Shown piece after piece: positions 1-64,000 of a stretch of 64,000 nucleotides of DNA (the stretch's first letter is position 1; the number at the start of each line of letters is the position of its first letter). The position numbers and the translations under genes are program-made. Source of the DNA: Gemmatimonadaceae bacterium (GTDB taxonomy: Bacteria; Gemmatimonadota; Gemmatimonadetes; Gemmatimonadales; Gemmatimonadaceae). The notes under the pieces were generated by a model. That model searched no databases. It saw only the letters and a list, made by a program, of their open reading frames with translations, and was not told the origin of the DNA. Where the stretch lies: NCBI GenBank assembly GCA_020846935.1, contig JADLCY010000002.1:310001-374000 (forward strand), in the 5' to 3' direction.

Positions 1-1596
1 ATCGCCGTTCCAGCAATGCTCGTCGCGATCGCCATAGTCCACCACCGCATCCGCCGCAGGGTTCGCAGTCTTCAGGAACTTCTCCACCTCGTAGACCGCG
101 TTGTTCAGGTAGTAGTTGTCCATGTCGCCCACGTAGATCCGCAACTTGCCCTTGAGCTTCGGCGCCAGCCGCGGCCAATCGCGCTGCAGGATGTGCGAGA
201 GATCGTAGTGTTCCTTCCAGTACGCCGCGGTCACGGGGTCGATCTTCCCTGTCTCCTTGTCCCACAGGCGCCGCGGATAGCCGTCATCCCCCACGGGCGA
301 ATACACGCTCTCCCACACGTCCCACTGGTCGCCCGAACGGCCCCTGGTGCCGAGCGTGAGCTCGTACTGGTTCACCTCGGCGAGCGTGGCATCGACGTGA
401 CCGAGGTAGTTCCGATGCCCGGGACGCGGAGTCTTCTTGAAGCGCGAGGGCATGAAGTACGCGTTCGTGTCCTTGTAGATGTCCACGACGGTGTAGTGCC
501 GGAAATCAATCGGGTCCGGGCAGGCCACCCACGCACCGTTGTACTCCTCAGGATAGAACATCTGCACGGCCATGGACTCCCAGCCGCCGGTGGATCCACC
601 GAAGACAAACCGCGCCCAGCCAGCGCCGATGCCACGGAACCGCTTCTCGATCTCGGGAATCAGCTCGTACTGGATCGCATCGCCATAGGGCCCGTTGTTC
701 GCCGAGTTCACCGCGTACGAGTCGTCGTAGTAGGGCGTCGCATGCTGGATCTGCACGAGCAACACGCGCGGAAACCCGGGGCCGGTCCAGTCCTTGTACA
801 GTTGATACGATTCCGCCTGCTGGATGCGGTTGTACCCGGCCAGCGAGAAGCGCTCGGAGTAGTCCGGAGCGAGGTTCGGGTCCGGTGGCGTCTCCCGCCA
901 GTTGTCCGGCGTCGTCGAGAAGTGCCCGTGGTTGATGACCAGTGGATAGCGCGACCCGGGGTGATCGTTGAAGCCCCACGGCAACGTCACGAACGCCGCG
1001 ACGTACATGTCGCGTCCCCAGAACTTCGAGAGCCGCTCGCTCCGGATCCGCACGTGCTTGACGTATTCGGTCTCCCTGAACGCCGGGATCGGCGGGATCT
1101 CCTCCTCGAGGCTCAGGCGAATCACATCGGCACGCCGCGGATCGACCGCCGTCCATGTCGGGCGGGAGTAGAGGTTGCCCGGCTTGATGTTCCAGTGCTG
1201 CCCCTCGCCCTTGTCGGGGGGCAGCTTCACGGTGTGGCCATCGCCGCGGACAAACGTTTCGTAGCGATTGATGATCGCCTGCACGCGATAGCGCCCGGCC
1301 GCGAAATCGGCGAGATGCCTGACGGGGAACCCGTGCGCGCCGGCGTCGACGTACCGCACCTCGCCGGGCTTCCAGTTTTCGACGTCGATCGCGAACGCGG
1401 CACTGGTGCCGAGGCCCCACGAGAACTGATCCTTGGGCTGGCCGGTGCTGTCCGCCGAGAGCAGCACGAGGAGTCGACCGTCAATCGGCGCGGCACTGCG
1501 CGTTGCCGGAAAGGTGACAGCAAAGCGCAGGCGCGCGACGGGCTGCTGCGCCCCGAGCACCGTGGCCGTCGCGAGGAGGAGCGGGAGAAGGCGCAT
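1..1596 (-). CDS. Secreted alpha/beta-hydrolase (putative esterase), C-terminus cut by window edge
   Basis: The open frame starts at an ATG at 1596 and stays open to base 1 (532 codons), so the C-terminus lies outside the window. It begins with a clear signal peptide (MRLLPLLLATATVLGAQ), so the product is exported. The second half has the nucleophile elbow GGSTGGWES, with the Ser codon at 592-594. A late D-E-H-C-W stretch near the edge could supply the catalytic His. This fits the large secreted esterases related to enterochelin-esterase/esterase-D hydrolases. The substrate is unknown. The opposite strand is also open through much of this stretch, but only this frame gives a signal peptide and a hydrolase motif. 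The family call is firm at fold level and weak for substrate. Confidence 0.75.
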   Translation of the reverse strand, partial: MRLLPLLLATATVLGAQQPVARLRFAVTFPATRSAAPIDGRLLVLLSADSTGQPKDQFSWGLGTSAAFAIDVENWKPGEVRYVDAGAHGFPVRHLADFAAGRYRVQAIINRYETFVRGDGHTVKLPPDKGEGQHWNIKPGNLYSRPTWTAVDPRRADVIRLSLEEEIPPIPAFRETEYVKHVRIRSERLSKFWGRDMYVAAFVTLPWGFNDHPGSRYPLVINHGHFSTTPDNWRETPPDPNLAPDYSERFSLAGYNRIQQAESYQLYKDWTGPGFPRVLLVQIQHATPYYDDSYAVNSANNGPYGDAIQYELIPEIEKRFRGIGAGWARFVFGGSTGGWESMAVQMFYPEEYNGAWVACPDPIDFRHYTVVDIYKDTNAYFMPSRFKKTPRPGHRNYLGHVDATLAEVNQYELTLGTRGRSGDQWDVWESVYSPVGDDGYPRRLWDKETGKIDPVTAAYWKEHYDLSHILQRDWPRLAPKLKGKLRIYVGDMDNYYLNNAVYEVEKFLKTANPAADAVVDYGDRDEHCWNGD

Positions 1597-1847
1597 ATAG
1601 AGGGGGACTCCGCGCACGAGGGAAACGTGAGGAACTTCAGGCCGCTGACGTCGCCCAAACACTGAGGCGCTGTACCGGATCAGGCAAGCCGATGCCGCGC
1701 CCGGTACCCCCGGGACGCCACCGTTGCGCGCGCCGCGCGTGACCCCGCGCACGGCCGCTGCTCAGGCGTCAGCGGGTCCGTCGCCCCCAGAGCGTTCAGA
1801 CACCAGGTACGGAGCACCTCCACCCGTTCGGGTCAGGTCGGAGATGC

Positions 1848-2483
1848 CTAACGCGCGGTTGGCAGGATGCCTCGTTCGATTGCCGTCGTGACGGCCGCCG
1901 TCCGGTCGTCCACGCCGAGTTTCCCGAAGATGTGCAGCAGGTGCGTCTTGACCGTTGCCTCGCTGATCCCCAGGTCGCGCGCGATGAGCTTGTTGCTGGC
2001 CCCGCGGGCGACGAGCGCCAGCACCTCCAACTCGCGAGCGCTCAGACTGCGGTCATCGTTGCCGCGCGCCAGACCGACCAGACGCGAGGCGACAGACGGC
2101 GACAACACTGACTGCCCCCGCGCCGTCGCTCGTACCGCCCGGAACAACTCCTCGCGCGGCGCCTCCTTGAGCAGGTAACCCGTGGCGCCAGCCTCGATCG
2201 CGCGCAGGACATCGGCATCGGTGTCATACGTGGTGAGAACCAGCACATGCGTTCCCGGGAAGCGCTGGCGGATCTCCCGCGTGGCACCGACTCCGTCGAG
2301 AACGGGCATGCGCAGGTCCACGAGGGCAACAGCCGGCGTGAAGCGCTCCACCAGAGCGATGGCTTCGCGACCATTCGCTGCCTCACCCACCACCTGAAAG
2401 TCGGACTGCGATGCCAGCAGGCCCTGCAGACCGGCGCGCACGATCGGGTGATCGTCGGCCACGATCAACGTGATGCGACTCAT
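1848..2483 (-). CDS. NarL/FixJ-type response regulator
   Basis: This 211-aa protein has an N-terminal receiver domain: acidic pair DD at residues 10-11, phospho-acceptor Asp56 in ALVDLRMP, and a Lys in YLLKEAP. A C-terminal LuxR-type helix-turn-helix begins LSAREL and contains ATVKTHLLHIF. It is a transcription factor switched by phosphorylation from the kinase encoded just upstream. I chose the ATG at 2483 because it overlaps the kinase stop as ATGA and leaves exactly a receiver domain. A longer start at 2522 would add 13 residues without domain value. The two genes form one translationally coupled unit. Target genes cannot be read from the sequence. Confidence 0.93.
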   Translation of the reverse strand: MSRITLIVADDHPIVRAGLQGLLASQSDFQVVGEAANGREAIALVERFTPAVALVDLRMPVLDGVGATREIRQRFPGTHVLVLTTYDTDADVLRAIEAGATGYLLKEAPREELFRAVRATARGQSVLSPSVASRLVGLARGNDDRSLSARELEVLALVARGASNKLIARDLGISEATVKTHLLHIFGKLGVDDRTAAVTTAIERGILPTAR

Positions 2484-3718
2484 GAAGGCCTGGTCCAGGC
2501 GCGCGTCTCTGCCGTCTGCCACGTCGGGAGCAGGACGCTGACCGTGGTCCCGACGCCCATTTCGCTCTCGATCGCAAGTTCGCCACCGAGTTGCTCGATT
2601 CGCTCGCGCATCGCGCGCAGGCCGAAACCGACTCCGTTCATGGCCTCGGATGGCACGAACCCTGTTCCGTCATCGCGCACGTCGAGCGCGACCCGTTCGC
2701 CCATATAGGAGAGCGTCACCACGACCTGCGCGGCTCGCGCGTGCTTCCACACGTTGTTCAGCGCCTCCTGAACGGCACGCAGCAATGTGATGTCCGCCTC
2801 GGCATGCAAAGGCAGCGCAAGCCCCACCACCGAAGTGCGTACGGCCACTCCCGTGCGCATCGACCAACGCTGACCAGCGCGCGCGATCGCCTCGGGCAGC
2901 TCTGCGTGCTCGAGCAGATCAGGACGCAGCGCCCCGATGACACGACGCAGATCCTCCAGGCTCTCACGCGCTACGCTCCGCGCTCGCCCCAGATGCTCGC
3001 CCACCTCCGTCGACGCCGCGGGCAGCATCTGCTCGGCGGATTCAAGGTGCATGATGGCTGCGCTCACACCCTGCGTCACCGTGTCGTGCAGCTCACGCGC
3101 GACGCGCTGCCGCTCCTCCAGAGCGCCGGCGATTCGCTCCGCGGCCGCCAGGTCGTCGCGAGTCGCAGCAAGCGTCTCCGACAGAAGCTGGACTCGCGCC
3201 GACTGCCGGACGACCGAGCGAAGGAAGAGACCAACGAATACCAGCAGTATCCCCCGCGAAGCGAGAAAGGCGATCAGCTCCACCGCACTCATCTCGGTCG
3301 TGCTCGGGGCCCGCCCCGCCAGTCCTGCATGCCCGGCCAGCACGATCGTGCATCCGATCGCCCACGGCAGCGGGAGCACGACGAAGTACATCGGCGCGAT
3401 CGCGAGACCAACGAGCCAGAAGGAGAGCGCGTGATGGGTGAGCCCGATGTTCAGCGCGATCGCTGCGACGGCCAGCAGCCGCAGGTCCCTCCACCGTGTG
3501 ACTCGCGGGCGCGTGATCGTGTACACCCACACGACCACCCAGCCGATGAGCGCAAGTGTCAGTGGAACAACGCGCACGGGGCCGGGGGCGCCATCCTGCC
3601 ACCAACCGGTGAGCGCAATCGCGAGCAGCACCGCGAACGCCAGCGGCCAGCGGCGCATCCAACGCGTCCAGGCCCAGGCGGCCCACTCGTCGCGCTTCAG
3701 GTCAAGGGAAGTCGCCAC
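2480..3718 (-). CDS. Membrane sensor histidine kinase (HisKA_3, NarL-partner type)
   Basis: This 412-aa protein starts at GTG. About six hydrophobic segments lie between residues 25 and 170, with short loops and no large periplasmic sensor. A coiled stretch and a HisKA_3 dimerisation helix follow, with phospho-accepting His211 in ARELHDTVTQG. The C-terminal HATPase_c domain shows the G boxes DDGTGF and GFGLRAMRERIEQLGG. It autophosphorylates and passes phosphate to the response regulator that overlaps its stop codon by 4 nt. The signal is probably sensed in or near the membrane. The ligand is unknown. Confidence 0.92.
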   Translation of the reverse strand: MATSLDLKRDEWAAWAWTRWMRRWPLAFAVLLAIALTGWWQDGAPGPVRVVPLTLALIGWVVVWVYTITRPRVTRWRDLRLLAVAAIALNIGLTHHALSFWLVGLAIAPMYFVVLPLPWAIGCTIVLAGHAGLAGRAPSTTEMSAVELIAFLASRGILLVFVGLFLRSVVRQSARVQLLSETLAATRDDLAAAERIAGALEERQRVARELHDTVTQGVSAAIMHLESAEQMLPAASTEVGEHLGRARSVARESLEDLRRVIGALRPDLLEHAELPEAIARAGQRWSMRTGVAVRTSVVGLALPLHAEADITLLRAVQEALNNVWKHARAAQVVVTLSYMGERVALDVRDDGTGFVPSEAMNGVGFGLRAMRERIEQLGGELAIESEMGVGTTVSVLLPTWQTAETRAWTRPS

Positions 3719-3891
3719 GACCGCAAGTTACCCACGACCATGAACCTTGCAGCGGCCAATTGACGGAGCGCGGCATCCATCGATCGATGGATGGCCGCAC
3801 GACGAACGAGCGATACAGTGTCGCGCGAGGGGCGCGTAGTGTCGACAATCGCGATGCATCACGCTCGCGAGCACCGACTTCCATACTCGCC

Positions 3892-4857
3892 ATGCGACGC
3901 CTCTTCATCACCTGCCTGCTCGCCCTTGCGGCGTGCACCGATAGCACCGCGCCGATCGGGCGCGAGCCCACACGCGGATTCGTCACCGTGGCCGCCGACG
4001 TCAAGCTGGAGTACATCGACTACGGCGGCTCGGGTTACCCTCTCGTCCTCCTCGCCGGACTGGGCAATACCGCGCACGTCTTCGAGTCCTTCGTGCCCCG
4101 CCTGAGTGGCACGTATCGTGTCATTGCCATCACGCGTCGGGGATTCGGCGCCTCCACCCAGGCCAGCTACGGCTACGACACCGGCACGCTCGCCGAAGAC
4201 ATCCGCACGGTGCTGGACTCTCTCCGGCTGTCACGCGTGCATGTCGTCGGCCACTCCCTCGCCGGTGACGAGATGACGCGCCTTGCCCTGGATCATGCCG
4301 ATCGCATCGGCAAGCTCGTATTCCTCGACGCGGCCTACGACCGGACCGCACTCGGCGCCCTCATCGCCGCACATCCGTTCCCCGCAGCTCCCCCACCCGG
4401 TGGGTTGGATCTGGTTTCCTCGTCGGCGCTCGGCCGATACCTGGCACGCATCCGCGGCATCACGCTGCCGGACGCCGAGGTGCGCGCGACCTACACGTTT
4501 GATGCGGATGGAAGCGTGTCCGGTGAAGTGACGCCTCCGGAGGTGCTGCTGGCGCTCCTCCAGGGCATCGAGGCACCAGAGTGGACGCGGGTACGGACGC
4601 CGTCGCTCGCGGTGTACGCCGTACCCCAGGATGCGGGTGATGTGTTGCCATGGCTCGGCGCCGCGTCACCCGGATGGGCGAGTGCCCAGCGCCTGATCCG
4701 GGACGTCTACATGCCCTTCTACCGACACGAGCGTGAGCGCTTCCGCGCATCCACATCCGATAGCAGGGTGCTCGAACTCCCCGGAGCGAACCACTACGTC
4801 TTCCTCTCGGACCCTGCTCGCGTAGCGCAGGCCATCCGCGACTTCCTTGGACGCTGA
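3892..4857 (+). CDS. Alpha/beta-hydrolase lipoprotein, tandem copy 1
   Basis: This 321-aa protein starts at the ATG at 3892, chosen because it begins a lipoprotein signal (MRRLFITCLLALAAC) with lipidated Cys15. An upstream in-frame ATG would bury that signal. It has the alpha/beta-hydrolase landmarks: oxyanion region LLAGLG, nucleophile Ser122 in VVGHSLAGDE, and catalytic His in the C-terminal ELPGANHYVF motif. It resembles serine esterases, epoxide hydrolases or haloperoxidase-type hydrolases anchored to a membrane. The next gene is a clear paralogue in the same order. Substrate unknown. Confidence 0.85.
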   Translation: MRRLFITCLLALAACTDSTAPIGREPTRGFVTVAADVKLEYIDYGGSGYPLVLLAGLGNTAHVFESFVPRLSGTYRVIAITRRGFGASTQASYGYDTGTLAEDIRTVLDSLRLSRVHVVGHSLAGDEMTRLALDHADRIGKLVFLDAAYDRTALGALIAAHPFPAAPPPGGLDLVSSSALGRYLARIRGITLPDAEVRATYTFDADGSVSGEVTPPEVLLALLQGIEAPEWTRVRTPSLAVYAVPQDAGDVLPWLGAASPGWASAQRLIRDVYMPFYRHERERFRASTSDSRVLELPGANHYVFLSDPARVAQAIRDFLGR

Positions 4858-4870
4858 CGGAGTCACGACG

Positions 4871-5920
4871 ATGCGCACTCTGCTCGCTCATGCATTCCTG
4901 CTCGCCGTCTCCACCTGCTACGCTGGATGCCATCGGGCGGTGTCGCCAGAGCGGCCGTCACCGCAACGCACGGCGTGGGTGGACACCCTGGGTTTCCGGA
5001 ATCGGCTCGTTGGGACCGGGGATACGTGGGTACACACGATCGACTATGGCGGACGTGGACCGGCCCTCGTGTTCCTCGCCGGACTCGGCAACTCCGCGCA
5101 TGTATTCGATGAATTCGCCCCACGCTTCACGAACGCCTATCGCGTGGTCGGCCTCACGAGACGCGGCTACGGCGAGTCAGGGCGGCCCTCCGATGGCTAC
5201 GACACCGCACGACTGGTGGAGGACGTACGGATCGCCCTCGATTCGCTTGGCATTACCGCCGCCGTGCTCGTGGGTCACTCGGTGGCAGGTGATGAACTCA
5301 CCGGGTTTGGTGCGCGATACCCTGCGCGCACGCTCGGCCTCGTGTATCTCGACGCGGCGTACGACCGACACGGCATGACAGCCAAACTGGTGCAGCGCTT
5401 CTTCCTCAATCAGTTGCCACCGTCGGCCCCCGGGCCGCGCGGCGACGATCGCAAGTCCGCGCTGGGCATGCAAGCATTTCTCGAACGCACCTACGGCGTC
5501 CCGTGGCCGCTCACCGAGGTGCACGCCACCCGGCGCTTTGATGCTGACGGTCGCTATGTGGGCGACGCGGGGGCCGGTAGCACCGGCTTCAAAGTCATGC
5601 GCGGCGAGGAGGCGATGGCATACGAACGCCTGACCGCTCCCGTGCTCGCGATGTACGCCACCGAGCGTTCGGTCGAGCGGGACTACCCCTGGATCCGCCA
5701 CATGACGATCGGGCGCGGCTTCAAGTACATGGACGCGCTGCGTGCAAGCCGCGCTCAGGATCGCTTCGAGCGGGGTGAGCGCGAGAGGCTCCGGAAGGCG
5801 CTACCGAACGCTCGAGTCGTGGAACTGAAGGACGCGTCGCACTACGTGTTCATCTCGCACGCAACGATCGTCGAGGAGGAGATGCGCCGTTTTCTCGAGA
5901 GTCTCCACCCGGCCAGTTGA
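4871..5920 (+). CDS. Alpha/beta-hydrolase, exported, tandem copy 2
   Basis: This 349-aa protein begins 13 nt after the stop of its paralogue, with an ACGGAG-like ribosome site before the ATG at 4871. The N-terminus is a secretion signal with two Cys (Cys16, Cys20) in near-lipobox context, so it is exported and possibly lipidated. Motifs match copy 1 in order: VFLAGLGNSAHVF, nucleophile Ser137 in LVGHSVAGDE, LVYLDAAYDRH, and a final DASHYVFIS carrying the His. The shared blocks show a tandem duplication that has since diverged. The two enzymes probably act on related esters outside the cytoplasm. Confidence 0.85.
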   Translation: MRTLLAHAFLLAVSTCYAGCHRAVSPERPSPQRTAWVDTLGFRNRLVGTGDTWVHTIDYGGRGPALVFLAGLGNSAHVFDEFAPRFTNAYRVVGLTRRGYGESGRPSDGYDTARLVEDVRIALDSLGITAAVLVGHSVAGDELTGFGARYPARTLGLVYLDAAYDRHGMTAKLVQRFFLNQLPPSAPGPRGDDRKSALGMQAFLERTYGVPWPLTEVHATRRFDADGRYVGDAGAGSTGFKVMRGEEAMAYERLTAPVLAMYATERSVERDYPWIRHMTIGRGFKYMDALRASRAQDRFERGERERLRKALPNARVVELKDASHYVFISHATIVEEEMRRFLESLHPAS

Positions 5921-5926
5921 CGCGAT

Positions 5927-6535
5927 CTATCGGAACCCCGCCCCGCCCCGCCGATCGTCCGGAACGAAGCGATCCCGCGACGGCATCCGCACGGCCGGGA
6001 GCGACGTGGCGTCCATCACCTGCTCGCGCGGGATCACGTCGTTCTCGGCCAGGATCCACGCGATCACGGCATAGGTTTCGTCAGCCGTGAGCGTGCCGGG
6101 CGCGGTCTGCGGCATGGCGCGGCGGATGTAGTCGAAGAGCGTCGTCGCGTACGGCCAATAGTTGCCGACGGTCTTCACCGCGGCTGGCGCCGTGGCAAAC
6201 GAAAAGTCACGGGACTCGCGGCCCACGAGCCTCGGGTTCGGTGGCACGCCACCCTCGCCACGCGCGCCATGGCACGAGCTGCACCTGGTGGCGTACACGA
6301 CCGCACCCGCCGCCGCGTCACCGCGGCCGGTTGGCAGGCCCTCTCCCGCGGCATTCACATCGATGTTCCACGCCGAGACCTCCTCCGGCGTAGCCGGGCG
6401 ACCGACGTCAAAGCGCGCCGGCATCGGCTCGGCCTTGTGCACCGTTCCGCGCTCTGCGCCAGGGGCGGACGGAGCGCACGCGAGGCACACGATTGCGGCC
6501 AACTGCACGCCGACGTTCGTGCACGCAGGCCTCAC
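5927..6535 (-). CDS. Single-haem c-type cytochrome, sulfite dehydrogenase electron acceptor
   Basis: This 202-aa exported cytochrome has one haem-attachment motif, C85-S-S-C88-H89, and a plausible distal Met ligand in RAMPQTAPG. I place the start at the GTG at 6535: it overlaps the soxC stop as GTGA, has a GGAGG ribosome site 6 nt upstream, and is followed by a hydrophobic secretion segment. A longer in-frame extension is only soxC read in another frame. In this family the cytochrome takes electrons from the molybdenum subunit. It is smaller than the di-haem SoxD of Paracoccus, so it is SoxD/SorB-like in role rather than a strict SoxD. Confidence 0.85.
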   Translation of the reverse strand: MRPACTNVGVQLAAIVCLACAPSAPGAERGTVHKAEPMPARFDVGRPATPEEVSAWNIDVNAAGEGLPTGRGDAAAGAVVYATRCSSCHGARGEGGVPPNPRLVGRESRDFSFATAPAAVKTVGNYWPYATTLFDYIRRAMPQTAPGTLTADETYAVIAWILAENDVIPREQVMDATSLPAVRMPSRDRFVPDDRRGGAGFR

Positions 6536-7824
6536 GCCTCGCCTCCGTAGGTGATGCCCCCATCGGCGGCGACCTTCCAGGAGCGGATGTGATTGTAGTG
6601 GTAGTCGGTGCCGGGTCCGCGCGCGGCCCTGAACTCGGCGAACGTCGGCTGCACGTAGCCGGTCTCGTCGACCGCCCGGCTCATGAGCGTGGCGGGTGCG
6701 CCGTCCCACTTCCACATGTGCGTGAACCGGATCGCGGCCCTGGGTGAGGACGTGCCCTGCAGTTGCGCCTCGATCCACGAGGCACCGCCGTCGGTGGAGA
6801 CGTCGACCGCGGTGATGCGCCCACGACCGGACCACGCCAGCCCAGACACCTGCACCCACCCCTGCCCGACGAGTCGGTTGGGCCAGGTGGGGTACGTGAT
6901 CGTCGACTTCGCATCGAGGTCAAACGAAAAGATGCGTGCCTTGCCACCGGGCAAGGGGTCCGTGTACTTCGAGGTTTCGTCCTTCGACATGTTGGGTTCG
7001 CGATTGAGCTCGAGCCGCCGCAGCCATTTGACGTTCGTGTTCCCCTCCCAACCAGGAAGCAGCAGGCGCACCGGATAGCCGGCCGGCGGCCGCAAGGGCT
7101 CGCCATTCTGAGCGTACACCAGAAGCGCGTCGTCCTGCAGCTTGGACAGGGGAATGCTGCGCGAGAGGAGGGCCGCATCGCCGCCCTCGGCCAGGGCCCA
7201 CTGCGCCTCCTTTCTGACGCCGCCCGCCTCAGCCAGCACGGTCGAGACCGGGACACCCGTCCACTCGGCGTTGCACAACAGGCCGTCGATGTTCTGCGGG
7301 GACAGATCCGGCTTGATGCCCTTGTAGCCGACGCGCCCGTTGCCCGAACACTCGAGGAAGTGCACGCGGGTCACCGACGGCAGCGTCATCAGGTCGTCCA
7401 GCGTGAAGACCATCTCGCGGCCCACCAGTCCGTGAACGAGGAGCTGGTAGCTGGTCGGGTCGATCGTGGGTACGCCGGCGTGGTGTCGCTCGAACTGGAG
7501 GTCGGTGGGCGTGATGTTGCCGGTGAACTGATGCAGGGGAGTGAACGAGCTGCCCGACACGGCGCCTGTCGGCGACCGCCCGGTGACCACGAACGGTGAG
7601 CGTCCACTGGTGGCCGAGGTGGGCGCGCCGAGGACTTTCGTCGGGTCCGGGGGCGCCTCGGGAATCGAGGGCACGGAAGGCGCGGGCGGCGCCGACTGCC
7701 CCGCAGCACCTCCGGGAAGCGTGGCGAAGATGACGGCACCGGCCACAGCCGCTGCCCCACCCACGAGGGCGCGGCGACTGAGTAGCGGGTCGGCGGCTGG
7801 ATCGCCCGATGGCGAATTCGGCAT
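6532..7824 (-). CDS. soxC: SoxC-like sulfite dehydrogenase, molybdopterin subunit
   Basis: This 430-aa protein carries a twin-arginine signal (LLSRRALVGGAAAVAGA), as expected for a folded molybdoenzyme exported by Tat. The sulfite-oxidase fold is marked by FLECSGNGRVGYKG, in which Cys159 is the Mo-ligating cysteine, followed by a Mo-co dimerisation domain. The start is the ATG at 7824, just before the Tat signal. It is followed with a 4-nt overlap by a c-type cytochrome, the usual pairing for SoxCD or SorAB. No soxXAYZB genes are visible nearby, so stand-alone periplasmic sulfite oxidation is more likely than a full Sox system. Confidence 0.88.
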   Translation of the reverse strand: MPNSPSGDPAADPLLSRRALVGGAAAVAGAVIFATLPGGAAGQSAPPAPSVPSIPEAPPDPTKVLGAPTSATSGRSPFVVTGRSPTGAVSGSSFTPLHQFTGNITPTDLQFERHHAGVPTIDPTSYQLLVHGLVGREMVFTLDDLMTLPSVTRVHFLECSGNGRVGYKGIKPDLSPQNIDGLLCNAEWTGVPVSTVLAEAGGVRKEAQWALAEGGDAALLSRSIPLSKLQDDALLVYAQNGEPLRPPAGYPVRLLLPGWEGNTNVKWLRRLELNREPNMSKDETSKYTDPLPGGKARIFSFDLDAKSTITYPTWPNRLVGQGWVQVSGLAWSGRGRITAVDVSTDGGASWIEAQLQGTSSPRAAIRFTHMWKWDGAPATLMSRAVDETGYVQPTFAEFRAARGPGTDYHYNHIRSWKVAADGGITYGGEA

Positions 7825-7964
7825 GGACAAGCGAAGGTGACGAGGGCAATTCTGTAGCCCGCCCCACCGCTTCACTAGTTCACGCGGCCTGCCTGCATGC
7901 TCCAACGCCAGCCGACGCTCCCGGTCGCGGTACCACCGGCCCGCTCATCTTCACCGCTCCGACC

Positions 7965-9188
7965 GTGCGAAACCAGATCCGTCTCTACGCACTCGTCCTT
8001 GCCGCCGCACTGATCCCGTCGGCGTGCTCCCTGAGTGACCGTCCCGGTCGAGCAACACTGCCGACCGAGCTCAGCGCCGATCTCTCGGGCGCGGAGGCAA
8101 GCGCCGGTGGCAACGACATCGTACTCGTCACGGTGACCCCCGATTCCAGTTCGATCGCCATCGGTGGCACAGTCGCGCTCATGGCGAAAGCCTACAACGC
8201 GAATGGCGGCCAGAACCCCTGGGTGCGCTTTACGTGGAGTTCGTCGGCGCCGGCCATCGCGGCGGTGTCCGCGTCGGGTCTGGTGACCGGCGTGAGCGCC
8301 GGAAGCGCGACGATCAGCGCGACCACGATGGGAAACTTCACCGTCGGCACCGCCACCGTGCATGTCGCGGGACCGCCGCCTCCGCCTCCGGGAGGCTCGG
8401 AGACCCTGATCGCCGCGGGCGACATCGGGGTCTGCAGCACAACGTATGACGAAGCAACGGCGACGGTCATCGATGGGATTCCCGGCACCGTTGCCGCGCT
8501 TGGCGACCTCGCCTATCCAGCCGGGTCGACCACGGATTTCCAGAACTGCTATGACCCGTCGTGGGGACGGCACAGGGCGCGTACCCGCCCGGCCATCGGC
8601 AACCACGAGTATCAATCGGCGAACGGCGCGCCGTACTTCACGTACTTCGGTGCCGCGGCGGGCTCGCCGACCCAGGGCTACTACAGCTACGACCTCGGCG
8701 ACTGGCACATCGTCGTGCTCAACAGCAACTGCTCGCGCGTCTCCTGCGCCGCGGGCGCTTCGCAGGAAACGTGGCTTCGCGCCGACCTGTCGGCCACGAC
8801 GAAGGCCTGCATCCTCGCGTATTGGCACCACCCCCGCTTCACCTCCGAATGGCGCGGGGGCAATCTGAACGTCGCACCGCTGTGGGACGCACTCTACCAG
8901 TTCGGTGCCGACGTCGTCCTCAACGGACACACGCATTTCTACGAGCGCTTTGGGCTGCAGAACCCGTCGGCGGTGGCCGATCCCAACGGAATCCGGCAGT
9001 TCATCGTCGGTACGGGCGGCAAGTCGCCGCTCGCGGCGTTCAGCACGATCAAGCCAAACAGCCAGGTGCGGCAGAATCACACGCACGGAGTTCTCAAGCT
9101 CACGTTGGGGAGCTCGAGCTACACGTGGGACTTTGTCCCCGTTGCCGGCAAGACCTGGACCGACAGCGGGACACAAGCCTGCCATTGA
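7965..9188 (+). CDS. BIG2-domain metallophosphatase lipoprotein
   Basis: This 407-aa protein starts at the GTG at 7965, which directly precedes a lipoprotein signal ending IPSACS. No ATG gives a sensible N-terminus. Residues about 50-140 form an Ig-like BIG2 domain (VTPDSSSIAIGGT... SGLVTGVSAGSATI), then a Pro-rich linker. A calcineurin-like metallophosphatase follows, with metal motifs in order: GDIGVC, ALGDLAY, GNHEYQ, YWHHPRF and NGHTHFYER. It resembles surface purple-acid-phosphatase-like enzymes releasing phosphate outside the cell. It is divergent from soxC across a 140-bp promoter region. Confidence 0.87.
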   Translation: MRNQIRLYALVLAAALIPSACSLSDRPGRATLPTELSADLSGAEASAGGNDIVLVTVTPDSSSIAIGGTVALMAKAYNANGGQNPWVRFTWSSSAPAIAAVSASGLVTGVSAGSATISATTMGNFTVGTATVHVAGPPPPPPGGSETLIAAGDIGVCSTTYDEATATVIDGIPGTVAALGDLAYPAGSTTDFQNCYDPSWGRHRARTRPAIGNHEYQSANGAPYFTYFGAAAGSPTQGYYSYDLGDWHIVVLNSNCSRVSCAAGASQETWLRADLSATTKACILAYWHHPRFTSEWRGGNLNVAPLWDALYQFGADVVLNGHTHFYERFGLQNPSAVADPNGIRQFIVGTGGKSPLAAFSTIKPNSQVRQNHTHGVLKLTLGSSSYTWDFVPVAGKTWTDSGTQACH

Positions 9189-9498
9189 GCGGGCGCACAC
9201 CTCGTACGCTCGTACGCCGCTGACGGGTTCGCAGGTCGCGCAGCTCGCCAGGACACCCCGGCACACCCCTTCCGGTGAGGTTGCGCTCGAGGCTCCGGCC
9301 CGGCGGCACGCTCCTGCATCGCGGAGCGAAGCAGCGAGAAGACGCGCTGGCGCTCGGATCGCCGTGCCTGTTTCGTCCTCCAGTCGCTGCCGATCATGCA
9401 TCTCCGGCGTCGACAGGCGCACGACAGCGAATGCCGCGATGCCCGCGTAACCGCATAGCCGCTGGCACCCACATGCTCTCCGCAGGAGGACGACTCTC
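9189..9498. other. Intergenic stretch without a supported gene
   Basis: This 310-bp GC-rich stretch lies between two co-directional genes. Open frames on both strands have no start, motif or codon pattern I trust. The last bases hold a strong GGAGG ribosome site for the aldo-keto reductase that follows. Confidence 0.6.
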
Positions 9499-10458
9499 AT
9501 GATCTCCCGTCGCGATTGGCTGGCAGTGAGCGCTGGCGCCGGAGCCGCGCTTTCCCTTACACCGGCTCTGCTGCGCGCGATCGAACAGGGGCAGCTCATC
9601 CGTCGCGCCATCCCCTCGACCGGCGAGCTGCTGCCGGTGATTGGCCTGGGCAGCTCGGCGACCTTCTCGCAGGTGGCGCGGAGCGAGGAGGTCAGTGCAC
9701 TGGAAGCGGTCTTCACGGCGATGACCGACCGCGGCGCGTCGGTCTTTGACACCGCGCCAGGGTATGGCGCATCGGAACAAGTGGCTGGCGGTATCGTCAA
9801 CCGGCTCGGCATTGCCGACAAGGTGTTCTGGGCCACCAAGGTCAACGTTGCGGGCCGTGGCGGTGCGTCCGCCGATCCGGCGGCGGCGCTCGCGCAGATC
9901 GACCGGTCGTTCCAGATCCTCGGCCGGCCAAAGATCGACCTCATCCAGGTCCACAACCTGGCCGACGTGCCAACCCAGCTCGCTGTCCTCAGGGACGTGA
10001 AGGCGCAGGGCCGCATCAGGTACCTCGGCGTGACGACCACGAGCGACAGCCAGTACGGCGAACTCGAGGCCATCATGCGCGACGAGCCGCTGGACTTCAT
10101 CGGAATCGACTACGCCGTCGACAACCGGGGCGTCGCCGAACGCATCCTGCCACTGGCACAGGAACGACGCATCGGAGTGCTCGCGTACGCGCCGTTCGGG
10201 CGCACGAGCCTCTTTCGCCGCGTGGCCGGCCACGAGGTCCCGGCATGGGCGCGGGAGTTCGACGCGACCACGTGGGCGCAGGTGTTTCTCAAGTACATCA
10301 TCGCGCACCCCGCCATCACGGTGGTCACTCCGGCGACGAGCCGGGCGAAAAACATGATCGACAACATCGGCGGCGGGGTCGGCCGGCTCCCGACCGAGGC
10401 ACAGCGCCGTCAGCTCGAGTCGTTCATCGACGGCCTGCCCGCTGCTTCCCGTCGTTAG
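9499..10458 (+). CDS. Exported aldo/keto reductase
   Basis: This 319-aa protein starts at an ATG behind a GGAGG site. A twin-arginine-like signal (ISRRDWLAVSAGAG) implies export. The AKR fold is supported by the catalytic tetrad: Asp84 and Tyr89 in FDTAPGYG, Lys114 in WATKV, and His152 in QVHNL. It would reduce carbonyls with NAD(P)H, so a Tat-exported form must be assembled with its cofactor inside the cell, which is how such Tat-linked oxidoreductases usually reach the periplasm. It ends 3 nt before the next gene, a membrane carrier, so they are likely co-transcribed. Confidence 0.85.
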   Translation: MISRRDWLAVSAGAGAALSLTPALLRAIEQGQLIRRAIPSTGELLPVIGLGSSATFSQVARSEEVSALEAVFTAMTDRGASVFDTAPGYGASEQVAGGIVNRLGIADKVFWATKVNVAGRGGASADPAAALAQIDRSFQILGRPKIDLIQVHNLADVPTQLAVLRDVKAQGRIRYLGVTTTSDSQYGELEAIMRDEPLDFIGIDYAVDNRGVAERILPLAQERRIGVLAYAPFGRTSLFRRVAGHEVPAWAREFDATTWAQVFLKYIIAHPAITVVTPATSRAKNMIDNIGGGVGRLPTEAQRRQLESFIDGLPAASRR

Positions 10459-10461
10459 CAC

Positions 10462-11829
10462 ATGCCACCGACCGCCACCACGAACGAAACCGGGCTCGCC
10501 GCGCGACTCAGGAACGCGCTGGGCGCACAACCGGGCGAGGGCTTCGTCCTCCTCTGGTCGACGGCCTACTACTTTCTCGTCCTCTGTGCGTATTACGTCA
10601 TCCGCCCCATCAGGGACGACATCGGCGCGTCGAGCGGTGCGGAGAACCTGGCGTGGCTGTTCACCGGGACGATGGGCGGCATGCTGCTCGTGCATCCGCT
10701 CTACACGGCCCTCGTCTCCCGGCTCACGCGCCGCCGCTTCATTTCATGGACCTACCGGTTCTTCATCCTGAACCTGGTGGGGTTCTACGTGGCCTTCCGC
10801 CTCGGCGATCCGGCAAACGCCGTCTGGACCGGGCGCGTGTTCTTCATCTGGACCAGCGTGTTCAACCTGTTCGTGGTGTCGGTGTTCTGGTCGCTCGTCG
10901 CGGACGTCTTTGAACCGGCCCAGGGCAAGCGACTGTTCGGCATCGTCGCGGTCGGCGGCACCGTTGGTGCCATGCTCGGCGCCACGATCACCACGGCGCT
11001 CGTCGGCGTCCTCGGCCCGCTCAACCTGATGCTCGTGTCTGCCCTGGTGCTCGAGCTGGCCGTGCGCGCCTCACATGGGCTCGACCGTGGCGAAGCGGCG
11101 ATGCGCCGCGCCACCGACGCATCGGCGACACAGACAACATCGAGCAGCGACGCCGAGCGCGTGATCGGTGGCGGCGTGACGGACGGCATTCGCCACGTGC
11201 TGTCGTCGCCCTACCTGCTCGGCGTGGCCGTCTTGATCCTGTTCTACACCATCTCGTCGACGTTCCTGTATTTCCAGCAGGCCGACATCGTTGCCCGCGT
11301 CTTCAAGGACGACCCGACGGGCCGGACGCGCGTGTTCGGCGCGCTCGACATCGCCGTCAACGCGCTCACGCTGATCGCCCAGCTCTTCCTGACGGGTCGC
11401 GTGATGAAGTGGCTGGGCGTCGGATTTGCGCTCGCCTTCCTCCCCGTCGTGACGCTGGTGGGTTTTGGTGTGCTTGGCGCCGCACCGGTCCTGTGGGTAC
11501 TCATTGCGTTTCAGGTGGCGCGTCGCGCCGGCAACTTTGCCATCCAGCGACCCGCGCGCGAAGCGCTCTTCACCGTGGTGCCGCGCAGCGACAAGTACAA
11601 GGCGAAGAACTTCTCCGACACGTTTGTCTACCGGCTGGGTGATCAGGTGGGCGCGTGGGCCTACGCCGGCATGGCCGTGTTTGGGCTCGGCCTCTCTGGT
11701 CTGGCGTTCACCATGGTCCCGCTCTCGGCCGCCTGGCTCGCCCTCACCGTCTGGCTCGGGGGCCGGTACCGTACGCTCGAGCGCGCTCGACAGGACGCCA
11801 GCGCCGGAGCCCAGCGCGGCGCGGCGTGA
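10462..11829 (+). CDS. MFS-fold carrier of the ATP:ADP-antiporter-like (TLC) type
   Basis: This 455-aa integral membrane protein has about eleven or twelve hydrophobic helices. An early AYYVIRPIRDDIGA loop and the FWSLVADVFEPAQGKRLFG segment resemble bacterial relatives of nucleotide carriers (ATP:ADP antiporter family). A hydrophilic linker near residues 205-235 separates two six-helix halves. No substrate can be read directly. Free-living members of this group are often annotated simply as MFS transporters. It follows the aldo-keto reductase by 3 nt. Confidence 0.75.
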   Translation: MPPTATTNETGLAARLRNALGAQPGEGFVLLWSTAYYFLVLCAYYVIRPIRDDIGASSGAENLAWLFTGTMGGMLLVHPLYTALVSRLTRRRFISWTYRFFILNLVGFYVAFRLGDPANAVWTGRVFFIWTSVFNLFVVSVFWSLVADVFEPAQGKRLFGIVAVGGTVGAMLGATITTALVGVLGPLNLMLVSALVLELAVRASHGLDRGEAAMRRATDASATQTTSSSDAERVIGGGVTDGIRHVLSSPYLLGVAVLILFYTISSTFLYFQQADIVARVFKDDPTGRTRVFGALDIAVNALTLIAQLFLTGRVMKWLGVGFALAFLPVVTLVGFGVLGAAPVLWVLIAFQVARRAGNFAIQRPAREALFTVVPRSDKYKAKNFSDTFVYRLGDQVGAWAYAGMAVFGLGLSGLAFTMVPLSAAWLALTVWLGGRYRTLERARQDASAGAQRGAA

Positions 11830-11877
11830 GTGAGCGGTGCCGCGTGAGGAGGCGCGACGACGCACGCCTCACTCACG
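11825..11877. terminator. Inverted repeat between convergent genes, likely two-way terminator
   Basis: Perfect 10-bp arms (cgtgagtgag / ctcactcacg) at 11825-11834 and 11868-11877 enclose a GC-rich loop. The left arm overlaps the carrier stop codon and the right arm ends 15 bp before the end of the opposing gene. There is no clear T-tract. Confidence 0.5.
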
Positions 11878-11891
11878 ACGCACCCGTCGAA

Positions 11892-12317
11892 CTACATCTT
11901 GTGGAACATCAGGTCGCCGCAGGCAACGATCTTTGCCATGTTGGACGCGGACTCGTGGATGTTCACGTAGTAGCTGCCCTTGTCGGGCAGCGCAACGGCG
12001 AGCGTCGCCTTGCTCGTTCCACCGCCGCTGGCGTCCGCCGTGATCGGCGTGTAGGCCGACCCGTTGCCGAACACGCCGCCCGGCTTTGTGCAGCTGCCGA
12101 TGTGTACGTGCCAGGGTCGCACCGAACCCGCGGCGTCTCCCATCAGCTTCACCGAGACCACGGTGGTGTTGGCCTGGGTGCCGGGATTCATCTCGGCGCT
12201 GCCCTTGATCTTCGAGCCGTCCTTTCCGGTGATCGAACCCATCCACATGTTCGCCACGCCGGTGAAGGCGGCCGTCGCCAGCACGAGAGTGGACAGGCCG
12301 ATGAAGCGATATCGCAT
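11892..12317 (-). CDS. Small secreted Cu/Zn-superoxide-dismutase-like protein
   Basis: This 141-aa protein has a signal peptide (MRYRFIGLSTLVLATAAF). It shows a Cu/Zn-SOD-like beta-barrel pattern: WHVHIGSC has the HxH copper pair and first disulfide Cys, and NIHESASNMAKIVACG has the C-terminal copper His and second Cys. The bridging His and the zinc loop are not recognisable; that stretch reads GGVFGNGSAY. It may bind copper only or have lost dismutase activity. It is transcribed toward the inverted repeat shared with the carrier gene. Confidence 0.65.
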   Translation of the reverse strand: MRYRFIGLSTLVLATAAFTGVANMWMGSITGKDGSKIKGSAEMNPGTQANTTVVSVKLMGDAAGSVRPWHVHIGSCTKPGGVFGNGSAYTPITADASGGGTSKATLAVALPDKGSYYVNIHESASNMAKIVACGDLMFHKM

Positions 12318-12484
12318 GGTCCTTGGGAGTGTGGGTGAGAACTGCAGTCTTGCTCACGGTCGCGCTGCGGGCAATCTGGACGCGGTCGCCGCGCGGCGAA
12401 ATACACCACGGATCGCTCGACGTTCGTGAACGACCTCCGCCGGCGACACCGGGAGCGCACGCGCCTCACCGTGCGGGCGTTCGC

Positions 12485-13228
12485 CTATGGCAACGAGCGC
12501 TCGGCCGCAACCATGACGCCGCGGATGCCGTGGTCAGCGATGAGCCTTCCCACCATCCCGGCACCGATGGCCGAGCGCACGAAGGACGCCACGTGCTGAG
12601 CACCAGCCGGGCATGACCGCCGAGTGCCGATTGCTTGTCGGACGCGCATGAACTGTCCGTCGAGAACGGTGGAGCCCGGCAGTCGCTCCTGATCCTGCAG
12701 GAGCCCCGCCCGCAGTCCGGCGAGCGCATCCAGGCCCTCTCGGCGGAAAAGGTCGAAGGAAGCGGGAATGCTGTCCGCGCGAACGAGCTGCGCGGCACGC
12801 AGCCCGCGCTCGAGGTGCAGGTCGTACGCACTGCGTCTCGCCGATGCGATGCGGATGCCCGGCGCATCCACGTCGGCGATCGTCCGGAGGCGTGACCCGG
12901 GCGGCACCAGGTAGGTGGCCTCGATCTCGACATACGGATCGGAGGACACGATCTCCGATGCGCGCGCCGGATCGGCGCCGATGAACGCGACGTCCCACGC
13001 ATCGTGCGCCGCCGCATCGGCGGCGAGTCCGGCATTCTCGAACCCGACGAACCGTGGTTCGGCGTTCAGCGACTGTGCCAGCGCGCGCCCGAGGTCGGCG
13101 GCGACGCCGGCGGCGTCCGGTGCTGGCGCGGTGACGAGCAGAAAGTTCGCGTGGTTGAGCGCTACACGCAGAATGCCGTTGGGTGCCAGTTCGATGCGCG
13201 CCGCCTCGACCGTACAGGCTGATTGCAT
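12485..13228 (-). CDS. Periplasmic-binding-protein-fold protein without a signal peptide
   Basis: This 247-aa protein looks like a type-2 solute-binding domain (SBP_bac_3 style). It opens with GILRVALNHANFLLV, has a middle YVEIEATYLVPPGS strand and an IRIASARRSAYDLHLER hinge, and closes with a repeat-lobe helix. I chose the ATG at 13228, which has a GAGG ribosome site. An alternative nine codons upstream adds nothing. There is no secretion signal or lipobox, so it may act as a cytoplasmic ligand sensor, or the true N-terminus is missed. No ABC permease lies nearby. Confidence 0.65.
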   Translation of the reverse strand: MQSACTVEAARIELAPNGILRVALNHANFLLVTAPAPDAAGVAADLGRALAQSLNAEPRFVGFENAGLAADAAAHDAWDVAFIGADPARASEIVSSDPYVEIEATYLVPPGSRLRTIADVDAPGIRIASARRSAYDLHLERGLRAAQLVRADSIPASFDLFRREGLDALAGLRAGLLQDQERLPGSTVLDGQFMRVRQAIGTRRSCPAGAQHVASFVRSAIGAGMVGRLIADHGIRGVMVAAERSLP

Positions 13229-13334
13229 GTGGACCTCAGACCGCACGCGGCGCACCGCCGGCGCGATCCTGGAGAATGGCGAAGATCTGCTCGGCGGCGA
13301 ATCCGGAGGCGTTCTTCCTCATTGGGCCCCACAG

Positions 13335-14561
13335 TCAGTCGCGACTCGGATAGTCATAGTAGAGCAGCTGCTGTAAGCCGTCGGCGGTTGCGCGAGCCGC
13401 GTACAGGCCTCGCGCACCAAAACCAAGCAGACGCGTGCCGGCCGGAAACCGTGCGCGTGAGTAGGGCGACGCGCGCGAGGAGAGGATGGCGTACTCCACA
13501 GGGTTCTTCTCGTTCTGCGGGGCAACCTGAACCCAGACTTCCCCACTTGGAGCAGCCACCAGCGGAGCATCACCAACAAAGGGAGGCAGGAACTTCGGCC
13601 ATCGATAGTCCTTGTCGGTTCGTAATGTCCGACGCGCGGAGGCAGCAAACACCTTTCGAGTGCCCTGAGCGTCAATGCCCATGATCATCTGCGGGGTGGC
13701 GTTCTTCCAGGACAGCCACAGCTGGCGATGCCATTCAGCCACCGGCACGCGCCGTGCCGGGAGCGCAAGGGAGACGGTGGCGCCCCTGGGATTCACGTCG
13801 ACGCGCGCGCTACCTGCTCGCGCGACGAAAACATCGCCATTCTCTCCGACTGCCCATGCATCGGTCGCCGGAAAAGCTCCAGGCGGAGCTCCGGCGACAC
13901 GAACAGGCACTCCCAAAGTCGCCACGGTATCGAGCTTCCCCGACCCCCGGGCCAGCCGCAGGAGCGGAACTGAATCAATCCCGTCAGCGTCACTGCTCGT
14001 GCGCGGAGTACCCGAGAAGTACATCCGGCCTTGTCGATCCATGAACTGAGGCGGCTGAAAGCGGACCTCGCTGCCCCGCCATGTCGCGAAGGCAATGGTC
14101 TGCAAGAGCCGCGCGTCCGCTCCAAGCAAGGTGAGTCGCTCTGCACCCACATCCACCAACACTGAGGTGTCGCCGCGTAAGGCATACAACGCGGCAGGAA
14201 GGACGTACTCGCCAGGGCCCTGCCCCTCTCTCCCCACCTGCGTCGCGCGCCCGCTCCCTCGCGAGAGGATCATCACTCGGCGGTCGCCCGTATCCAACGT
14301 GAGGATATCTCCACTTGATAGCTCACGCACGGACACCAGGTACGTGAACTCCTGAGAGTAGACAATCTGGGGTGTGGCAAACGCGATCTCTCGCTGGGCC
14401 TCAGCTCGTGAGTTCGCAATCAGCAGTGCGCCACAGCTCAGCACGACCGACAAACGAGCGAGCCAAGGCCTGGGGCCGCTGGGCAGTCGCCTGCTCAACG
14501 CACGTGGGTGAGGCGGGGTGTCCCGCTGCCCTCCGAAGTACTTTCTGCCTCGCGTTCTCAT
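13335..14561 (-). CDS. Secreted six-bladed beta-propeller-like protein
   Basis: This 408-aa protein starts at the ATG at 14561 behind a perfect GGAGG site; a longer start 32 codons upstream lacks one. The N-terminus is unusually basic and then hydrophobic (LSVVLSCGALLIANSRAEAQ), so it is an exported protein with a long n-region. The body shows propeller-type repeats such as GDILTLDTGDRRVMIL and GQGPGEYVLPAALYAL, typical of 6-bladed TolB/NHL-like proteins. It resembles the propeller at 50290-51432 in style. No catalytic motif is visible. Confidence 0.7.
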   Translation of the reverse strand: MRTRGRKYFGGQRDTPPHPRALSRRLPSGPRPWLARLSVVLSCGALLIANSRAEAQREIAFATPQIVYSQEFTYLVSVRELSSGDILTLDTGDRRVMILSRGSGRATQVGREGQGPGEYVLPAALYALRGDTSVLVDVGAERLTLLGADARLLQTIAFATWRGSEVRFQPPQFMDRQGRMYFSGTPRTSSDADGIDSVPLLRLARGSGKLDTVATLGVPVRVAGAPPGAFPATDAWAVGENGDVFVARAGSARVDVNPRGATVSLALPARRVPVAEWHRQLWLSWKNATPQMIMGIDAQGTRKVFAASARRTLRTDKDYRWPKFLPPFVGDAPLVAAPSGEVWVQVAPQNEKNPVEYAILSSRASPYSRARFPAGTRLLGFGARGLYAARATADGLQQLLYYDYPSRD

Positions 14562-14675
14562 TTTCAGGCCTCCGTTCAACTCGTCCCTCCACCGACGTGA
14601 AACCTCGGCGGCTCGCCCAACTCGTTCGTCGCGCGATCTGGAGGCGTCGTGCGTCACCCAACCCGCCCGACGAAA

Positions 14676-16070
14676 CTAGAGCGCGCCCAGGTGCCAGGGG
14701 CCGCGGATCGCCAGCGTCACGCCCTTCGCGGTGCCGGCATCGACGGTGGCTCCCATGATGTTCAGAAACAGCACGCGACCGTCGGGGCTGAAGCACGCGC
14801 CCGCAAACTCGCTGGTGTTGAGCACGTTCCTGGCAAAATCGAAGATCGCACCATCGCGCGTGAGGCCCCGGATGTGCTGTTCGCCGGAACCGTCCTCGCA
14901 GATCACGATACCACCGCGCGGACTCACCGTGATGTTGTCGGGATAGTCCAGCACGTCGCGTCCCGGCGACTCGAACACGAGCGTCAGTTCACCACCGTCG
15001 CTCGCCGTAGGTCGATACTGCCACACCTGGCCGCACCGGGCATCTCCACCATTGGTCGCATGGAAGTACACGCTGTGGTCGCGCGCCCCGCCGTACCAGC
15101 ACCCCTCGAGGCGCGAAAAGCGGGCGGCGCCCTGGTCGAACCCCTGCGCAAACACGGCGCCCGTGTCGTCCCAGGTATAGTCGGGGTCGGGGTTGTCGAT
15201 GTTCACCCACACCACCGGGAGCGCCTCGCCCACACGCTGGCCGTCGGCGGTGTCGTAGTTGGGTCGACCACGCACCGCGAGCATCTGGAGGCGTCCGCCG
15301 TCACGCAGCATACCGCGCGTCGTCGGAATGAAGCGGTAGAAGCCGGCGATCAGACGATCTTCAGTCTCATAGACGATGCCGGTGCGCGGATCGACGGCGA
15401 CGGCTTCGTGGATGAAACGCCCCATCGCGATCAACGGCTCGGCGACCACTTCGGCTTCGGCGCTGGCGCTCACCTCGAAGATGTAGCCGTGCTTCTTCTG
15501 CCACCCATCGCGCGTGCCTTCGGTGCTCTCCTCGCAGGAGAGCCAGGTGCCCCACGGGGTGGGGCCGCCCGCGCAGTTGACGATCGTGCCGCTCAGGCTC
15601 ACGAAGTCACGGACCAGCGTGCATTGCCCATCAGCATCGATGCGCACTTCGAGCGATGTGGTGCCCCCGCCGCCCTTCGGGTCCCACGCCGTGGCCACGT
15701 CGCCCTTGAGCTTCGCGTTCGGCGACGAGTCGCGGTTCTCGTGGTTGCGAATGAGCCGCACGTTGCCGTTTGGGAGAGCAAAGGTCGCCATCCCGTCGAA
15801 CGCATTCGGCGTCTGCCGTCCGTCGGACATGGGCTGCCCCGCACGGCTGATCACGGTGTAGCTGAATCCCTGGGGAAGCGCCAGCTCCGGTCCGGCCACC
15901 TGGAGCGGGCCGTAGCCTCCATCGCCCAGTCCGGCGGTCCTCACCGCCACACCTGAAGACGGACGCACGCCACGAGAGCACGCAACGAGGCCGGCGAGCG
16001 AAGGAGCAACAAACGGAACGCTGCCGGCAAGGTGCGCCGAGTGTCTGAGGAAAGCGCGACGGGACGTCAT
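14676..16070 (-). CDS. phoX: PhoX-family (DUF839) alkaline phosphatase-like protein
   Basis: This 464-aa protein has a Tat signal (TSRRAFLRHSAHLAGS) followed by a Cys in LVACSRG that could be lipidated. It has the PhoX/DUF839 hallmarks RLIRNHEN, NCAGGPTPWGTWLSCEE, FIHEAVAVDP, YETED and DNITVSPRGG, which in PhoX bind calcium and iron at the active site. PhoX enzymes release phosphate from organic esters in the periplasm. The DUF839 family also includes members of unproven function. It ends 105 bp before the propeller gene on the same strand and starts 7 bp after the ettA stop. Confidence 0.85.
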   Translation of the reverse strand: MTSRRAFLRHSAHLAGSVPFVAPSLAGLVACSRGVRPSSGVAVRTAGLGDGGYGPLQVAGPELALPQGFSYTVISRAGQPMSDGRQTPNAFDGMATFALPNGNVRLIRNHENRDSSPNAKLKGDVATAWDPKGGGGTTSLEVRIDADGQCTLVRDFVSLSGTIVNCAGGPTPWGTWLSCEESTEGTRDGWQKKHGYIFEVSASAEAEVVAEPLIAMGRFIHEAVAVDPRTGIVYETEDRLIAGFYRFIPTTRGMLRDGGRLQMLAVRGRPNYDTADGQRVGEALPVVWVNIDNPDPDYTWDDTGAVFAQGFDQGAARFSRLEGCWYGGARDHSVYFHATNGGDARCGQVWQYRPTASDGGELTLVFESPGRDVLDYPDNITVSPRGGIVICEDGSGEQHIRGLTRDGAIFDFARNVLNTSEFAGACFSPDGRVLFLNIMGATVDAGTAKGVTLAIRGPWHLGAL

Positions 16071-16077
16071 GAGAGCT

Positions 16078-17754
16078 TCAGCTGCGCACCAGCTTCTTGT
16101 ACTTGATGCGGTGCGGTTGATCCGCGTCCGGGCCCTTCCGCCGCTTGAGGTCGTCGATGTACGCGCCGTAGTTCCCTTCGAACCACACCACCTCGGAGTC
16201 TCCCTCGAACGCGAGGATGTGCGTCGCGATGCGATCGAGGAACCAGCGGTCGTGCGAGATGACTACCGCGCAGCCGGCAAAATCGAGCAACGCTTCCTCG
16301 AGCGCACGGAGCGTGTCGACGTCGAGATCGTTGGTCGGCTCGTCGAGCAGCAGCAGGTTGCCGCCGCCCAGCATCGTCTTGGCCATGTGCAGGCGGTTGC
16401 GCTCACCGCCCGACAGGTTGGCCACGAGCTTTTGCTGGTCACTGCCACGAAAGCCGAACGAGCTCACGTAGGCGCGCGAGTTCATCTCGCGCTTCCCGAC
16501 CATGATGCCTTCGCTGCCGCCGGAGATCTCGTCCCACACCGTCCGCGCGCCATCGAGCGTGCGCGTCTGGTCGGAGTAGGCGATCTGCACCGTCTCGCCG
16601 ATCCGGAGCGAGCCCGAGTCCGGCGACTCGCCGCCGGTGATCATGCGGAACAGCGTCGTCTTGCCGGCGCCGTTGGGGCCGATGATCCCGACGATGCCGC
16701 CACGCGGCAGCGAGAAGTTCACCTGCTCGAACAGCAGCTTGTCACCAAACGACTTCTTGAGGCCATCCGCGATCACGACATCGTTGCCCAGCCGCGGCGC
16801 GGGAGGGATGACGATTTCATTCTGCGCGATGCGCTCGTTCTGCGCTTCGCTCGCCAGCTCCTCGTACTTCTGAATGCGCGCCTTGTTCTTTGCCTGACGG
16901 GCGCGCGGGGCCATGCGCACCCACTCCAGCTCGCGTTCGAGCGTCTTCTGCCGCGCGCTGGCGGTCTTCTCTTCCTGCGCCATGCGCGTCTTCTTCTGCT
17001 CGAGCCAGCTGGAGTAGTTGCCCTCGTACGGAAAGCCGCTTCCCCGGTCGAGCTCGAGGATCCACTTGGCGACGTTGTCGAGGAAGTAGCGATCGTGCGT
17101 GATCGCCACGACCGTCCCCGGAAACGTTTCGAGGTGCTTCTCCAGCCAGGCCACCGACTCCGCGTCGAGGTGGTTCGTCGGTTCGTCGAGGAGCAGCATG
17201 TCGGGCTGCTCGAGGAGGACGCGGCACAACGCAACGCGGCGCTTCTCGCCGCCCGAGAGGATGCTGACGTCGGCGTCGCCCGGCGGCAGCCGCAGCGCGT
17301 CCATCGCCACCTCGATGTGGTTGTCGAGGTTCCACAGGTCGAGATGGTCGATGCGGTCCTGCACCTTCGCCTGCTCATCCAGCAGTTTCTGCATTGCGTC
17401 GTCATCCATCGGTTCGGCGAACGCCATGGAGATCGCGTTGAACCGGTCCAGCAGCGCGCGCTGCTCCTTCACCGCCAGTTCGACGTTGCCGCGCACGTCG
17501 AGCGAGGGATCGAGCTGCGGCTCCTGCGGCAGGTAGCCGATCTTCGTGCCGGCCGCGGCCCACGCCTCGCCGTTCCAGTCCTTGTCGACGCCCGCCATGA
17601 TGCGCAGCAGCGAGGACTTGCCGGCGCCGTTGGAACCGAGCACGCCGATCTTGGCGCCCGGGTAGAACGAGAGCCAGATATCGTTGAGGATCACGCGCGA
17701 AGGTGGAACCACCTTCGTGAGTGCCTTCATTACATAGATGAACTGCGGAGCCAT
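16078..17754 (-). CDS. ettA: EttA energy-dependent translational throttle ABC-F protein
   Basis: This 558-aa soluble protein has two ABC domains and no membrane helices. Walker A motifs are GSNGAGKSS (about residue 40) and GPNGAGKTT. Signatures are LSGGEKRR and LSGGERNR, each followed by LLLDEPTN. The N-terminus [14 protein letters not shown] and the charged inter-domain linker (P-site tRNA motif region, residues about 235-310) match EttA. Length is close to the E. coli protein (555 aa). It binds the ribosomal E site and gates the first peptide bond according to ATP/ADP level. Confidence 0.95.
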
Positions 17755-17815
17755 GAGTCGGGTCTTGGGGGGAGGTGCGGGCGAGGGAATCTAACGCGGC
17801 ACCACCGATCCCGAG

Positions 17816-18391
17816 TCAGCGACCCAGGCCTTCCCGCGCCTTTCGGATGCGCTCGATGTAGTCCAGCGTCTCCCGGTGACGCCACCTCGGCACACGTGGA
17901 GCCACCGCGCGGATGCTCGGCCAGACGCGGGGATCGAGCTTTGAACGTCGCGCCTCGCCCTGCGCCCGGAGCAGAGTGCGTCGGCCGGCGTTGTAGCTGC
18001 CGAACATGAACTCCGTTCGGTGATCGATGATCGAGTCCGCTTCCCACAGGAGCCACAGGCGCCGGTTGTAGTGAATGCCGGCCGCGATGTTCATGTCGGG
18101 GTCGTCGATCCACTTCAGGTCCTCGTTCTCGGACTGGATCGCGCGAAAGGTCGACGGCATGAGCTGCATCACGCCACGCGCGCCTGCTCGGCTGCGCGCC
18201 GTGCTGTCCAGATTGCTCTCGGTCATGCCCTGGGCCTTGAACAGCTTCCAGTCGAACGTCGGGCCGAAGTAGCGCTTGCTGTACTTCCGGAAGGTGTCGT
18301 CGTAGTCCACCCTCGTCCGCGAGCGCTGCGCGTGTGCCGTCATTGACGCGACGAGCACGGCGAGCGCCGCCAGCAGGTGCCGCCGCCTCAC
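17816..18391 (-). CDS. Lytic transglycosylase (SLT domain)
   Basis: This 191-aa protein starts at GTG and has a signal peptide (RRRHLLAALAVLVASMTAHA). A single SLT domain shows catalytic Glu58 in KAQGMTESNLDS and the signature GARGVMQLMPST, then AGIHYNRRLWLLW and FGSYNAGRRT. It cleaves peptidoglycan glycan strands to anhydro-muropeptides in the periplasm. It lies 2 nt after the DUF350 gene, so the two are probably one transcript. Confidence 0.9.
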   Translation of the reverse strand: MRRRHLLAALAVLVASMTAHAQRSRTRVDYDDTFRKYSKRYFGPTFDWKLFKAQGMTESNLDSTARSRAGARGVMQLMPSTFRAIQSENEDLKWIDDPDMNIAAGIHYNRRLWLLWEADSIIDHRTEFMFGSYNAGRRTLLRAQGEARRSKLDPRVWPSIRAVAPRVPRWRHRETLDYIERIRKAREGLGR

Positions 18392-18393
18392 GG

Positions 18394-18597
18394 TCAGTTG
18401 AGCGCCTGGCCGATCACGATCGCGATCGCGAGGAACAGGGCGGCGATGAAGATCGCCACGGCCACGTTCCCCTTGCGCAGCTCTTCATTGAAGTTGACCG
18501 ACGGTGTGATCCAGTCGATCACGCGGTAGGCCATCACCATGAGGACCACACCAAGCGCGGCGTACAGGAAGTTCTGCCCGACGATTCGCCATTCCAT
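18394..18597 (-). CDS. DUF350 small membrane protein
   Basis: This 67-aa protein has two predicted membrane helices (FLYAALGVVLMVMAYRVIDW and VAVAIFIAALFLAIAIVIG) joined by a short loop. That is one DUF350 (UPF0719) unit rather than the common longer form. The function of the family is unknown, though members often sit near envelope-stress or cell-wall genes. Here it precedes a lytic transglycosylase by 2 nt. Confidence 0.8.
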   Translation of the reverse strand: MEWRIVGQNFLYAALGVVLMVMAYRVIDWITPSVNFNEELRKGNVAVAIFIAALFLAIAIVIGQALN

Positions 18598-18720
18598 GCT
18601 GGTCTCCGCGAAAGACGCCCACCATGCCTGACGACCGGCCGGCCGCCCGGGAAATGTAGCGCGCCCATTCCGCTTCCGTGCGTCGTGTCACCTATTCGAG
18701 GGATCTTTGCCATCCCGCGC

Positions 18721-19875
18721 ATGACTCACGAACTCACGCGGCGGGCCTTCGCCCGTCAGGCCGCCCTCGGTGCCCTCGCCGCGCCCCTTCTCCCGCGCGT
18801 GACGCTCGCCGAGGCCCCATCCGTGCCGCCATCAGCGTGGCCAGGCTACGAGCGCGCCATGGTGATCGACATGCTCGCGACGCCGGGCCCGTTCAACGTC
18901 CCGGACATGTACGCCCGTCCGCTGACGCCGGCGATGGTCGAGAACGTCCGACGCTCCGGCATCACCGCCGTGAACTCCACCATCAGCGGCGGAGGCCGCG
19001 CCGAGGAGGCGTTCGAACAAACGATTGAGAGCATGGCGGCGTGGCACCATGAGTTCGTGGCTCATCCGGACCTGTTCCTTCAGGTACGTCACGTGGCCGA
19101 CCTCCACCAGGCGAAAGCCGAGCGCAAGCTTGGCGTGATCCTTGGATTTCAGGACACCACCGCCTATGGGGATCGCCTGGCGCGTGTCGAGACCTTTCAC
19201 CGGCTCGGCGTGCGTATCGTGCAGCTCACCTACAACGGCCCGAACCTCGTTGCCGACGGTTGCCTCGTGCCGAAGGATGCCGGACTCAAGCCGTTCGGGC
19301 GCGAGATCATCTCCCAGCTGAACGCTCGCGGCACCCTCATTGACCTGAGCCATACGGGGTGGGAAAGCACGAAACAGGCCATCGAGGCCTCGCGCGCGCC
19401 GGTGGCGGTGACGCATTCCGGCGCAGCCGCGCTCAACGACGTCCCGCGCAACAAGCCCGACGCGCTGCTTCGCCAACTCGCGGCCAGGGGCGGCGTCGTG
19501 GGCGTGTACATGATGCCGTTCCTGCGCGCGCGGGGACAGCCGACAGGTGAGGACTTCCTGCGCCACCTCGGCCACTGCATCAACGTGTGCGGTGAGGACC
19601 ACGTCGGCATCGGCACCGATCTGTCGATCTCTCCGCTCGACCTCAACCCGGAGTTCCGCGCCCTGCACGCCGGGTTCGTCAAACAACGCCGTGCGGCGGG
19701 CATTTCCGCGCCCGGCGAGGCCGAAGACGTGTTCAACTACGTCCCGGAATTCAACCAGCCCCGCCGCCTCGAACTCGTAGCCGACGCAATGGCAAAGGCC
19801 GGCCATGGCTCGGCACGCATCGCCAAGGTGATCGGCAACAACTGGTTGCGACTGTTGGGGGAGGTCTGGACGTGA
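18721..19875 (+). CDS. Membrane-dipeptidase (M19) family protein with altered metal site
   Basis: This 384-aa protein has a Tat-like signal (LTRRAFARQAALGALAAP). It keeps the M19 fold and several landmarks: LIDLSHTGWES and VAVTHSGAAAL (two metal/substrate His), NDVPRNKPD, and DHVGIGTDLS. The N-terminal motif that normally supplies His and Asp zinc ligands (DGHND type) reads VIDMLATPG. The bridging Glu region reads LGFQDTTAYG, with Gln instead. Hydrolysis of dipeptides is therefore uncertain. I chose the ATG at 18721; the same frame stays open upstream, but only this start gives the export signal. Confidence 0.8.
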   Translation: MTHELTRRAFARQAALGALAAPLLPRVTLAEAPSVPPSAWPGYERAMVIDMLATPGPFNVPDMYARPLTPAMVENVRRSGITAVNSTISGGGRAEEAFEQTIESMAAWHHEFVAHPDLFLQVRHVADLHQAKAERKLGVILGFQDTTAYGDRLARVETFHRLGVRIVQLTYNGPNLVADGCLVPKDAGLKPFGREIISQLNARGTLIDLSHTGWESTKQAIEASRAPVAVTHSGAAALNDVPRNKPDALLRQLAARGGVVGVYMMPFLRARGQPTGEDFLRHLGHCINVCGEDHVGIGTDLSISPLDLNPEFRALHAGFVKQRRAAGISAPGEAEDVFNYVPEFNQPRRLELVADAMAKAGHGSARIAKVIGNNWLRLLGEVWT

Positions 19876-19934
19876 CGCTGACACCGGGTTGGCCCCGCCG
19901 CACCCCTCTGGTTGCCACCCGCTAGATTGCGCGA

Positions 19935-20654
19935 ATGGACTTTGCACGGATCTCCGAACAGATGACCGGGAGCCCGCTCACCGCGCTCCCGGTGCTGTTT
20001 CTTGCCGGCGTGCTCACGAGCCTCACGCCGTGCATCTACCCGATGATTCCGATCACCGCCGCGATCGTTGGTGGCGGAGAGGCGACCGCGGGCGCCGCAC
20101 GGCCGCGGCTCCGACCACTGCTGTTGTCCCTGACGTACGTCGTCGGGCTCGCGCTCGTGTACGCCGGCCTCGGACTTTTTGCCGGCATGTCCGGCACGAT
20201 GTTCGGACGCATCTCCACCAACCCATGGCTCTACTTCGCCATGGCGAACCTGCTCCTGTTCGCGGCGCTGGCGATGTTCGACGTGATACCGCTGCGCCTC
20301 CCATCCGTCGTTGTGGAGAAAGCCGCAACGGCCGGGTCCGGCGGTCGGTTCGGCGGAGCCTTGGTGATGGGCGCGATGTCCGGGCTGGTCGCGGCGCCCT
20401 GCTCTGCCCCGGTCATGATCGCGGTGTTGACCTGGGTGACGGAAACCCGGAGCGCGCTCCTCGGCTTCGTCTACCTGTTCGCCTTTTCGCTCGGAATGTG
20501 CACCCTTCTCGTGGTTGTCGGGGTTTCATCGGGTGCGCTCTCGCGACTCCCACGCGCGGGTTTGTGGATGGTGCGCGTGAAGAAGGCCTTCGGTGTCGTC
20601 ATGCTCGGCGTTGCGCAGTACTACCTCATCAAGATGGGTCAGCTGCTCATATGA
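19935..20654 (+). CDS. ccdA: CcdA/DsbD-type transmembrane thiol reductant carrier
   Basis: This 239-aa protein has six hydrophobic helices and the paired redox cysteines of the CcdA/DsbD-beta family: Cys33 in SLTPCIYPM and Cys156 in VAAPCSAPV. It carries electrons from cytoplasmic thioredoxin across the membrane to periplasmic thiol proteins. Its stop overlaps the ATG of the next gene (ATGA), which encodes its probable partner, a TlpA-like thioredoxin. Confidence 0.9.
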   Translation: MDFARISEQMTGSPLTALPVLFLAGVLTSLTPCIYPMIPITAAIVGGGEATAGAARPRLRPLLLSLTYVVGLALVYAGLGLFAGMSGTMFGRISTNPWLYFAMANLLLFAALAMFDVIPLRLPSVVVEKAATAGSGGRFGGALVMGAMSGLVAAPCSAPVMIAVLTWVTETRSALLGFVYLFAFSLGMCTLLVVVGVSSGALSRLPRAGLWMVRVKKAFGVVMLGVAQYYLIKMGQLLI

Positions 20655-21154
20655 TCACGAAAACTCTCGCCCTTGCGGCGGTGCTCCTTGCGGCCCCTGC
20701 GGCCGCCAGGGCCCAGTACGCCATCGATCTCCCGATGGGGGCCACCGCGCCGGACATGAAGCTCGAAACCCTCGATGGCAAGCCCGCGAACATGTCGCAG
20801 TGGCTCGGCAAGAAGCCGATGCTCATCGAGGTGTGGGCCACGTGGTGCGAGAACTGTGAACAGCTCGCGCCCGCCATGATGGCGGCAAGAAAGAAGTACG
20901 GCGACCGGATGCAGTTCCTCGGCGTCGCGGTGTCCTTCAACCAGTCGCCCGCGCGCGTAAAGGCGCACATGGAGAAGCACGGCTTCGACATGCTGACCTT
21001 CTACGATCGCAAGGGCGAAGCCGACGTCGTTTACGGCGTGAAGGCCACGTCCACCGTGATCGTGATCGACAAGGCCGGCAAAGTCGTCTACGCCGGGGCC
21101 GGCGGCACGCAGGATCTCGAGGGCGCGATCAGGAAGGGACTGGGCGGACCGTAG
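20651..21154 (+). CDS. TlpA-like periplasmic thioredoxin
   Basis: This 167-aa protein has a signal peptide (MITKTLALAAVLLAAPAAARA) and a thioredoxin fold with active site W-C66-E-N-C69 and a later cis-Pro region (KATSTVIVIDKAG, where the usual TP is TS). The start is set by the ATGA overlap with ccdA. Together they reduce periplasmic disulfides, for example on apocytochromes such as the one encoded at 5927-6535. Its last 26 bp overlap the 3' end of the convergent 2H-phosphoesterase gene. Confidence 0.88.
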   Translation: MITKTLALAAVLLAAPAAARAQYAIDLPMGATAPDMKLETLDGKPANMSQWLGKKPMLIEVWATWCENCEQLAPAMMAARKKYGDRMQFLGVAVSFNQSPARVKAHMEKHGFDMLTFYDRKGEADVVYGVKATSTVIVIDKAGKVVYAGAGGTQDLEGAIRKGLGGP

Positions 21155-21749
21155 GCGAAGCAGCCCGCGCACCCTCGCCGTCCCCGCCACCCAACGACAG
21201 TTCCAGCAGCGTGCGCGGCGGCATCGGCTCGTTGGTGAGCGAACACCGGATGTGCGTGATCTGCACCGGCTCGTCGATGCGCTGGGCGAGCAGCTCGCGA
21301 GTCGTCGACGGCTCCAGCGTGCGATAGAACGAGAGCGTGACGTGCGGGGTGAACGCGAACTTGGCCCGCCCGAATCGCAGGCCGCAGCCCGCGATGCGCT
21401 CGTGCAGCTCGCGCAGCGCCCCGTGCGGGTCCAGGGGCAACACCACGATGTCCGTCTGCATGAAGCGATGCGGCGCCTGCAGCGGAAGCTCCAGGGCCGG
21501 TGTGGATGCGCAGATCGGCTCGAGTCGTTCGCGCAACTCCGCGACCGTGGTTTCCGCCGAGATCGGCCCGACGCCCGAGGACCCCGCAATGGTCACGTGG
21601 GGCGGCAGCGATCGGGCCAGCTTGGGGTCATACGCCTGCTGGATCGCGCGGATCCTGGCCCCCACCGCCCCGTCGACTTCGGCGATGATGAAGATGCCCG
21701 GTGGCGAACGCCACCCCTCGCTCAGTTCGAGGTCGATGGAGGATGACAC
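21129..21749 (-). CDS. 2'-5' RNA ligase family (2H phosphoesterase) protein
   Basis: This protein of about 206 aa has the two HxT motifs that define the 2H superfamily: H51-V-T in LPPHVTIAG and H136-V-T in FTPHVTLSFY. These line one active site for cyclic or 2'-5' phosphodiesters of RNA. I use the GTG at 21749 (AGGA upstream). A longer ATG start at 21875 adds 42 Arg/Ser/Pro-rich residues outside the fold. It converges on and overlaps the thioredoxin gene by 26 bp. Confidence 0.85.
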   Translation of the reverse strand: MSSSIDLELSEGWRSPPGIFIIAEVDGAVGARIRAIQQAYDPKLARSLPPHVTIAGSSGVGPISAETTVAELRERLEPICASTPALELPLQAPHRFMQTDIVVLPLDPHGALRELHERIAGCGLRFGRAKFAFTPHVTLSFYRTLEPSTTRELLAQRIDEPVQITHIRCSLTNEPMPPRTLLELSLGGGDGEGARAASPTVRPVPS

Positions 21750-21881
21750 GAGTCCTGGACGAGGAGAATGCGCGCCCGCCGAGGTGCGGCCCGCGGGTGT
21801 GGACGCTATCCGGCGGACATACCGGTGGAAAGGGCTTGCCGGCGTCTTGCCGAGTTCGCCTGAACCGGCACGCAACGCAGG

Positions 21882-23354
21882 TCAGCTCGTGACCAGACCT
21901 CGCAACCAGAGCACGACAAACGTTCCGTAGAAGACCGCCACCAGCACCAGGCCAATGCGCCGCCAGAGCGGAGGGCGGCAGTGCGCGGGCAGGATCCGCG
22001 TATTGAGGTACAACAGGTGCAACGAGGCGATCACGAACACCACGCCGGCGATATTGGCGCCCAGCTGGAGCAGAAACACAGGTTGCGCCAGCTTGAGCGC
22101 CACCAGGCCCCAGACCACCAGCACCGCGAGGACCGTGTAGTACACCACGCGCACGTCGCCACCGCGCCATCGGCGAACCCGCTCACTGCCCGTCCACACG
22201 ATGTCGGTGAGGGAGCGCGTCATTCCCTCGACGATGTCGAGCTGCGTCTTGAAGAGAATCCATGCCCCGATGAGCGCCACCGTCCCGCCGAGCCACGGCG
22301 AGCCCGTCCCCACGATGGCCTGGGCGAGCGCCGCCGCGATGCCGTACCCGCGGATATCGGTGCCCCGCGCAAGGAACGTCACGTAGAGCAGAGCTGGCAG
22401 CACCATGCCCAGCACCGCACCAATGAAGAACACGCCCCACTGGTCGGCGTGTACGATGCGCCACCACCCGCGCCACTTCGACATCTCCACCGGCGTGTCG
22501 GGAAAGACCGATCCGCTGTGGGCAAGCTCGTGTTTGGTGCCGCCGATCGCGGAGGGGATGAACCCGGTCACCCCTCCCATGCCGTAGCCGCGATCGCGCG
22601 CCCAGTTGGTCAGCGTGAGGTTGATGACGCCTCCCCCGCCACTGTACCCGGCGAACGCCCCGATCAGGAAGAAGTCGGCGCCCTCGGGAAGGAACGCGAA
22701 CGACTGCGATGAAGGCGAATAGCCGACCAGCCCGGCGACCGCCTCCCACACCGTGCCCGCGGGCACGAACCGCATCGCCAGCACGACGAAACCGGTCAGG
22801 ATGCAGGCCACCAAAACCCAGTTCAGCATCTCGAGCGTACGCTCGATCCGTCGACCAACGAGCAGGAGCAGCACGCAGATCATGAAGAGCCCGACCCCGA
22901 TCAGGTACACCGTGGTCGCATCCGCCGCCGCGGAGAGCCGCTTGGCGAACAGGAAGAAGAACGCCCCTGCCGCAGTGCCGGCCCACGCCGGCCAGCCCAC
23001 CTGGAGGAAGTACAGCAGTCCGTAGATCAGTGCCCAGAAACTTGCGTGCGGCTTTGTCCGCATGAATCCGGTGACCACGGGTTCGCCGGTGGCCAGCGTG
23101 TAGCGCATGCACTCGACGTTGAAGAGGGTCTGCAGGGCCATCGCGCACCCGGCGACCCACAACATCGTGAGGCCATACTTCACGAACGCGGCGGGTCCAA
23201 GAAGGAACTCGCCGCTGCCGATCGACGCGCCAAGCACGATGACCCCGGGGCCGACGACACCGAGCCATTGCAGTCCGCGCGGCATCGGCGGCTGTGGCAG
23301 CGTGCCGGGCTTCCAGGCAGGCAGGCCAGATCTGGACTCGGGGGCAGGCGTCAT
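21882..23354 (-). CDS. Nramp-related divalent-metal transporter family protein
   Basis: This 490-aa protein has about 11-12 membrane helices. The first helix reads GPGVIVLGASIGSGEFLLGP, matching the Nramp superfamily helix 1 but without the metal-binding DPGN motif. Later GAFAGYSGGGGVINLTLTNWARD and the GRIERTLEMLNW helix are typical of the group. Loss of DPGN places it among Nramp-related carriers, some of which move magnesium or other solutes rather than manganese or iron. The substrate is open. Confidence 0.85.
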   Translation of the reverse strand: MTPAPESRSGLPAWKPGTLPQPPMPRGLQWLGVVGPGVIVLGASIGSGEFLLGPAAFVKYGLTMLWVAGCAMALQTLFNVECMRYTLATGEPVVTGFMRTKPHASFWALIYGLLYFLQVGWPAWAGTAAGAFFFLFAKRLSAAADATTVYLIGVGLFMICVLLLLVGRRIERTLEMLNWVLVACILTGFVVLAMRFVPAGTVWEAVAGLVGYSPSSQSFAFLPEGADFFLIGAFAGYSGGGGVINLTLTNWARDRGYGMGGVTGFIPSAIGGTKHELAHSGSVFPDTPVEMSKWRGWWRIVHADQWGVFFIGAVLGMVLPALLYVTFLARGTDIRGYGIAAALAQAIVGTGSPWLGGTVALIGAWILFKTQLDIVEGMTRSLTDIVWTGSERVRRWRGGDVRVVYYTVLAVLVVWGLVALKLAQPVFLLQLGANIAGVVFVIASLHLLYLNTRILPAHCRPPLWRRIGLVLVAVFYGTFVVLWLRGLVTS

Positions 23355-23547
23355 CGAGGTGCGGTTGGGTCAGGGACAGCGAACGCAACGGGCTGCCGAC
23401 CACGTAGCGCAGCGTGGACGCGCGCGATATGCTCGCACGTCCCGATCCGCACCGCTAGGTTCGCATCAACCCGGGGCGCGAGGTCACCCACGCAGCACCC
23501 GGGCCCCCTGCACGTCATCGGCAATTCCCGCTTCGCCCTGGAGCTTC

Positions 23548-24528
23548 ATGTCCCTCGCCACCGCTCGCGACCGACTGCTCACGCTTCCCAGCGTTGAGCT
23601 GGGCGCGCTCCCCACGCCCATCGACTTTGCCTGGCGATTGCGCGACGCCATCGGCATGGGAGCCCGGCTCGTCGTCAAACGGGACGACGCACTGCCCTTT
23701 GGCTTTGGCGGCAACAAGGTGCGCAAGCTCACGCTCGTCGCCGCCGAAGCGCAGGCGCAGGGCTGCGATACGCTCATCACCTGCGGCGGCGTGCAATCCA
23801 ATCATGCACGCGCCACGGCGGCCACGGCGGCAAAGCTCGGCATGGCGTGTCACATCGTCGCCAACGGCTCGGCGCCGGAGCGACTCACCGGCAATGCGCT
23901 CATCAATGCGCTGCTCGGCGCGCACGTGACCTATGTTGCCCAACGCACCGATCGGAATCCCGGCATGGAAGCCATCGCCGCAAAGGTGCGCCGCGAGGGC
24001 GGGCACCCGTACATCATTCCGCTCGGGGCGTCGACGCCACTCGGAGCTCTTGGCCTCGCGCGCGGGGTGGGCGAACTGGCCCTGCAGGGCATCGTGCCCG
24101 ACGTGATCGTGTCGGCGTCTTCGTCAGGCGGCACGCAGGCCGGACTCATTGCCGGATGCGCCCTGTTCGAACTGCCGACGCGTGTGATCGGGATCAGCGC
24201 AGACGACTCCGTCGAGGACATCGGACGCGTCGTGGCCGAGATCGGCGCCGGCATGGAAGAGCGCCTCGGCCTTCCACGTGGAGCGCTTGGCACGGGCGGT
24301 CGCTTCGAGGCCGATGCCTCGTTCGTGGGCGAGGGCTACGGCATTCCGACCGACGCGTCGCGCGAGGCGCAGCGACTCGCCGCACAGCACGAAGCGCTGT
24401 TCACCGACCAGTGGTACACGGCCAAGGCAATGGCCGCGCTCATCGCCTATGGTCGCGCCGGTCGCTTCCGCGACGGATCGACCGTCATGTTCTGGCACAC
24501 GGGAGGTCAGGTCGGGCTCTTTGCTTGA
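23548..24528 (+). CDS. D-cysteine desulfhydrase / ACC-deaminase family PLP enzyme
   Basis: This 326-aa protein starts at an ATG behind GGAG. It belongs to the tryptophan-synthase-beta fold of PLP enzymes. Schiff-base Lys57 sits in FGFGGNKVRKL, TCGGVQSNHARATAA is the substrate/phosphate region, and SASSSGGTQAGL binds the PLP phosphate. Members degrade D-cysteine to pyruvate, H2S and ammonia, or act on ACC or other D-amino acids. The nearby D-aminoacylase-like genes make a D-amino-acid substrate attractive, but specificity cannot be read with certainty. Confidence 0.87.
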   Translation: MSLATARDRLLTLPSVELGALPTPIDFAWRLRDAIGMGARLVVKRDDALPFGFGGNKVRKLTLVAAEAQAQGCDTLITCGGVQSNHARATAATAAKLGMACHIVANGSAPERLTGNALINALLGAHVTYVAQRTDRNPGMEAIAAKVRREGGHPYIIPLGASTPLGALGLARGVGELALQGIVPDVIVSASSSGGTQAGLIAGCALFELPTRVIGISADDSVEDIGRVVAEIGAGMEERLGLPRGALGTGGRFEADASFVGEGYGIPTDASREAQRLAAQHEALFTDQWYTAKAMAALIAYGRAGRFRDGSTVMFWHTGGQVGLFA

Positions 24529-24614
24529 GCGCCGCCGCAGCGCTCCGGTTCGCACGCGATCTCCCCGCCCTCTGCGACTCATTGGCATGGCACCTCGCCA
24601 CCGATGCGACGTCA

Positions 24615-26291
24615 TCAGGGCGTCTTGCCCGGGCCGTACAGGATCCGCCCTGTGCGCGCACCGGTGTGCCTGCCCCGATCGATGGTCACGACCCCGTTGA
24701 CCAGCACATATTCGATGCCGGTGGGGTATTCGATCGGCTTCTCGTAGGTCGCGCGGTCATCCAGCGTTTCGAGATTGAAGATCGTAACATCGGCCCAGTG
24801 ACCCTCCTTGATGGAGCCGCGCTCGGCGAGCTTCATGCGCGCTGCCGGCCACGAGGTCTGCTTGCGGATCGCTTCCTCCACGGAGATGACCTTGCGATCG
24901 CGCGCATAGCGCGAGACGACGCGCACCGCGTTGCCATACGCACGCGGATGCGGCAGGCCGAGTCCGTCCCCGGCGCCCGGACTCAGCGCGGCGCCAGCGT
25001 CGCTGCCGATCGACGTCCAGGGAAAGCGGAGCGCGGTTTCGATGTCCGGTTCGCTCATCATGTGATAGATCGCCATGACGCGTCCCGTGCCCTCGAGCAC
25101 CAGATCCCAGGCGGCGTCCGCGGGCTCTTTTCCCATCTCGCGCGCAATCTCGGTCAACGACTTGCCCACCCACCGATCGTTCGCGGGGTTCTGTGCGTTG
25201 GCCAGCACGACGCCGTCCCACCCTCCGGCTGCCTCCACGATGTTCCACCACCCCGGTGAGCCGGTGGTGAGTTCGCGCTTGAGCCGCGCACGGATCTCCG
25301 GCCGACGCAACCGCGCCTTGAGCGAGTCGGTGCCGCCTTCCTGCGCCCAGGCGGGCACCGTGGCCTCGAGTCCGGTGCCGCCTGCTGTGTACACGTAGAG
25401 GTCGGCCGCAACGTCCACGCCGCGCCCTCGCGCCGCCTCGATGACGCGGCGTACGCTGTCCATCAGCGTGCCCCATCCGGGCCGATACGCGGCCTTGAGA
25501 TGGAACACCTCGCCCTGCAACCCGGCTCGCTCCGAGATCTCGATCAGCTCACGCACCGATTGCACGACCTCGGCGCCCTCGCCGCGAATGTGGCTCGCGT
25601 AGGTGCCGCCATACGCCGCGGCAACCTTCGCGACCTCGACCAGCTCGGCGGTGGTGGTGTAGGAGCTTGGCGGATAGATGAGGGCCGTGGTCATGCCCAT
25701 GGCACCGGCGCGCATGGCCGTGTCCATGCTCGCGCGCATCCGGGACAGCTCGTCGGGCGTCGGCGCGCGGGACGTGTGCCCCATGGCCAGTGTACGCGCC
25801 TGCGTCTGCGAGTAGTAACTGCCGAAGTTGATGCTGATGCCCTGGCGCTCGAGCGTGGCGAAGTACTCCGGTATCCGCGACGCCGATACGGGAAAGCCCC
25901 CTTCGCCGCCGATCGCCGTGGTCACACCCATGCGCAGCTTGTTCTCCGCGTTGCCGTTGCGGGGCAGCACGGCGCCTGACTGGTCCATCATGTCGATCCA
26001 GCCCGGCGACACGTAGAGGCCCGCGGCGTCGATCTCACGTGCGCCGCGCTCCGGGATGCGGCCGAGCTTCGCAAAGCGGCCATCGCGGATCCCCACGTCG
26101 GCACGTATCCACGGATTTCCCATGCCGTCGATCACGCGTCCGTTGCGGATGACGACGTCGAATTCCGCGGTGCGGGTCGGAGTGGCATCGGCCGGGCGCG
26201 CCGTCGCCTGGTCGGCAAGGCCGGGCCGCGTCGACGGGGCGCCGGTACGGCAGGCGGCGAACACAACGACCGAAAGCAGGAAGCGTCTCAT
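24615..26291 (-). CDS. D-aminoacylase-like amidohydrolase lipoprotein A
   Basis: This 558-aa protein starts at the ATG at 26291, which begins a lipoprotein signal (MRRFLLSVVVFAAC). It is an N-acyl-D-amino-acid deacylase-type amidohydrolase: VIRNGRVIDGMGNPW opens the small beta domain, then TIM-barrel metal positions GGEGG, YASHIRGEG, VFHLKAA and SIGSDAG. The usual HxH after strand 1 is absent (GWIDMMDQS). It ends with the typical HTGARTGRILYGPG tail. It is one of three such proteins here and the most diverged. It lies downstream of the GntR regulator on the same strand, 122 bp away. Confidence 0.85.
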   Translation of the reverse strand: MRRFLLSVVVFAACRTGAPSTRPGLADQATARPADATPTRTAEFDVVIRNGRVIDGMGNPWIRADVGIRDGRFAKLGRIPERGAREIDAAGLYVSPGWIDMMDQSGAVLPRNGNAENKLRMGVTTAIGGEGGFPVSASRIPEYFATLERQGISINFGSYYSQTQARTLAMGHTSRAPTPDELSRMRASMDTAMRAGAMGMTTALIYPPSSYTTTAELVEVAKVAAAYGGTYASHIRGEGAEVVQSVRELIEISERAGLQGEVFHLKAAYRPGWGTLMDSVRRVIEAARGRGVDVAADLYVYTAGGTGLEATVPAWAQEGGTDSLKARLRRPEIRARLKRELTTGSPGWWNIVEAAGGWDGVVLANAQNPANDRWVGKSLTEIAREMGKEPADAAWDLVLEGTGRVMAIYHMMSEPDIETALRFPWTSIGSDAGAALSPGAGDGLGLPHPRAYGNAVRVVSRYARDRKVISVEEAIRKQTSWPAARMKLAERGSIKEGHWADVTIFNLETLDDRATYEKPIEYPTGIEYVLVNGVVTIDRGRHTGARTGRILYGPGKTP

Positions 26292-26413
26292 CGTCGTTCG
26301 ATGCGTCAGGGAGTCAGACACTGGGGCGCGCTCCACCGGCAGGAGAACAGACGACGGACCTGGTCCAGTGCCTTCGGTGAAACAGGAAACGCGCCACGGC
26401 AAGCCATTCGGCC

Positions 26414-27124
26414 TCACCACGACCCGCGTTCGCCGACCGACGCGATCACCGCGCCGAGTCGCGTCGCGGCGTTGCGCCAGTTGGTCTGTACCGCGGACTG
26501 CGCGGCGTCGGGATTGCCGCTCCGAATCGCTCGCGCGATGGCGCGGTGTTCACTCCCCGAGGTCGACAGGTCGCGCACCAGCAGGCTCACGTACAGGCGT
26601 TCATACCGCTCGGCCTGCGGCTTGACCGCGTCGTGGAGGGCGACGAGCCGGGGCCCGGCACCGGCCTCCACATAGCAGCGATGGAAGCGCTCGTCGAGTT
26701 CCCAGAGCCGATTGTGATCCGGGCGCTTCGCCTTCGCCGCGCGGAGAAACTGATCGTTGATCGTGGTCAGCTCCTTCGCCAGGGCCTCGCGATCACGGGC
26801 AGGGCGCATCGCGGCGAGCCGCGCGGCAAGGCCCTCGATCTCGGCGACGATGAAGAACAGCTCGTGTGCGTCTTCCCGGGTGAGTGGGGCCACCATAGGC
26901 CGCGATTGCTGCAGGCGCGGCGACTCCACGATGTACCCCTCCTGGTTGAGGCGCTGCAGCGCCCCCCGCACCGGCGTGCGGCTCACGCCGAGTCGAGTGG
27001 CCACGTCCGTCTCGATGATGCGCGCACCCGGTGCCAGCTGACCGCGCACGATCAGCTCGCGCAGCTTGCGGTACACGACCTCCGGTCGCGCGCTTCGGCG
27101 CGCTGTGGATCGTGGCGTGCTCAC
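26414..27124 (-). CDS. GntR-family (FadR/FCD) transcriptional regulator
   Basis: This 236-aa protein has a winged-helix DNA-binding domain at residues about 14-75 (VYRKLRELIVRGQLAPG, ETDVATRLGVSRTPVRGAL). An all-helical FCD ligand domain follows (EDAHELFFIVAEIEGLAARLAA, ERFHRCYVEAG, SEHRAIARAI). I start it at the GTG at 27124, which overlaps the stop of the upstream amidohydrolase as GTGA and has GGAG 7 nt before it. An ATG six codons upstream lacks a ribosome site. It probably controls the divergent 24.6-32.1 kb genes through the palindrome at 28887-28900. Confidence 0.9.
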   Translation of the reverse strand: MSTPRSTARRSARPEVVYRKLRELIVRGQLAPGARIIETDVATRLGVSRTPVRGALQRLNQEGYIVESPRLQQSRPMVAPLTREDAHELFFIVAEIEGLAARLAAMRPARDREALAKELTTINDQFLRAAKAKRPDHNRLWELDERFHRCYVEAGAGPRLVALHDAVKPQAERYERLYVSLLVRDLSTSGSEHRAIARAIRSGNPDAAQSAVQTNWRNAATRLGAVIASVGERGSW

Positions 27125-28857
27125 CGGCTGGCTCCGGTCCATCCGGGCCCGCGCAGCACGCGACCCGGCTTGGCGCCGGTGTGCTGCCCATCCCGCCAGA
27201 CATGCGTTCCGTTCACGAACACGTGTCGCACCCCGGTCGAGACCTGGTGTGGCTGGGTGAACGTCGCGCGATCGGCAATGGTGGCCGGATCGAAGATCAC
27301 CACGTCCGCGTAGAAGCCCGGCTTGAGCAGGCCACGATCGCCGATCGACAACCGCGTCGCGACCGCAGCGCTGGCCTTGCGCACCGCATCTTCGAGCGGG
27401 AGGACGTGACGATCCCGCACGTAGTGCCCGAGGATACGCGGGTAGGTGCCGTATGCGCGTGGGTGGGTGAGCCCCCTGGCCGCGGAATCCGGATCCCAGC
27501 CATCGGCATCGGTCCCGAACTTCATCCACGGCTGCCGCATCTGCATTTCGACGTTCTCCTCCGACATCATGAACACCAGCATGCCCAGCTGGCCGTTGGT
27601 GGCGAGCAGCAGGTCGACGATGGTGTTGGCCGGATCGCGGCCGCGGGCCGCGGCGATCTCGGAGATGCGCTTGCCCTCGTACACCCTGAGCGAATCCTGC
27701 GTGTAGCCGACCGTCATCACGCCCTGCGCGGTCGCCATTCGACACAGGTTTTCCCACGTGGTGCGATCGCTGTTCATCTCGGCCAGGATGCGCGCGCGCG
27801 TGCTGGCATCACGCAGGTTGTCGAGGAGTTTGTCGTTGGCGGATGCCCAGGGCGGCGTGCACGCGGCCAGGCCGGTGCCGCCGGCGACGTACGGATACAT
27901 GTTGGCCTGCACGTCCTGCCCCGCGGCCCGCGCCGAGTCGATCTTGGCGACGGCGCGTGCCGCCTTGGGCCAGTTGCGCACGCCCGCCGCCTTGAGGTGA
28001 TAGATCTCGGTGGCCACGCCTCCTTCGCGTCCGATGCGCAGCAGTTCGTCGATCGCCTCGAGGTATTGGTCGCCCTCGGAACGCATATGGGAGATGTAGA
28101 GACCGCCGTACGGGGCCATCGCCTTTGCGATCTCCACCAGTTCTTCCGTGCTGGCAAAGTTGCCCGGCGGGTAGATGAGGGCGCTGGCGACGCCAAAGGC
28201 GCCGTCTTCCATCGCACGCCGCGTGGCGGCCCGCATGCTGTCGAGTTCCGCGGGCGACGCCGGTCCTTCCGCGGACCCTTTGGCGAACGATCGCAGCGTG
28301 GTGGCGCCGACAAACGACCCGATGTTCGGCGAGACGCCATGTGACGACATCGCGGTGAGCCAGGCGTCAAAACCATGGGGACCGGTGAAGCGGCGCGCGA
28401 TCGAGTCGGGCGCGTTCGCCGGGTCGATCGCTGGCAGCACGCCGATGGTCTGGTGGTTCGCCGGGGCGTTGGTCCACCCTTCGCCCATGATCTCGGTCGT
28501 GATGCCCTGGCTGATCTTGCTGATGACGCGCCCGTCGCCGGTGAGGAACGCGTCGCGCGAGTGGCTCTGGATGTCGATGAAGCCCGGGGCGACGACGAGT
28601 CCGCTGGCGTCGAGGCGAAGGGTTGCCGGCGCCTCGCGCAGGCGACCGGCCGGCGTCATCAGTGCAATGCGATCGCCGCGGAGGGCGATGTCGCCCATGA
28701 ACCACGCGTTGCCGGTTCCGTCGACGATGCGCCCGTTGGTGATGACGACGTCCCACGGCGCGGCACTGACCGGACGCGCGGAGGTCTCGGCGCCCTCACC
28801 TCCACAGGCCAGAATCAGGACGACGAGGCCACCGAAACCCATGACGCGCTTGCGCAT
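27121..28857 (-). CDS. D-aminoacylase-like amidohydrolase lipoprotein B
   Basis: This 578-aa protein starts at the ATG at 28857, with an AGGAG site 8 nt upstream; the nearby ATG at 28875 overlaps that site. A lipoprotein signal ends LILAC. The fold opens with VITNGRIVDGTGNAWF. Metal-site motifs are TEIMGEG, YISHMRSEGD, IYHLKAAG and KFGTDADG. The first HxH is reduced to IDIQSHS. The C-terminal HTGAKPGRVLRGPGW block is shared with copies A and C. It is followed by the overlapping GntR gene and faces the acetyltransferase/racemase/M20 operon across the operator. Confidence 0.88.
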   Translation of the reverse strand: MRKRVMGFGGLVVLILACGGEGAETSARPVSAAPWDVVITNGRIVDGTGNAWFMGDIALRGDRIALMTPAGRLREAPATLRLDASGLVVAPGFIDIQSHSRDAFLTGDGRVISKISQGITTEIMGEGWTNAPANHQTIGVLPAIDPANAPDSIARRFTGPHGFDAWLTAMSSHGVSPNIGSFVGATTLRSFAKGSAEGPASPAELDSMRAATRRAMEDGAFGVASALIYPPGNFASTEELVEIAKAMAPYGGLYISHMRSEGDQYLEAIDELLRIGREGGVATEIYHLKAAGVRNWPKAARAVAKIDSARAAGQDVQANMYPYVAGGTGLAACTPPWASANDKLLDNLRDASTRARILAEMNSDRTTWENLCRMATAQGVMTVGYTQDSLRVYEGKRISEIAAARGRDPANTIVDLLLATNGQLGMLVFMMSEENVEMQMRQPWMKFGTDADGWDPDSAARGLTHPRAYGTYPRILGHYVRDRHVLPLEDAVRKASAAVATRLSIGDRGLLKPGFYADVVIFDPATIADRATFTQPHQVSTGVRHVFVNGTHVWRDGQHTGAKPGRVLRGPGWTGASR

Positions 28858-28886
28858 GTCCCATGCTCCTTTCATTCTTGCCGTTA

Positions 28887-28900
28887 AATTGTATACAATT
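28887..28900. promoter_or_regulatory. Perfect 14-bp palindrome, probable GntR operator
   Basis: AATTGTATACAATT is a perfect palindrome in a short AT-rich island inside a very GC-rich region. It lies between the divergent amidohydrolase B and GNAT genes. The TTGTATACAA core matches the kind of site bound by FadR-subgroup GntR repressors. The GntR gene is encoded in one of the two operons it would control. Confidence 0.75.
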
Positions 28901-28962
28901 CTGGTGTGCACAATAAGACCGGCGGCCGACGCCGCTGGCAAGAGCCCCCCGTCACGCCCCGG

Positions 28963-29784
28963 ATGAGCGCTTCCCCCGACGTCACGATCCGCGACCTCAC
29001 CACCCTCGAGGAATACCAGGAGTGCTGTGAGCTGCAGGAGGAGACGTGGGGCCGCGGCTTCTCGGAGCGCGTACCCGCGGCCATCCTGCGCGTCGGCCAG
29101 AAGGTGGGCGGCGTCACGGCCGGCGCCTTTGACGGCAACGGTCGCATGCTCGGTTTCGTCTTTGGACTCACCGGCGTGCGCGGCGGCCGGCTCTCCCACT
29201 GGTCCGATATGCTCGCCGTGCGCGAGGACGCGCGCGGTCACCGCATCGGCGAACGCCTCAAGCACTACCAGCGCGAGCAGGTCCTCGCCCTCGGCGTCGA
29301 GGTGATGTACTGGACCTTTGATCCGCTCGTGTCCCGCAACGCGCACCTCAACCTCAACCGGCTGGGCGCGCGCGTCGCCGAGTACATAGAAGACATGTAC
29401 GGGTCCAACACGAGGAGCCCGGTGCACGGCACGGTGCCCACCGATCGGTTTGTCGCCGAGTGGGAGTTGCGACCGCACATGCCGCCCCCGTTCCCCGGCG
29501 CCGACCTCGCGGACGGCGACGCCGCGGATGCGCCGTTGCTCAATCCGCTCGATGGCGCGGGACGCCCAACCGCGCGACCAGCCGAAGGCGCGCGCATCGT
29601 CCGTCTCCAGATCCCCGTCGACTCGAGCAGCCTTCACCAGCAGGGCGCCGACCTCCCGATTGCCTGGCGACTCGCCGTCCGCGGCGTCGTCGTGCCTCTC
29701 CTCGCCAGCGGATACCGGGTCACGCGTTTCGTGCGTGCGCGGGAGGGCTCGCTGCCCTACTACGTCCTCACCAGTCAGCCCTGA
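28963..29784 (+). CDS. GNAT-family acetyltransferase (COG3375-like)
   Basis: This 273-aa protein has an N-terminal GNAT fold (VTIRDLTTLEEYQECCELQ, SDMLAVREDARGHRIGERLK, MYWTFDPLVSRNAHLNLNRLG). This is the pattern of the COG3375 predicted acyltransferases often found beside MenC-like racemases. I use the ATG at 28963. A GTG at 28906 would lie only 6 bp from the palindrome and add a basic tail. It is the first gene of the racemase/M20 operon and ends 5 nt before the racemase gene. It may acylate an amino acid so that the racemase can act on it. Confidence 0.82.
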   Translation: MSASPDVTIRDLTTLEEYQECCELQEETWGRGFSERVPAAILRVGQKVGGVTAGAFDGNGRMLGFVFGLTGVRGGRLSHWSDMLAVREDARGHRIGERLKHYQREQVLALGVEVMYWTFDPLVSRNAHLNLNRLGARVAEYIEDMYGSNTRSPVHGTVPTDRFVAEWELRPHMPPPFPGADLADGDAADAPLLNPLDGAGRPTARPAEGARIVRLQIPVDSSSLHQQGADLPIAWRLAVRGVVVPLLASGYRVTRFVRAREGSLPYYVLTSQP

Positions 29785-29789
29785 GTCGC

Positions 29790-30920
29790 ATGCTGCAACT
29801 CGTTCGCGTGACCCTGCGGGAAATCCGCCTCCCACTCCGGGAGCCGTTCCAGATTTCTTCCGGCACCATGACGGAGCGCCGTATCGCGCTGCTCGAACTC
29901 GAGGACGCGAGCGGTGCGATCTCCTGGAGTGAGTGCGTGGCCGACGACGCGCCCAACTACCTGCCCGAAACCATCGATGTGGCGTGGCTGGCCATGACGA
30001 AGTGGGCGATTCCCCGCGTGCTGGGCAGCTCGTTCGCGGGGCCGGGCGACGTACACGCCGCGCTCGAGAAGGACTTCCGCGGGCACCAGATGGCCAAGGC
30101 AGCCGTCGAGATGGGAATGTGGGGCCTCGAAGCCGAGCGGCTCGGGATCCCGCTGGCCCGACTCATCGGGGGGACTCGAGAGGAGATCGACGTCGGGATC
30201 TCGCTCGGCATCCAGGCCTCGCCGGCCGCGCTGGTGGACAAAGCGCGCGCCGCCCTCGCACTCGGCTATCGCAAGATCAAGCTCAAGATCAAGCCGGGAA
30301 AGGACGTCGACTACGTGCGCGCGGTGCGCGAGGCGCTGCCCGACGCACCGATCATGGCCGACGCCAACAACGCCTACACGCTGGAGGACGTAGACGCGCT
30401 CATCGCGATGGATTCGCTGGGACTCATGATGTTTGAGCAGCCGCTCGCCTGGGACGACATCGTTCGCCACGCCGAGCTGCAGCCCCGACTCACCACGCCA
30501 ATCTGCCTCGACGAGTCCATCACCAGCCTCGAACGCGCGCAGGACATGCTTCGCCTGGGCAGCGGGCGCATCATCAACATCAAGCCGGGCCGTGTTGGCG
30601 GCTTCACGTCGTCGCTCGCCATTCATGACTTCTGCGAAGCCAACGGCATCCCCGTCTGGTGCGGCGGCATGCTCGAAAGCGGCATTGGCCGCGCCTACAA
30701 CGTCGCGCTCGCCTCGCTCCCCAACTTCGTGAAGCCGGGTGACGTGAGCCCGAGCGCCCGCTACTGGACCCGCGACATCGTCACTCCGGAATGGACGATG
30801 ACCCCGCAGGGTACCACCCTCGTCCCGCTCGACAAGCCCGGCATCGGCGTGCTGGTCGACCGGAACCGCGTCGACCAGCTCACCGTTCGCAGCGAGACGC
30901 TGCGACATGGGAGCGCGTGA
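29790..30920 (+). CDS. N-acylamino-acid racemase / o-succinylbenzoate synthase family enzyme
   Basis: This 376-aa enolase-superfamily enzyme has the general acid/base pair in KIKLKIKPG (Lys164 and Lys166) and Lys265 in NIKPGRVGG. Metal ligands are Asp191 (MADANNAY), Glu216 (FEQPL) and Asp241 (CLDESI). Length matches the Deinococcus/Amycolatopsis N-acylamino-acid racemases. MenC and racemase functions overlap in this family. No other menaquinone genes are near, while an acetyltransferase, an M20 deacylase and D-aminoacylase-like genes are. I therefore favour interconversion of N-acyl-D and N-acyl-L amino acids. Confidence 0.87.
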   Translation: MLQLVRVTLREIRLPLREPFQISSGTMTERRIALLELEDASGAISWSECVADDAPNYLPETIDVAWLAMTKWAIPRVLGSSFAGPGDVHAALEKDFRGHQMAKAAVEMGMWGLEAERLGIPLARLIGGTREEIDVGISLGIQASPAALVDKARAALALGYRKIKLKIKPGKDVDYVRAVREALPDAPIMADANNAYTLEDVDALIAMDSLGLMMFEQPLAWDDIVRHAELQPRLTTPICLDESITSLERAQDMLRLGSGRIINIKPGRVGGFTSSLAIHDFCEANGIPVWCGGMLESGIGRAYNVALASLPNFVKPGDVSPSARYWTRDIVTPEWTMTPQGTTLVPLDKPGIGVLVDRNRVDQLTVRSETLRHGSA

Positions 30921-32125
30921 CCACCGCCAGCGAACGCGCACGACAGCGCGCACTTGGCGCCTTTTCGCCCGCCGAGCGCGAGGTGGTCGTCGCCCTGCGC
31001 CGCGACCTCCACCAGCACCCGGAGCTTTCGTGGCAGGAACAGCGCACCGCCGCTCGGCTGGAGAAGGCGTTGCGCGACCTTGGCCTCGGTGACATTCGAC
31101 GCGTTGCACGAACCGGCGTGGTGGCGCGCATCCCCGGCCGGCGATCCGACGCACCCGTCGTCGCGATTCGCGGTGACATCGACGCGCTGCCCATCCAGGA
31201 GGAAACCGGCCTCGCGTTCGCCTCGACCGTCGATGGCGTGATGCACGCCTGCGGACACGACGTCCATGCGTCGTGGGCGGTGGCCGCGGCGATGCGCCTG
31301 CTCGCCGAACCTGCGGCAGGCGACGTCCTCGTGGTGCTGCAACCGGCAGAAGAAGTGGGCGCGGGCGCGTTCGCGATACTCGAGTCCGGGGCGCTGGACG
31401 GTGTTGCCGCGATCTTCGGCGGGCATGTCGATCGACGCTTCGCGGTGGGCGAGGTAGTGGTGGAGCCCGGCCCGCTGGCCGCGTCGGCCGACAGTTTTTC
31501 GATCGAGATCATCGGCCAGGGTGCGCACGGTGCGCGCCCGCACGAAGCCGCGGACCCCATCGTCGCCGGCGCCGCGATCGTGGCCGCGCTGCAGACGATC
31601 GTCGCGCGCCGCGTGGATCCGGCCGCACCCGCCGTGGTGTCGGTGGGCTCGTTCCACGCGGGCGTCGCGGCCAACGTGATTCCCGAGCGAGCGACGCTCA
31701 CCGGAACGCTTCGAGCGATGGATCCCGTCACCCGCCAGCGACTGCTCGACGAGGTGGCCCGGATCAGCGTCGCCGTTGGCGAGGCGCACGGCGTGAACGT
31801 CGCCGCTCGCGTGGAGCGCGGCACGCCGCCGATCGTGAACACGCCCCGCGAAGCAGAATGGGCGCGGGCCGCCGCGGCCAGCGCGCTGGGCAGCGATGCG
31901 GTGGTGCCGTTCGGCATCACCAACATGGGCGGCGAGGACTTCGCGTTCTATATGGAGCGCATTCCCGGTTGCTTCATGCGCATCGGGGCGCGCGAAACCG
32001 GTGGTGAGCGGATCGCCGCGCACTCACCGCGGTTCCACGCATCGGAAGACGCGATCTTCGTGGGCGCTGCGCTCCTTGCCGAGTGTGCCCGGACGGCGAG
32101 TCGGGAGCTGCTCGCGGCCCGTTAG
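30917..32125 (+). CDS. M20-family amidohydrolase / N-acyl-L-amino-acid deacylase
   Basis: This 402-aa protein starts at the GTG that overlaps the racemase stop (GTGA). M20D landmarks are LRRDLHQHPELSW, the metal motif HACGHDVHAS, PAEEVGAGA, GGHVD, and GGEDFAFYMERIPGC. It hydrolyses the amide of N-acyl amino acids (or related conjugates) to a free amino acid and carboxylate, probably in the cytoplasm because no signal is present. Coupled with a racemase, it would drain N-acyl-L products. Its 3' end lies in a duplicated junction. Confidence 0.9.
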   Translation: MTTASERARQRALGAFSPAEREVVVALRRDLHQHPELSWQEQRTAARLEKALRDLGLGDIRRVARTGVVARIPGRRSDAPVVAIRGDIDALPIQEETGLAFASTVDGVMHACGHDVHASWAVAAAMRLLAEPAAGDVLVVLQPAEEVGAGAFAILESGALDGVAAIFGGHVDRRFAVGEVVVEPGPLAASADSFSIEIIGQGAHGARPHEAADPIVAGAAIVAALQTIVARRVDPAAPAVVSVGSFHAGVAANVIPERATLTGTLRAMDPVTRQRLLDEVARISVAVGEAHGVNVAARVERGTPPIVNTPREAEWARAAAASALGSDAVVPFGITNMGGEDFAFYMERIPGCFMRIGARETGGERIAAHSPRFHASEDAIFVGAALLAECARTASRELLAAR

Positions 32126-32250
32126 GCGACGCGCCCGTTCAGCAGCGCGCCGCGGCGAAGCCGTTGTACATCAGCCTGGAACTGCTCGCCGCCCGTTAGG
32201 CGGCGCGCGGTTCAGCGGCGCGACAGCCAGGCGAAGTCGTTGTGCACCTG
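32102..32250. repeat. Tandem imperfect direct repeat of about 73-76 bp at a gene junction
   Basis: Copy 1 (32102-32174) carries the last M20 codons and stop, then a degenerate version of the kinase gene's 3' end. Copy 2 (32175-32250) repeats both, and its second half is the real kinase C-terminus. Shared blocks include CTGCTCGC, GCCCGTTAGGCG, GTTCAGC, GGCGAAG and CGTTGT, with small indels. Confidence 0.75.
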
Positions 32251-34923
32251 GTCGAGGGTGCCTGGCAGGAGCGTCATCGAGATCGGCCGGTTCTGCCGGG
32301 CGTCGGTGATCTCGACCCTCAGCGTCCCCGCGGCGAACTCCGACGGCGCGTACGCGGCAATGAACGACCGGGCGATCGGCCGCGAGCCGTTGGCCGTGAG
32401 CGCACTGTACGTGCCGCTTTCGATCGGCGCGACGAGCGTGTCGTTGCGGAACAGCCGGATCATGGTGACGTCGCCACGACGAAAATCCACGTCTCCGCGC
32501 GAGCTGAACGGAAAGGCCGCGTCCTTGTTCGACGCATTCAGCATGACGACGGCGCGCCGCTCGCTCACGTAGGCGTCGAACGGCTGCCAGCCCCGGATGG
32601 GATCGGCCGGAATCTTCATCGGATCGGCCGCCTCGTCGGCCCGATACCGCATGACCTGCGGCGTCATGACCAGCAGCGTCACGTCGTTTGCAGTCTGCCG
32701 ATAGGACTCGATCGTCGGTCGGACACGCTCGGCGACGTCATTCAGCTGTGCACGCGGCACGCTGGCCTCTGGCCAGACGGGGATCGACTCCTCGCTCGCC
32801 GCCGTCGTGCGGGCGAGCACGCGCCCCTTCACCACCGCATCACGAATCGCAGTCGGCGTCACGAGTCGGCGTGTAGCGGTTCCAAGCGCCACGAGGCGGC
32901 CCTGTGCGCGTGAAATCACGGGCGCGCCGCGCGCGCCGCGCGGAGCTGACGCGGTCGCGATCGACCTGGCATCGAAGGCCGAGACCACCGTCGCCACCGG
33001 TGAGCCCTCGGCGCGGTTGCTGGCCGGCAGGAAGAACACCGAGTCCGCCACGGCTGGGTCTTCGGCGACCGGGGCCACGATCGCACAACGCTGACACCGT
33101 CGCATGGGCAGCAGGAGCGTCGCCAGACCCGAGGTCCGGTCCACGGACAGGACGGTCGCCTTCAACTGGGTGTTGGCGTCGATGAAAACACCAACCACGG
33201 AATCCGGAGGCACCAGGTCCGCCGACGTGAGCGCGAGTCCGGAAGAGTCCACGAGCACGGCGGCCCCACGTCCGGCCGACGACCAGGCGGCAAGCGTTGC
33301 GCGACGCGCGGTGAGGAGCAGCAGGGAGTCTGCGGCGGCGTCCGGAGCCGCTGCCGAGTCCGAGCCCACCGGTGGCCCGACTACGGCGACCGAGTCGACC
33401 TGCACGGCAGCGGTTGGTGCGACCGGCGCCACGGAGGCCGGCGGCGTCGCCTCACCCGCGTCGCGCGTGACCAACCACCCGATCAGCGCCGCGGCGGCCA
33501 CACCCGCAACGCCCCAGGTGATGGCGCGCGGCCGCTGACGGCCGCCCGCTGTAGATGGTTTGGTTTCAGGCGACTCCCGCTGTGGCAACGCTGCCGGCTC
33601 CTGCTGTGGCGACGCTGCCGGTTCCGGCTCCACGGTGGTCGGCACGGTGCCGGACGGCGCGGCGTCATCCGGCGAAACCGCTTCGGGCGTCGTCGCCACG
33701 GGGTCGAGCACCGAATCCGGCGCCCGGGCCACCGCCGGTCGAGGCTGTGTCTGTCGTGGCATCGACGGGGGCGTCAGCAGCGCGGACGCTTGCGCCGCCA
33801 GGGGCTCGACCCGCTGCACACCGCTGGCAGGTCGTGCGGGCGGCGTGGGAAGAGAAGGCGTGGACAGCGCGGGCGTCGCAATCGATGGCGACGCAATCGA
33901 CGGGCTGCGCGCCGGTGTCGCGCTGCGCTGCGACAACGCCACCAGGTACGCCTGTTCCGCGTCGCTCAACGGCATCGCCGAGACCGCCGCGTCGATCTCC
34001 GCGACGAACTCCAGCGCATCGGCGTAGCGGGCATTGGGATCGGGCGCGAGCGCTCGATTGAACGCGGCCTGCAACGCGTCCGGCCATGCCACCTCGGGGC
34101 GCACGGTCAGCAAGGGTCGCGGCTGACTCGTCAGGCGCGCCACCATCGCTTCGCTGCTCGACCCCTCCGGGTACGCGCTGGCGCCGGTGAGCATGCGGAA
34201 CGCCATCAGCGCCAGCGCATACAGGTCGCTCCGGCCGTCGAGATCGTCGCCGGCCAGTTGCTCGGGACTCATGTAATCCGGCGTACCGACCACGAGACCC
34301 GTGGAGGTGAACTGCTGCGTGCCGCGATGCATGGCGCGCGCAATGCCAAAGTCCACGAGCTTGACCAGATCGGTGCCGTTGCGACCCTTGCCGATCATCA
34401 CGTTGTCCGGCTTGAGGTCGCGGTGCAGGATGCCCATCGCGTGCGCCGCCGTCAGGGCCTCGCCGGTTTGCCGGACGATTTCCGCGGTGCGGACCGTGTG
34501 CAGGCGCCCGTCGCGACCCAGGATACGCGACAAGGGCTCGCCGTCCACGTACTCCATCGCCAGGTACACGATGCGGTCCGTCGTCTCGCCGAAGTCGTAG
34601 ACTTGCGCCACGTTCGGATGCGAGATCTGGCTGGCGTTCTCCGCTTCACGATGAAAGCGCCCCACCGCAACCGGATCGCCCAGCATCCACGGTCGCATGA
34701 GCTTGAGCGCGACTTTGCGCTTCATGCGAACGTGTTCGGCCAGGTAGACCTCACCCATGCCGCCTTCGCCCAGTTTCTCCTGGACCAGGAACCGGTCAGC
34801 GACGACGGTGCCAAGCAGGGAGCCCGAGCCGGACGCAACCAACGCGGCGCCGTCGACCGTGCAAAACCGGTCGTCGCCGCCGTAGGTCCGTCCGCATTGG
34901 GGGCAGGTCCTGACGTCGTTCAC
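32212..34923 (-). CDS. Ser/Thr protein kinase with periplasmic pseudo-trypsin domain
   Basis: This 903-aa protein starts at GTG. Order: a zinc-ribbon-like head (Cys7, Cys10, Cys21); a kinase domain at residues 45-315 with glycine loop LGEGGMGEVY, Lys74, HRDLKPDN at 168-175 and DFG at 191-193; and a Pro/Ser/Ala-rich linker. A membrane helix at about 468-486 follows, then an outer region. Residues 551-700 follow the HtrA/trypsin pattern (GRGAAVLVDSSGLALTSADLV) but lack all three catalytic residues: Asp569, Gly599 and Arg665 replace His, Asp and Ser. The remaining tail is unrecognised. The outer part probably senses a ligand or stress and drives cytoplasmic phosphorylation. Confidence 0.93.
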   Translation of the reverse strand: MNDVRTCPQCGRTYGGDDRFCTVDGAALVASGSGSLLGTVVADRFLVQEKLGEGGMGEVYLAEHVRMKRKVALKLMRPWMLGDPVAVGRFHREAENASQISHPNVAQVYDFGETTDRIVYLAMEYVDGEPLSRILGRDGRLHTVRTAEIVRQTGEALTAAHAMGILHRDLKPDNVMIGKGRNGTDLVKLVDFGIARAMHRGTQQFTSTGLVVGTPDYMSPEQLAGDDLDGRSDLYALALMAFRMLTGASAYPEGSSSEAMVARLTSQPRPLLTVRPEVAWPDALQAAFNRALAPDPNARYADALEFVAEIDAAVSAMPLSDAEQAYLVALSQRSATPARSPSIASPSIATPALSTPSLPTPPARPASGVQRVEPLAAQASALLTPPSMPRQTQPRPAVARAPDSVLDPVATTPEAVSPDDAAPSGTVPTTVEPEPAASPQQEPAALPQRESPETKPSTAGGRQRPRAITWGVAGVAAAALIGWLVTRDAGEATPPASVAPVAPTAAVQVDSVAVVGPPVGSDSAAAPDAAADSLLLLTARRATLAAWSSAGRGAAVLVDSSGLALTSADLVPPDSVVGVFIDANTQLKATVLSVDRTSGLATLLLPMRRCQRCAIVAPVAEDPAVADSVFFLPASNRAEGSPVATVVSAFDARSIATASAPRGARGAPVISRAQGRLVALGTATRRLVTPTAIRDAVVKGRVLARTTAASEESIPVWPEASVPRAQLNDVAERVRPTIESYRQTANDVTLLVMTPQVMRYRADEAADPMKIPADPIRGWQPFDAYVSERRAVVMLNASNKDAAFPFSSRGDVDFRRGDVTMIRLFRNDTLVAPIESGTYSALTANGSRPIARSFIAAYAPSEFAAGTLRVEITDARQNRPISMTLLPGTLDQVHNDFAWLSRR

Positions 34924-35114
34924 GCGAAGTGGGCGAGAGCGGGCAAGGGGCTAATCTAGCGTTTTGGCGGGTGGGTCATGGATACGACGCTGATTCGCCG
35001 GGTAGGCAATCTCCGTGCTGGCAACCCGGGACCGCCGTCCACGTTCGTAACGTGGTGCCATGCGTTGAGTTGCGTGAAGACGGGACGGAACGCGACACCG
35101 GGCGCCGACCGGGC

Positions 35115-36839
35115 TCATGGCCGCCAGCCCGGCCCGCGGAGCGCAACACCGGGCCGGGCGCCCGTGTGCTGACCGTTTCGCAGGACGCGCACCCCGTTGA
35201 CCCAGACCTGCTCGACACCGCGACTCACCTGGTGCGGCCGTTCCGGCGTCGCGAGGTCCATGATGGTCGCGTCGTCAAAGATCACGAGGTCGGCCTTCAT
35301 CCCTTCGCGCAGGAGTCCCCGATCGCGCAGCGACAGCCTCGATGCCACCGCCGAGGTCATGCGTCGAACGGCGTCCTCGAGGGTGAGGAGCTTCTGTTCC
35401 CGCACGTAGCGTCCGAGGATGCGCGGGTAGGTGCCATATGCACGCGGGTGCACGACCGCTTTGGTGCTGTCGGGGTCAACGCCACCGGCGTCGGTGCCGA
35501 TGACGACCCACGGAAACTTCAGTTGGGCGCGGACGTTGTCCTCGGACATCGTGAAATTGATCTTTGACAGATCGCGACCCTCTGTCGTGATGAGATGCAC
35601 GATGGTCTCGGCCCACGGCTGACCCAGATCGGCCGAGATCTCGCTGAGGCGCTTGCCTTCGTACTTCGCGAACTCGGGACGGCGGAAGTCGGCGATGAGA
35701 TAGGCCTCCGGCCCCTCGAGCTGACAGAGCGGCGCGCCGGAGAGATCGGTCATGTCGCGCAGGATGCGCGCGCGCGTCGTCGGGTCCCTCAGGTTGTCCA
35801 TGAGCTTCCCGTTTTCGCTCGCCCAGTCCGGAAAACACTCGCCGAGGTTGTTGCCGCTGAACGGGTAGGGGTACATGGTGCCGGCGACATCGAGCCCAGC
35901 GCGGCGCGCCGAGTCGATCTTTGCCATCATCCCCGGCGACTTGGGCCAGTTGCGACGCAACGACGCCTTGAGGTGATAGATGTCGAGCCGCACCCCGCCA
36001 TCGCGCGCGATACGCATGGCCTCGTCGATCGCCTCGAACAGCGAATCGTCTTCGGAGCGCATGTGCGTGATGTAGCTGCCGTGGAACGGCGCCATCGCGC
36101 GGGCCATCTCCACGAGTTCGCCGGTACCCGCATACGCCCCGGGCGGATAGATGAGTGCGCTCGAGATGCCGAATGCGCCGTCACGCATCGCGTCCGCGAC
36201 CACGCGCCGCATGGTGTCGAGGCGTGCCGCATCCGGAGCGCCGGGCGCCTGTCCCATGGCATACGCGCGCACGGTCGTCGCCCCGAGGTACGAACCGATG
36301 TTCACCGAGTTGCCGTTGGCCTCGATGGCCCGCAGCCACGTGTCGAACCCGCGCGGGCCGCGAAAACTGCGCTGCAACTCGGCACGGCGGGGCGCCATGT
36401 CGTTCACGTCCGCGAGCGCCTCGATGTTCTCGTTGGACGGCGCGGGCGTCGTGGCCTCGCCCAGGATTTCACTGGTCACTCCCTGCGTGACCTTGGAAAG
36501 CACACGACCATCGCGCCACAGCACCGCCTCCCACGAGTGACCCTGGATGTCGATGAATCCAGGCGCGACGACGTGGTCGCGCGCGTCCACGCGTTCGCGT
36601 GCCGACGTTCCGCGGAGAGTGCCCGGTGGCCCGATGGCCACGATACGATCGCCCCGGATCCCGATCTCCCCGCGAAACCATGGGTTGCCCGTGCCATCGA
36701 CCACCTTCGCGTTCTCGATGACGACGTCGTAGGCGCCGGTGGGCACGCCGACACCTGGCCCGGGCTGGCGTGCGCACCCAACGGTCGTCAGCAGGACGAG
36801 CGCCGCCGTCGGCGCACCGGAACGCAGCCGCCCGGTCAC
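35115..36839 (-). CDS. D-aminoacylase-like amidohydrolase lipoprotein C
   Basis: This 574-aa protein starts at the GTG that overlaps the stop of the upstream M28 peptidase (GTGA). The signal ends LLTTVGC, a weak lipobox. The amidohydrolase pattern is the same as copies A and B: VIENAKVVDGTGNPWF, SEILGEA, YITHMRSEDD, IYHLKAS, VIGTDAGG and the HTGARPGVALRGPGW tail. The HxH is reduced to IDIQGHS. Co-translation with a glutamate-carboxypeptidase-like enzyme suggests it processes acyl or peptide products released by that peptidase. Confidence 0.87.
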   Translation of the reverse strand: MTGRLRSGAPTAALVLLTTVGCARQPGPGVGVPTGAYDVVIENAKVVDGTGNPWFRGEIGIRGDRIVAIGPPGTLRGTSARERVDARDHVVAPGFIDIQGHSWEAVLWRDGRVLSKVTQGVTSEILGEATTPAPSNENIEALADVNDMAPRRAELQRSFRGPRGFDTWLRAIEANGNSVNIGSYLGATTVRAYAMGQAPGAPDAARLDTMRRVVADAMRDGAFGISSALIYPPGAYAGTGELVEMARAMAPFHGSYITHMRSEDDSLFEAIDEAMRIARDGGVRLDIYHLKASLRRNWPKSPGMMAKIDSARRAGLDVAGTMYPYPFSGNNLGECFPDWASENGKLMDNLRDPTTRARILRDMTDLSGAPLCQLEGPEAYLIADFRRPEFAKYEGKRLSEISADLGQPWAETIVHLITTEGRDLSKINFTMSEDNVRAQLKFPWVVIGTDAGGVDPDSTKAVVHPRAYGTYPRILGRYVREQKLLTLEDAVRRMTSAVASRLSLRDRGLLREGMKADLVIFDDATIMDLATPERPHQVSRGVEQVWVNGVRVLRNGQHTGARPGVALRGPGWRP

Positions 36840-39148
36840 TTTCCTTCCAGGACGGTCGTGATGGCCGCGATGTGTGCCGCCGCGGCGGCGATGGCGCTCG
36901 ACAGCCGCGTCACCTCGCGATTGGTGGTGTCCCAGTCAGTGAGTTCGATCCCTTCGCGCACGCCGGGCAGCGTCTTCACGCCGTAGCCCGTGTAGAGGCC
37001 CGGCGCGTACAGGAGGTGCTTGTACCACGGCCGCTTGGGCAGGCCCTCAGGCGATGTGAACGTGCGCTCGACGTCGCGCAACATCGCGTTGGCGCGCTGG
37101 AGCACGGGTACGGCGGGCGGCGTGCGCGTAGCCGCGGCGAATGCGCGCTCGTAGTCGGCGGCGGCGCGCGTCAGTGCATCGACGGCGTTGTCGAGCGGGG
37201 CGAAGTTCAGGTGCGGGACGGTGACCGCGCGCGCCGGTGGCTTGACGGGATCTTTTGGATCGGCCGTCGCCGCGATCGTGCCGTCGTCGAGCAGCCGATT
37301 CGTCTCGATCGCGCGCGCGGCCGTCTCATCGCGCAGCGCCTTCACTTCACCCACGTAGCCGCGGATCGTTTCGGCGAGGTTGTTGAACTGGTACGGCAAT
37401 ACGTCCGCACTGGCGAGTCGCATGACGGCGAGGCCAACGACCTGCGAGAGCGCACGACCGTATTCGAACGAGGTGTCGCTGAAGCGCTCGAACCACTGCG
37501 GCGTATCGTATATCGAGTGGTAGATGCCGCCGCCGTCTTCACCGCCAAAGCCAAGGTTGAGCGAGGCGATGCCGAGGTGCTGCACGAACGGGGTGAAGTC
37601 CGAGCCCGAGCCCAGGGCGCCGATGCGCAGGTCGGCGCGCTCCCGTGCTTCGCGCTTCTGGACCGGCGATCCGTTGCGGAGCGCGGCGGCCTGCTGGCGT
37701 CGCCACACCGAAAGTCGCGTTTCCGGATCTTCGACGTCGCGAGCGACCTCGTTGATGAAACGCTCCAGCGAGTGCGAACCTCCAGCGCCCAGGTAGCCGC
37801 GACCATTGCCGTCGGTATTGATGTATGCGACCGCCTTCTGCCGCAGTTCAGCTGCGTGGTGCTCCGCCCACTCCGTCGAGCCCAGGAGTGCCGGCTCCTC
37901 GGCGTCCCAGCCCGTGTAGACGATGGTCCGCTTTGGACGCCAGCCCTGCTTGTACAGCTCACCCAGGGCTCGCGCTTCTTCGAGTTCCGCGGCCATGCCG
38001 GCGATGGGGTCCTGCGCGCCGTTCACCCAACCGTCGATGTGGTTGCCACGCACGATCCACTCGTCAGGCGCGGTGCTGCCGCGCAGCGTGGCCACGACAT
38101 TGAGCACCGGTGTTTGCGTCCAGTTGTGCTCGAGGGTGAGCCGAGCGCGGGCCGGCCCCGCGCCGCCGAGCCGGTAGGTGATGGGCAGCGCCCCACGCCA
38201 CGATTCCGGTGCAACGGGCCCCCCCATCGCGGCCAGCAGCGGTTGCGCGTCCTCGTACGAAATGGGCATCACGGGGATCTTCATGATGGTCGCTGCGTCC
38301 CGCCGATCGATCCGCGGCGCGTCCGCGGTGGCTCCAGTGCCCACGGTGAGCGGGTCGCCTGGCGCGACCGGCATGTCGAGCACGCTGCCGCGCTGCACGC
38401 CGTCCCGCGGACGCCAGGGACCTGCGGGGTAGACCGCGCCCTGCGCGTAGCCGTCGTCGCGGGGGTCGGAGTAGATGATGCAGCCGACCGCGCCATGCTC
38501 GAAGGCGACCTTGGGCTTAATGCCGCGCCAGCTGCCGCCGTAGCGTGCGATCACGATGGCGCCGCGCACCGAAACGCCGCGCCGCTCGAGTTCTTCGTAG
38601 TCGGCCGGCACGCCGTAGTTCACATACACGAGCGGCCCGGTGACGTCGCCGTCGCCCGAGTACGCGTTGTAGGTGGGGAGTTGTTCAGCCTTGAACGCCG
38701 TCGCCGGATCCTCCTTGAGCGCCGCTTCTTCCAGCTTGGCGACGTAGCGAGTCGGGGCGATGAGTTCGAGTCGTCTGGTCTTTGGTGTCGGAAACAGAAC
38801 GGAGTACTCCTCGATTTTCGCGTCCCATCCCCACGAGGCGAACAATTCCCGCATGTACTCCGCATTCTGACGCTGGTAGGGCGAGCCGACGTGGTGCGGT
38901 CGGGCCGCGAGTCGCCGGACCAGGTCGCGCTGTCTCATTGGATCCGGAACGGCCTTGAACTTGGCCTCCCATTCCCGCTCGACGCGGGCGCCTTCGGCGG
39001 TGAAGCCGCGAATCCCGGCGCCGGGTTGTTGGAGTTGCCACGCAATGAGCGCGGCGTCCGGGAGGGTCGGCGCGTCGGCAACGCCGGTGAGCCGCGGAGC
39101 GGCCACGACGAGCAGGAGCGGGGTGAAGTGACGCAGTGCGAATGACAT
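36836..39148 (-). CDS. M28 peptidase of the glutamate carboxypeptidase II type
   Basis: This 770-aa protein has a signal sequence (MSFALRHFTPLLLVVAA). A PA domain inserts at about residues 150-280. The M28 zinc site follows in order: GNHIDGW, GAQDPIAG, WDAEEPALLGSTEW, INTDGNG and IYHSIYDT. A C-terminal transferrin-receptor-like dimerisation domain runs from about 620 to 770. This is the GCPII/PSMA architecture. Such enzymes remove C-terminal Glu or Asp from peptides and folyl-polyglutamates outside the cytoplasm. It is the first gene of an operon with amidohydrolase C. Confidence 0.92.
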   Translation of the reverse strand: MSFALRHFTPLLLVVAAPRLTGVADAPTLPDAALIAWQLQQPGAGIRGFTAEGARVEREWEAKFKAVPDPMRQRDLVRRLAARPHHVGSPYQRQNAEYMRELFASWGWDAKIEEYSVLFPTPKTRRLELIAPTRYVAKLEEAALKEDPATAFKAEQLPTYNAYSGDGDVTGPLVYVNYGVPADYEELERRGVSVRGAIVIARYGGSWRGIKPKVAFEHGAVGCIIYSDPRDDGYAQGAVYPAGPWRPRDGVQRGSVLDMPVAPGDPLTVGTGATADAPRIDRRDAATIMKIPVMPISYEDAQPLLAAMGGPVAPESWRGALPITYRLGGAGPARARLTLEHNWTQTPVLNVVATLRGSTAPDEWIVRGNHIDGWVNGAQDPIAGMAAELEEARALGELYKQGWRPKRTIVYTGWDAEEPALLGSTEWAEHHAAELRQKAVAYINTDGNGRGYLGAGGSHSLERFINEVARDVEDPETRLSVWRRQQAAALRNGSPVQKREARERADLRIGALGSGSDFTPFVQHLGIASLNLGFGGEDGGGIYHSIYDTPQWFERFSDTSFEYGRALSQVVGLAVMRLASADVLPYQFNNLAETIRGYVGEVKALRDETAARAIETNRLLDDGTIAATADPKDPVKPPARAVTVPHLNFAPLDNAVDALTRAAADYERAFAAATRTPPAVPVLQRANAMLRDVERTFTSPEGLPKRPWYKHLLYAPGLYTGYGVKTLPGVREGIELTDWDTTNREVTRLSSAIAAAAAHIAAITTVLEGK

Positions 39149-39407
39149 ACGGCGGGTGCAGGGGTGCGGTTCGGGGAGGCGTGTGACCTCCCGAAGTTGC
39201 TGGTGTGTCGCGGGCCCGGGCTAGGGGGAGCGCCCTTGTTGGCAAAGCCGTGCTGGTCGAGGGAAACGGGTGGCAGTACCTTGGCGTAGCGGACTCCCCC
39301 CTCCCCCGGCGCCCGCGCGGTAGACAATCGGTTCGATGGACATTCAACGCGGCGCGGCTCCCCCCACCTCGCGGGGAGTCCGGCGCAACGCGCGGGGGAC
39401 AGGCACC

Positions 39408-40571
39408 ATGATCGTTTCGATTCCGCGACTGCGTAACTCAGCCTGGAGTGCGGCGTTCGCCGCCTGTGTTCTGGCGTGGCCCGCTGCGGCCGCAGGCCAG
39501 CAGGGCGAGATCGGGACCGGGGGAATTGCCGGGACGGTGAAGGATTCGTTAGGCAACCCGGTGGTCGGGGCGATTATTTCGGTCGGCGGCACCGCGACCA
39601 CCGCCGAGACCGACGAAGAGGGCGCGTTCATCCTGGCGAGGGCCGCCCCGGGCGAGACGTCGCTGCGCATCCGGCGCATCGGCTTCAGGCCCGACACCGT
39701 GCGCGTCACGGTGCGGGCGGGTGAACAGCACCCGGTGTCGATCACCCTGGCGCGCCTGGCCGTGGAACTCGAACCGCTGATCGTCTACGGGCGACGCAAC
39801 CTCACGGGCCGCATGGCGGGCTTCTACGAGCGTCTCAGTCGCGGTCTCGGACATTTCGTGACGCGCGAACAGATCGAGCGACGCAACCCGATGAACATGA
39901 CGGACATCTTCCGCATGATCCCCGGTGCCCGTGTCGAGTCTCGCGGATTGGGCTCGCAGTCGGTGCGTTTTCGCGGGTCGCGCCAGCCGCCGCTGGTTTG
40001 GCTCGATGGCACGCCGCTCTACGCGGGTGAGTTCGACCTCGACTCGGTGGACCCGCGTTCGTTCGAAGGCGTGGAGATCTACTCGGGCCCGGCGAGCGTG
40101 CCGGCGGAGTTTCTCGGCAACCGCATGATGAGCAGCACGGGTGGCACGATCATTCTCTGGACACGCCAGGGTGAACTGCGGCCAAAGAAGAAGAAGGGCG
40201 AGATGTCGGCGGCCGCCATGATCGCGCGGATGGTCGAAGCCAGGACCGTGTTCAGCTCGACCGAGGTGGACCAGACCGCGCAACCCGACTCGAACGATCT
40301 GATCCGGCCGGTCTACCCCGATTCGCTGTTCGACTACGCGGTGGCGGGGAAGGTGCTCGTCGAGTTCGTGGTGGACGCGCAGGGCGACGTCATCATGGAC
40401 ACGTTCAGCGTGGTGACGACGACGCACCCCGCGTTTGGTGAAGCCGTACGGCGCGCCGTGAAGGATCAGCGCTATCGCCCGGCGCGCCGCAACGGCAACG
40501 CCGTGCAGCAGGTCGTGCAACAGCCGTTCGACTTCGTCCCCGACACCAACTCGGTCAAGCGGCGTCGTTAG
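39408..40571 (+). CDS. Barrel-less TonB-plug protein with TonB C-terminal domain
   Basis: This 387-aa exported protein starts at the ATG at 39408, just before a signal ending AAAAGQQ. Residues about 38-115 are a carboxypeptidase-regulatory beta-sandwich (GGIAGTVKDSLGNPVVGA, RRIGFRPDTVRV). Residues about 120-265 match a TonB-dependent-receptor plug (IFRMIPGARVES, LVWLDGTPLYAG, GVEIYSGPASVP). Instead of a barrel, it ends with a TonB C-terminal-like segment (AGKVLVEFVVDAQGDV, AVRRAVKDQRYRPARR). It may be a periplasmic adaptor rather than a channel. A smaller relative is at 58797. Confidence 0.8.
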   Translation: MIVSIPRLRNSAWSAAFAACVLAWPAAAAGQQGEIGTGGIAGTVKDSLGNPVVGAIISVGGTATTAETDEEGAFILARAAPGETSLRIRRIGFRPDTVRVTVRAGEQHPVSITLARLAVELEPLIVYGRRNLTGRMAGFYERLSRGLGHFVTREQIERRNPMNMTDIFRMIPGARVESRGLGSQSVRFRGSRQPPLVWLDGTPLYAGEFDLDSVDPRSFEGVEIYSGPASVPAEFLGNRMMSSTGGTIILWTRQGELRPKKKKGEMSAAAMIARMVEARTVFSSTEVDQTAQPDSNDLIRPVYPDSLFDYAVAGKVLVEFVVDAQGDVIMDTFSVVTTTHPAFGEAVRRAVKDQRYRPARRNGNAVQQVVQQPFDFVPDTNSVKRRR

Positions 40572-40572
40572 G

Positions 40573-41478
40573 TCAGGGCGCGTTCAGGCCCTCGACCACC
40601 GACATGCCCATCGCGTGGTACCCCTTGTCCACGTAGACGGTGGCGCCGGTGATGCCCGTCCCCAGGGGTGAGGCCAGAAACGCCGCGGTGTGCGCGACTT
40701 CGTCCGGAACGAGCGGGACGGGGATGGGCGTGTTCCGGGCGCAGTACTCCACCATGCGCTCGATGATCCCGATGGCACTGGCCGCGCGTGATGCCAGGGG
40801 ACCGGCACTGATGGTGTTCACGCGGAGCCCCCATTTGCGGCCGGCTTCGAAGGCGAGGGTTCGCGTGTCACTTTCGAGTGCGGCCTTGGCCGAGGACATG
40901 CCGCCCCCGTAGCCCGGGACGACGCGTTCACTCGCCATGTAGGTGAGCGACAGCACTGACCCGCCGGGCCGCATGATCGGGCCGAGTCGCTGCAGCATGG
41001 CCACCAGCGAATACGCGCTCACGCTGAGGGCGGCGAGGTAGCCGCCGCGCGAGGTTTCGAGCAGCGGCTTCTTCACCTCCGGCCCATTGGCGAGCGAATG
41101 CACGAGCACATCGAACGCCGGGGCGCCAAAATCCGCCACGAGGCGATCGGCGAGCCCCTGGAGCGAGTAGTCGCCGAGGTCCTTGTAGCGCTTGCTGTCG
41201 CGCACGTCGGCGGGGACGTCGGCGAGCGTGTCGAACGCCGCGTCCAGCGGGTAAATGCGCTCGAACTCGAGCATCGTGCCGTTCGAGAGCTTGCGCGACT
41301 CGTCCATCTTTCCGCGTTCCAGCAGACTGAGAAAGATGTTCAGCGCCGGCGGCCACGTGGCCACGCAGACACTGGCGCCGGCCTCGGCGAGGCTGCGCGC
41401 GATCGCGAATCCGAATCCGCCGTCGTCGGCCACGCCTGCCACGAGTGCGCGGCGACCGGAGAGATCGATGGAGAGCAT
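40573..41478 (-). CDS. fabI: Enoyl-ACP reductase FabI, plant/chlamydia-like type
   Basis: This 301-aa SDR-fold reductase of type II fatty-acid synthesis reduces enoyl-ACP with NAD(P)H. The cofactor turn is [13 protein letters not shown]. The catalytic tyrosines and lysine are Tyr180 (SLTYMAS), Tyr190 and Lys198 (YGGGMSSAK). A long insertion at residues about 40-105 ([20 protein letters not shown] and following) is the one found in plant plastid and chlamydial enzymes, absent from E. coli FabI. It converges with the plug-protein gene with a 1-bp gap. Confidence 0.93.
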
Positions 41479-41569
41479 GGCGGCAAGATAATGCGGACGG
41501 GTTGGTCAGGGGTGAGGGGGTGCGTCGTGCGTTGTGAGTGGGCGTGGTGGTGGTGGTAGTTTCCCGGCC

Positions 41570-42844
41570 ATGTCCTTTTCGCTCACCTCGCTGTACGAGA
41601 CCCCAGCCACACTTGCCGCGCGGAGTGAGGAGGGGGGGGTCCGCTGCATTCAGCTTGCCGCAAGGGCGTACGCGGCGGTCGACGAGGTACCCGACCGCAT
41701 CGAGGACGGCGTGCGGGAGCTGGCGCACTCTCTGGGATTCAGTGCGGACTGTTCTGCCACCGGCACCGGAATCTTTCTCACCATTGCGCTGGGTGATCGC
41801 AACTGGACGGAGGTCATTCGCGTCCGTCCCTCCGGGCCGGACTTCCAGCGTGCCGTGGCGCTGCACCGTCTCCTCGTGCGAGTGCGCCGCGGCGAGCTCA
41901 CGCCGGACGAGGGCGCCGACCGCCTGCAGCAGCTGCTCGACTGGCGCCCGCGCACCGCGTCGTTTCCGCTGCTCACGATGCTCTCCAGCGCCACGCTCAG
42001 TGCCTCGGCCGGGCTGCTCCTGCGAGCCCAGTGGGAGGAGCTGCTGCTGGCCGTGATCGTCGGGGCATTGGTGGGGGGTGTGCTCGCCCTCACCGGTCCG
42101 CGGCCACACCTTGAACCCCTGACGCCCGTGGTCCTGGCGGCCATCGCCTCGGCGGCCGCGTTCGGGTCCGATGCGTTCGGGCTCACGGCGGTGCGACCGG
42201 TGCGCGTGCTCATCGCCGGACTGGTGATCCTGCTCCCCGGGTGGCGCCTCACCGTGGCGATGACCGAACTGGCGCAGGGCCACTGGACCTCAGGTGCCGG
42301 GCGGTTCCTGGCCGCGATCACGACCTTGCTGTTGCTCATCGTCGGAGTCGTGGCGGGGCAGCAGGCGGTGCAGTCGTCGGACCGCATCGTGTTCACGTTT
42401 GGCACCGTCCCCACCTGGGTGCGCGTGCTCTCGCCGCTCCTGGCCGGCGTTGCCCTGACGCACCTGTTCCACGCACGGCGACGTGATGGCGTCATGATCA
42501 CGCTCATGTGCATCGTGACGTCGCTCGCGTCATATGGTGCCGGCAAGTTCCTCGGCCCCACGGCGAGCGCATTCGTGGGTGCGTTCACGGCCATGGCGAT
42601 CGGTGCACTGATCGCGCGCCAGCGTCACCTGCCCTACCCCGTGCTGCAGCAGCCTGCCACGGTGCTGCTCGTTCCCGGCAGCATTGGGTTTCTGAGCATG
42701 GGTTCGTTGGTGGATCGCAACGTCAACGTGGCGATCCAGACGGGGTTTCAGATGTTGTTCGTGGCGCTTACGCTCGCGCTTGGGGCGATGACCGCGCAGG
42801 TGGCGCTGCGGCCCCTGCTTGCGCGACGCAACGGCACGCGCTAG
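41570..42844 (+). CDS. thrE: ThrE-like threonine/serine exporter family protein
   Basis: This 424-aa protein has a soluble N-terminal domain (residues about 20-135, PF06738-like: CIQLAARAYAAVDEVPDRIE and RPRTASFPLLTML) followed by about ten membrane helices. These include LLPGWRLTVAMTELAQGHWT and LLVPGSIGFLSMGSL, the hallmarks of the ThrE family with both halves in one chain. It exports small hydroxy-amino acids or dicarboxylates by antiport. The start at 41570 precedes the conserved domain. A run of eight G (41632-41639) lies in its early codons. Confidence 0.85.
   Translation: MSFSLTSLYETPATLAARSEEGGVRCIQLAARAYAAVDEVPDRIEDGVRELAHSLGFSADCSATGTGIFLTIALGDRNWTEVIRVRPSGPDFQRAVALHRLLVRVRRGELTPDEGADRLQQLLDWRPRTASFPLLTMLSSATLSASAGLLLRAQWEELLLAVIVGALVGGVLALTGPRPHLEPLTPVVLAAIASAAAFGSDAFGLTAVRPVRVLIAGLVILLPGWRLTVAMTELAQGHWTSGAGRFLAAITTLLLLIVGVVAGQQAVQSSDRIVFTFGTVPTWVRVLSPLLAGVALTHLFHARRRDGVMITLMCIVTSLASYGAGKFLGPTASAFVGAFTAMAIGALIARQRHLPYPVLQQPATVLLVPGSIGFLSMGSLVDRNVNVAIQTGFQMLFVALTLALGAMTAQVALRPLLARRNGTR
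41632..41639 (+). repeat. Eight-G tract in the early coding region of the ThrE-like gene
   Basis: The run of eight G spans codons about 21-24 (Glu-Gly-Gly-Val). Tracts this long can slip during replication and shift the frame near the start of the gene. Confidence 0.6.
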
Positions 42845-42901
42845 CCGGGGGTTTTTAGGGTGCCGTTCGCTGCCGAGTCAGGTGTCGAACCGTGACGGCG
42901 A

Positions 42902-44338
42902 ATGCGTGTCGGGGCGATGAGGATACGGGTTGCGCGTCCACACCCTACTCTACAGCGTGGCGTTCGAATCCTTCAGCCTCGGCGTCTCCACCTGAGCCAG
43001 ACCCCGTCGGACTTTGACGTTGCCGTACCGGCGATCGCGCGCGCGCAGGCGTCCCGCACCTATGCGCGCGGCCTCTGGCGTATCGCCGCCGCCGACGTGT
43101 CGGCGGGGAACCAGGTCGCGCTGCTGCGCAACGGCCCCGCGGCCTTCGACGCCATGGCGGCGCTCATTGAAGCGGCGCGGGTCGAAGTCAGCATGGAGCA
43201 GTACATCTTCAGGCGCGACGACGTCGGCCTGAGGTTCCGCGATGCGCTCGTCGCGGCCGCGCGACGCGGGATTCGGGTCCGCTTGCTGGTCGACTGGGTC
43301 GGTCGGATGGGCACACCGATGTCGTTCTTTGCGCCGATCACCGAGGCCGGGGGCGAGGTGCGCATCTTCCAGCGACCCGGACTGCGGCCGTGGCTCGGGC
43401 TGCTGCCGCGCGATCATCGCAAGCTGCTCGTGGTGGACCGGACGTCGGGCATCACTGGCGGGATCGGCATCGGCATGGAGTGGAAGAACGGCATCCTGCG
43501 CCAGCGCCGATCGCCGTGGCGCGATACGGCGGTGCGAATCGCCGGCCCGGCGGCCGTGGACATGGCCACATCGTTCGATCGCATGTGGACGCTCGCGGGC
43601 GGCACGGTTCACCTGCAGTTCGGCAGCCTGCGCACGCCAAACGCGTCGCATCTGGATCCGTATCACGATCCTCCCTCGCTGGTGGGCATCATCGAAGGCG
43701 AGCCGGCGCGGCAGCGCGTCTCGCGCGCCCTGCAGATGCAGGCGATCGGAGCCGAGCGGTCCATCTGGCTCGCCAGCGCCTACTTCGCGCCGTCATGGAG
43801 CGTGGTGGAGGCGCTGGCCGGCGCGGCACGCGATGGCGTTGACGTGCGGGTGCTCGTACCGAGCCGCTACGACCACCCGTGGCTGCGCACGCTCATCTCG
43901 CCATTCATCAGGCGCCTGCTCGGCAGCGGCGTGCGGCTGTGGGAGTGGCGTGGCGAGATGATGCACGCGAAGACGAGCGTGGTGGATGGACGCTGGGTGC
44001 GGGTCGGATCGACCGACTACAACCTCCTCGGCGTCGCGATCAACTATGAACTCGATGCGGTCATCGAGGACCCTACACTCGGGCAGCAGGCCGAGGCGAT
44101 GTTTCTCGAAGACCTGGAGCAGTCGCGCGAACTGTTCGTGCGTCGGCCCCACGGGGCCAAACGCCGCGCGGACGACCCACCGACGGCCGTTCCGGCTCTG
44201 CAGCAATCAGGGCCCGGTGACTCCGGGCCGGTACGCCAACTCGGGCCACGCAGTGACGTGGACCGAGTCGTGCCGGGCGATGCTCGTGACAACCCCAAAC
44301 CGTCTCACGCATCGAGAGTCCCAAAATCCGGGGAGTGA
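42902..44338 (+). CDS. Phospholipase-D-superfamily protein, cardiolipin-synthase-like
   Basis: This 478-aa protein has two PLD domains, each with an HKD motif: DHRKLLVVD (about residues 173-181) and MMHAKTSVVDGRW (about residues 354-366) followed by VGSTDYN. It resembles bacterial cardiolipin synthases (phosphatidyl transfer between two phospholipids). It lacks the usual N-terminal membrane helices, like ClsB-type enzymes. The N-terminus before about residue 40 is Arg-rich and may be non-coding, so the start is uncertain. The last 70 residues are low complexity. Confidence 0.85.
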   Translation: MRVGAMRIRVARPHPTLQRGVRILQPRRLHLSQTPSDFDVAVPAIARAQASRTYARGLWRIAAADVSAGNQVALLRNGPAAFDAMAALIEAARVEVSMEQYIFRRDDVGLRFRDALVAAARRGIRVRLLVDWVGRMGTPMSFFAPITEAGGEVRIFQRPGLRPWLGLLPRDHRKLLVVDRTSGITGGIGIGMEWKNGILRQRRSPWRDTAVRIAGPAAVDMATSFDRMWTLAGGTVHLQFGSLRTPNASHLDPYHDPPSLVGIIEGEPARQRVSRALQMQAIGAERSIWLASAYFAPSWSVVEALAGAARDGVDVRVLVPSRYDHPWLRTLISPFIRRLLGSGVRLWEWRGEMMHAKTSVVDGRWVRVGSTDYNLLGVAINYELDAVIEDPTLGQQAEAMFLEDLEQSRELFVRRPHGAKRRADDPPTAVPALQQSGPGDSGPVRQLGPRSDVDRVVPGDARDNPKPSHASRVPKSGE

Positions 44339-44379
44339 GCAGCGCCCGCTCCCCGGATGCGTTGGTATCGGTCAGTCGG

Positions 44380-45816
44380 TCATTCGCGGAGCGCCGAATG
44401 GTGCGGCGTCACGGACGTGCGACCGCGCCGAGCCGGGATCACGGCGTCAGCGGCCGTCACCGATCGACCGACGCGACCGCTCGATCCACCCCCCGCCGCC
44501 TTCACCACCAGTGTGTACGTCGCCGTATCGCTCGGCACGCCCGTCGCACTGCCGATGAATCGGATCGAATACGTGCCTGGCACCGCCGTGCTGTCGACAC
44601 TGATCGGAACGCGCGCTGTGTCACCAGTGATCCCGGCGGTGTCGATCGTCACCTTCACACCCTGCGGCAGTGAATCGGTCGTGAGCTTCACGGTGTCCGT
44701 GAACCCGGTGCGCGTCGCGACCACGGTGATCGTGTCCGTCGACCCCGTGGACAGCGAATCGCCGGTCGGCAGGAGCGCGATATCCAGCGACTTCACCACC
44801 GGCCTTGGATTCACCGTCAGCGCCATCGTGTCGGTGCGCACCAGGCTCCCCGCGGTTCCCTGCACGATCAACGCATAGATGCCGGGCGCGGTCGAATCGG
44901 CGGTGGCGATGGTCAGGACGGTACTGTCGCCACCAAGCGACGGCGTGCCGAACGTGCCGGTGACACCGGCCGGTGCGGGCTGGAGGACGAGTCGCACGGT
45001 GTCAGCCAACCCGCCGCTGCGCATGGCTCGCACGCGCACCTGACCGTTGGTGCCCGCCACGAGCGTCATGGTATCGGGCTCGATGGCGAGGGCGAAGTCC
45101 GCGGGGACGGCCACGTTCACCCGGATCTTGTCGGTGCGTGTCGTGGTGTCCGATCGCCCGCGAATCGTGACGTCGAACGAACTGGCCGGGACGGCGGCCT
45201 CGGCGCGAATCGTGATACGCGTCGAGTCACCGGTCAGCGATGTATCGGCAAACGCAACGCGCACACCGGGCGGAAGCGAGTCCGTCGTGAGCGACACTGC
45301 GGCGGCGAATCCCCCCATCTTGCTCAGACGCACATACGCCATCGCCGAGTCGCGGCCTGCGGTGATGTTGACCGTGTCGACGGATGCGCTGACGCCGAAG
45401 TCCGCGACCTGCGCGGCCACGACGGAGAGGTTGATGGTCGCGGTCGGACTGGGCGTGATGCCGGTCCCGGCTGCGGTGATGGTGATGGGATAGGTGCCCG
45501 GTGCAACGGCGGCGACGACGGTGACGGTGGCCGCGCTCGACACGCTGCCCTGGGCGATCGTGGGTGAGGCGAGTGTGACGGTCACACCAGTGGGCTCGCC
45601 ACTGGAAGTGAGCGTGACGGGTCCGGTGAACGAGCCGCCGCGCGTGATGGTGAGTGTCAGGGTATCACTGAGTCCCTGGGTGATGGTGAGGTCGGAGCGC
45701 GAGGCGGCGACCGTCAGGGTGCCCGGAGGCGCCGCAGGGTCATCGTCACCGCAGGCGGCAGCGAGTGTGAGGGCGGCGAGCGCGGCGGCACGCCGGAGCA
45801 GATGGGTCCGTTGCAC
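44380..45816 (-). CDS. Secreted lipoprotein with tandem Ig-like repeats
   Basis: This 478-aa protein starts at GTG behind GGAGG. The lipoprotein signal ends LTLAAACGD. At least four repeats of about 90 residues share the pattern hydrophobic-D-x-(L/M)-T-L-x-x-G, a GGF or SGG turn, then P-x-G-V-x-(V/A)-x-F. These are NEW3/BACON-like Ig-fold modules, usually adhesive or spacer units on the cell surface. No enzyme domain is present. The C-terminal 30 residues are basic and disordered. Confidence 0.82.
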   Translation of the reverse strand: MQRTHLLRRAAALAALTLAAACGDDDPAAPPGTLTVAASRSDLTITQGLSDTLTLTITRGGSFTGPVTLTSSGEPTGVTVTLASPTIAQGSVSSAATVTVVAAVAPGTYPITITAAGTGITPSPTATINLSVVAAQVADFGVSASVDTVNITAGRDSAMAYVRLSKMGGFAAAVSLTTDSLPPGVRVAFADTSLTGDSTRITIRAEAAVPASSFDVTIRGRSDTTTRTDKIRVNVAVPADFALAIEPDTMTLVAGTNGQVRVRAMRSGGLADTVRLVLQPAPAGVTGTFGTPSLGGDSTVLTIATADSTAPGIYALIVQGTAGSLVRTDTMALTVNPRPVVKSLDIALLPTGDSLSTGSTDTITVVATRTGFTDTVKLTTDSLPQGVKVTIDTAGITGDTARVPISVDSTAVPGTYSIRFIGSATGVPSDTATYTLVVKAAGGGSSGRVGRSVTAADAVIPARRGRTSVTPHHSALRE

Positions 45817-46273
45817 GAGTCTGGTCCTCCAGGGTTTGTCATGCTTCCTCGCACGTCACGGCCCGGGCGGCCCGCGATAGCAGGCCGTCGGGCGACGGGC
45901 TCGGCGCCGTTCGCCGAGCACGCGCCACGCGTGCGAGTTGCGGCGCGCCACGATGGGACACGGGATCGCGCGTACACCATGACACGGCTCACGTATTGCC
46001 TAACGAAACGTGTGCGCCATCGCACACTGCAGCACATCACTTGTCCCGGCGTACCACTCGCGACTCCCTCGCGCGAGGCATGAGCGGGCTCGGCTGGCGC
46101 GGCGCCCGGTCGCGGCCGGCTCGACGGTCGTTAGGCAGCCTCGACCGGCGCCGCGGCCCGGTTCGTCACTCGCGCGCACACATCGCCAGGGACCGAGGTC
46201 CCCGATGCGACACGGCGCCGCCGTGACGAAACGTCACGACGGCGCCGGTCGAACCTGGATCCGCTGGCGAGCG
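45817..46273. other. Intergenic stretch with a strong hairpin
   Basis: This 457-bp stretch lies between the Ig-repeat gene and the BNR-repeat gene, both on the minus strand. Apart from the ribosome site of the Ig-repeat gene and the hairpin at 46213-46247, I see no gene or other structure I can support. Confidence 0.55.
46213..46247 (-). terminator. Long GC-rich hairpin after the BNR-repeat gene
   Basis: A 16-bp stem with a single mismatch and an AAA loop lies 27-61 bp downstream of the stop at 46274. It is well placed to end transcription of the BNR-repeat gene. There is no T-run, so it may act as an RNA-stabilising hairpin instead. Confidence 0.55.
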
Positions 46274-49200
46274 CTACATCGCGACCGGCGGCTTCTCCTT
46301 CGTGATCTCGTCGGTGCTCTTGCGCAGCTCCGCGAGCCCGGCCGCACGCAGGATCGCGTTGAGCTTCGGCAGGTTGGTGTCCATCGCGCGGTTCATGGCC
46401 CTGGTCTGCGCGTCCAGTTTGGTCACGAGTTCGTTGAACACGGCCACACTCTGTCGCGTCGGTGCGTATTCGCCGGTTCCCACCGTGCCGGCCAGCGCCG
46501 CGATCTTGTTGTTGAGCTTGATGGGATAGTTGAGCGGGTCCTGGGACGACTGGTTGCGCACCTGATACACCTCGCCCTCACTCGCGCTCACCTCCGCCAT
46601 CATCGCGTCGGCGATCGCGGTGAACTCGGCCTGCTGTTGCGCCGAGAGTCTGCCCGTACGGTCGGTGACATTGAAGCGCATGTTGCGCGCCATGCGCACG
46701 GCGTTGTTGGCTTCCGTCGTCTTGTCGCGGATGGCCAGCAGCAGCCGGAACTGTTCGACCAGCTGCGCGTCGGTGGCATCGGTCCGCGGGTCCTTGCGGA
46801 TGCGGAACCGCTGCGTCTGGCTCTCACCGCCCGTCGTCAGGCGCACGGCAAACGTCCCCGGCGGCGCCACCGGCCCCGTCACGCCCGCGGCCCACATGAT
46901 CATCCCCTCGAACCGCACCGCATCGGGATAGCGCATGTCCCACGCGAACGTGTTGAGCCCGGCTTTGTTCGGCACGCGCGGTGGGCGCGGCGGTCGGCTG
47001 AAGAACTCCTCCATGTCGACGTTTTGCATCGCCGCGCGCGGGTCGGCGAAGCGCGCGGTGATGGTCTTTGTTGCCGAGTCACGCGAGGCGCCAGCCTTGA
47101 CCATCGAATCGATGGCCGCGGCCTTCTGCCCCTCCATGCGCAGCGAGTCGGCCGCGGTCAGCGGATCCTGCTCGCTCGTGAACGAGCGGATGACCGTACC
47201 CGCGGCGTCGAGGAAGTCGAGCGTGATGCGCTGGTTCGGTTCCTTGACGTAGTACTGCACCAGCGCGCCCGACGGCGGATTGGCGCCGAGCCCAGGGCCG
47301 CCGCCGGCGAGGGCTGCGAGCTGCGCGAAGAACCCACCGCCCCAGTCCGTGCGGAACGCGTCAGGCGGTGCGAACAGGTGCGCCGACTTCGCGGTCACCG
47401 TGGGCGTGAGCTGCCGGATCGCGGAGATGTTGTCCATCACCCAGAAGCCGCGGCCGTGCGTGGCGAGCACCACGTCCTCGTCGCGGATGCGCAGGTCATG
47501 CACCGGCACGAGCGGCAGGTTGCGGCGCAGCGACTGCCACTGCTCGCCGTCGTCGAACGAGAGGTACACGCCGCGTTCAGTGCCCGCAAAGAGCAACCCT
47601 CGGCGCTTGGGATCTTCGCGCACGACGCGCAGGAAGTGATCGGGCGCGATGCCGTTCACGATCCGCTTCCATGAGCGGCCGTAGTCGGTGGTCTTGTAGA
47701 TGATCGGGGTCTTGTCGCCCTGCTGGTAGCGGTTGGCCGCGATGTAGGCCGTGCCCGCGTCGAAGTTCGACGGCTCGATGATGGAGACGCGGGTGAAGTC
47801 GCCGATGTCGGGCGGCGTGACGTTCTTCCACGTGACGCCATTGTCCTGCGAAATCCACACGAGGCCGTCGTCGCTGCCGACCCAGAGCACGCCGGGCCGA
47901 ACCGGCGACTCGTCGAACGCAAAGATCAGCGCGTAGGTCTCGACACCCGTCTGGTCCTTGGTGATCGGTCCGCCCGAAGCGCCCATGGTGCGCTTGTCCG
48001 CGCGCGAGAACTCGGGCCCGATCATCGTCCAGCTCGCGCCTTCGTTGGTGGAACGGAAGAGCCGCGAGCCGCCCGCGTACAGCACGTTGGGGTTGTGTCG
48101 CGAGAAGACGATCGGGAACGTCCATTGGAAGCGGATCTTGATGTCCTCGGACGACTCGCCCATCGGATTGTTCGGGTACACCGAGATGTCGCGCGTGAAG
48201 CCCGTGCGCTGGTCGCGGCGCGTGAGCAACCCGCCGTAGCTGCCGGCGAAGATGATCCACGGCTTGGTGGGATGCGGCGTCACGTAGCCCGACTCGCCAC
48301 CGCCGGACTCGATCCAGTCGGAGAGCTGCACGCCACCCGGCTTGCGGCTCGGGCCGCAGAGCGTGGAGTTGTCCTGCTGGGCGCCGCAGATGGTGTAGGG
48401 GTACTCGTTGGTGAGGTCGACGTGGTACCACTGCGCGGTCGGGAACTCCTCGTCGGTCCAGGTGCGGCCACCGTTCGTGGACACGGTGGCGCCGCCGTCG
48501 TTGGCCTCCACCATGCGCTGCGGATCGTTGGGCGCGATCCAGAGGTCGTGGTTGTCGCCGTGGGGGACGTTGATCGACTCGCGGAAGGTCACGCCACCGT
48601 CACGCGACCGGTAGAAGCCGACGTTGAGCGCGTAGACCACGTTGGTGTCCTTCGGGTCGGCCGTGAGCTGCGAGTAGTACCACGCGCGCTGGCGCAGCTT
48701 GCGGTCCCGGTTGATGTACGACCAGGACGCGCCGGCGTCGTCGCTCCGGTACACTCCCCCGGAATCGTGCTCGATGATCGCCCACACTCGGCTCGGCTTT
48801 GCCGGCGAGACGGCGAGCCCGATCTTGCCGATCACCCCGGTGGGCAGGCCGCGCGCGGTGCGTGTGAGGTTGGTCCACGTCGCACCGCCGTCGGTCGACT
48901 TGTGGATCCCCGAGTGAATGCCGCCGGACGACATGGCCCACGGCGCTCGCCACGCCTGCCACATCGCCGCGTACAGGATGTCCGGGTTCGATGGGTCGAG
49001 CGCGATGTCGATGACGCCGGTGGAGTCGTTCGCGTAGAGGATGCGATTGAAGGTCTTGCCGCCGTCCGTGGTCTTGAAGAGTCCGCGCGGCCCGGCCTGG
49101 AACGGATTGCCGAACACGCCGATCCACGCGACGTCCTTGTTGGTCGGGTGCAGGCGGATGGTGGAGATGTGTTCGTACTTGAAGCCAAGGAACGACCACG

Positions 49201-49636
49201 TCTTGCCGGCGTCGGTGGACTTCCACAGTCCGTCACCGCCGGCCGTGTTGCCGCGGATGTCGGTCTCGCCGCCACCGACCCACACGATGTCGGCGTTCTG
49301 CGGATCGACGGCGATGGCGCCGACGGTTCCGCCGAAGAAGGCGTCGCTCGCCGCGGCCCAGTTCTGGCCGCCGTCGGTCGTCTTGTAGACACCGCCGCCG
49401 GTGGTGCCCATCCAGTACTCATTGGGCCGTTGCACCGAGCCCGCCGCGGCGACGGACCGGCCTCCACGGGCGGGGCCCATTTCGCGCCAGCGCAGGCCGG
49501 CAAACCAGGTGGAGTCGAGTGCGCCCGGGCCGGCCAAGGAGGTCGCCCGAGCGGCGGGGCGTTGCGCCCTAGATGGCGTGGCCGAGGACGCCAGGAGCGC
49601 GAGGAGGCAAACGAATCGTGTGTAGGAGCGGGGCAT
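46274..49636 (-). CDS. Large secreted VPS10/sortilin-type BNR-repeat protein
   Basis: This 1120-aa protein starts at the ATG at 49636, giving a signal peptide (MPRSYTRFVCLLALLASSATPSRA). More than ten Asp-box/BNR-type repeats occupy residues about 50-760 (GGVYKTTDGGQNW, GLWKSTDAGKTW, GIHKSTDGGATW, LFRSTNEGASW, LVWISQDNGVTW). These are a sialidase/sortilin-like beta-propeller pair. The last 300 residues hold a flexible beta domain and a helical tail. Such proteins are annotated as glycosyl hydrolases, but no glycosidase catalytic residues are recognisable. Binding or peptide handling at the surface is more likely. Confidence 0.88.
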   Translation of the reverse strand: MPRSYTRFVCLLALLASSATPSRAQRPAARATSLAGPGALDSTWFAGLRWREMGPARGGRSVAAAGSVQRPNEYWMGTTGGGVYKTTDGGQNWAAASDAFFGGTVGAIAVDPQNADIVWVGGGETDIRGNTAGGDGLWKSTDAGKTWSFLGFKYEHISTIRLHPTNKDVAWIGVFGNPFQAGPRGLFKTTDGGKTFNRILYANDSTGVIDIALDPSNPDILYAAMWQAWRAPWAMSSGGIHSGIHKSTDGGATWTNLTRTARGLPTGVIGKIGLAVSPAKPSRVWAIIEHDSGGVYRSDDAGASWSYINRDRKLRQRAWYYSQLTADPKDTNVVYALNVGFYRSRDGGVTFRESINVPHGDNHDLWIAPNDPQRMVEANDGGATVSTNGGRTWTDEEFPTAQWYHVDLTNEYPYTICGAQQDNSTLCGPSRKPGGVQLSDWIESGGGESGYVTPHPTKPWIIFAGSYGGLLTRRDQRTGFTRDISVYPNNPMGESSEDIKIRFQWTFPIVFSRHNPNVLYAGGSRLFRSTNEGASWTMIGPEFSRADKRTMGASGGPITKDQTGVETYALIFAFDESPVRPGVLWVGSDDGLVWISQDNGVTWKNVTPPDIGDFTRVSIIEPSNFDAGTAYIAANRYQQGDKTPIIYKTTDYGRSWKRIVNGIAPDHFLRVVREDPKRRGLLFAGTERGVYLSFDDGEQWQSLRRNLPLVPVHDLRIRDEDVVLATHGRGFWVMDNISAIRQLTPTVTAKSAHLFAPPDAFRTDWGGGFFAQLAALAGGGPGLGANPPSGALVQYYVKEPNQRITLDFLDAAGTVIRSFTSEQDPLTAADSLRMEGQKAAAIDSMVKAGASRDSATKTITARFADPRAAMQNVDMEEFFSRPPRPPRVPNKAGLNTFAWDMRYPDAVRFEGMIMWAAGVTGPVAPPGTFAVRLTTGGESQTQRFRIRKDPRTDATDAQLVEQFRLLLAIRDKTTEANNAVRMARNMRFNVTDRTGRLSAQQQAEFTAIADAMMAEVSASEGEVYQVRNQSSQDPLNYPIKLNNKIAALAGTVGTGEYAPTRQSVAVFNELVTKLDAQTRAMNRAMDTNLPKLNAILRAAGLAELRKSTDEITKEKPPVAM

Positions 49637-49734
49637 CGGGAGGGGGTAGCGAGCCCTGCAAGCATATCCGAGCGACCAGCCCTTCGGAACCCGGTGGAGG
49701 GCGGCGGCCACGCGCGCTCGAGCCCGACGCCGTG

Positions 49735-49764
49735 TTCCTCTGACCCCGTCAGCTTTCCTCTGAC
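49735..49764. repeat. Two 10-bp direct repeats spaced two helical turns apart
   Basis: TTCCTCTGAC occurs at 49735-49744 and 49755-49764, 20 bp from start to start, so both copies face the same side of the helix. They lie upstream of the TTGACA box and of the BNR gene. A protein-binding site is plausible. Confidence 0.5.
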
Positions 49765-49825
49765 ATCATCGGAAGGCGGGCTCAGCGTGCGTTCCTTCCT
49801 GCGTACCCCGGACTGCAGATCAATC

Positions 49826-49856
49826 TTGACAAGTCCGAGGGGGGGGGACTTACTGT
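49826..49856 (+). promoter_or_regulatory. Candidate promoter with a nine-G spacer tract
   Basis: A perfect TTGACA (49826-49831) is followed by a spacer with nine consecutive G (49839-49847) and then TTACTGTAG, from which a weak -10 (TACTGT) can be drawn at a long 19-bp spacing. It would transcribe the operon starting at 50069 with a leader of about 200 nt. The -10 assignment is weak. Confidence 0.4.
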
Positions 49857-50068
49857 AGCCGACCACAGAGACCCTACACACGAAAAGCGGGCGGGGCTGT
49901 TCACCAGGGAGAGTTTCCGCCAACCGTGTGGCGATGACCAACCCTCACATGAGGGACCACGGAGTTTCCGTGTCCGATTCACTGCGTACCCGCGATGGTG
50001 TGCGTGCCTGAACGCTCACCCCTTGGATGACACTGTAGACTCACGTCCCCTTGACAGGAGCAACTTCC

Positions 50069-50293
50069 ATGCGCTCAACAGTCCTCCGGCTGTGCCTGTT
50101 GTTCACCGCGGCGCTAGTGGTCGGAGGCGCTTCGGTGGCCGCCAGAGCGGATCAGACGGCCCTGGCCTATTGCGAGAACGATGTGTGCGTGTGGGGGATG
50201 TTCTGCGAGAATCGGCCCGCCTCCAACAAGGGTTGTGATGTCGAGAACGCATTCCCCCAGTTCTGCGACACGTATCTGTGCGGACAGCAATGA
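50069..50293 (+). CDS. Small exported six-cysteine peptide, copy 1
   Basis: This 74-aa protein has an AGGAG site 8 nt before its ATG. Residues 1-28 are a signal peptide ending AARA. The mature part of about 46 residues has six Cys (35, 40, 46, 56, 66, 71) with spacing C-x4-C-x5-C-x9-C-x9-C-x4-C, suggesting three disulfides. Its pattern matches the peptide at 52069: (Y/F)CE..D.C, then GC, then C(D/E)TY(L/V)C. I know no named family for it. Its stop overlaps the propeller gene as ATGA, so it is made together with that protein. Confidence 0.8.
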   Translation: MRSTVLRLCLLFTAALVVGGASVAARADQTALAYCENDVCVWGMFCENRPASNKGCDVENAFPQFCDTYLCGQQ

Positions 50294-51432
50294 GGGCGTG
50301 TCTGTTCGCCGCGGTGGCCGCCATCTGCGTGGTCGGCCCTTCGGTCGCCACAGCGCAGGTCATTGAGCGACATCCGACGCGGGCGAACCTTGCGCAGCGC
50401 GCGGACCACGTCGTCGGAATGAGGGACACGGTTTCCGGCAACGTGCGACTGGATGCGTTTGCCCGGCTGCTCCGCGCCGCGAAGCGCGTCGACTCCGTTG
50501 GAAGGTTGACCGGGCCGGTCGACGAGGCCATTGGAATGATCATGGATGTGGCCGTCGACAGCGTGGGGCGAACCTTCGTTCTCGACCGTGCGTTCTCTCG
50601 CATCCGCATCTTCGACCGGAGCGGCAAGCCGAGCGGTTTTGTTGGGCAATCAGGGGCCGGGCCGCTGGACTTCAGGAGCCCAATGGAAATCTGGGTGAAT
50701 GCGGGCGAGGTAGTGGTGGCGGACCTGGCGCTTGGCCTGAAGAGAATCCGGTTTGATTCGCGCGGCCAGCCGCAACTGCATCGGGTGATTCCGCCGGATG
50801 GGTGGGCGATGTGTCAGTCGCGGGGGCAGGTCATCAGCATGGGCACCGGAGTGCGAGGCGGGGACACGAGTGCAGCTGAGAGACTGGTGCGCGTGCGGGA
50901 CTCCACCGGCAGAGTCATTCGGCAGTTCGGTGCCGGGTACCAGGCTCGACAGGCGCTTGTTCGGAGCGTGATGAACGAGGGCGTTGTCGCGTGCACGGGC
51001 GGCGGCGATGTTGTGATCGCTCTGTCAAGACTGCCGTTCGTTCGAGGGTTTCGGCCCGACGGGTCCGAAGCATGGGTCACCAGGCTCTCCGATTTTCGCG
51101 TCGGCGTGTCGAGGGAACGAGTCAACGAGCGAGGGCAGCTGGCCATAGGCGTAGACCCCGACAACCCGGACGGATCGTTCACCATGCGCGCCAGGGAGCT
51201 GAGCGCGGGCATTGTTTGCGTTCAGGTAGGCCTGATGACGCTGCGCGCCCTGACAGCAAAGACGCTCTGGGAGCGCATAGACACGTACCTGATAGATGCA
51301 GCAAGCGGGCGAAGCGTCTTCGTCGCTTCGGACCTTCCCACGATAGGCAGTGTTCTCGGTCGGAGGATCTATGCGTTTCAGAACGAGCCGTTTCCCATGG
51401 TGGTCATCCTTGAAGCGAGGGCAACGTCATGA
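50290..51432 (+). CDS. Secreted beta-propeller-like protein of the Cys-rich peptide operon
   Basis: This 380-aa protein starts at the ATG overlapping the peptide stop. The signal peptide ends SVATAQ. The body has NHL/six-bladed-propeller phrasing: MDVAVDSVGRTFVLDRAFSR, IRIFDRSGKPSGFVGQSGAG, VVVADLALGLKRIRF and RGFRPDGSEAWVTRL. No catalytic site is visible. Propellers of this kind bind ligands or protein partners. Its 3' end overlaps the next gene as ATGA, making a three-gene translationally coupled unit. Confidence 0.78.
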   Translation: MRACLFAAVAAICVVGPSVATAQVIERHPTRANLAQRADHVVGMRDTVSGNVRLDAFARLLRAAKRVDSVGRLTGPVDEAIGMIMDVAVDSVGRTFVLDRAFSRIRIFDRSGKPSGFVGQSGAGPLDFRSPMEIWVNAGEVVVADLALGLKRIRFDSRGQPQLHRVIPPDGWAMCQSRGQVISMGTGVRGGDTSAAERLVRVRDSTGRVIRQFGAGYQARQALVRSVMNEGVVACTGGGDVVIALSRLPFVRGFRPDGSEAWVTRLSDFRVGVSRERVNERGQLAIGVDPDNPDGSFTMRARELSAGIVCVQVGLMTLRALTAKTLWERIDTYLIDAASGRSVFVASDLPTIGSVLGRRIYAFQNEPFPMVVILEARATS

Positions 51433-52040
51433 ACCACGATCCGGGAGGGCGAAGGAAGTGGATGCGTGATAGCGCGTTGCTTATCGGCACACTGTGGGGA
51501 GGAACATGGGCCGGGAGGGCGGTTGCGAAGCGATCTTTCGCGGCGGCGCGCGATGGCTTCAGTGACGGTGCAGTACCGAAGGTCGGTGGGCAGCTCCTTC
51601 TCGTGTATGTCGGATCCTCCAGGTGTGGTCCTTCAAACGCGGCGGACCTTCCGAACCTGGTGCGATCCATTTCCGGAGAGCTCCGCGCCGAGGGCGCGCG
51701 GCGCGGCCTCGCATTCGTGTCGGTTGGTGTTGGTCGCGAAGTCTCCGCCACTTCGGGCATGGTGCATCTCCACAAGATCGCAGCATTCGATGAGGTAGCT
51801 GCCGGTCAAGGGGTGCTCAATCAGGCGAGCGCCCATTTCGTGGATCGCGATCATCGGGGGATGGCCGCCACTCCTCAGCTTATCGTGCTGATTCGACGCG
51901 TCGGGGCCCTTCCGGCCGGAGGTGTGGATCCGGGTTTGGTCTCTGAGCGCGTTCTGCTGAGGAAGGTAGGGCTCCAGGATATTCGCAACTGGTCCGCGCT
52001 GGGCGCGCCTGTTCCCGAGAGCGACCTGGCATCAGCTTGA
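51429..52040 (+). CDS. Membrane-tethered thioredoxin-like protein with a CGPS site
   Basis: This 203-aa protein starts at the ATG overlapping the propeller stop. An N-terminal basic then hydrophobic segment (DSALLIGTLWGGTWAGRAV) suggests an anchor or signal. The core is thioredoxin-like: QLLLVYVGSSRCGPSNAADLP places Cys-Gly-Pro-Ser at the active-site turn, and AATPQLIVLI supplies the cis-Pro strand. The second active-site Cys is Ser, so it could form mixed disulfides but not reduce by the usual two-Cys route. Beside peptides with six Cys, a role in folding, isomerising or holding them is an attractive inference. Confidence 0.72.
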   Translation: MNHDPGGRRKWMRDSALLIGTLWGGTWAGRAVAKRSFAAARDGFSDGAVPKVGGQLLLVYVGSSRCGPSNAADLPNLVRSISGELRAEGARRGLAFVSVGVGREVSATSGMVHLHKIAAFDEVAAGQGVLNQASAHFVDRDHRGMAATPQLIVLIRRVGALPAGGVDPGLVSERVLLRKVGLQDIRNWSALGAPVPESDLASA

Positions 52041-52068
52041 CGCGATTCTGTTCACGGAGGTGGAAACC

Positions 52069-52314
52069 ATGGCCCGTACAGCTGAAGGTGCGAAGCGGTC
52101 GCGAAGTCGAACAAGGGTCGTCCTTGTTGCGTTGTTGCTGGGAAGCCCGGCAGCGGGGTGGCTTTCCGTTGCGGGCGCTGATTCCGTAAGCAATTCGGCG
52201 TTCTGCGAGATGGATCGGTGCTACGCGGGCTACTGCGGGCCCGTCTTCGTAACGACGGGTTGCAACATGACGGGGACGCTGAGGTGCGAGACGTACGTGT
52301 GTGAGCCTGAGTAG
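52069..52314 (+). CDS. Small exported six-cysteine peptide, copy 2
   Basis: This 81-aa protein has a GGAGG site upstream of its ATG. A basic n-region and hydrophobic segment (VVLVALLLGSPAAGWLSVAG) form the signal. The mature end has six Cys (46, 51, 56, 65, 73, 78) spaced C-x4-C-x4-C-x8-C-x7-C-x4-C. It aligns with copy 1 at FCEMDRC/YCENDVC, at the GC in the middle, and at CETYVC/CDTYLC, so the two are homologous. It lies 28 bp after the thioredoxin-like gene, in the same operon direction. Confidence 0.78.
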   Translation: MARTAEGAKRSRSRTRVVLVALLLGSPAAGWLSVAGADSVSNSAFCEMDRCYAGYCGPVFVTTGCNMTGTLRCETYVCEPE

Positions 52315-52437
52315 AACTGGCTCCCCCCATCCTGTGGCGACCTTCGAGCAGGCCATTTTGCTGCGCGATGAATGGGTAGCCGTGGCACGACGCGATCCGT
52401 ACGGGGTTGACTGGCTGGGCCCTCAGGGCACACTCCC

Positions 52438-52845
52438 ATGAGCCCGCGATCCTTCACGCCAGTCGCCGCCGCTCTCCTGCTTGCTTTCGGCGCTTACGCA
52501 AACCTGGAGGCGCAGCCTGCTACCGCGTTCTGGCCGCTCCCGGTCGAGCTACGCTATGAGGGCCCCGAGCGCGCCGAGCTGTGGGCGACTCTGGTGTGGG
52601 GGGCCACGTTCGAGGGCGTCTCGCTGACGTCACGTAGCACAGCAACGGGCGGCGACTCGCTACTGGTCGGCGTCGTCTCGATCACACAGAATGCTCTCGG
52701 CGGCATGGCCGTTTCGTTTGCGTTCGAAGGGGCCATGTCGCGCCGCGTTCGCTGCAATGGCGCCGGCAGCGCGACCGCTCCCGGAGGCAAACAGTTCATA
52801 GCTGGAGCATTGATCTCGTGGTCGATGCAGCGCCTGATCCGCTGA
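52438..52845 (+). CDS. Small exported protein, unrecognised
   Basis: This 135-aa protein has a signal peptide (RSFTPVAAALLLAFGAYANLEA). The mature part is beta-rich with alternating hydrophobics (PVELRYEGPERAELWATLVW, SLLVGVVSITQNALGGMAV) and a single Cys. I do not recognise a family. It follows the second Cys-rich peptide by 123 bp on the same strand and may be the last gene of that locus. Confidence 0.6.
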   Translation: MSPRSFTPVAAALLLAFGAYANLEAQPATAFWPLPVELRYEGPERAELWATLVWGATFEGVSLTSRSTATGGDSLLVGVVSITQNALGGMAVSFAFEGAMSRRVRCNGAGSATAPGGKQFIAGALISWSMQRLIR

Positions 52846-52974
52846 GTAAAGGCGCTCGAGGCCAGTATGGAGCCTCGAGGCGCGGGCGGCCCCTCTGGAT
52901 AGGCTCGGCGCCGCGTTGTCAGCACGCTGGCCGGGCCTCGGCAAGCCCTGACACCACATGGATCGTGAGGGAGA

Positions 52975-54480
52975 GTGTACATTGGGGCTCCCGCCTCCCT
53001 CCCGAACCTCGTGTCGTTCGCTTCACTGCAGCTGCACCCCGCGCTCCTCCAGGGCCTCAAGGAACTGGGCTTTACCAAGCCGACCCCGATCCAGGGCGAC
53101 GCCATCCCGCCGGCGGCCGGCGGGCGTGACGTGCTCGCCTGCGCGATGACGGGCAGCGGCAAGACGCTCGCGTTCCTGCTCCCCGTCCTGCACCGCCTGC
53201 TCGCGCAGAAGCGGGGCGTCACGCGGGCGCTGGTACTCACCCCCACGCGCGAACTCGCGGCGCAGGTGCTCGAAGAACTGAACGCGGTGGCGGTTCATTC
53301 GCCCCTGGTCGGGGCGGCGATCTTTGGCGGCGTGGGCATGGGGCCGCAGGAGCACGCCTTCCGGAGCGGCGTCGACGTCATCGTCGCGACGCCTGGCCGC
53401 CTGCTCGACCACCTGCGGCACCCGTATGCGTCGCTCGCGCACGTGGAGTACCTCGTGCTGGACGAGGCCGACCGCATGCTCGACATGGGCTTCCTCCCCG
53501 ACATCCGGCGCGTGCTCAAGCACGTGCCGTCAAAGCGGCAAACGCTCTTCTTCAGCGCGACGATGCCGGCGCCCATCGTCGAACTCACGCGCGAAATGCT
53601 GCGCGATCCGGCAACGATCAACCTCGCCCGCAAGGCGGCGCCGGCGCACGGCATCACGCAGGCCGTCTACCCGGTTCCGCAGGAACTCAAGTCCGCGCTG
53701 CTCCTCGAACTGCTCACGCGCGACCTCATGGAGCAAGCGCTGGTGTTCACGCGGACCAAACACCGCGCGAACCGGCTCTGGGAGTATCTCACCAAACACG
53801 GCGTCGCGGCCGCGCGGATCCACGGCAACCGGTCGCAGGCACAGCGCACGCTCGCCCTCGCCGGCTTCAAGGATGGCACGCAGCGCGTTCTGGTCGCCAC
53901 CGACATCGCCGCGCGCGGCATCGACGTCGAAGCGCTCGGCCACGTGGTGAACTTCGACGTGCCCCTGGCCTCGGAGGACTACATCCATCGCGTCGGCCGC
54001 ACCGCCCGCGCCGAGCTGACGGGTGAGGCCTACACGTTTGTTGCGCCAGACGAAGAGGGCGATCTCAAGGCCATCGAGCGCGCCGTGGGCAAGGCGCTGC
54101 CCCGGGTGACGTTGCCCGACTTCGACTACGCGGCCCGACCAGCCGCCAGGCTCGAGATCCCGCTGTCGGAGCGGCTCGCGGCACACCGCGCGCAGCGCAA
54201 GACCGCGCGCGAGCGAACGCAGGCGCGCGACCGCGGCACCGCACCTTCACGCCCGGCCACCACGCCACCGCGCGAACGCTCGTCCTCGCAGCGAGACGCG
54301 CGGTCGGCCACGCCCGCTCGCGAGCGCTCGACCGGGGCACGCGGCGCTCACCCACCGGCGCAACCACGTACGCACGGATCAGGCGCGAGCGAGGGGGCCG
54401 GCGGCGCTCCGCGTCGGCGCCGAAAGCGGCGCGGGGGCCGTGGAGGTGGCTCCGGCCCCTACCGCAGCGACTCAGCCTGA
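52975..54480 (+). CDS. DEAD-box ATP-dependent RNA helicase (RhlE-like)
   Basis: This 501-aa protein has Q motif TKPTPIQGDAIP, Walker A AMTGSGKT, PTRELA, TPGRLLDHL, VLDEADRMLDMGF, FFSATMP, VFTRTKH, ATDIAARGIDV and HRVGRTARA. All helicase motifs are in order over residues 15-375. A long Arg/Ser/Pro/Gly-rich tail (residues 400-501, ending in RGGRGGGSG) probably binds RNA. It unwinds or remodels RNA, for example in ribosome assembly or decay. The start is a GTG at 52975 with GGAG close by. A GTG at 53011 is an alternative. Confidence 0.93.
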   Translation: MYIGAPASLPNLVSFASLQLHPALLQGLKELGFTKPTPIQGDAIPPAAGGRDVLACAMTGSGKTLAFLLPVLHRLLAQKRGVTRALVLTPTRELAAQVLEELNAVAVHSPLVGAAIFGGVGMGPQEHAFRSGVDVIVATPGRLLDHLRHPYASLAHVEYLVLDEADRMLDMGFLPDIRRVLKHVPSKRQTLFFSATMPAPIVELTREMLRDPATINLARKAAPAHGITQAVYPVPQELKSALLLELLTRDLMEQALVFTRTKHRANRLWEYLTKHGVAAARIHGNRSQAQRTLALAGFKDGTQRVLVATDIAARGIDVEALGHVVNFDVPLASEDYIHRVGRTARAELTGEAYTFVAPDEEGDLKAIERAVGKALPRVTLPDFDYAARPAARLEIPLSERLAAHRAQRKTARERTQARDRGTAPSRPATTPPRERSSSQRDARSATPARERSTGARGAHPPAQPRTHGSGASEGAGGAPRRRRKRRGGRGGGSGPYRSDSA

Positions 54481-54481
54481 A

Positions 54482-55303
54482 CTACACGCGCCGTGCGCGC
54501 TCCTTGATCGCGGCCCAGCTCGCCGAGAAGTCGCGCATGCCGCCGAGCACCTGCCCGCCATCACAATGGACGATGGCGCCATTCACGTAAGAAGCTGCCT
54601 CCGTGCAGAGAAACACGGCCACGTTGGCCACCTCGCGAGCCGTGCCGAAGCGGCGCATGGGATTGGCGTCGAGCCATGCTGCTCGAATCTCCTCGCTCGC
54701 CGCGAGCCGCGCCATGCCCTCCGTATCCAGGATCGGCCCCGGCACGATGGCGTTGACGCGCACGCCTTCGCGCCCCCACTCGCTCGCGAGCGAACGCGTC
54801 AGCATCTCCACGCCGGCTTTCGCCGCGCTCACGTGTGCCTGGCCAAAATACGCCTCCGTGGCCTGCGGTGCGGAGATGTTGATGATGGAAGCGCCAGGTC
54901 GGCGCAGCAGCGGCCAGGCGCTGCGCAGCACGTTGAAGGTGCCATTGAGGTCGATATCGACCACGGTGCGAAAGCCGTTCGACGACAGTTCGTTGGCCGG
55001 CGCGAGAAAGTTGCCGGCCGCTCCCGACACGACGATGTCGATCCCGCCACCCCACTCCGCGCACGCCGTCATCGCTCGCTCCATCGCGGCGTATTCGCGC
55101 ACATCACCCACGTGACCGGCCGCGTCCACGCCGGCCGCACGGAGCGCGTCCACGGCGCCCTGCACGCGCTCGGCATTGCGGCTCAGCACGGCGACACGCG
55201 CGCCGAACTCGCCGAGCGTTCTGGCAATTCCGAGGTTGATGCCGCTCGTCCCGCCGGCGACGAACGCCACGCGGCCCTTCAGCACGTCAGGCACGAACGT
55301 CAT
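54482..55303 (-). CDS. SDR-family 2,4-dienoyl-CoA reductase-like enzyme
   Basis: This 273-aa Rossmann-fold SDR has cofactor loop GGTSGINLGIA. The blocks SGAAGNFLAPANELS and FRTVVDIDLNGTFNVL are characteristic of mitochondrial/peroxisomal 2,4-dienoyl-CoA reductases. The usual YxxxK is replaced by VSAAK, as in that subgroup (SASAK type), with a PGPI motif after it. It would use NADPH to reduce dienoyl-CoA in breakdown of polyunsaturated fatty acids. No other beta-oxidation gene is adjacent. It converges with the helicase gene with a 1-bp gap. Confidence 0.85.
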   Translation of the reverse strand: MTFVPDVLKGRVAFVAGGTSGINLGIARTLGEFGARVAVLSRNAERVQGAVDALRAAGVDAAGHVGDVREYAAMERAMTACAEWGGGIDIVVSGAAGNFLAPANELSSNGFRTVVDIDLNGTFNVLRSAWPLLRRPGASIINISAPQATEAYFGQAHVSAAKAGVEMLTRSLASEWGREGVRVNAIVPGPILDTEGMARLAASEEIRAAWLDANPMRRFGTAREVANVAVFLCTEAASYVNGAIVHCDGGQVLGGMRDFSASWAAIKERARRV

Positions 55304-55400
55304 GAATGCTCCTCGATACGGGTCGCTGGAATCGGCGGAGGGACGCGGCGCCGGAGGCTTGCTCGCGTCACGCGCGTCCGAAGCGACGCCCGCGGGACGT

Positions 55401-56630
55401 TCATCGGACGGCGCCGAGCATGCGGCCCAGGAACTCGTTGATCGCGCTGTTCTCGATCCAGCGCACGACCACCACCAGGTCCTGCTCCGGGCTCACGAAC
55501 ACCAGATTCGTGCCGTTGCCGACGTGCCCGAACGCCGAGGCCGGCGCGTTAGGCATCCACTTGCGATCGGTGTTGAGGTACCAGTTCATGTAGCCGTAGG
55601 TGGGCTGCGGCACCGTCGGCGTGAGCGACTGCTTCACCCAGGCTTCCGACAGGATGCGCGTCTCGCCCCACATGCCTCGCCGCTGCGTCAGCAGACCAAA
55701 CCGCGCCATGTCCCACGCATTGATGAACAGCCCGCCGCCCCAGTGCCCGCCGCCCGACACCACCTGCACGGGACGGCCATCGAGCGTGATCCAGGCGTTG
55801 TCGTAGCCGTACCAGCGCCAGGTCGTGGACGCGCCGATCGGACCCATCACGTGATCGCGCAACACTTCGGGCAACGGCCGACGCCACACGTTGGTCGCGG
55901 CGAGCGCCAGCGCGTTCACGCGCACGTCGTTGTACTCGTACGTCGTGCCTGGTGTCGCGCGCGGGCGCGTCTTCCACGTGGACGCGTCCTGCGCCGGTCG
56001 GTCGGCCCAGTCGGGCTTGCCCCACAACGTGCCCTCCCAGTCGCTCGTCTGCCGCAGCATGTCGTCCCACGTGATGCGCCGATTGTGCGGCGTGTTGAAC
56101 GGCTCGATGAACATGCTGTGCCCCATGCTCGATCCCGGCTCGCTCGGCGCCTGCAGGCGCAGCGGATAGATCGGCGCCTGCGACTTCCACACGGTGTCGT
56201 GCACCGACCGAATGATCCCGCGATCGACGGCGAGGCCCACGGTGGCCGAGACCATGCTCTTGGTCACGCTGTGCGTCATGTCGACGCGGTCCGGTTCGCC
56301 CCAGCTCGCGACCAGGTAGCCACCGCGCAGCACCACGCCGGTGGGCTCGCCTCGCGGCTTGAGCGGGCCAATGGCCTGGCCAAAAGGCTCGCGACCGAAC
56401 GAGCGATAGTGCGACTCCTCCATGTCGCGCGGCGCTCTCGCCTCGTTCTTCTTCGCAAACTCGATGGCCTCGGCGAGCCGAGCAGCGTCCATTCCGGCGG
56501 CCTCGGGCGTGCGCTGTTCCCAGACGGGGCCGGGCACGTACGGCGTTGCGGGACGCGACCTGGCAGGCGTCTGGGCCACGGCGGCCTGAGCGGCGAGCAT
56601 GGTGAGGATCAGGACTGGCGAGCGCGTCAC
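55401..56630 (-). CDS. Serine hydrolase of the class-C beta-lactamase family
   Basis: This protein of about 409 aa has a signal sequence (LILTMLAAQAAVAQ). Penicillin-binding-fold motifs are SVTKS (SxxK nucleophile), YEYND (YxN-like) and HVGNGTN in place of KTG. The best start is a GTG at about 56630, just before the signal. A longer ATG start at 56789 would add an Arg-rich leader with no function I can see. Family members are secreted esterases, peptidases or beta-lactamases. The distance from true AmpC motifs makes antibiotic resistance unlikely. Confidence 0.83.
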   Translation of the reverse strand: MTRSPVLILTMLAAQAAVAQTPARSRPATPYVPGPVWEQRTPEAAGMDAARLAEAIEFAKKNEARAPRDMEESHYRSFGREPFGQAIGPLKPRGEPTGVVLRGGYLVASWGEPDRVDMTHSVTKSMVSATVGLAVDRGIIRSVHDTVWKSQAPIYPLRLQAPSEPGSSMGHSMFIEPFNTPHNRRITWDDMLRQTSDWEGTLWGKPDWADRPAQDASTWKTRPRATPGTTYEYNDVRVNALALAATNVWRRPLPEVLRDHVMGPIGASTTWRWYGYDNAWITLDGRPVQVVSGGGHWGGGLFINAWDMARFGLLTQRRGMWGETRILSEAWVKQSLTPTVPQPTYGYMNWYLNTDRKWMPNAPASAFGHVGNGTNLVFVSPEQDLVVVVRWIENSAINEFLGRMLGAVR

Positions 56631-56821
56631 AGGAGGCACGGTGGAGGGGGCGGAAGGGCGGGAAGGTACGAGCCAGACGCGACGCTGACGAGACGTGCCC
56701 GCCCAGCCGTCGAGCGCGACTCGGCGGCGCCTGGGGGGTCCGGTCTCGACGGTGTAGGCTTGCGAGCGGTAGGCCCCAGCCGGCGTCATGTGTCGCCGCG
56801 CGGCAGCTGTGCCGCGCGATC

Positions 56822-57382
56822 ATGGCGCCGACGATACATTGGATCATGGACGTGCGTGATGCCGTGTCGCTACTGGCGCCGGCGCGCGAGCGATTGGCTG
56901 GCGGCGGTCCCTGGGTGGACCTGGGCTGCGGGGCCGGGACGTTCACGCGGGCGCTCGCGGAGCTGCTTCCTCCCGGATCGGCCATCGAAGCCGTCGACCG
57001 CGACGCGGCCGCGCTTCGACGGATCCCGCGGGAGCATCACGGCCTGTCGATCACTACACGACATTTTGATGTGGAACGCGAGGCGCTGCCGTGGGTCGAC
57101 CTGCGCGGCGTCATGCTGGCCAACGTCATGCACTACACACGAGATGCAGCGGCCTTGCTCGGCAGGGTGCGCGCCGTCGTGCGGCCGGGCGGCCACGTCG
57201 TCGTGGTGGAGTACGACACGGACGATCCCCAGGTCCCGTGGGTGCCCCACCCGGTGAGCCGCGCTTCGCTCGCACGCGTGGCCAGCTCGGCGGGTTTCGT
57301 GGCCGTGGAGCCGCTCGGGGAGCGACCATCGCGCTTCGGCGGGCGCACGATGTATGGCGCCCTGCTCTCCGCCGGCACCTGA
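56822..57382 (+). CDS. Class I SAM-dependent methyltransferase
   Basis: This 186-aa protein is a minimal Rossmann methyltransferase. The SAM loop is WVDLGCGAGTFTRAL, the acidic strand end is IEAVDRDAAAL, then GVMLANVMHYTRD and the VRPGGHVVVVEY strand. No substrate domain is added, so it is a small-molecule methylase of unknown target. It is transcribed divergently from the serine hydrolase gene and lies 56 bp before a propeller gene. Confidence 0.87.
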   Translation: MAPTIHWIMDVRDAVSLLAPARERLAGGGPWVDLGCGAGTFTRALAELLPPGSAIEAVDRDAAALRRIPREHHGLSITTRHFDVEREALPWVDLRGVMLANVMHYTRDAAALLGRVRAVVRPGGHVVVVEYDTDDPQVPWVPHPVSRASLARVASSAGFVAVEPLGERPSRFGGRTMYGALLSAGT

Positions 57383-57438
57383 CGCACGGCGGCCGAATGC
57401 CACACTTTACGGCATCCCCAAACCACACACAACGACAC

Positions 57439-58431
57439 ATGTCCGTCAGACTGAGCTTGCTGACCTTGCTGGTTGCACCCGCACTCATGGCGCAGACACC
57501 AACGATTCGCGGCACGCTGATCGTGACCAACAAGACACCGGCGACCGCCACCATCATCGACGTGGCCAGCGGTCGCACCCTCGCCACTCTGCCGACGGGG
57601 AACGGGCCGCACGAGGTCGTGGTATCGCGCGATGGCGGCACCGCGATCGTCACCGACTACGGCGCGGCAGGACCCGGCGGCACCACGCTCACGGTCATCG
57701 ACCTGCCCACGCTTGCCGTGGCCCGGACGATTTCGCTCGGCGAATACCGCCGCCCCCATGGCATCGCGTTCCTGCCCGGCGATTCCGTCGTGGCCGTCAC
57801 GTCGGAGACAAACCGCGCCGTGCTGCTGGTCCACGTGGCAAGTGGCACCATTCGCAAGGTCATCGCCACCGAGCAGAACGGCTCCCATATGGTCGGCGTG
57901 ACGGCCGACGGCTCGCGCGGCTACACGGGCAACATCGGCAGCAATACGGTATCGGAACTCGATCTGCGCTCCGGTACTTCGCTACGCCGCTTCGACGTTC
58001 CGGCGCAGCCGGAGGCCATCAACGTGACGCCCGACGGCCGCGAGGTGTGGGTCGGCAGCAACGCCACGGGCAAGGTGAGCGCGATCGACGTGGCCACGGG
58101 CGCCGTGACCACGGCGGCGGAGGGTTTGTCGTGGCCGTATCGCGTGCTGTTCACCCCCGACGCGTCACTCGTGTTGCTGCCTGACTATCGCGGCGAGACC
58201 CTGCGGTTCGTGCAGCGGGCGACTCGGCAGGAGCTTGGCCGGCTTTCGCTCGCCGGGGCGGGCCCGCAGGGCATCGTGCTGACATCGGATGCGAGGTACG
58301 CGTTCCTGTCGTTGAGCGTGCAGGCCCGGGTCGCGATCATCGATGTGGCCAGGCGGGAGGTGGTGGGCCATTTGGCCGCTGGCCAGACGCCCGACGGCGT
58401 GGCGTTCACGAGCCGAGTGGTGGCCCGCTAG
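57439..58431 (+). CDS. Secreted YVTN/cytochrome-cd1-like beta-propeller protein
   Basis: This 330-aa protein has a signal peptide (MSVRLSLLTLLVAPALMAQ), which sets the start at 57439 rather than the ATG 14 codons upstream. Seven YVTN-type repeats follow, each with a pattern like TIIDVASGRTLATLPTG, HEVVVSRDG, GIAFLPGDSVVAVTSE and INVTPDGREVWVG. It is a surface or periplasmic seven-bladed propeller with no catalytic motif. Relatives are often partners in binding or electron-transfer complexes. Confidence 0.85.
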   Translation: MSVRLSLLTLLVAPALMAQTPTIRGTLIVTNKTPATATIIDVASGRTLATLPTGNGPHEVVVSRDGGTAIVTDYGAAGPGGTTLTVIDLPTLAVARTISLGEYRRPHGIAFLPGDSVVAVTSETNRAVLLVHVASGTIRKVIATEQNGSHMVGVTADGSRGYTGNIGSNTVSELDLRSGTSLRRFDVPAQPEAINVTPDGREVWVGSNATGKVSAIDVATGAVTTAAEGLSWPYRVLFTPDASLVLLPDYRGETLRFVQRATRQELGRLSLAGAGPQGIVLTSDARYAFLSLSVQARVAIIDVARREVVGHLAAGQTPDGVAFTSRVVAR

Positions 58432-58796
58432 GTGTGGGATCTCCGCTGGTGTCGCGATTCGGAATCATGTCAGGGCCTCACGGCTCCTCTTGCTGTGTCG
58501 GCGGAGGTTGTCGCTCACACGAATAGGTGGGATCGACATTCCTGTGGACGCCGATCGCGCGGAATGAGACGGCCGAGGGCGCGGGCTGGCCTCGAGACTC
58601 ATCCCTGTCACACCCACCCTTCGCACGCCAACAGACCAGAGCGGCGCCTGCGAGGTGCGATACCCAACCCAGGGTGCCAGGTACTGCGCCGACGCCTGAC
58701 ATTGTGGGTGCTCATGAAGGAGACGAAAGGTAGTTGCCGAAGGGTCGCGTGGCCCGGGACTGGTTCACGAGAGCGTTCGAACGAACCTTCCAGCGG
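58432..58796. other. Intergenic stretch without a supported gene
   Basis: This 365-bp stretch lies between convergent units. Several short frames exist on both strands, but none has a start, signal or motif I trust. No clear terminator was found. Confidence 0.55.
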
Positions 58797-59567
58797 CTAA
58801 CGCTTGGACCAGAGCGCGACGACCCCGCAGCCCGACATCGGAACGGCGAGTGCTTTTGGAACGCTGGAAGCTCCGAGGAAGACTTCTATGGCGGCGAGAT
58901 CAGCGGAACGTGCGATGCGATCGACGTCGGAGACCATGCCATACGACACGCCATCGAGGAACACAACGATGCCGTCGCAAGTCCGGTTGATCGATGACCC
59001 GACGGCGCGCGGCACATAGATGTAGTCGCCGTCCGCTCGCAGACCCGGAACGGTGGAGAGGACGCGGGAGAGTCGGTTGTCACCCCGGGACTCGATGTCG
59101 TTCTGTAGCAAGAGCCGACCTGATCGCCTGCCATCGCGAAACTCTCCGGGCGAGCCGGTTCTCCGAAGCCATCCAGGCAGCTCGTCTTCAACGATCCTGT
59201 TGGTTCTCAGTGGCGCTGCCAAGGGAACCAGCGTTAGGTCAACGCGTGTTGTGCTATCGGAGAGCTCGTGGCGTCGTGGTCGGTAGCCAATCTTCGTGAT
59301 ATAGATCCAGCTCAGCTTGGCGCTGCTCACAAGAGTTGCTCGTCCCAGTGAATCAGTACTTGTCTGGATACGGGTACCGCTCGATCGCACACGCGCCAAT
59401 GTCACCTTATGGCCGGTTACGCTATCTGTCACGCTGATCGACAATGCGTGAGGGTTAGCGGGTTGTCGATGCGCCGCGCCTTCGTGCTAGATGTGCCACG
59501 CGTCCTGATTCGACGAGCCCGAGGGTGCCCCGGCAAACACCACCAGCAGCAGTGTCGAGCCTGCCAC
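58797..59567 (-). pseudogene. Decayed carboxypeptidase-regulatory/TonB-plug protein
   Basis: From 59444 (a TTG without a ribosome site) to 58797 an open frame of 215 codons reads like the lower part of a regulatory beta-sandwich (KIGYRPRRHELSDSTT) and a TonB plug (RVLSTVPGLRADG, IVVFLDGVSYGMV, AIEVFLGASSVP), similar to the protein at 39408. It starts inside the first domain. Upstream in the same frame, a signal-like segment (VAGSTLLLVVFAGAPSGSS) can be read from a GTG at 59567, but an in-frame TAG at 59487-59489 separates the two. The likely state is an inactivated gene. A sequencing error or a start I have missed are alternatives. Confidence 0.6.
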
Positions 59568-59774
59568 CCAGCGTTCAAGGCGTGCACAACGCGCCGCCCT
59601 CCTGATGAGCTTGCGTCTGAGCTGCCCCCGATTTGGTGGACACGTGGTTGCGCCGCCCTACGCGGCCCGAAGGATCTGCGCTTCGTGCCTTGTGCCGTCG
59701 ATTCCGTCGCACGCATGCCCGCGCCTTGGAGGTCGGAGGGGCGCTTGCCTCGCTGCGGCTGGAAGGTACCCGAC

Positions 59775-61028
59775 CTAACGAAAGATCCAGCTTCCCACGG
59801 GCCCCGGCACGGTCAGGTCAGCTGCCGTGGCGGCGCTCTCGAAGAACTTCTGCCCCATACCGTCCGGGAAGTACCCGTCCCTGAACGCATTGCCCGGCAG
59901 CGTCAGCCAGGGAAGGCCGTGGGCGTCCCAGAGGTACTGTGCAAGCCCGGCGATCCCCGCCTGCCTCCACGCCCCGAGCGCGCGCCAGCCAAGCCGCAAT
60001 GTCCCCACCGGCTGCGGCCCACGTGACGTCGCGCCATCGGGATCCCGCAATACCATGTCGATCCACGGCGTGACGTCGAATCGGTAGGTACACGTCACGA
60101 GGTCCACCACCAACGTGAGTTCCGGAAGCGGCTGGCCGTTCACGATGGTCAGTACGTTGCCTCCCCCACCGATCGTGCTGCGTGTCGGCGGCGACGCGTT
60201 GTTGTTGACGTCGTAGTCCGTCACGCTGGCCGTGCCCACCAGAGGGCCGCGCCACACCTGCTCGTCATCGAGAAGGGACGACACGCGGGTGAGTGTACTG
60301 GTGAGCGACGCGCGGTGGAGCGCCTCGATCTCATGGTTGGTGCGCGTCGTGGCATTGCGGCCCCAGGTCCAGCCGAGTATCGCGCCGAAGGTTGCGCGAC
60401 TGGCGATGTCGTCACACCGCCCGGGCGCGTTGATCCGCAGCGAGGCTGGAGCAGCGACGAGGGTGCCCGACGAGGCGCCAATCATCGCCGTCCCGGCGGA
60501 CACGCCCGTGGCCTGTCCGCTCACGGACACCGTCGCGACCGACGGGTTCGACGACGTCCACGTCAGCGGTGGCGTTGGCTGCACGGCACCGTTGGCGTCC
60601 TTCGCCACCACGGTGAACTGCACGGAGGCGCCCACGTTCGCCGTAGCCGACGTCGGCGTCATGGTCAGGGTCAGCGCGCGCACGTTGACCACCGCTCCCC
60701 CGCTGACCCCCGCCGTGGTCGCCGTCACCACGCTCGAGCCCTGTGCGACGCCGACCACCGCGCCCGCGCTGGACACCGTAGCGACGTTGCTCGCCTGGCT
60801 GCTCCACGTGAACGTCGTGTTGGGGACGACGCCTCCCTGCGCATCGCGGGCCGTCGCGATCAGGGTTCCCGCGCTGCCGACGTCCAGGTTGAGGAGAGCC
60901 GGGGATACGTCCACCGAAACGATCGACTGCGCCGGCGGTGTAGGCAGCCCCGACCCCGGGCTGCCGCCGCACGCGATCGTGACGGACAGGAGGGCTGCAG
61001 CTCGAAGCCGGAGCAGGGTACGTGGCAT
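59775..61028 (-). CDS. Lipoprotein with two BIG2 Ig-like domains and a unique C-terminal domain
   Basis: This 417-aa protein has a lipoprotein signal ending VTIACGG. Two BIG2 domains follow (SPALLNLDVGSAGTLIATA and TPTSATANVGASVQFTVVA, each ending in VATVS.. and G..T). A C-terminal region of about 200 residues has two Cys (GRCDDIAS and LVTCTYRFD), which I do not recognise. It probably sits on the outer surface. It is similar in design to the BIG2-phosphatase at 7965, but without a phosphatase. Confidence 0.83.
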   Translation of the reverse strand: MPRTLLRLRAAALLSVTIACGGSPGSGLPTPPAQSIVSVDVSPALLNLDVGSAGTLIATARDAQGGVVPNTTFTWSSQASNVATVSSAGAVVGVAQGSSVVTATTAGVSGGAVVNVRALTLTMTPTSATANVGASVQFTVVAKDANGAVQPTPPLTWTSSNPSVATVSVSGQATGVSAGTAMIGASSGTLVAAPASLRINAPGRCDDIASRATFGAILGWTWGRNATTRTNHEIEALHRASLTSTLTRVSSLLDDEQVWRGPLVGTASVTDYDVNNNASPPTRSTIGGGGNVLTIVNGQPLPELTLVVDLVTCTYRFDVTPWIDMVLRDPDGATSRGPQPVGTLRLGWRALGAWRQAGIAGLAQYLWDAHGLPWLTLPGNAFRDGYFPDGMGQKFFESAATAADLTVPGPVGSWIFR

Positions 61029-61221
61029 GGTTCAGTTTGGTGCGGGAGGATGCAGCTGCATCATTCAACGGGCAGAGAGGGTCGCTATTCTCACCACACG
61101 CTTCCGCTGGCCCAGCTCCCTGCGTTCAGGGTTGCTTCGTGCTGCACCAGACCGTGCCGTCAGACGCCCAGCATCGGCCGCGGCGGGTAGCGCTGTGTTG
61201 CATGCCGTTGTTCGGCTCCCG

Positions 61222-61675
61222 CTCGCGTGCTCGCTGCAGAACGGGCGCATCAGGTCTTCGAGCACCTTGGTCTCGAAGCTGCCGTAGTCCCTGGGCAGCA
61301 CGCCGAGGAGCGGTTCGAACTCAGCTTCGATGGAGGGCTCGGCTTCGGTCACGAGGCGGGGCAGGTCGACGCCGCTCACGGCGGCCTGCTGCGTCATCCG
61401 GCCCTGGCTGGCTTCTTCCTGCAGGCAGAGCGAGCGCCGCATGATGTAGGCAGCCGGGGGCGCCTTGCGTCCGGCATCTTGCCGCTGGCCTAGTCTGCCT
61501 CAATCTGGCAGTGGGCGGCGTCGAAGCGATTGGCCGCGTAGCGCAGGCAGGTCACGCCCAGCACCGACATGAGGTAGTCGCTCGAGGTGAGCCTGGAGTT
61601 GGTGCGGAATGTGTCCGCCACCTCCTGGAGGTCGGCTTCGAGCCTCTGAATGTCCTTGAAGGCGTTGCCGTCCAA
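61222..61675 (-). pseudogene. Broken remnant of a type I restriction-modification methylase (hsdM)
   Basis: From a TTG at 61675 the frame gives an HsdM N-terminal helix bundle (IQRLEADLQEVADTFRTNS, TSSDYLMSVLGVTCLRYAAN) ending QIEAD and a TAG at about 61490. HsdM-like sequence continues past the stop (ASGKMPDARR), then in another frame (PAAYIMRRSLCLQEEA), and jumps to a mid-protein block (EFEPLLGVLPRDYGSFETKV, LEDLMRPF). A stop, a frameshift and an internal deletion show that this is a dead fragment. No hsdR or hsdS is visible. Confidence 0.7.
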
Positions 61676-61696
61676 GCGGTGGGGACCTCCTGAGCC

Positions 61697-62209
61697 TCAC
61701 CGTTCGGGCTGCGGGCGGCGTTGCGTCGGAGTGCCTAAAGGTTCGTTGGCTGGCGGCTTTGGGGCGTCAGGCTGGCGGCTCGATTGTTCATCGAGTCGTT
61801 TGGCCAACTGATAGTGCGTGTGGCCTGGCGGAAAGTCTGGGAGCTGACCGAACACAGCGTATCCCTGGCGCTCGTAGAACGATCGGGCCTGGAAATCGAA
61901 GGAGCCCAGCGAAACGCCGCGGCAGCCTCGCTGCCTTGCCAGTTCTTCGGCGGCCGCGAGGAGTCGGTGGCCGTGACCTTGACCGCGATGGTCGGGCGAC
62001 ACCCAGTTACCATCGAGCATCAGCCAGCCCCACAGCGTCGCACCATACACACCACCGTGAAGCGCCCCATTGGCATCGCGAAGCGCGAGCGCGAGCGGTT
62101 CCCAGTCACGGCGGCCAACGTCAGGTGGGTCCGCCTCGCGGATCCCGCGGCGCACCTCGGCGTCGATACCGGTACGTCCGTCATGCTCTTCAGTGATCTC
62201 GAACGCCAT
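61697..62209 (-). CDS. GNAT-family N-acetyltransferase
   Basis: This 170-aa protein starts at the ATG at 62209. A frame open upstream to 62311 adds an Arg-rich leader outside the fold. The GNAT core has strand GWLMLDGNWVSPDHRGQGHGHRLL with the acetyl-CoA loop (RGQGHG), then SFDFQARSFYERQGY and VFGQLPDFPPGHTHYQL. The substrate is not readable. It sits among decayed defence genes, downstream of a broken antitoxin gene on the same strand. Confidence 0.83.
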   Translation of the reverse strand: MAFEITEEHDGRTGIDAEVRRGIREADPPDVGRRDWEPLALALRDANGALHGGVYGATLWGWLMLDGNWVSPDHRGQGHGHRLLAAAEELARQRGCRGVSLGSFDFQARSFYERQGYAVFGQLPDFPPGHTHYQLAKRLDEQSSRQPDAPKPPANEPLGTPTQRRPQPER

Positions 62210-62320
62210 GGTCGGTGCGAGCCGAAGCGGCTCGTCGCGGTGACGAGAAGTCGTGACTGTTTCGGGCGCCAACGAGAGGCCCCAGGTCTTCTTCGGCGAG
62301 CGGGCGGACACCCGGATCGA

Positions 62321-62553
62321 TCAACGACTCATTCGATCAGCGATCCTCGCGCGAACGATGTCCCACGCCTCCCGACGCTCAGGATTGGCTTCCAGTTCCG
62401 CGCGCCGACGCTCCAGTTCAGCCAGGTCCGCATCGCTCAGCGTGAGCGTCGCGGCACCGGCGTCCTCCACGATACCTCCCATAGGTCCTCCACCACCTGG
62501 AGGCGCTCAGCCATCGTGCGAGGGCGGTAGTCAAAGCCGGCGTCTGCGCTCAT
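62321..62553 (-). pseudogene. Frameshifted RelB-like (PF09720-type) antitoxin gene
   Basis: From the ATG at 62553 the product reads MAERLQVVEDLWE within the first 27 residues and then runs off into an Arg-rich end. In the next frame from about 62482, GIVEDAGAATLTLSDADLAE and ERRRAELEANPERREAWDIV continue the same family to a TGA at 62321. Joined, they form one addiction-module antitoxin of typical length, so a single-base loss near 62476-62484 has split the gene. The usual RelE/ParE toxin is not found downstream. Confidence 0.65.
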
Positions 62554-62614
62554 GGACGGGAAGCTGCCGAGTATCAGCCGTCATCGGCAAGCCCAGGCTG
62601 GCGGCGCCGGGGCC

Positions 62615-62644
62615 ATACAGCCCGCGCCTTGTACCGGGCTGTAT
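62615..62644. promoter_or_regulatory. Perfect inverted repeat upstream of vapBC, likely autoregulatory operator
   Basis: ATACAGCCCG (62615-62624) and CGGGCTGTAT (62635-62644) are perfect 10-bp arms around a 10-bp spacer, ending 39 bp before the antitoxin ATG. VapBC complexes usually bind such repeats to repress their own promoter. Confidence 0.7.
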
Positions 62645-62683
62645 CGCGCCCTATCCTTCGCAAGACCCCCTCGCCCCCTCCCG

Positions 62684-62902
62684 ATGCCATCCACACGCCC
62701 CCTGCTCAAGCGCAAGAACATGCTCATGGACCAGCACAAGCTCGACGCTGCGCGGCGCGCACTGGGGGCGGCCACAGAAACCGCCGCCGTCGATGCGGCC
62801 CTCGACCTGGTCGTGTTCAGGACGGAGGTCTTCGATGGGCTCGACCAACTCGTGGCGGCCGGTGGCTTGGCGTCGGTCGAGACCGTGCGGCGCACCAGGT
62901 GA
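62684..62902 (+). CDS. vapB: VapB-type antitoxin
   Basis: This 72-aa protein has an N-terminal ribbon-helix-helix-like start (RKNMLMDQHKLDAARRALG), then TETAAVDAALDLVVF. This is the common VapB pattern for DNA binding, with the C-terminal tail wrapping the toxin. I chose the ATG at 62684. An upstream ATG at 62552 would run through the operator. Its stop overlaps the toxin start by 4 nt (GTGA), ensuring the antitoxin is translated first. Confidence 0.85.
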   Translation: MPSTRPLLKRKNMLMDQHKLDAARRALGAATETAAVDAALDLVVFRTEVFDGLDQLVAAGGLASVETVRRTR

Positions 62903-63339
62903 TCTACACCCTCGACACCAACGTCGTCGTCGACGCGCTGCGTCAACCCAGCGAGATGGAACAGTTGAAGGCGTTCCTCGCGTGGGCCCTCCCCGTCACG
63001 GTTCTTTCGAGCGTGGTCGTGGCAGAACTCGCCGCCGGTGCGCGTACGGAACGCGCTCGCCGTGCCCTCGACGAGGGACTGGTGGGCGCATTCGACCGCC
63101 GCGCGCGCATCCACGCCCCATCGCGTCGCGCGTGGCATCGAACCGGCGCGGCCCTCGGACGGATCGGCGCGAGCGGCGTGAGTGCGAGTCGCCAGAATGA
63201 CATGTTGCTCGCGTTTCAGGCCCGTGAGGTCGGATGGATGCTCATCACGCGCGACCAGGACTTCGCGGCACTTCGGTCCGTCGTGCGTGGCCTCAAGGTG
63301 GCAGCGTCTTTCCCCATGCGACCGACCTCTCGGGGCTGA
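62899..63339 (+). CDS. vapC: VapC-type PIN-domain toxin ribonuclease
   Basis: This 146-aa protein starts at the GTG overlapping the antitoxin stop. The PIN-domain acidic site is complete: Asp in YTLDTNVVVDAL, Glu in VVAELAAG, Asp in SRQNDMLLAFQAR, and Asp in LITRDQDF. VapC toxins cut specific RNAs, often initiator tRNA or rRNA loops, and stop translation until bound by VapB. Both genes look intact, in contrast to the broken genes beside them. Confidence 0.9.
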   Translation: MIYTLDTNVVVDALRQPSEMEQLKAFLAWALPVTVLSSVVVAELAAGARTERARRALDEGLVGAFDRRARIHAPSRRAWHRTGAALGRIGASGVSASRQNDMLLAFQAREVGWMLITRDQDFAALRSVVRGLKVAASFPMRPTSRG

Positions 63340-63622
63340 CTGAACGCCTGCTCAGCAACGAGCGGATGAAACAGGGCGAGCGAAGCGAGCACACAACTCC
63401 CCGCTCGTCAGTCTGCTGCAATGGATTGGGACGACGCGAGCCGCGCTGGTCCCGCAACCGCCCTCGGTGAGCAGATCCCCCAAAGCCACACCTCACGCAA
63501 CGCCCCCCACCGAGGGGTCGATGCCAAGGAGCCAGAGAATGTGGTGAGCCGCGGGACGACCGGATTGCGCCCTACCCTCAGGATGAGGCTGGTCGTCAAT
63601 CCCCCCTGCCCCGGACTTCCGC

Positions 63623-64000
63623 ATGAAGCGCGCGCTCGTCGCCGTCACCCTGTGCGTTGCCTTCACGAGCCCCGTGGCGGGTCAGGACTCGGAAGCCCGC
63701 GTCGTGATCGCGACCAGCGGCGGAATCTCGCTGGGATCGTACCAGGCCGGTGTGAACTGGGGACTCGTTGAGCTGCTGCGACGCACCCAGGTGGACGACT
63801 CGCTGCGCGCAATGGTGAGGGCATCGGGCACGGCACTCCCCTCCCTGGTGGGCCTCAGCGGCGCGTCGGCAGGAACGATCAACGCGCTGATGTCGGCGAT
63901 CCACTACTGCACCGCGGGTGGGGAAATCCGGCCCGAAGCCTCGCTCTACTGGAAGACGTGGGTCGACGTGGGCTGGCGCCAGCTCATCCCGAACGGGAGC
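63623..64000 (+). CDS. Patatin-like phospholipase, C-terminus cut by window edge
   Basis: The frame starts at the ATG at 63623 and is open to the window end (126 codons). A signal peptide (KRALVAVTLCVAFTSPVAGQ) implies export. The patatin oxyanion loop is SGGISLGSYQAG and the nucleophile elbow is GLSGASAGTIN (GxSxG). The catalytic Asp would lie beyond the window. These enzymes cleave acyl chains from lipids outside or at the membrane. Nothing in the 283-bp gap before it looks coding. Confidence 0.87.
   Translation, partial: MKRALVAVTLCVAFTSPVAGQDSEARVVIATSGGISLGSYQAGVNWGLVELLRRTQVDDSLRAMVRASGTALPSLVGLSGASAGTINALMSAIHYCTAGGEIRPEASLYWKTWVDVGWRQLIPNGS

What the first reader, a model, noticed from the sequence alone, without database searches (positions are those of the whole stretch)
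50069..52845. Unnamed locus: two homologous six-Cys exported peptides with a beta-propeller and a CGPS thioredoxin-like protein
Seen: two small secreted peptides share a six-cysteine pattern and the end motif C(D/E)TY(L/V)C. Between them lie a secreted propeller and a thioredoxin-fold protein whose second active-site Cys is Ser. The first three genes are chained by ATGA overlaps, so their products are made together. Known: pairing of small Cys-containing exported peptides with six-bladed propellers is reminiscent of NVEALA/propeller loci I recall in Bacteroides, but these sequences are not NVEALA peptides. Inference: the thioredoxin-like protein assists disulfide formation or isomerisation of the peptides, and the propeller binds or exports them. 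The peptides could be signals, toxins or structural surface knots.
Basis: partly seen in the sequence, partly recalled or inferred. Interest (0 to 1): 0.78.

Follow-up and report, generated by a model that had tools for sequence, protein, structure and literature searches.

The report
Six-cysteine peptide, propeller and redoxin operon
A recurring gene cluster in Gemmatimonadota and in a second bacterial phylum that includes Rhodothermales makes tiny exported six-cysteine peptides together with a propeller-shaped envelope protein and a one-cysteine thioredoxin-like helper, which looks like an undescribed system for folding and displaying small disulfide-locked peptides.

Summary
Two exported six-cysteine peptides (50069-50293, 52069-52314), a secreted six-bladed propeller and a thioredoxin-fold protein with a CGPS active site form one operon. 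A peptide profile built without the window copies recovers both as the top hits of 641 window ORFs (E 2e-8 and 2e-7; next 0.54). The thioredoxin-like protein belongs to a family absent from Pfam, NCBIfam and PDB sequence searches, present in 46/395 genomes of this phylum and 25/395 of a second one. Around 94 such loci, 63 six-Cys peptides lie on the same strand and 1 on the opposite; spacing is C-x4-C...C...C...C-x4-C; 74/94 have a propeller. The first active-site Cys is kept in 69/75 motifs; position four is mostly Ser. Some operons add a DsbA-like protein or a signal peptidase. Layout matches Bacteroides NVEALA loci, but the peptides are not NVEALA and the thioredoxin-like proteins do not match. 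Most likely the monothiol protein isomerises or holds the peptides while disulfides form, and the folded peptide partners the propeller at the envelope. Oxidation, binding and biological purpose are inferred, not shown.

The parts
50069..50293 (+). Peptide 1: exported six-cysteine peptide, 74 aa (C4C5C9C9C4C); likely mature part from about 50147 (ADQTALAYCENDVC...CDTYLCGQQ)
   Evidence: E 2.2e-8 against a profile of peptides from other genomes
50290..51432 (+). Secreted six-bladed beta-propeller (NHL/DUF5128-like), 380 aa, with the family's two conserved Cys; this copy lacks the lipobox that about 80% of relatives have
   Evidence: Pfam DUF5128 E 0.0015, below the curated cut-off
51429..52040 (+). 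Thioredoxin-fold protein with an N-terminal hydrophobic segment, active site CGPS (monothiol), cis-Pro motif TPQ
   Evidence: family not in Pfam or NCBIfam
52069..52314 (+). Peptide 2: exported six-cysteine peptide, 81 aa (C4C4C8C7C4C; upstream GTG at 52060 possible)
   Evidence: E 2.2e-7 against a profile of peptides from other genomes; AF2 model pLDDT 77, four short strands

Best explanation
The locus is an operon for a disulfide-locked microprotein and its partners. (1) Shown by sequence: small pre-peptides with a hydrophobic export signal and a core of roughly 32-50 residues holding six cysteines in the order C-x4-C...C...C...C-x4-C are encoded, in operon-like arrays, with one or two six-bladed propellers and one thioredoxin-fold protein; this arrangement recurs in two phyla. 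(2) Inferred: Sec exports the peptide and signal peptidase cleaves it (some operons carry their own S26 signal peptidase). In the oxidising periplasm three disulfides form, by the host's general VKOR/DsbA system or by a DsbA-like protein in the operon. (3) Inferred: the membrane-anchored CxxS thioredoxin-fold protein uses its single reactive Cys to form transient mixed disulfides with the peptide, so that wrong pairings are reshuffled or the peptide is held until correctly folded, as described for CXXS disulfide isomerases/holdases (PMC12384036). (4) Inferred: the folded acidic peptide is handed to the propeller, usually a lipoprotein, and works as its small subunit or ligand at the cell envelope. 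Estimated likelihoods: conserved operon 0.98; peptides exported and oxidised 0.85; Trx-fold protein acts on the peptides 0.65; peptide binds the propeller 0.55.
For: Two window peptides recovered by a hold-out profile. Thioredoxin-like family in 46/395 genomes of the phylum and 25/395 of a second phylum. 63 same-strand versus 1 opposite-strand six-Cys peptide within 4 kb of 94 loci; first and last gaps are exactly 4 in 53 and 52 of 63. Profile search of 249 whole genomes finds peptides in 11 genomes, all of which carry the thioredoxin-like gene. Propeller ends within 300 bases of the Trx ORF in 59/99, ATGA/GTGA junction in 24 of 59. Thioredoxin fold; first Cys 69/75, Ser at position four 36/69, Cys 20/69. 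DsbA-like genes in seven loci (two of them near-copies), S26 peptidase in five. In L108, L109 and L110 the Trx-like protein has lost its Cys and a DsbA-like gene is beside it. Host genome has two VKOR and seven Thioredoxin_4 matches over cut-off. Peptides and propellers often come in matched pairs.
Against: No direct evidence of translation, oxidation or binding. 47 of 94 Trx-like loci have no peptide within 4 kb by my filter; at least six of these have one 4.2-4.7 kb away and some contigs end, but loci such as L086, L095, L099, L103 and L111 look like a separate branch without peptide or propeller. Where position four is Cys (20/69) the protein could be a normal oxidoreductase. Peptide loops vary widely, so a single binding mode on the propeller is not obvious. 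Peptides were found next to Trx-like genes, so the co-occurrence is partly circular; the absence of hits elsewhere is not.
Confidence: 0.55

Rival explanations
1. The peptides are metal-binding carriers (Cys and Asp/Glu ligands), the Trx-fold protein is a SCO-like metallochaperone or thiol reductant that loads them, and the propeller is a metal or cofactor uptake lipoprotein.
For: Peptides are acidic (median net charge -5) and 15% Cys; SCO copper chaperones are among the fold neighbours of the Trx model; one relative gives a non-significant metallothionein match (E 0.1).
Against: Cys spacing is C-x4-C, not the CxxC/CxC typical of metallothionein; few His; SCO uses CxxxC plus His (general knowledge), and here only one Cys is conserved; DsbA-like oxidases in some operons argue for disulfides.
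Confidence: 0.15
2. The peptides are secreted signals or bacteriocin-like toxins, with the propeller as receptor, immunity or delivery protein.
For: Small, exported, often duplicated with divergent loops; propellers paired one to one with peptides in several operons.
Against: Acidic rather than cationic; no recurrent modification enzyme, ABC exporter or immunity gene; orthologous copies across related MAGs show a lower rate of amino-acid than of silent change, on few differences.
Confidence: 0.2
3. The peptide is the small catalytic subunit of a redox enzyme whose large subunit is the propeller, as in methylamine dehydrogenase (mauA light chain, mauB propeller, mauD thioredoxin-like).
For: Same three kinds of gene: small Cys-rich exported subunit, propeller, thioredoxin-like protein (general knowledge of mau operons).
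Against: Neither peptide nor propeller hits the methylamine dehydrogenase Pfam models; no conserved Trp pair for a TTQ cofactor; propellers are DUF5128-like.
Confidence: 0.05

Closest known systems
NVEALA peptide loci of Bacteroides-type genomes (PF14055 with PF15869/PF17170 propellers)
   Same: Small exported peptide directly followed by a six-bladed propeller lipoprotein, often in tandem pairs, with a thioredoxin-like protein and a Peptidase_S26 signal peptidase nearby
   Different: No NVEALA motif or PF14055 match in the peptides; regular six-Cys core instead; Trx-like protein is different (CTSC plus DUF1573 there; CxxS here; profile comparison gives only 1.9% probability)
TlpA/ResA/DsbE-type thioredoxin-fold proteins
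   Same: Thioredoxin fold by predicted structure (Foldseek E 3e-5; VIA Z 10.4, rmsd 3.5 over 140 residues to a tryparedoxin), exported, cis-Pro
   Different: No sequence-family match; mostly one active-site Cys (CxxS), motifs GSSxCGxSN and FDE...G..W.N
CXXS protein disulfide isomerases (ERp44, AGR2)
   Same: Single reactive Cys with Ser in place of the resolving Cys; expected to isomerise or hold clients through mixed disulfides (PMC12384036)
   Different: Eukaryotic ER proteins, no homology shown beyond the fold; no client shown here
Methylamine dehydrogenase operon (mau)
   Same: Propeller, small Cys-rich subunit and thioredoxin-like protein encoded together (general knowledge)
   Different: No Pfam match to its subunits, no Trp pair, peptides far smaller

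Membership tests
NVEALA peptides (PF14055) | Match to the PF14055 model / NVEALA motif | tested here: not met
   No PF14055 hit for the window peptides or relatives; own genome best E 0.8, elsewhere
NVEALA-type locus | Exported peptide beside a six-bladed propeller, thioredoxin-like protein and, in some, S26 signal peptidase | tested here: met
   versus Bacteroides-type loci; the propeller profile also hits NVEALA-locus propellers (best 7.7e-9)
NVEALA-type locus | Homologous thioredoxin-like protein | tested here: inconclusive
   hhalign probability 1.9%, 25 columns around the active site; no HMM hit
Thioredoxin fold | Thioredoxin-type alpha/beta fold with cis-Pro | tested here: met
   AF2 model with core blocks at pLDDT about 90; Foldseek and VIA matches; Pro conserved
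Dithiol thioredoxin/DsbA oxidoreductase | CxxC active site | tested here: not met
   CGPS in window; family mostly CxxS (36/69), CxxC in 20/69
DUF5128 six-bladed propeller (PF17170) | Score above the curated cut-off | tested here: inconclusive
   Window copy 18.3 bits against 22.9; relative in L125 scores 37.3
Methylamine dehydrogenase | Match to subunit models and Trp pair for TTQ | tested here: not met
   No hits; no conserved Trp
RiPP / bacteriocin | Recurrent modification enzyme, dedicated exporter or immunity gene | tested here: not met
   Clustering of neighbours of 88 loci shows none recurring
Disulfide-bonded peptide | Six Cys oxidised in the mature peptide | not testable with these tools
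   Needs mass spectrometry

The most novel reading that the evidence does not exclude
A phylum-spanning, so far undescribed envelope system in which families of disulfide-locked microproteins are folded by a dedicated bacterial monothiol (CxxS) disulfide isomerase/holdase and displayed on cognate lipoprotein propellers, with the NVEALA loci of Bacteroides as a second branch of the same design.
Probability: 0.4. Interest if true: 0.87.

Novelty: new variant of a known kind. Interest (0 to 1): 0.72.

Why it matters
The peptide and thioredoxin-like families match nothing in Pfam (2025) or NCBIfam (2026), yet recur as an operon across Gemmatimonadota and the phylum that includes Rhodothermales and Bacteroides-like genomes. 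The likeness to NVEALA loci suggests one general design behind a widespread, functionally unexplained group of exported peptides. A CxxS isomerase devoted to one peptide client would be a simple bacterial counterpart of ERp44/AGR2. The system offers clear, cheap tests.

Tried and rejected
NVEALA membership: rejected by profile. Methylamine dehydrogenase likeness: rejected. RiPP/bacteriocin reading: no maturation, export or immunity genes recur. Searching relatives with only the two-sequence peptide alignment gave no believable hits in 119 genomes, because the loops diverge; the Trx-like protein was the key that opened the family. Scanning named genomes with the diverse Trx alignment failed for lack of conserved stretches and succeeded with a narrower one. 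Fold search of the peptide model found no PDB match; the model is small and of middling confidence, so this says little. Sequence searches of PDB with the Trx family gave nothing. Literature searches for NVEALA, DUF5128, BF3164 and propeller/Cys-peptide operons found no description of such a system. ORF 52438-52845 was considered as a fifth member and rejected.

Full report
What is there. The window lies in a 4.5 Mb genome; the named genomes that carry the same family are mostly Gemmatimonadetes MAGs. At 50069-52314 four genes run on the + strand: a 74-residue exported peptide with six Cys in its mature part, a 380-residue secreted propeller, a 203-residue thioredoxin-like protein with active site CGPS, and an 81-residue six-Cys peptide. 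The first three overlap by ATGA; 28 bases separate the third and fourth. Third-position GC of the four genes (0.66-0.77) is well below that of flanking genes (0.84-0.91), which together with a patchy distribution suggests gain by transfer (inference).

The peptides are a real family. The two share 30% identity and all six Cys. Nothing else in 64 kb passes the same filter. A profile from 37 peptides of other genomes, with the window copies left out, ranks the two first and second among 641 ORFs at E 2.2e-8 and 2.2e-7, with the next at 0.54.

The thioredoxin-like protein opens the family. Peptide-based searching of relatives failed because loops diverge, but the thioredoxin-like protein has matches in nine other genomes of the same order. 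Reading their neighbourhoods showed six-Cys exported peptides beside most of the complete ones. A profile of eight (A2) found the family in 46 of 395 genomes of the phylum. A scan of named genomes added a Rhodothermales MAG (L125) with two such peptides, a propeller and a CKFSN thioredoxin-like protein. Searching the phylum of that genome found 25 of 395 with the family, again with peptides and propellers beside it. That phylum also holds NVEALA-bearing, Bacteroides-like genomes.

Numbers. Around 94 thioredoxin-like loci (some near-copies), 74 have a propeller close by. 63 six-Cys exported peptides lie within 4 kb on the same strand and one on the opposite strand, itself a family member. The first and last Cys gaps are exactly four residues in 53 and 52 of the 63; inner gaps vary. 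Six further peptides lie 4.2-4.7 kb away in the same arrays. Sixty-one distinct peptides have mature lengths around 47 and median net charge -5. In a peptide-profile search of 249 whole genomes, all 11 genomes with a hit were among those carrying the thioredoxin-like gene. The propeller stops within 300 bases of the thioredoxin-like ORF in 59 of 99 cases, at an ATGA/GTGA junction in 24 of these.

Anatomy of the partners. AlphaFold2 gives the window protein a confident thioredoxin core, matched to DsbE/ResA-type proteins and SCO1 by Foldseek and to tryparedoxins at Z about 10 by VIA-align. No Pfam, NCBIfam or PDB sequence family matches. The first active-site Cys is kept in 69 of 75 distinct motifs; given that Cys, position four is Ser in 36, Cys in 20, other in 13. 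The cis-Pro (TPQ), a G and a W-x-N motif are also conserved. Propellers carry a lipobox Cys in about 80% of 71 aligned members, though not in the window copy, and two further conserved Cys in 89%. The peptide model has four short strands at pLDDT 77 with no PDB match.

Extra genes that point to mechanism. DsbA-like genes with CPxC-type sites occur in L032, L072/L073 (near-copies), L085, L108, L109 and L110. In L108, L109 and L110 the thioredoxin-like protein itself has lost its active-site Cys, as if the DsbA-like protein had taken over thiol chemistry (inference from three related loci that form one clade). S26 signal peptidases lie beside the operon in L082, L093, L124, L178 and L194. The host genome has VKOR and several DsbA-like proteins, so the cell envelope is likely oxidising.

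Mechanism. Exported peptides with six conserved Cys, a thioredoxin-fold protein with one reactive Cys, and occasional DsbA-like oxidases fit best with disulfide-locked peptides whose pairing is corrected or guarded by the CxxS protein. A review of eukaryotic CXXS enzymes reports that they isomerise but do not oxidise or reduce, and hold clients longer (PMC12384036). The pairing of peptides with propellers, most of them lipoproteins, suggests that the folded peptide works with the propeller at the envelope. Oxidation, client relation and binding are not shown. What the complex does for the cell is open.

Relation to what is known. In Bacteroides-type genomes NVEALA peptides alternate with propeller lipoproteins (PF15869, PF17170) and sit with a thioredoxin-like/DUF1573 protein and a Peptidase_S26. 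The family's propeller profile hits these propellers (best 7.7e-9). The peptides do not match PF14055 and the thioredoxin-like proteins do not align convincingly. So it works like an NVEALA locus in layout, is not a member of the NVEALA peptide family, and is best called a new variant of that kind. The kind itself has no described function in the papers I could search.

Closest relatives of the window locus. In the tree of 82 thioredoxin-like sequences the window copy groups with L077 and L101 (support 100/98), both from the same family of bacteria. Both carry a peptide before the propeller and a second one after the thioredoxin-like gene, as in the window. Members from the two phyla are largely but not fully separated (six label changes against 27 in shuffles).

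Limits. Loci are MAG-heavy and not independent; two titles (Bryobacterales, Gammaproteobacteria; L118, L119) sit on contigs nearly identical to Gemmatimonadetes ones and are probably misbinned. The peptide filter was set after the first examples were seen, and peptides were sought beside thioredoxin-like genes; the strand contrast, the fixed x4 spacing and the hold-out test are the safeguards. About half of the loci lack a detected peptide within 4 kb. Some are cut by contig ends, some hold variants (eight Cys in L072/L073, fused in L074/L114), and some look like a separate branch.

Noticed in passing
   Followed up: partly
window 13335-14657 (-): A second propeller of the same broad family (E 1e-10) with no peptide or Trx-like gene beside it.
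   Followed up: no
L072 7527-8003 and L073: Tandem near-identical eight-Cys exported peptides (ACC...CCGPYC...CVxCSDPEDC) followed by a propeller and a DsbA-like gene: a second peptide type in the same setting.
   Followed up: partly
L114 6684-7394 (= L074): Six-Cys core fused in one ORF to a longer protein.
   Followed up: no
L108, L109, L110: Trx-like protein has lost its active-site Cys while a DsbA-like gene sits beside it.
   Followed up: partly
L039 542-2142, L086 3624-5989, L095 5638-7937: BlaI/BlaR1-like regulator and sensor pair near the Trx-like gene in three loci.
   Followed up: no
L118, L119: MAGs titled Bryobacterales and Gammaproteobacteria carry contigs almost identical to Gemmatimonadetes ones, probably misbinned.
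   Followed up: partly
L035, L037, L038, L093, L106, L107, L124; L076, L081, L092, L096, L118: Proteins with carboxypeptidase-regulatory-like domains (judged by eye) recur near the operon, mostly on the same strand.
   Followed up: no
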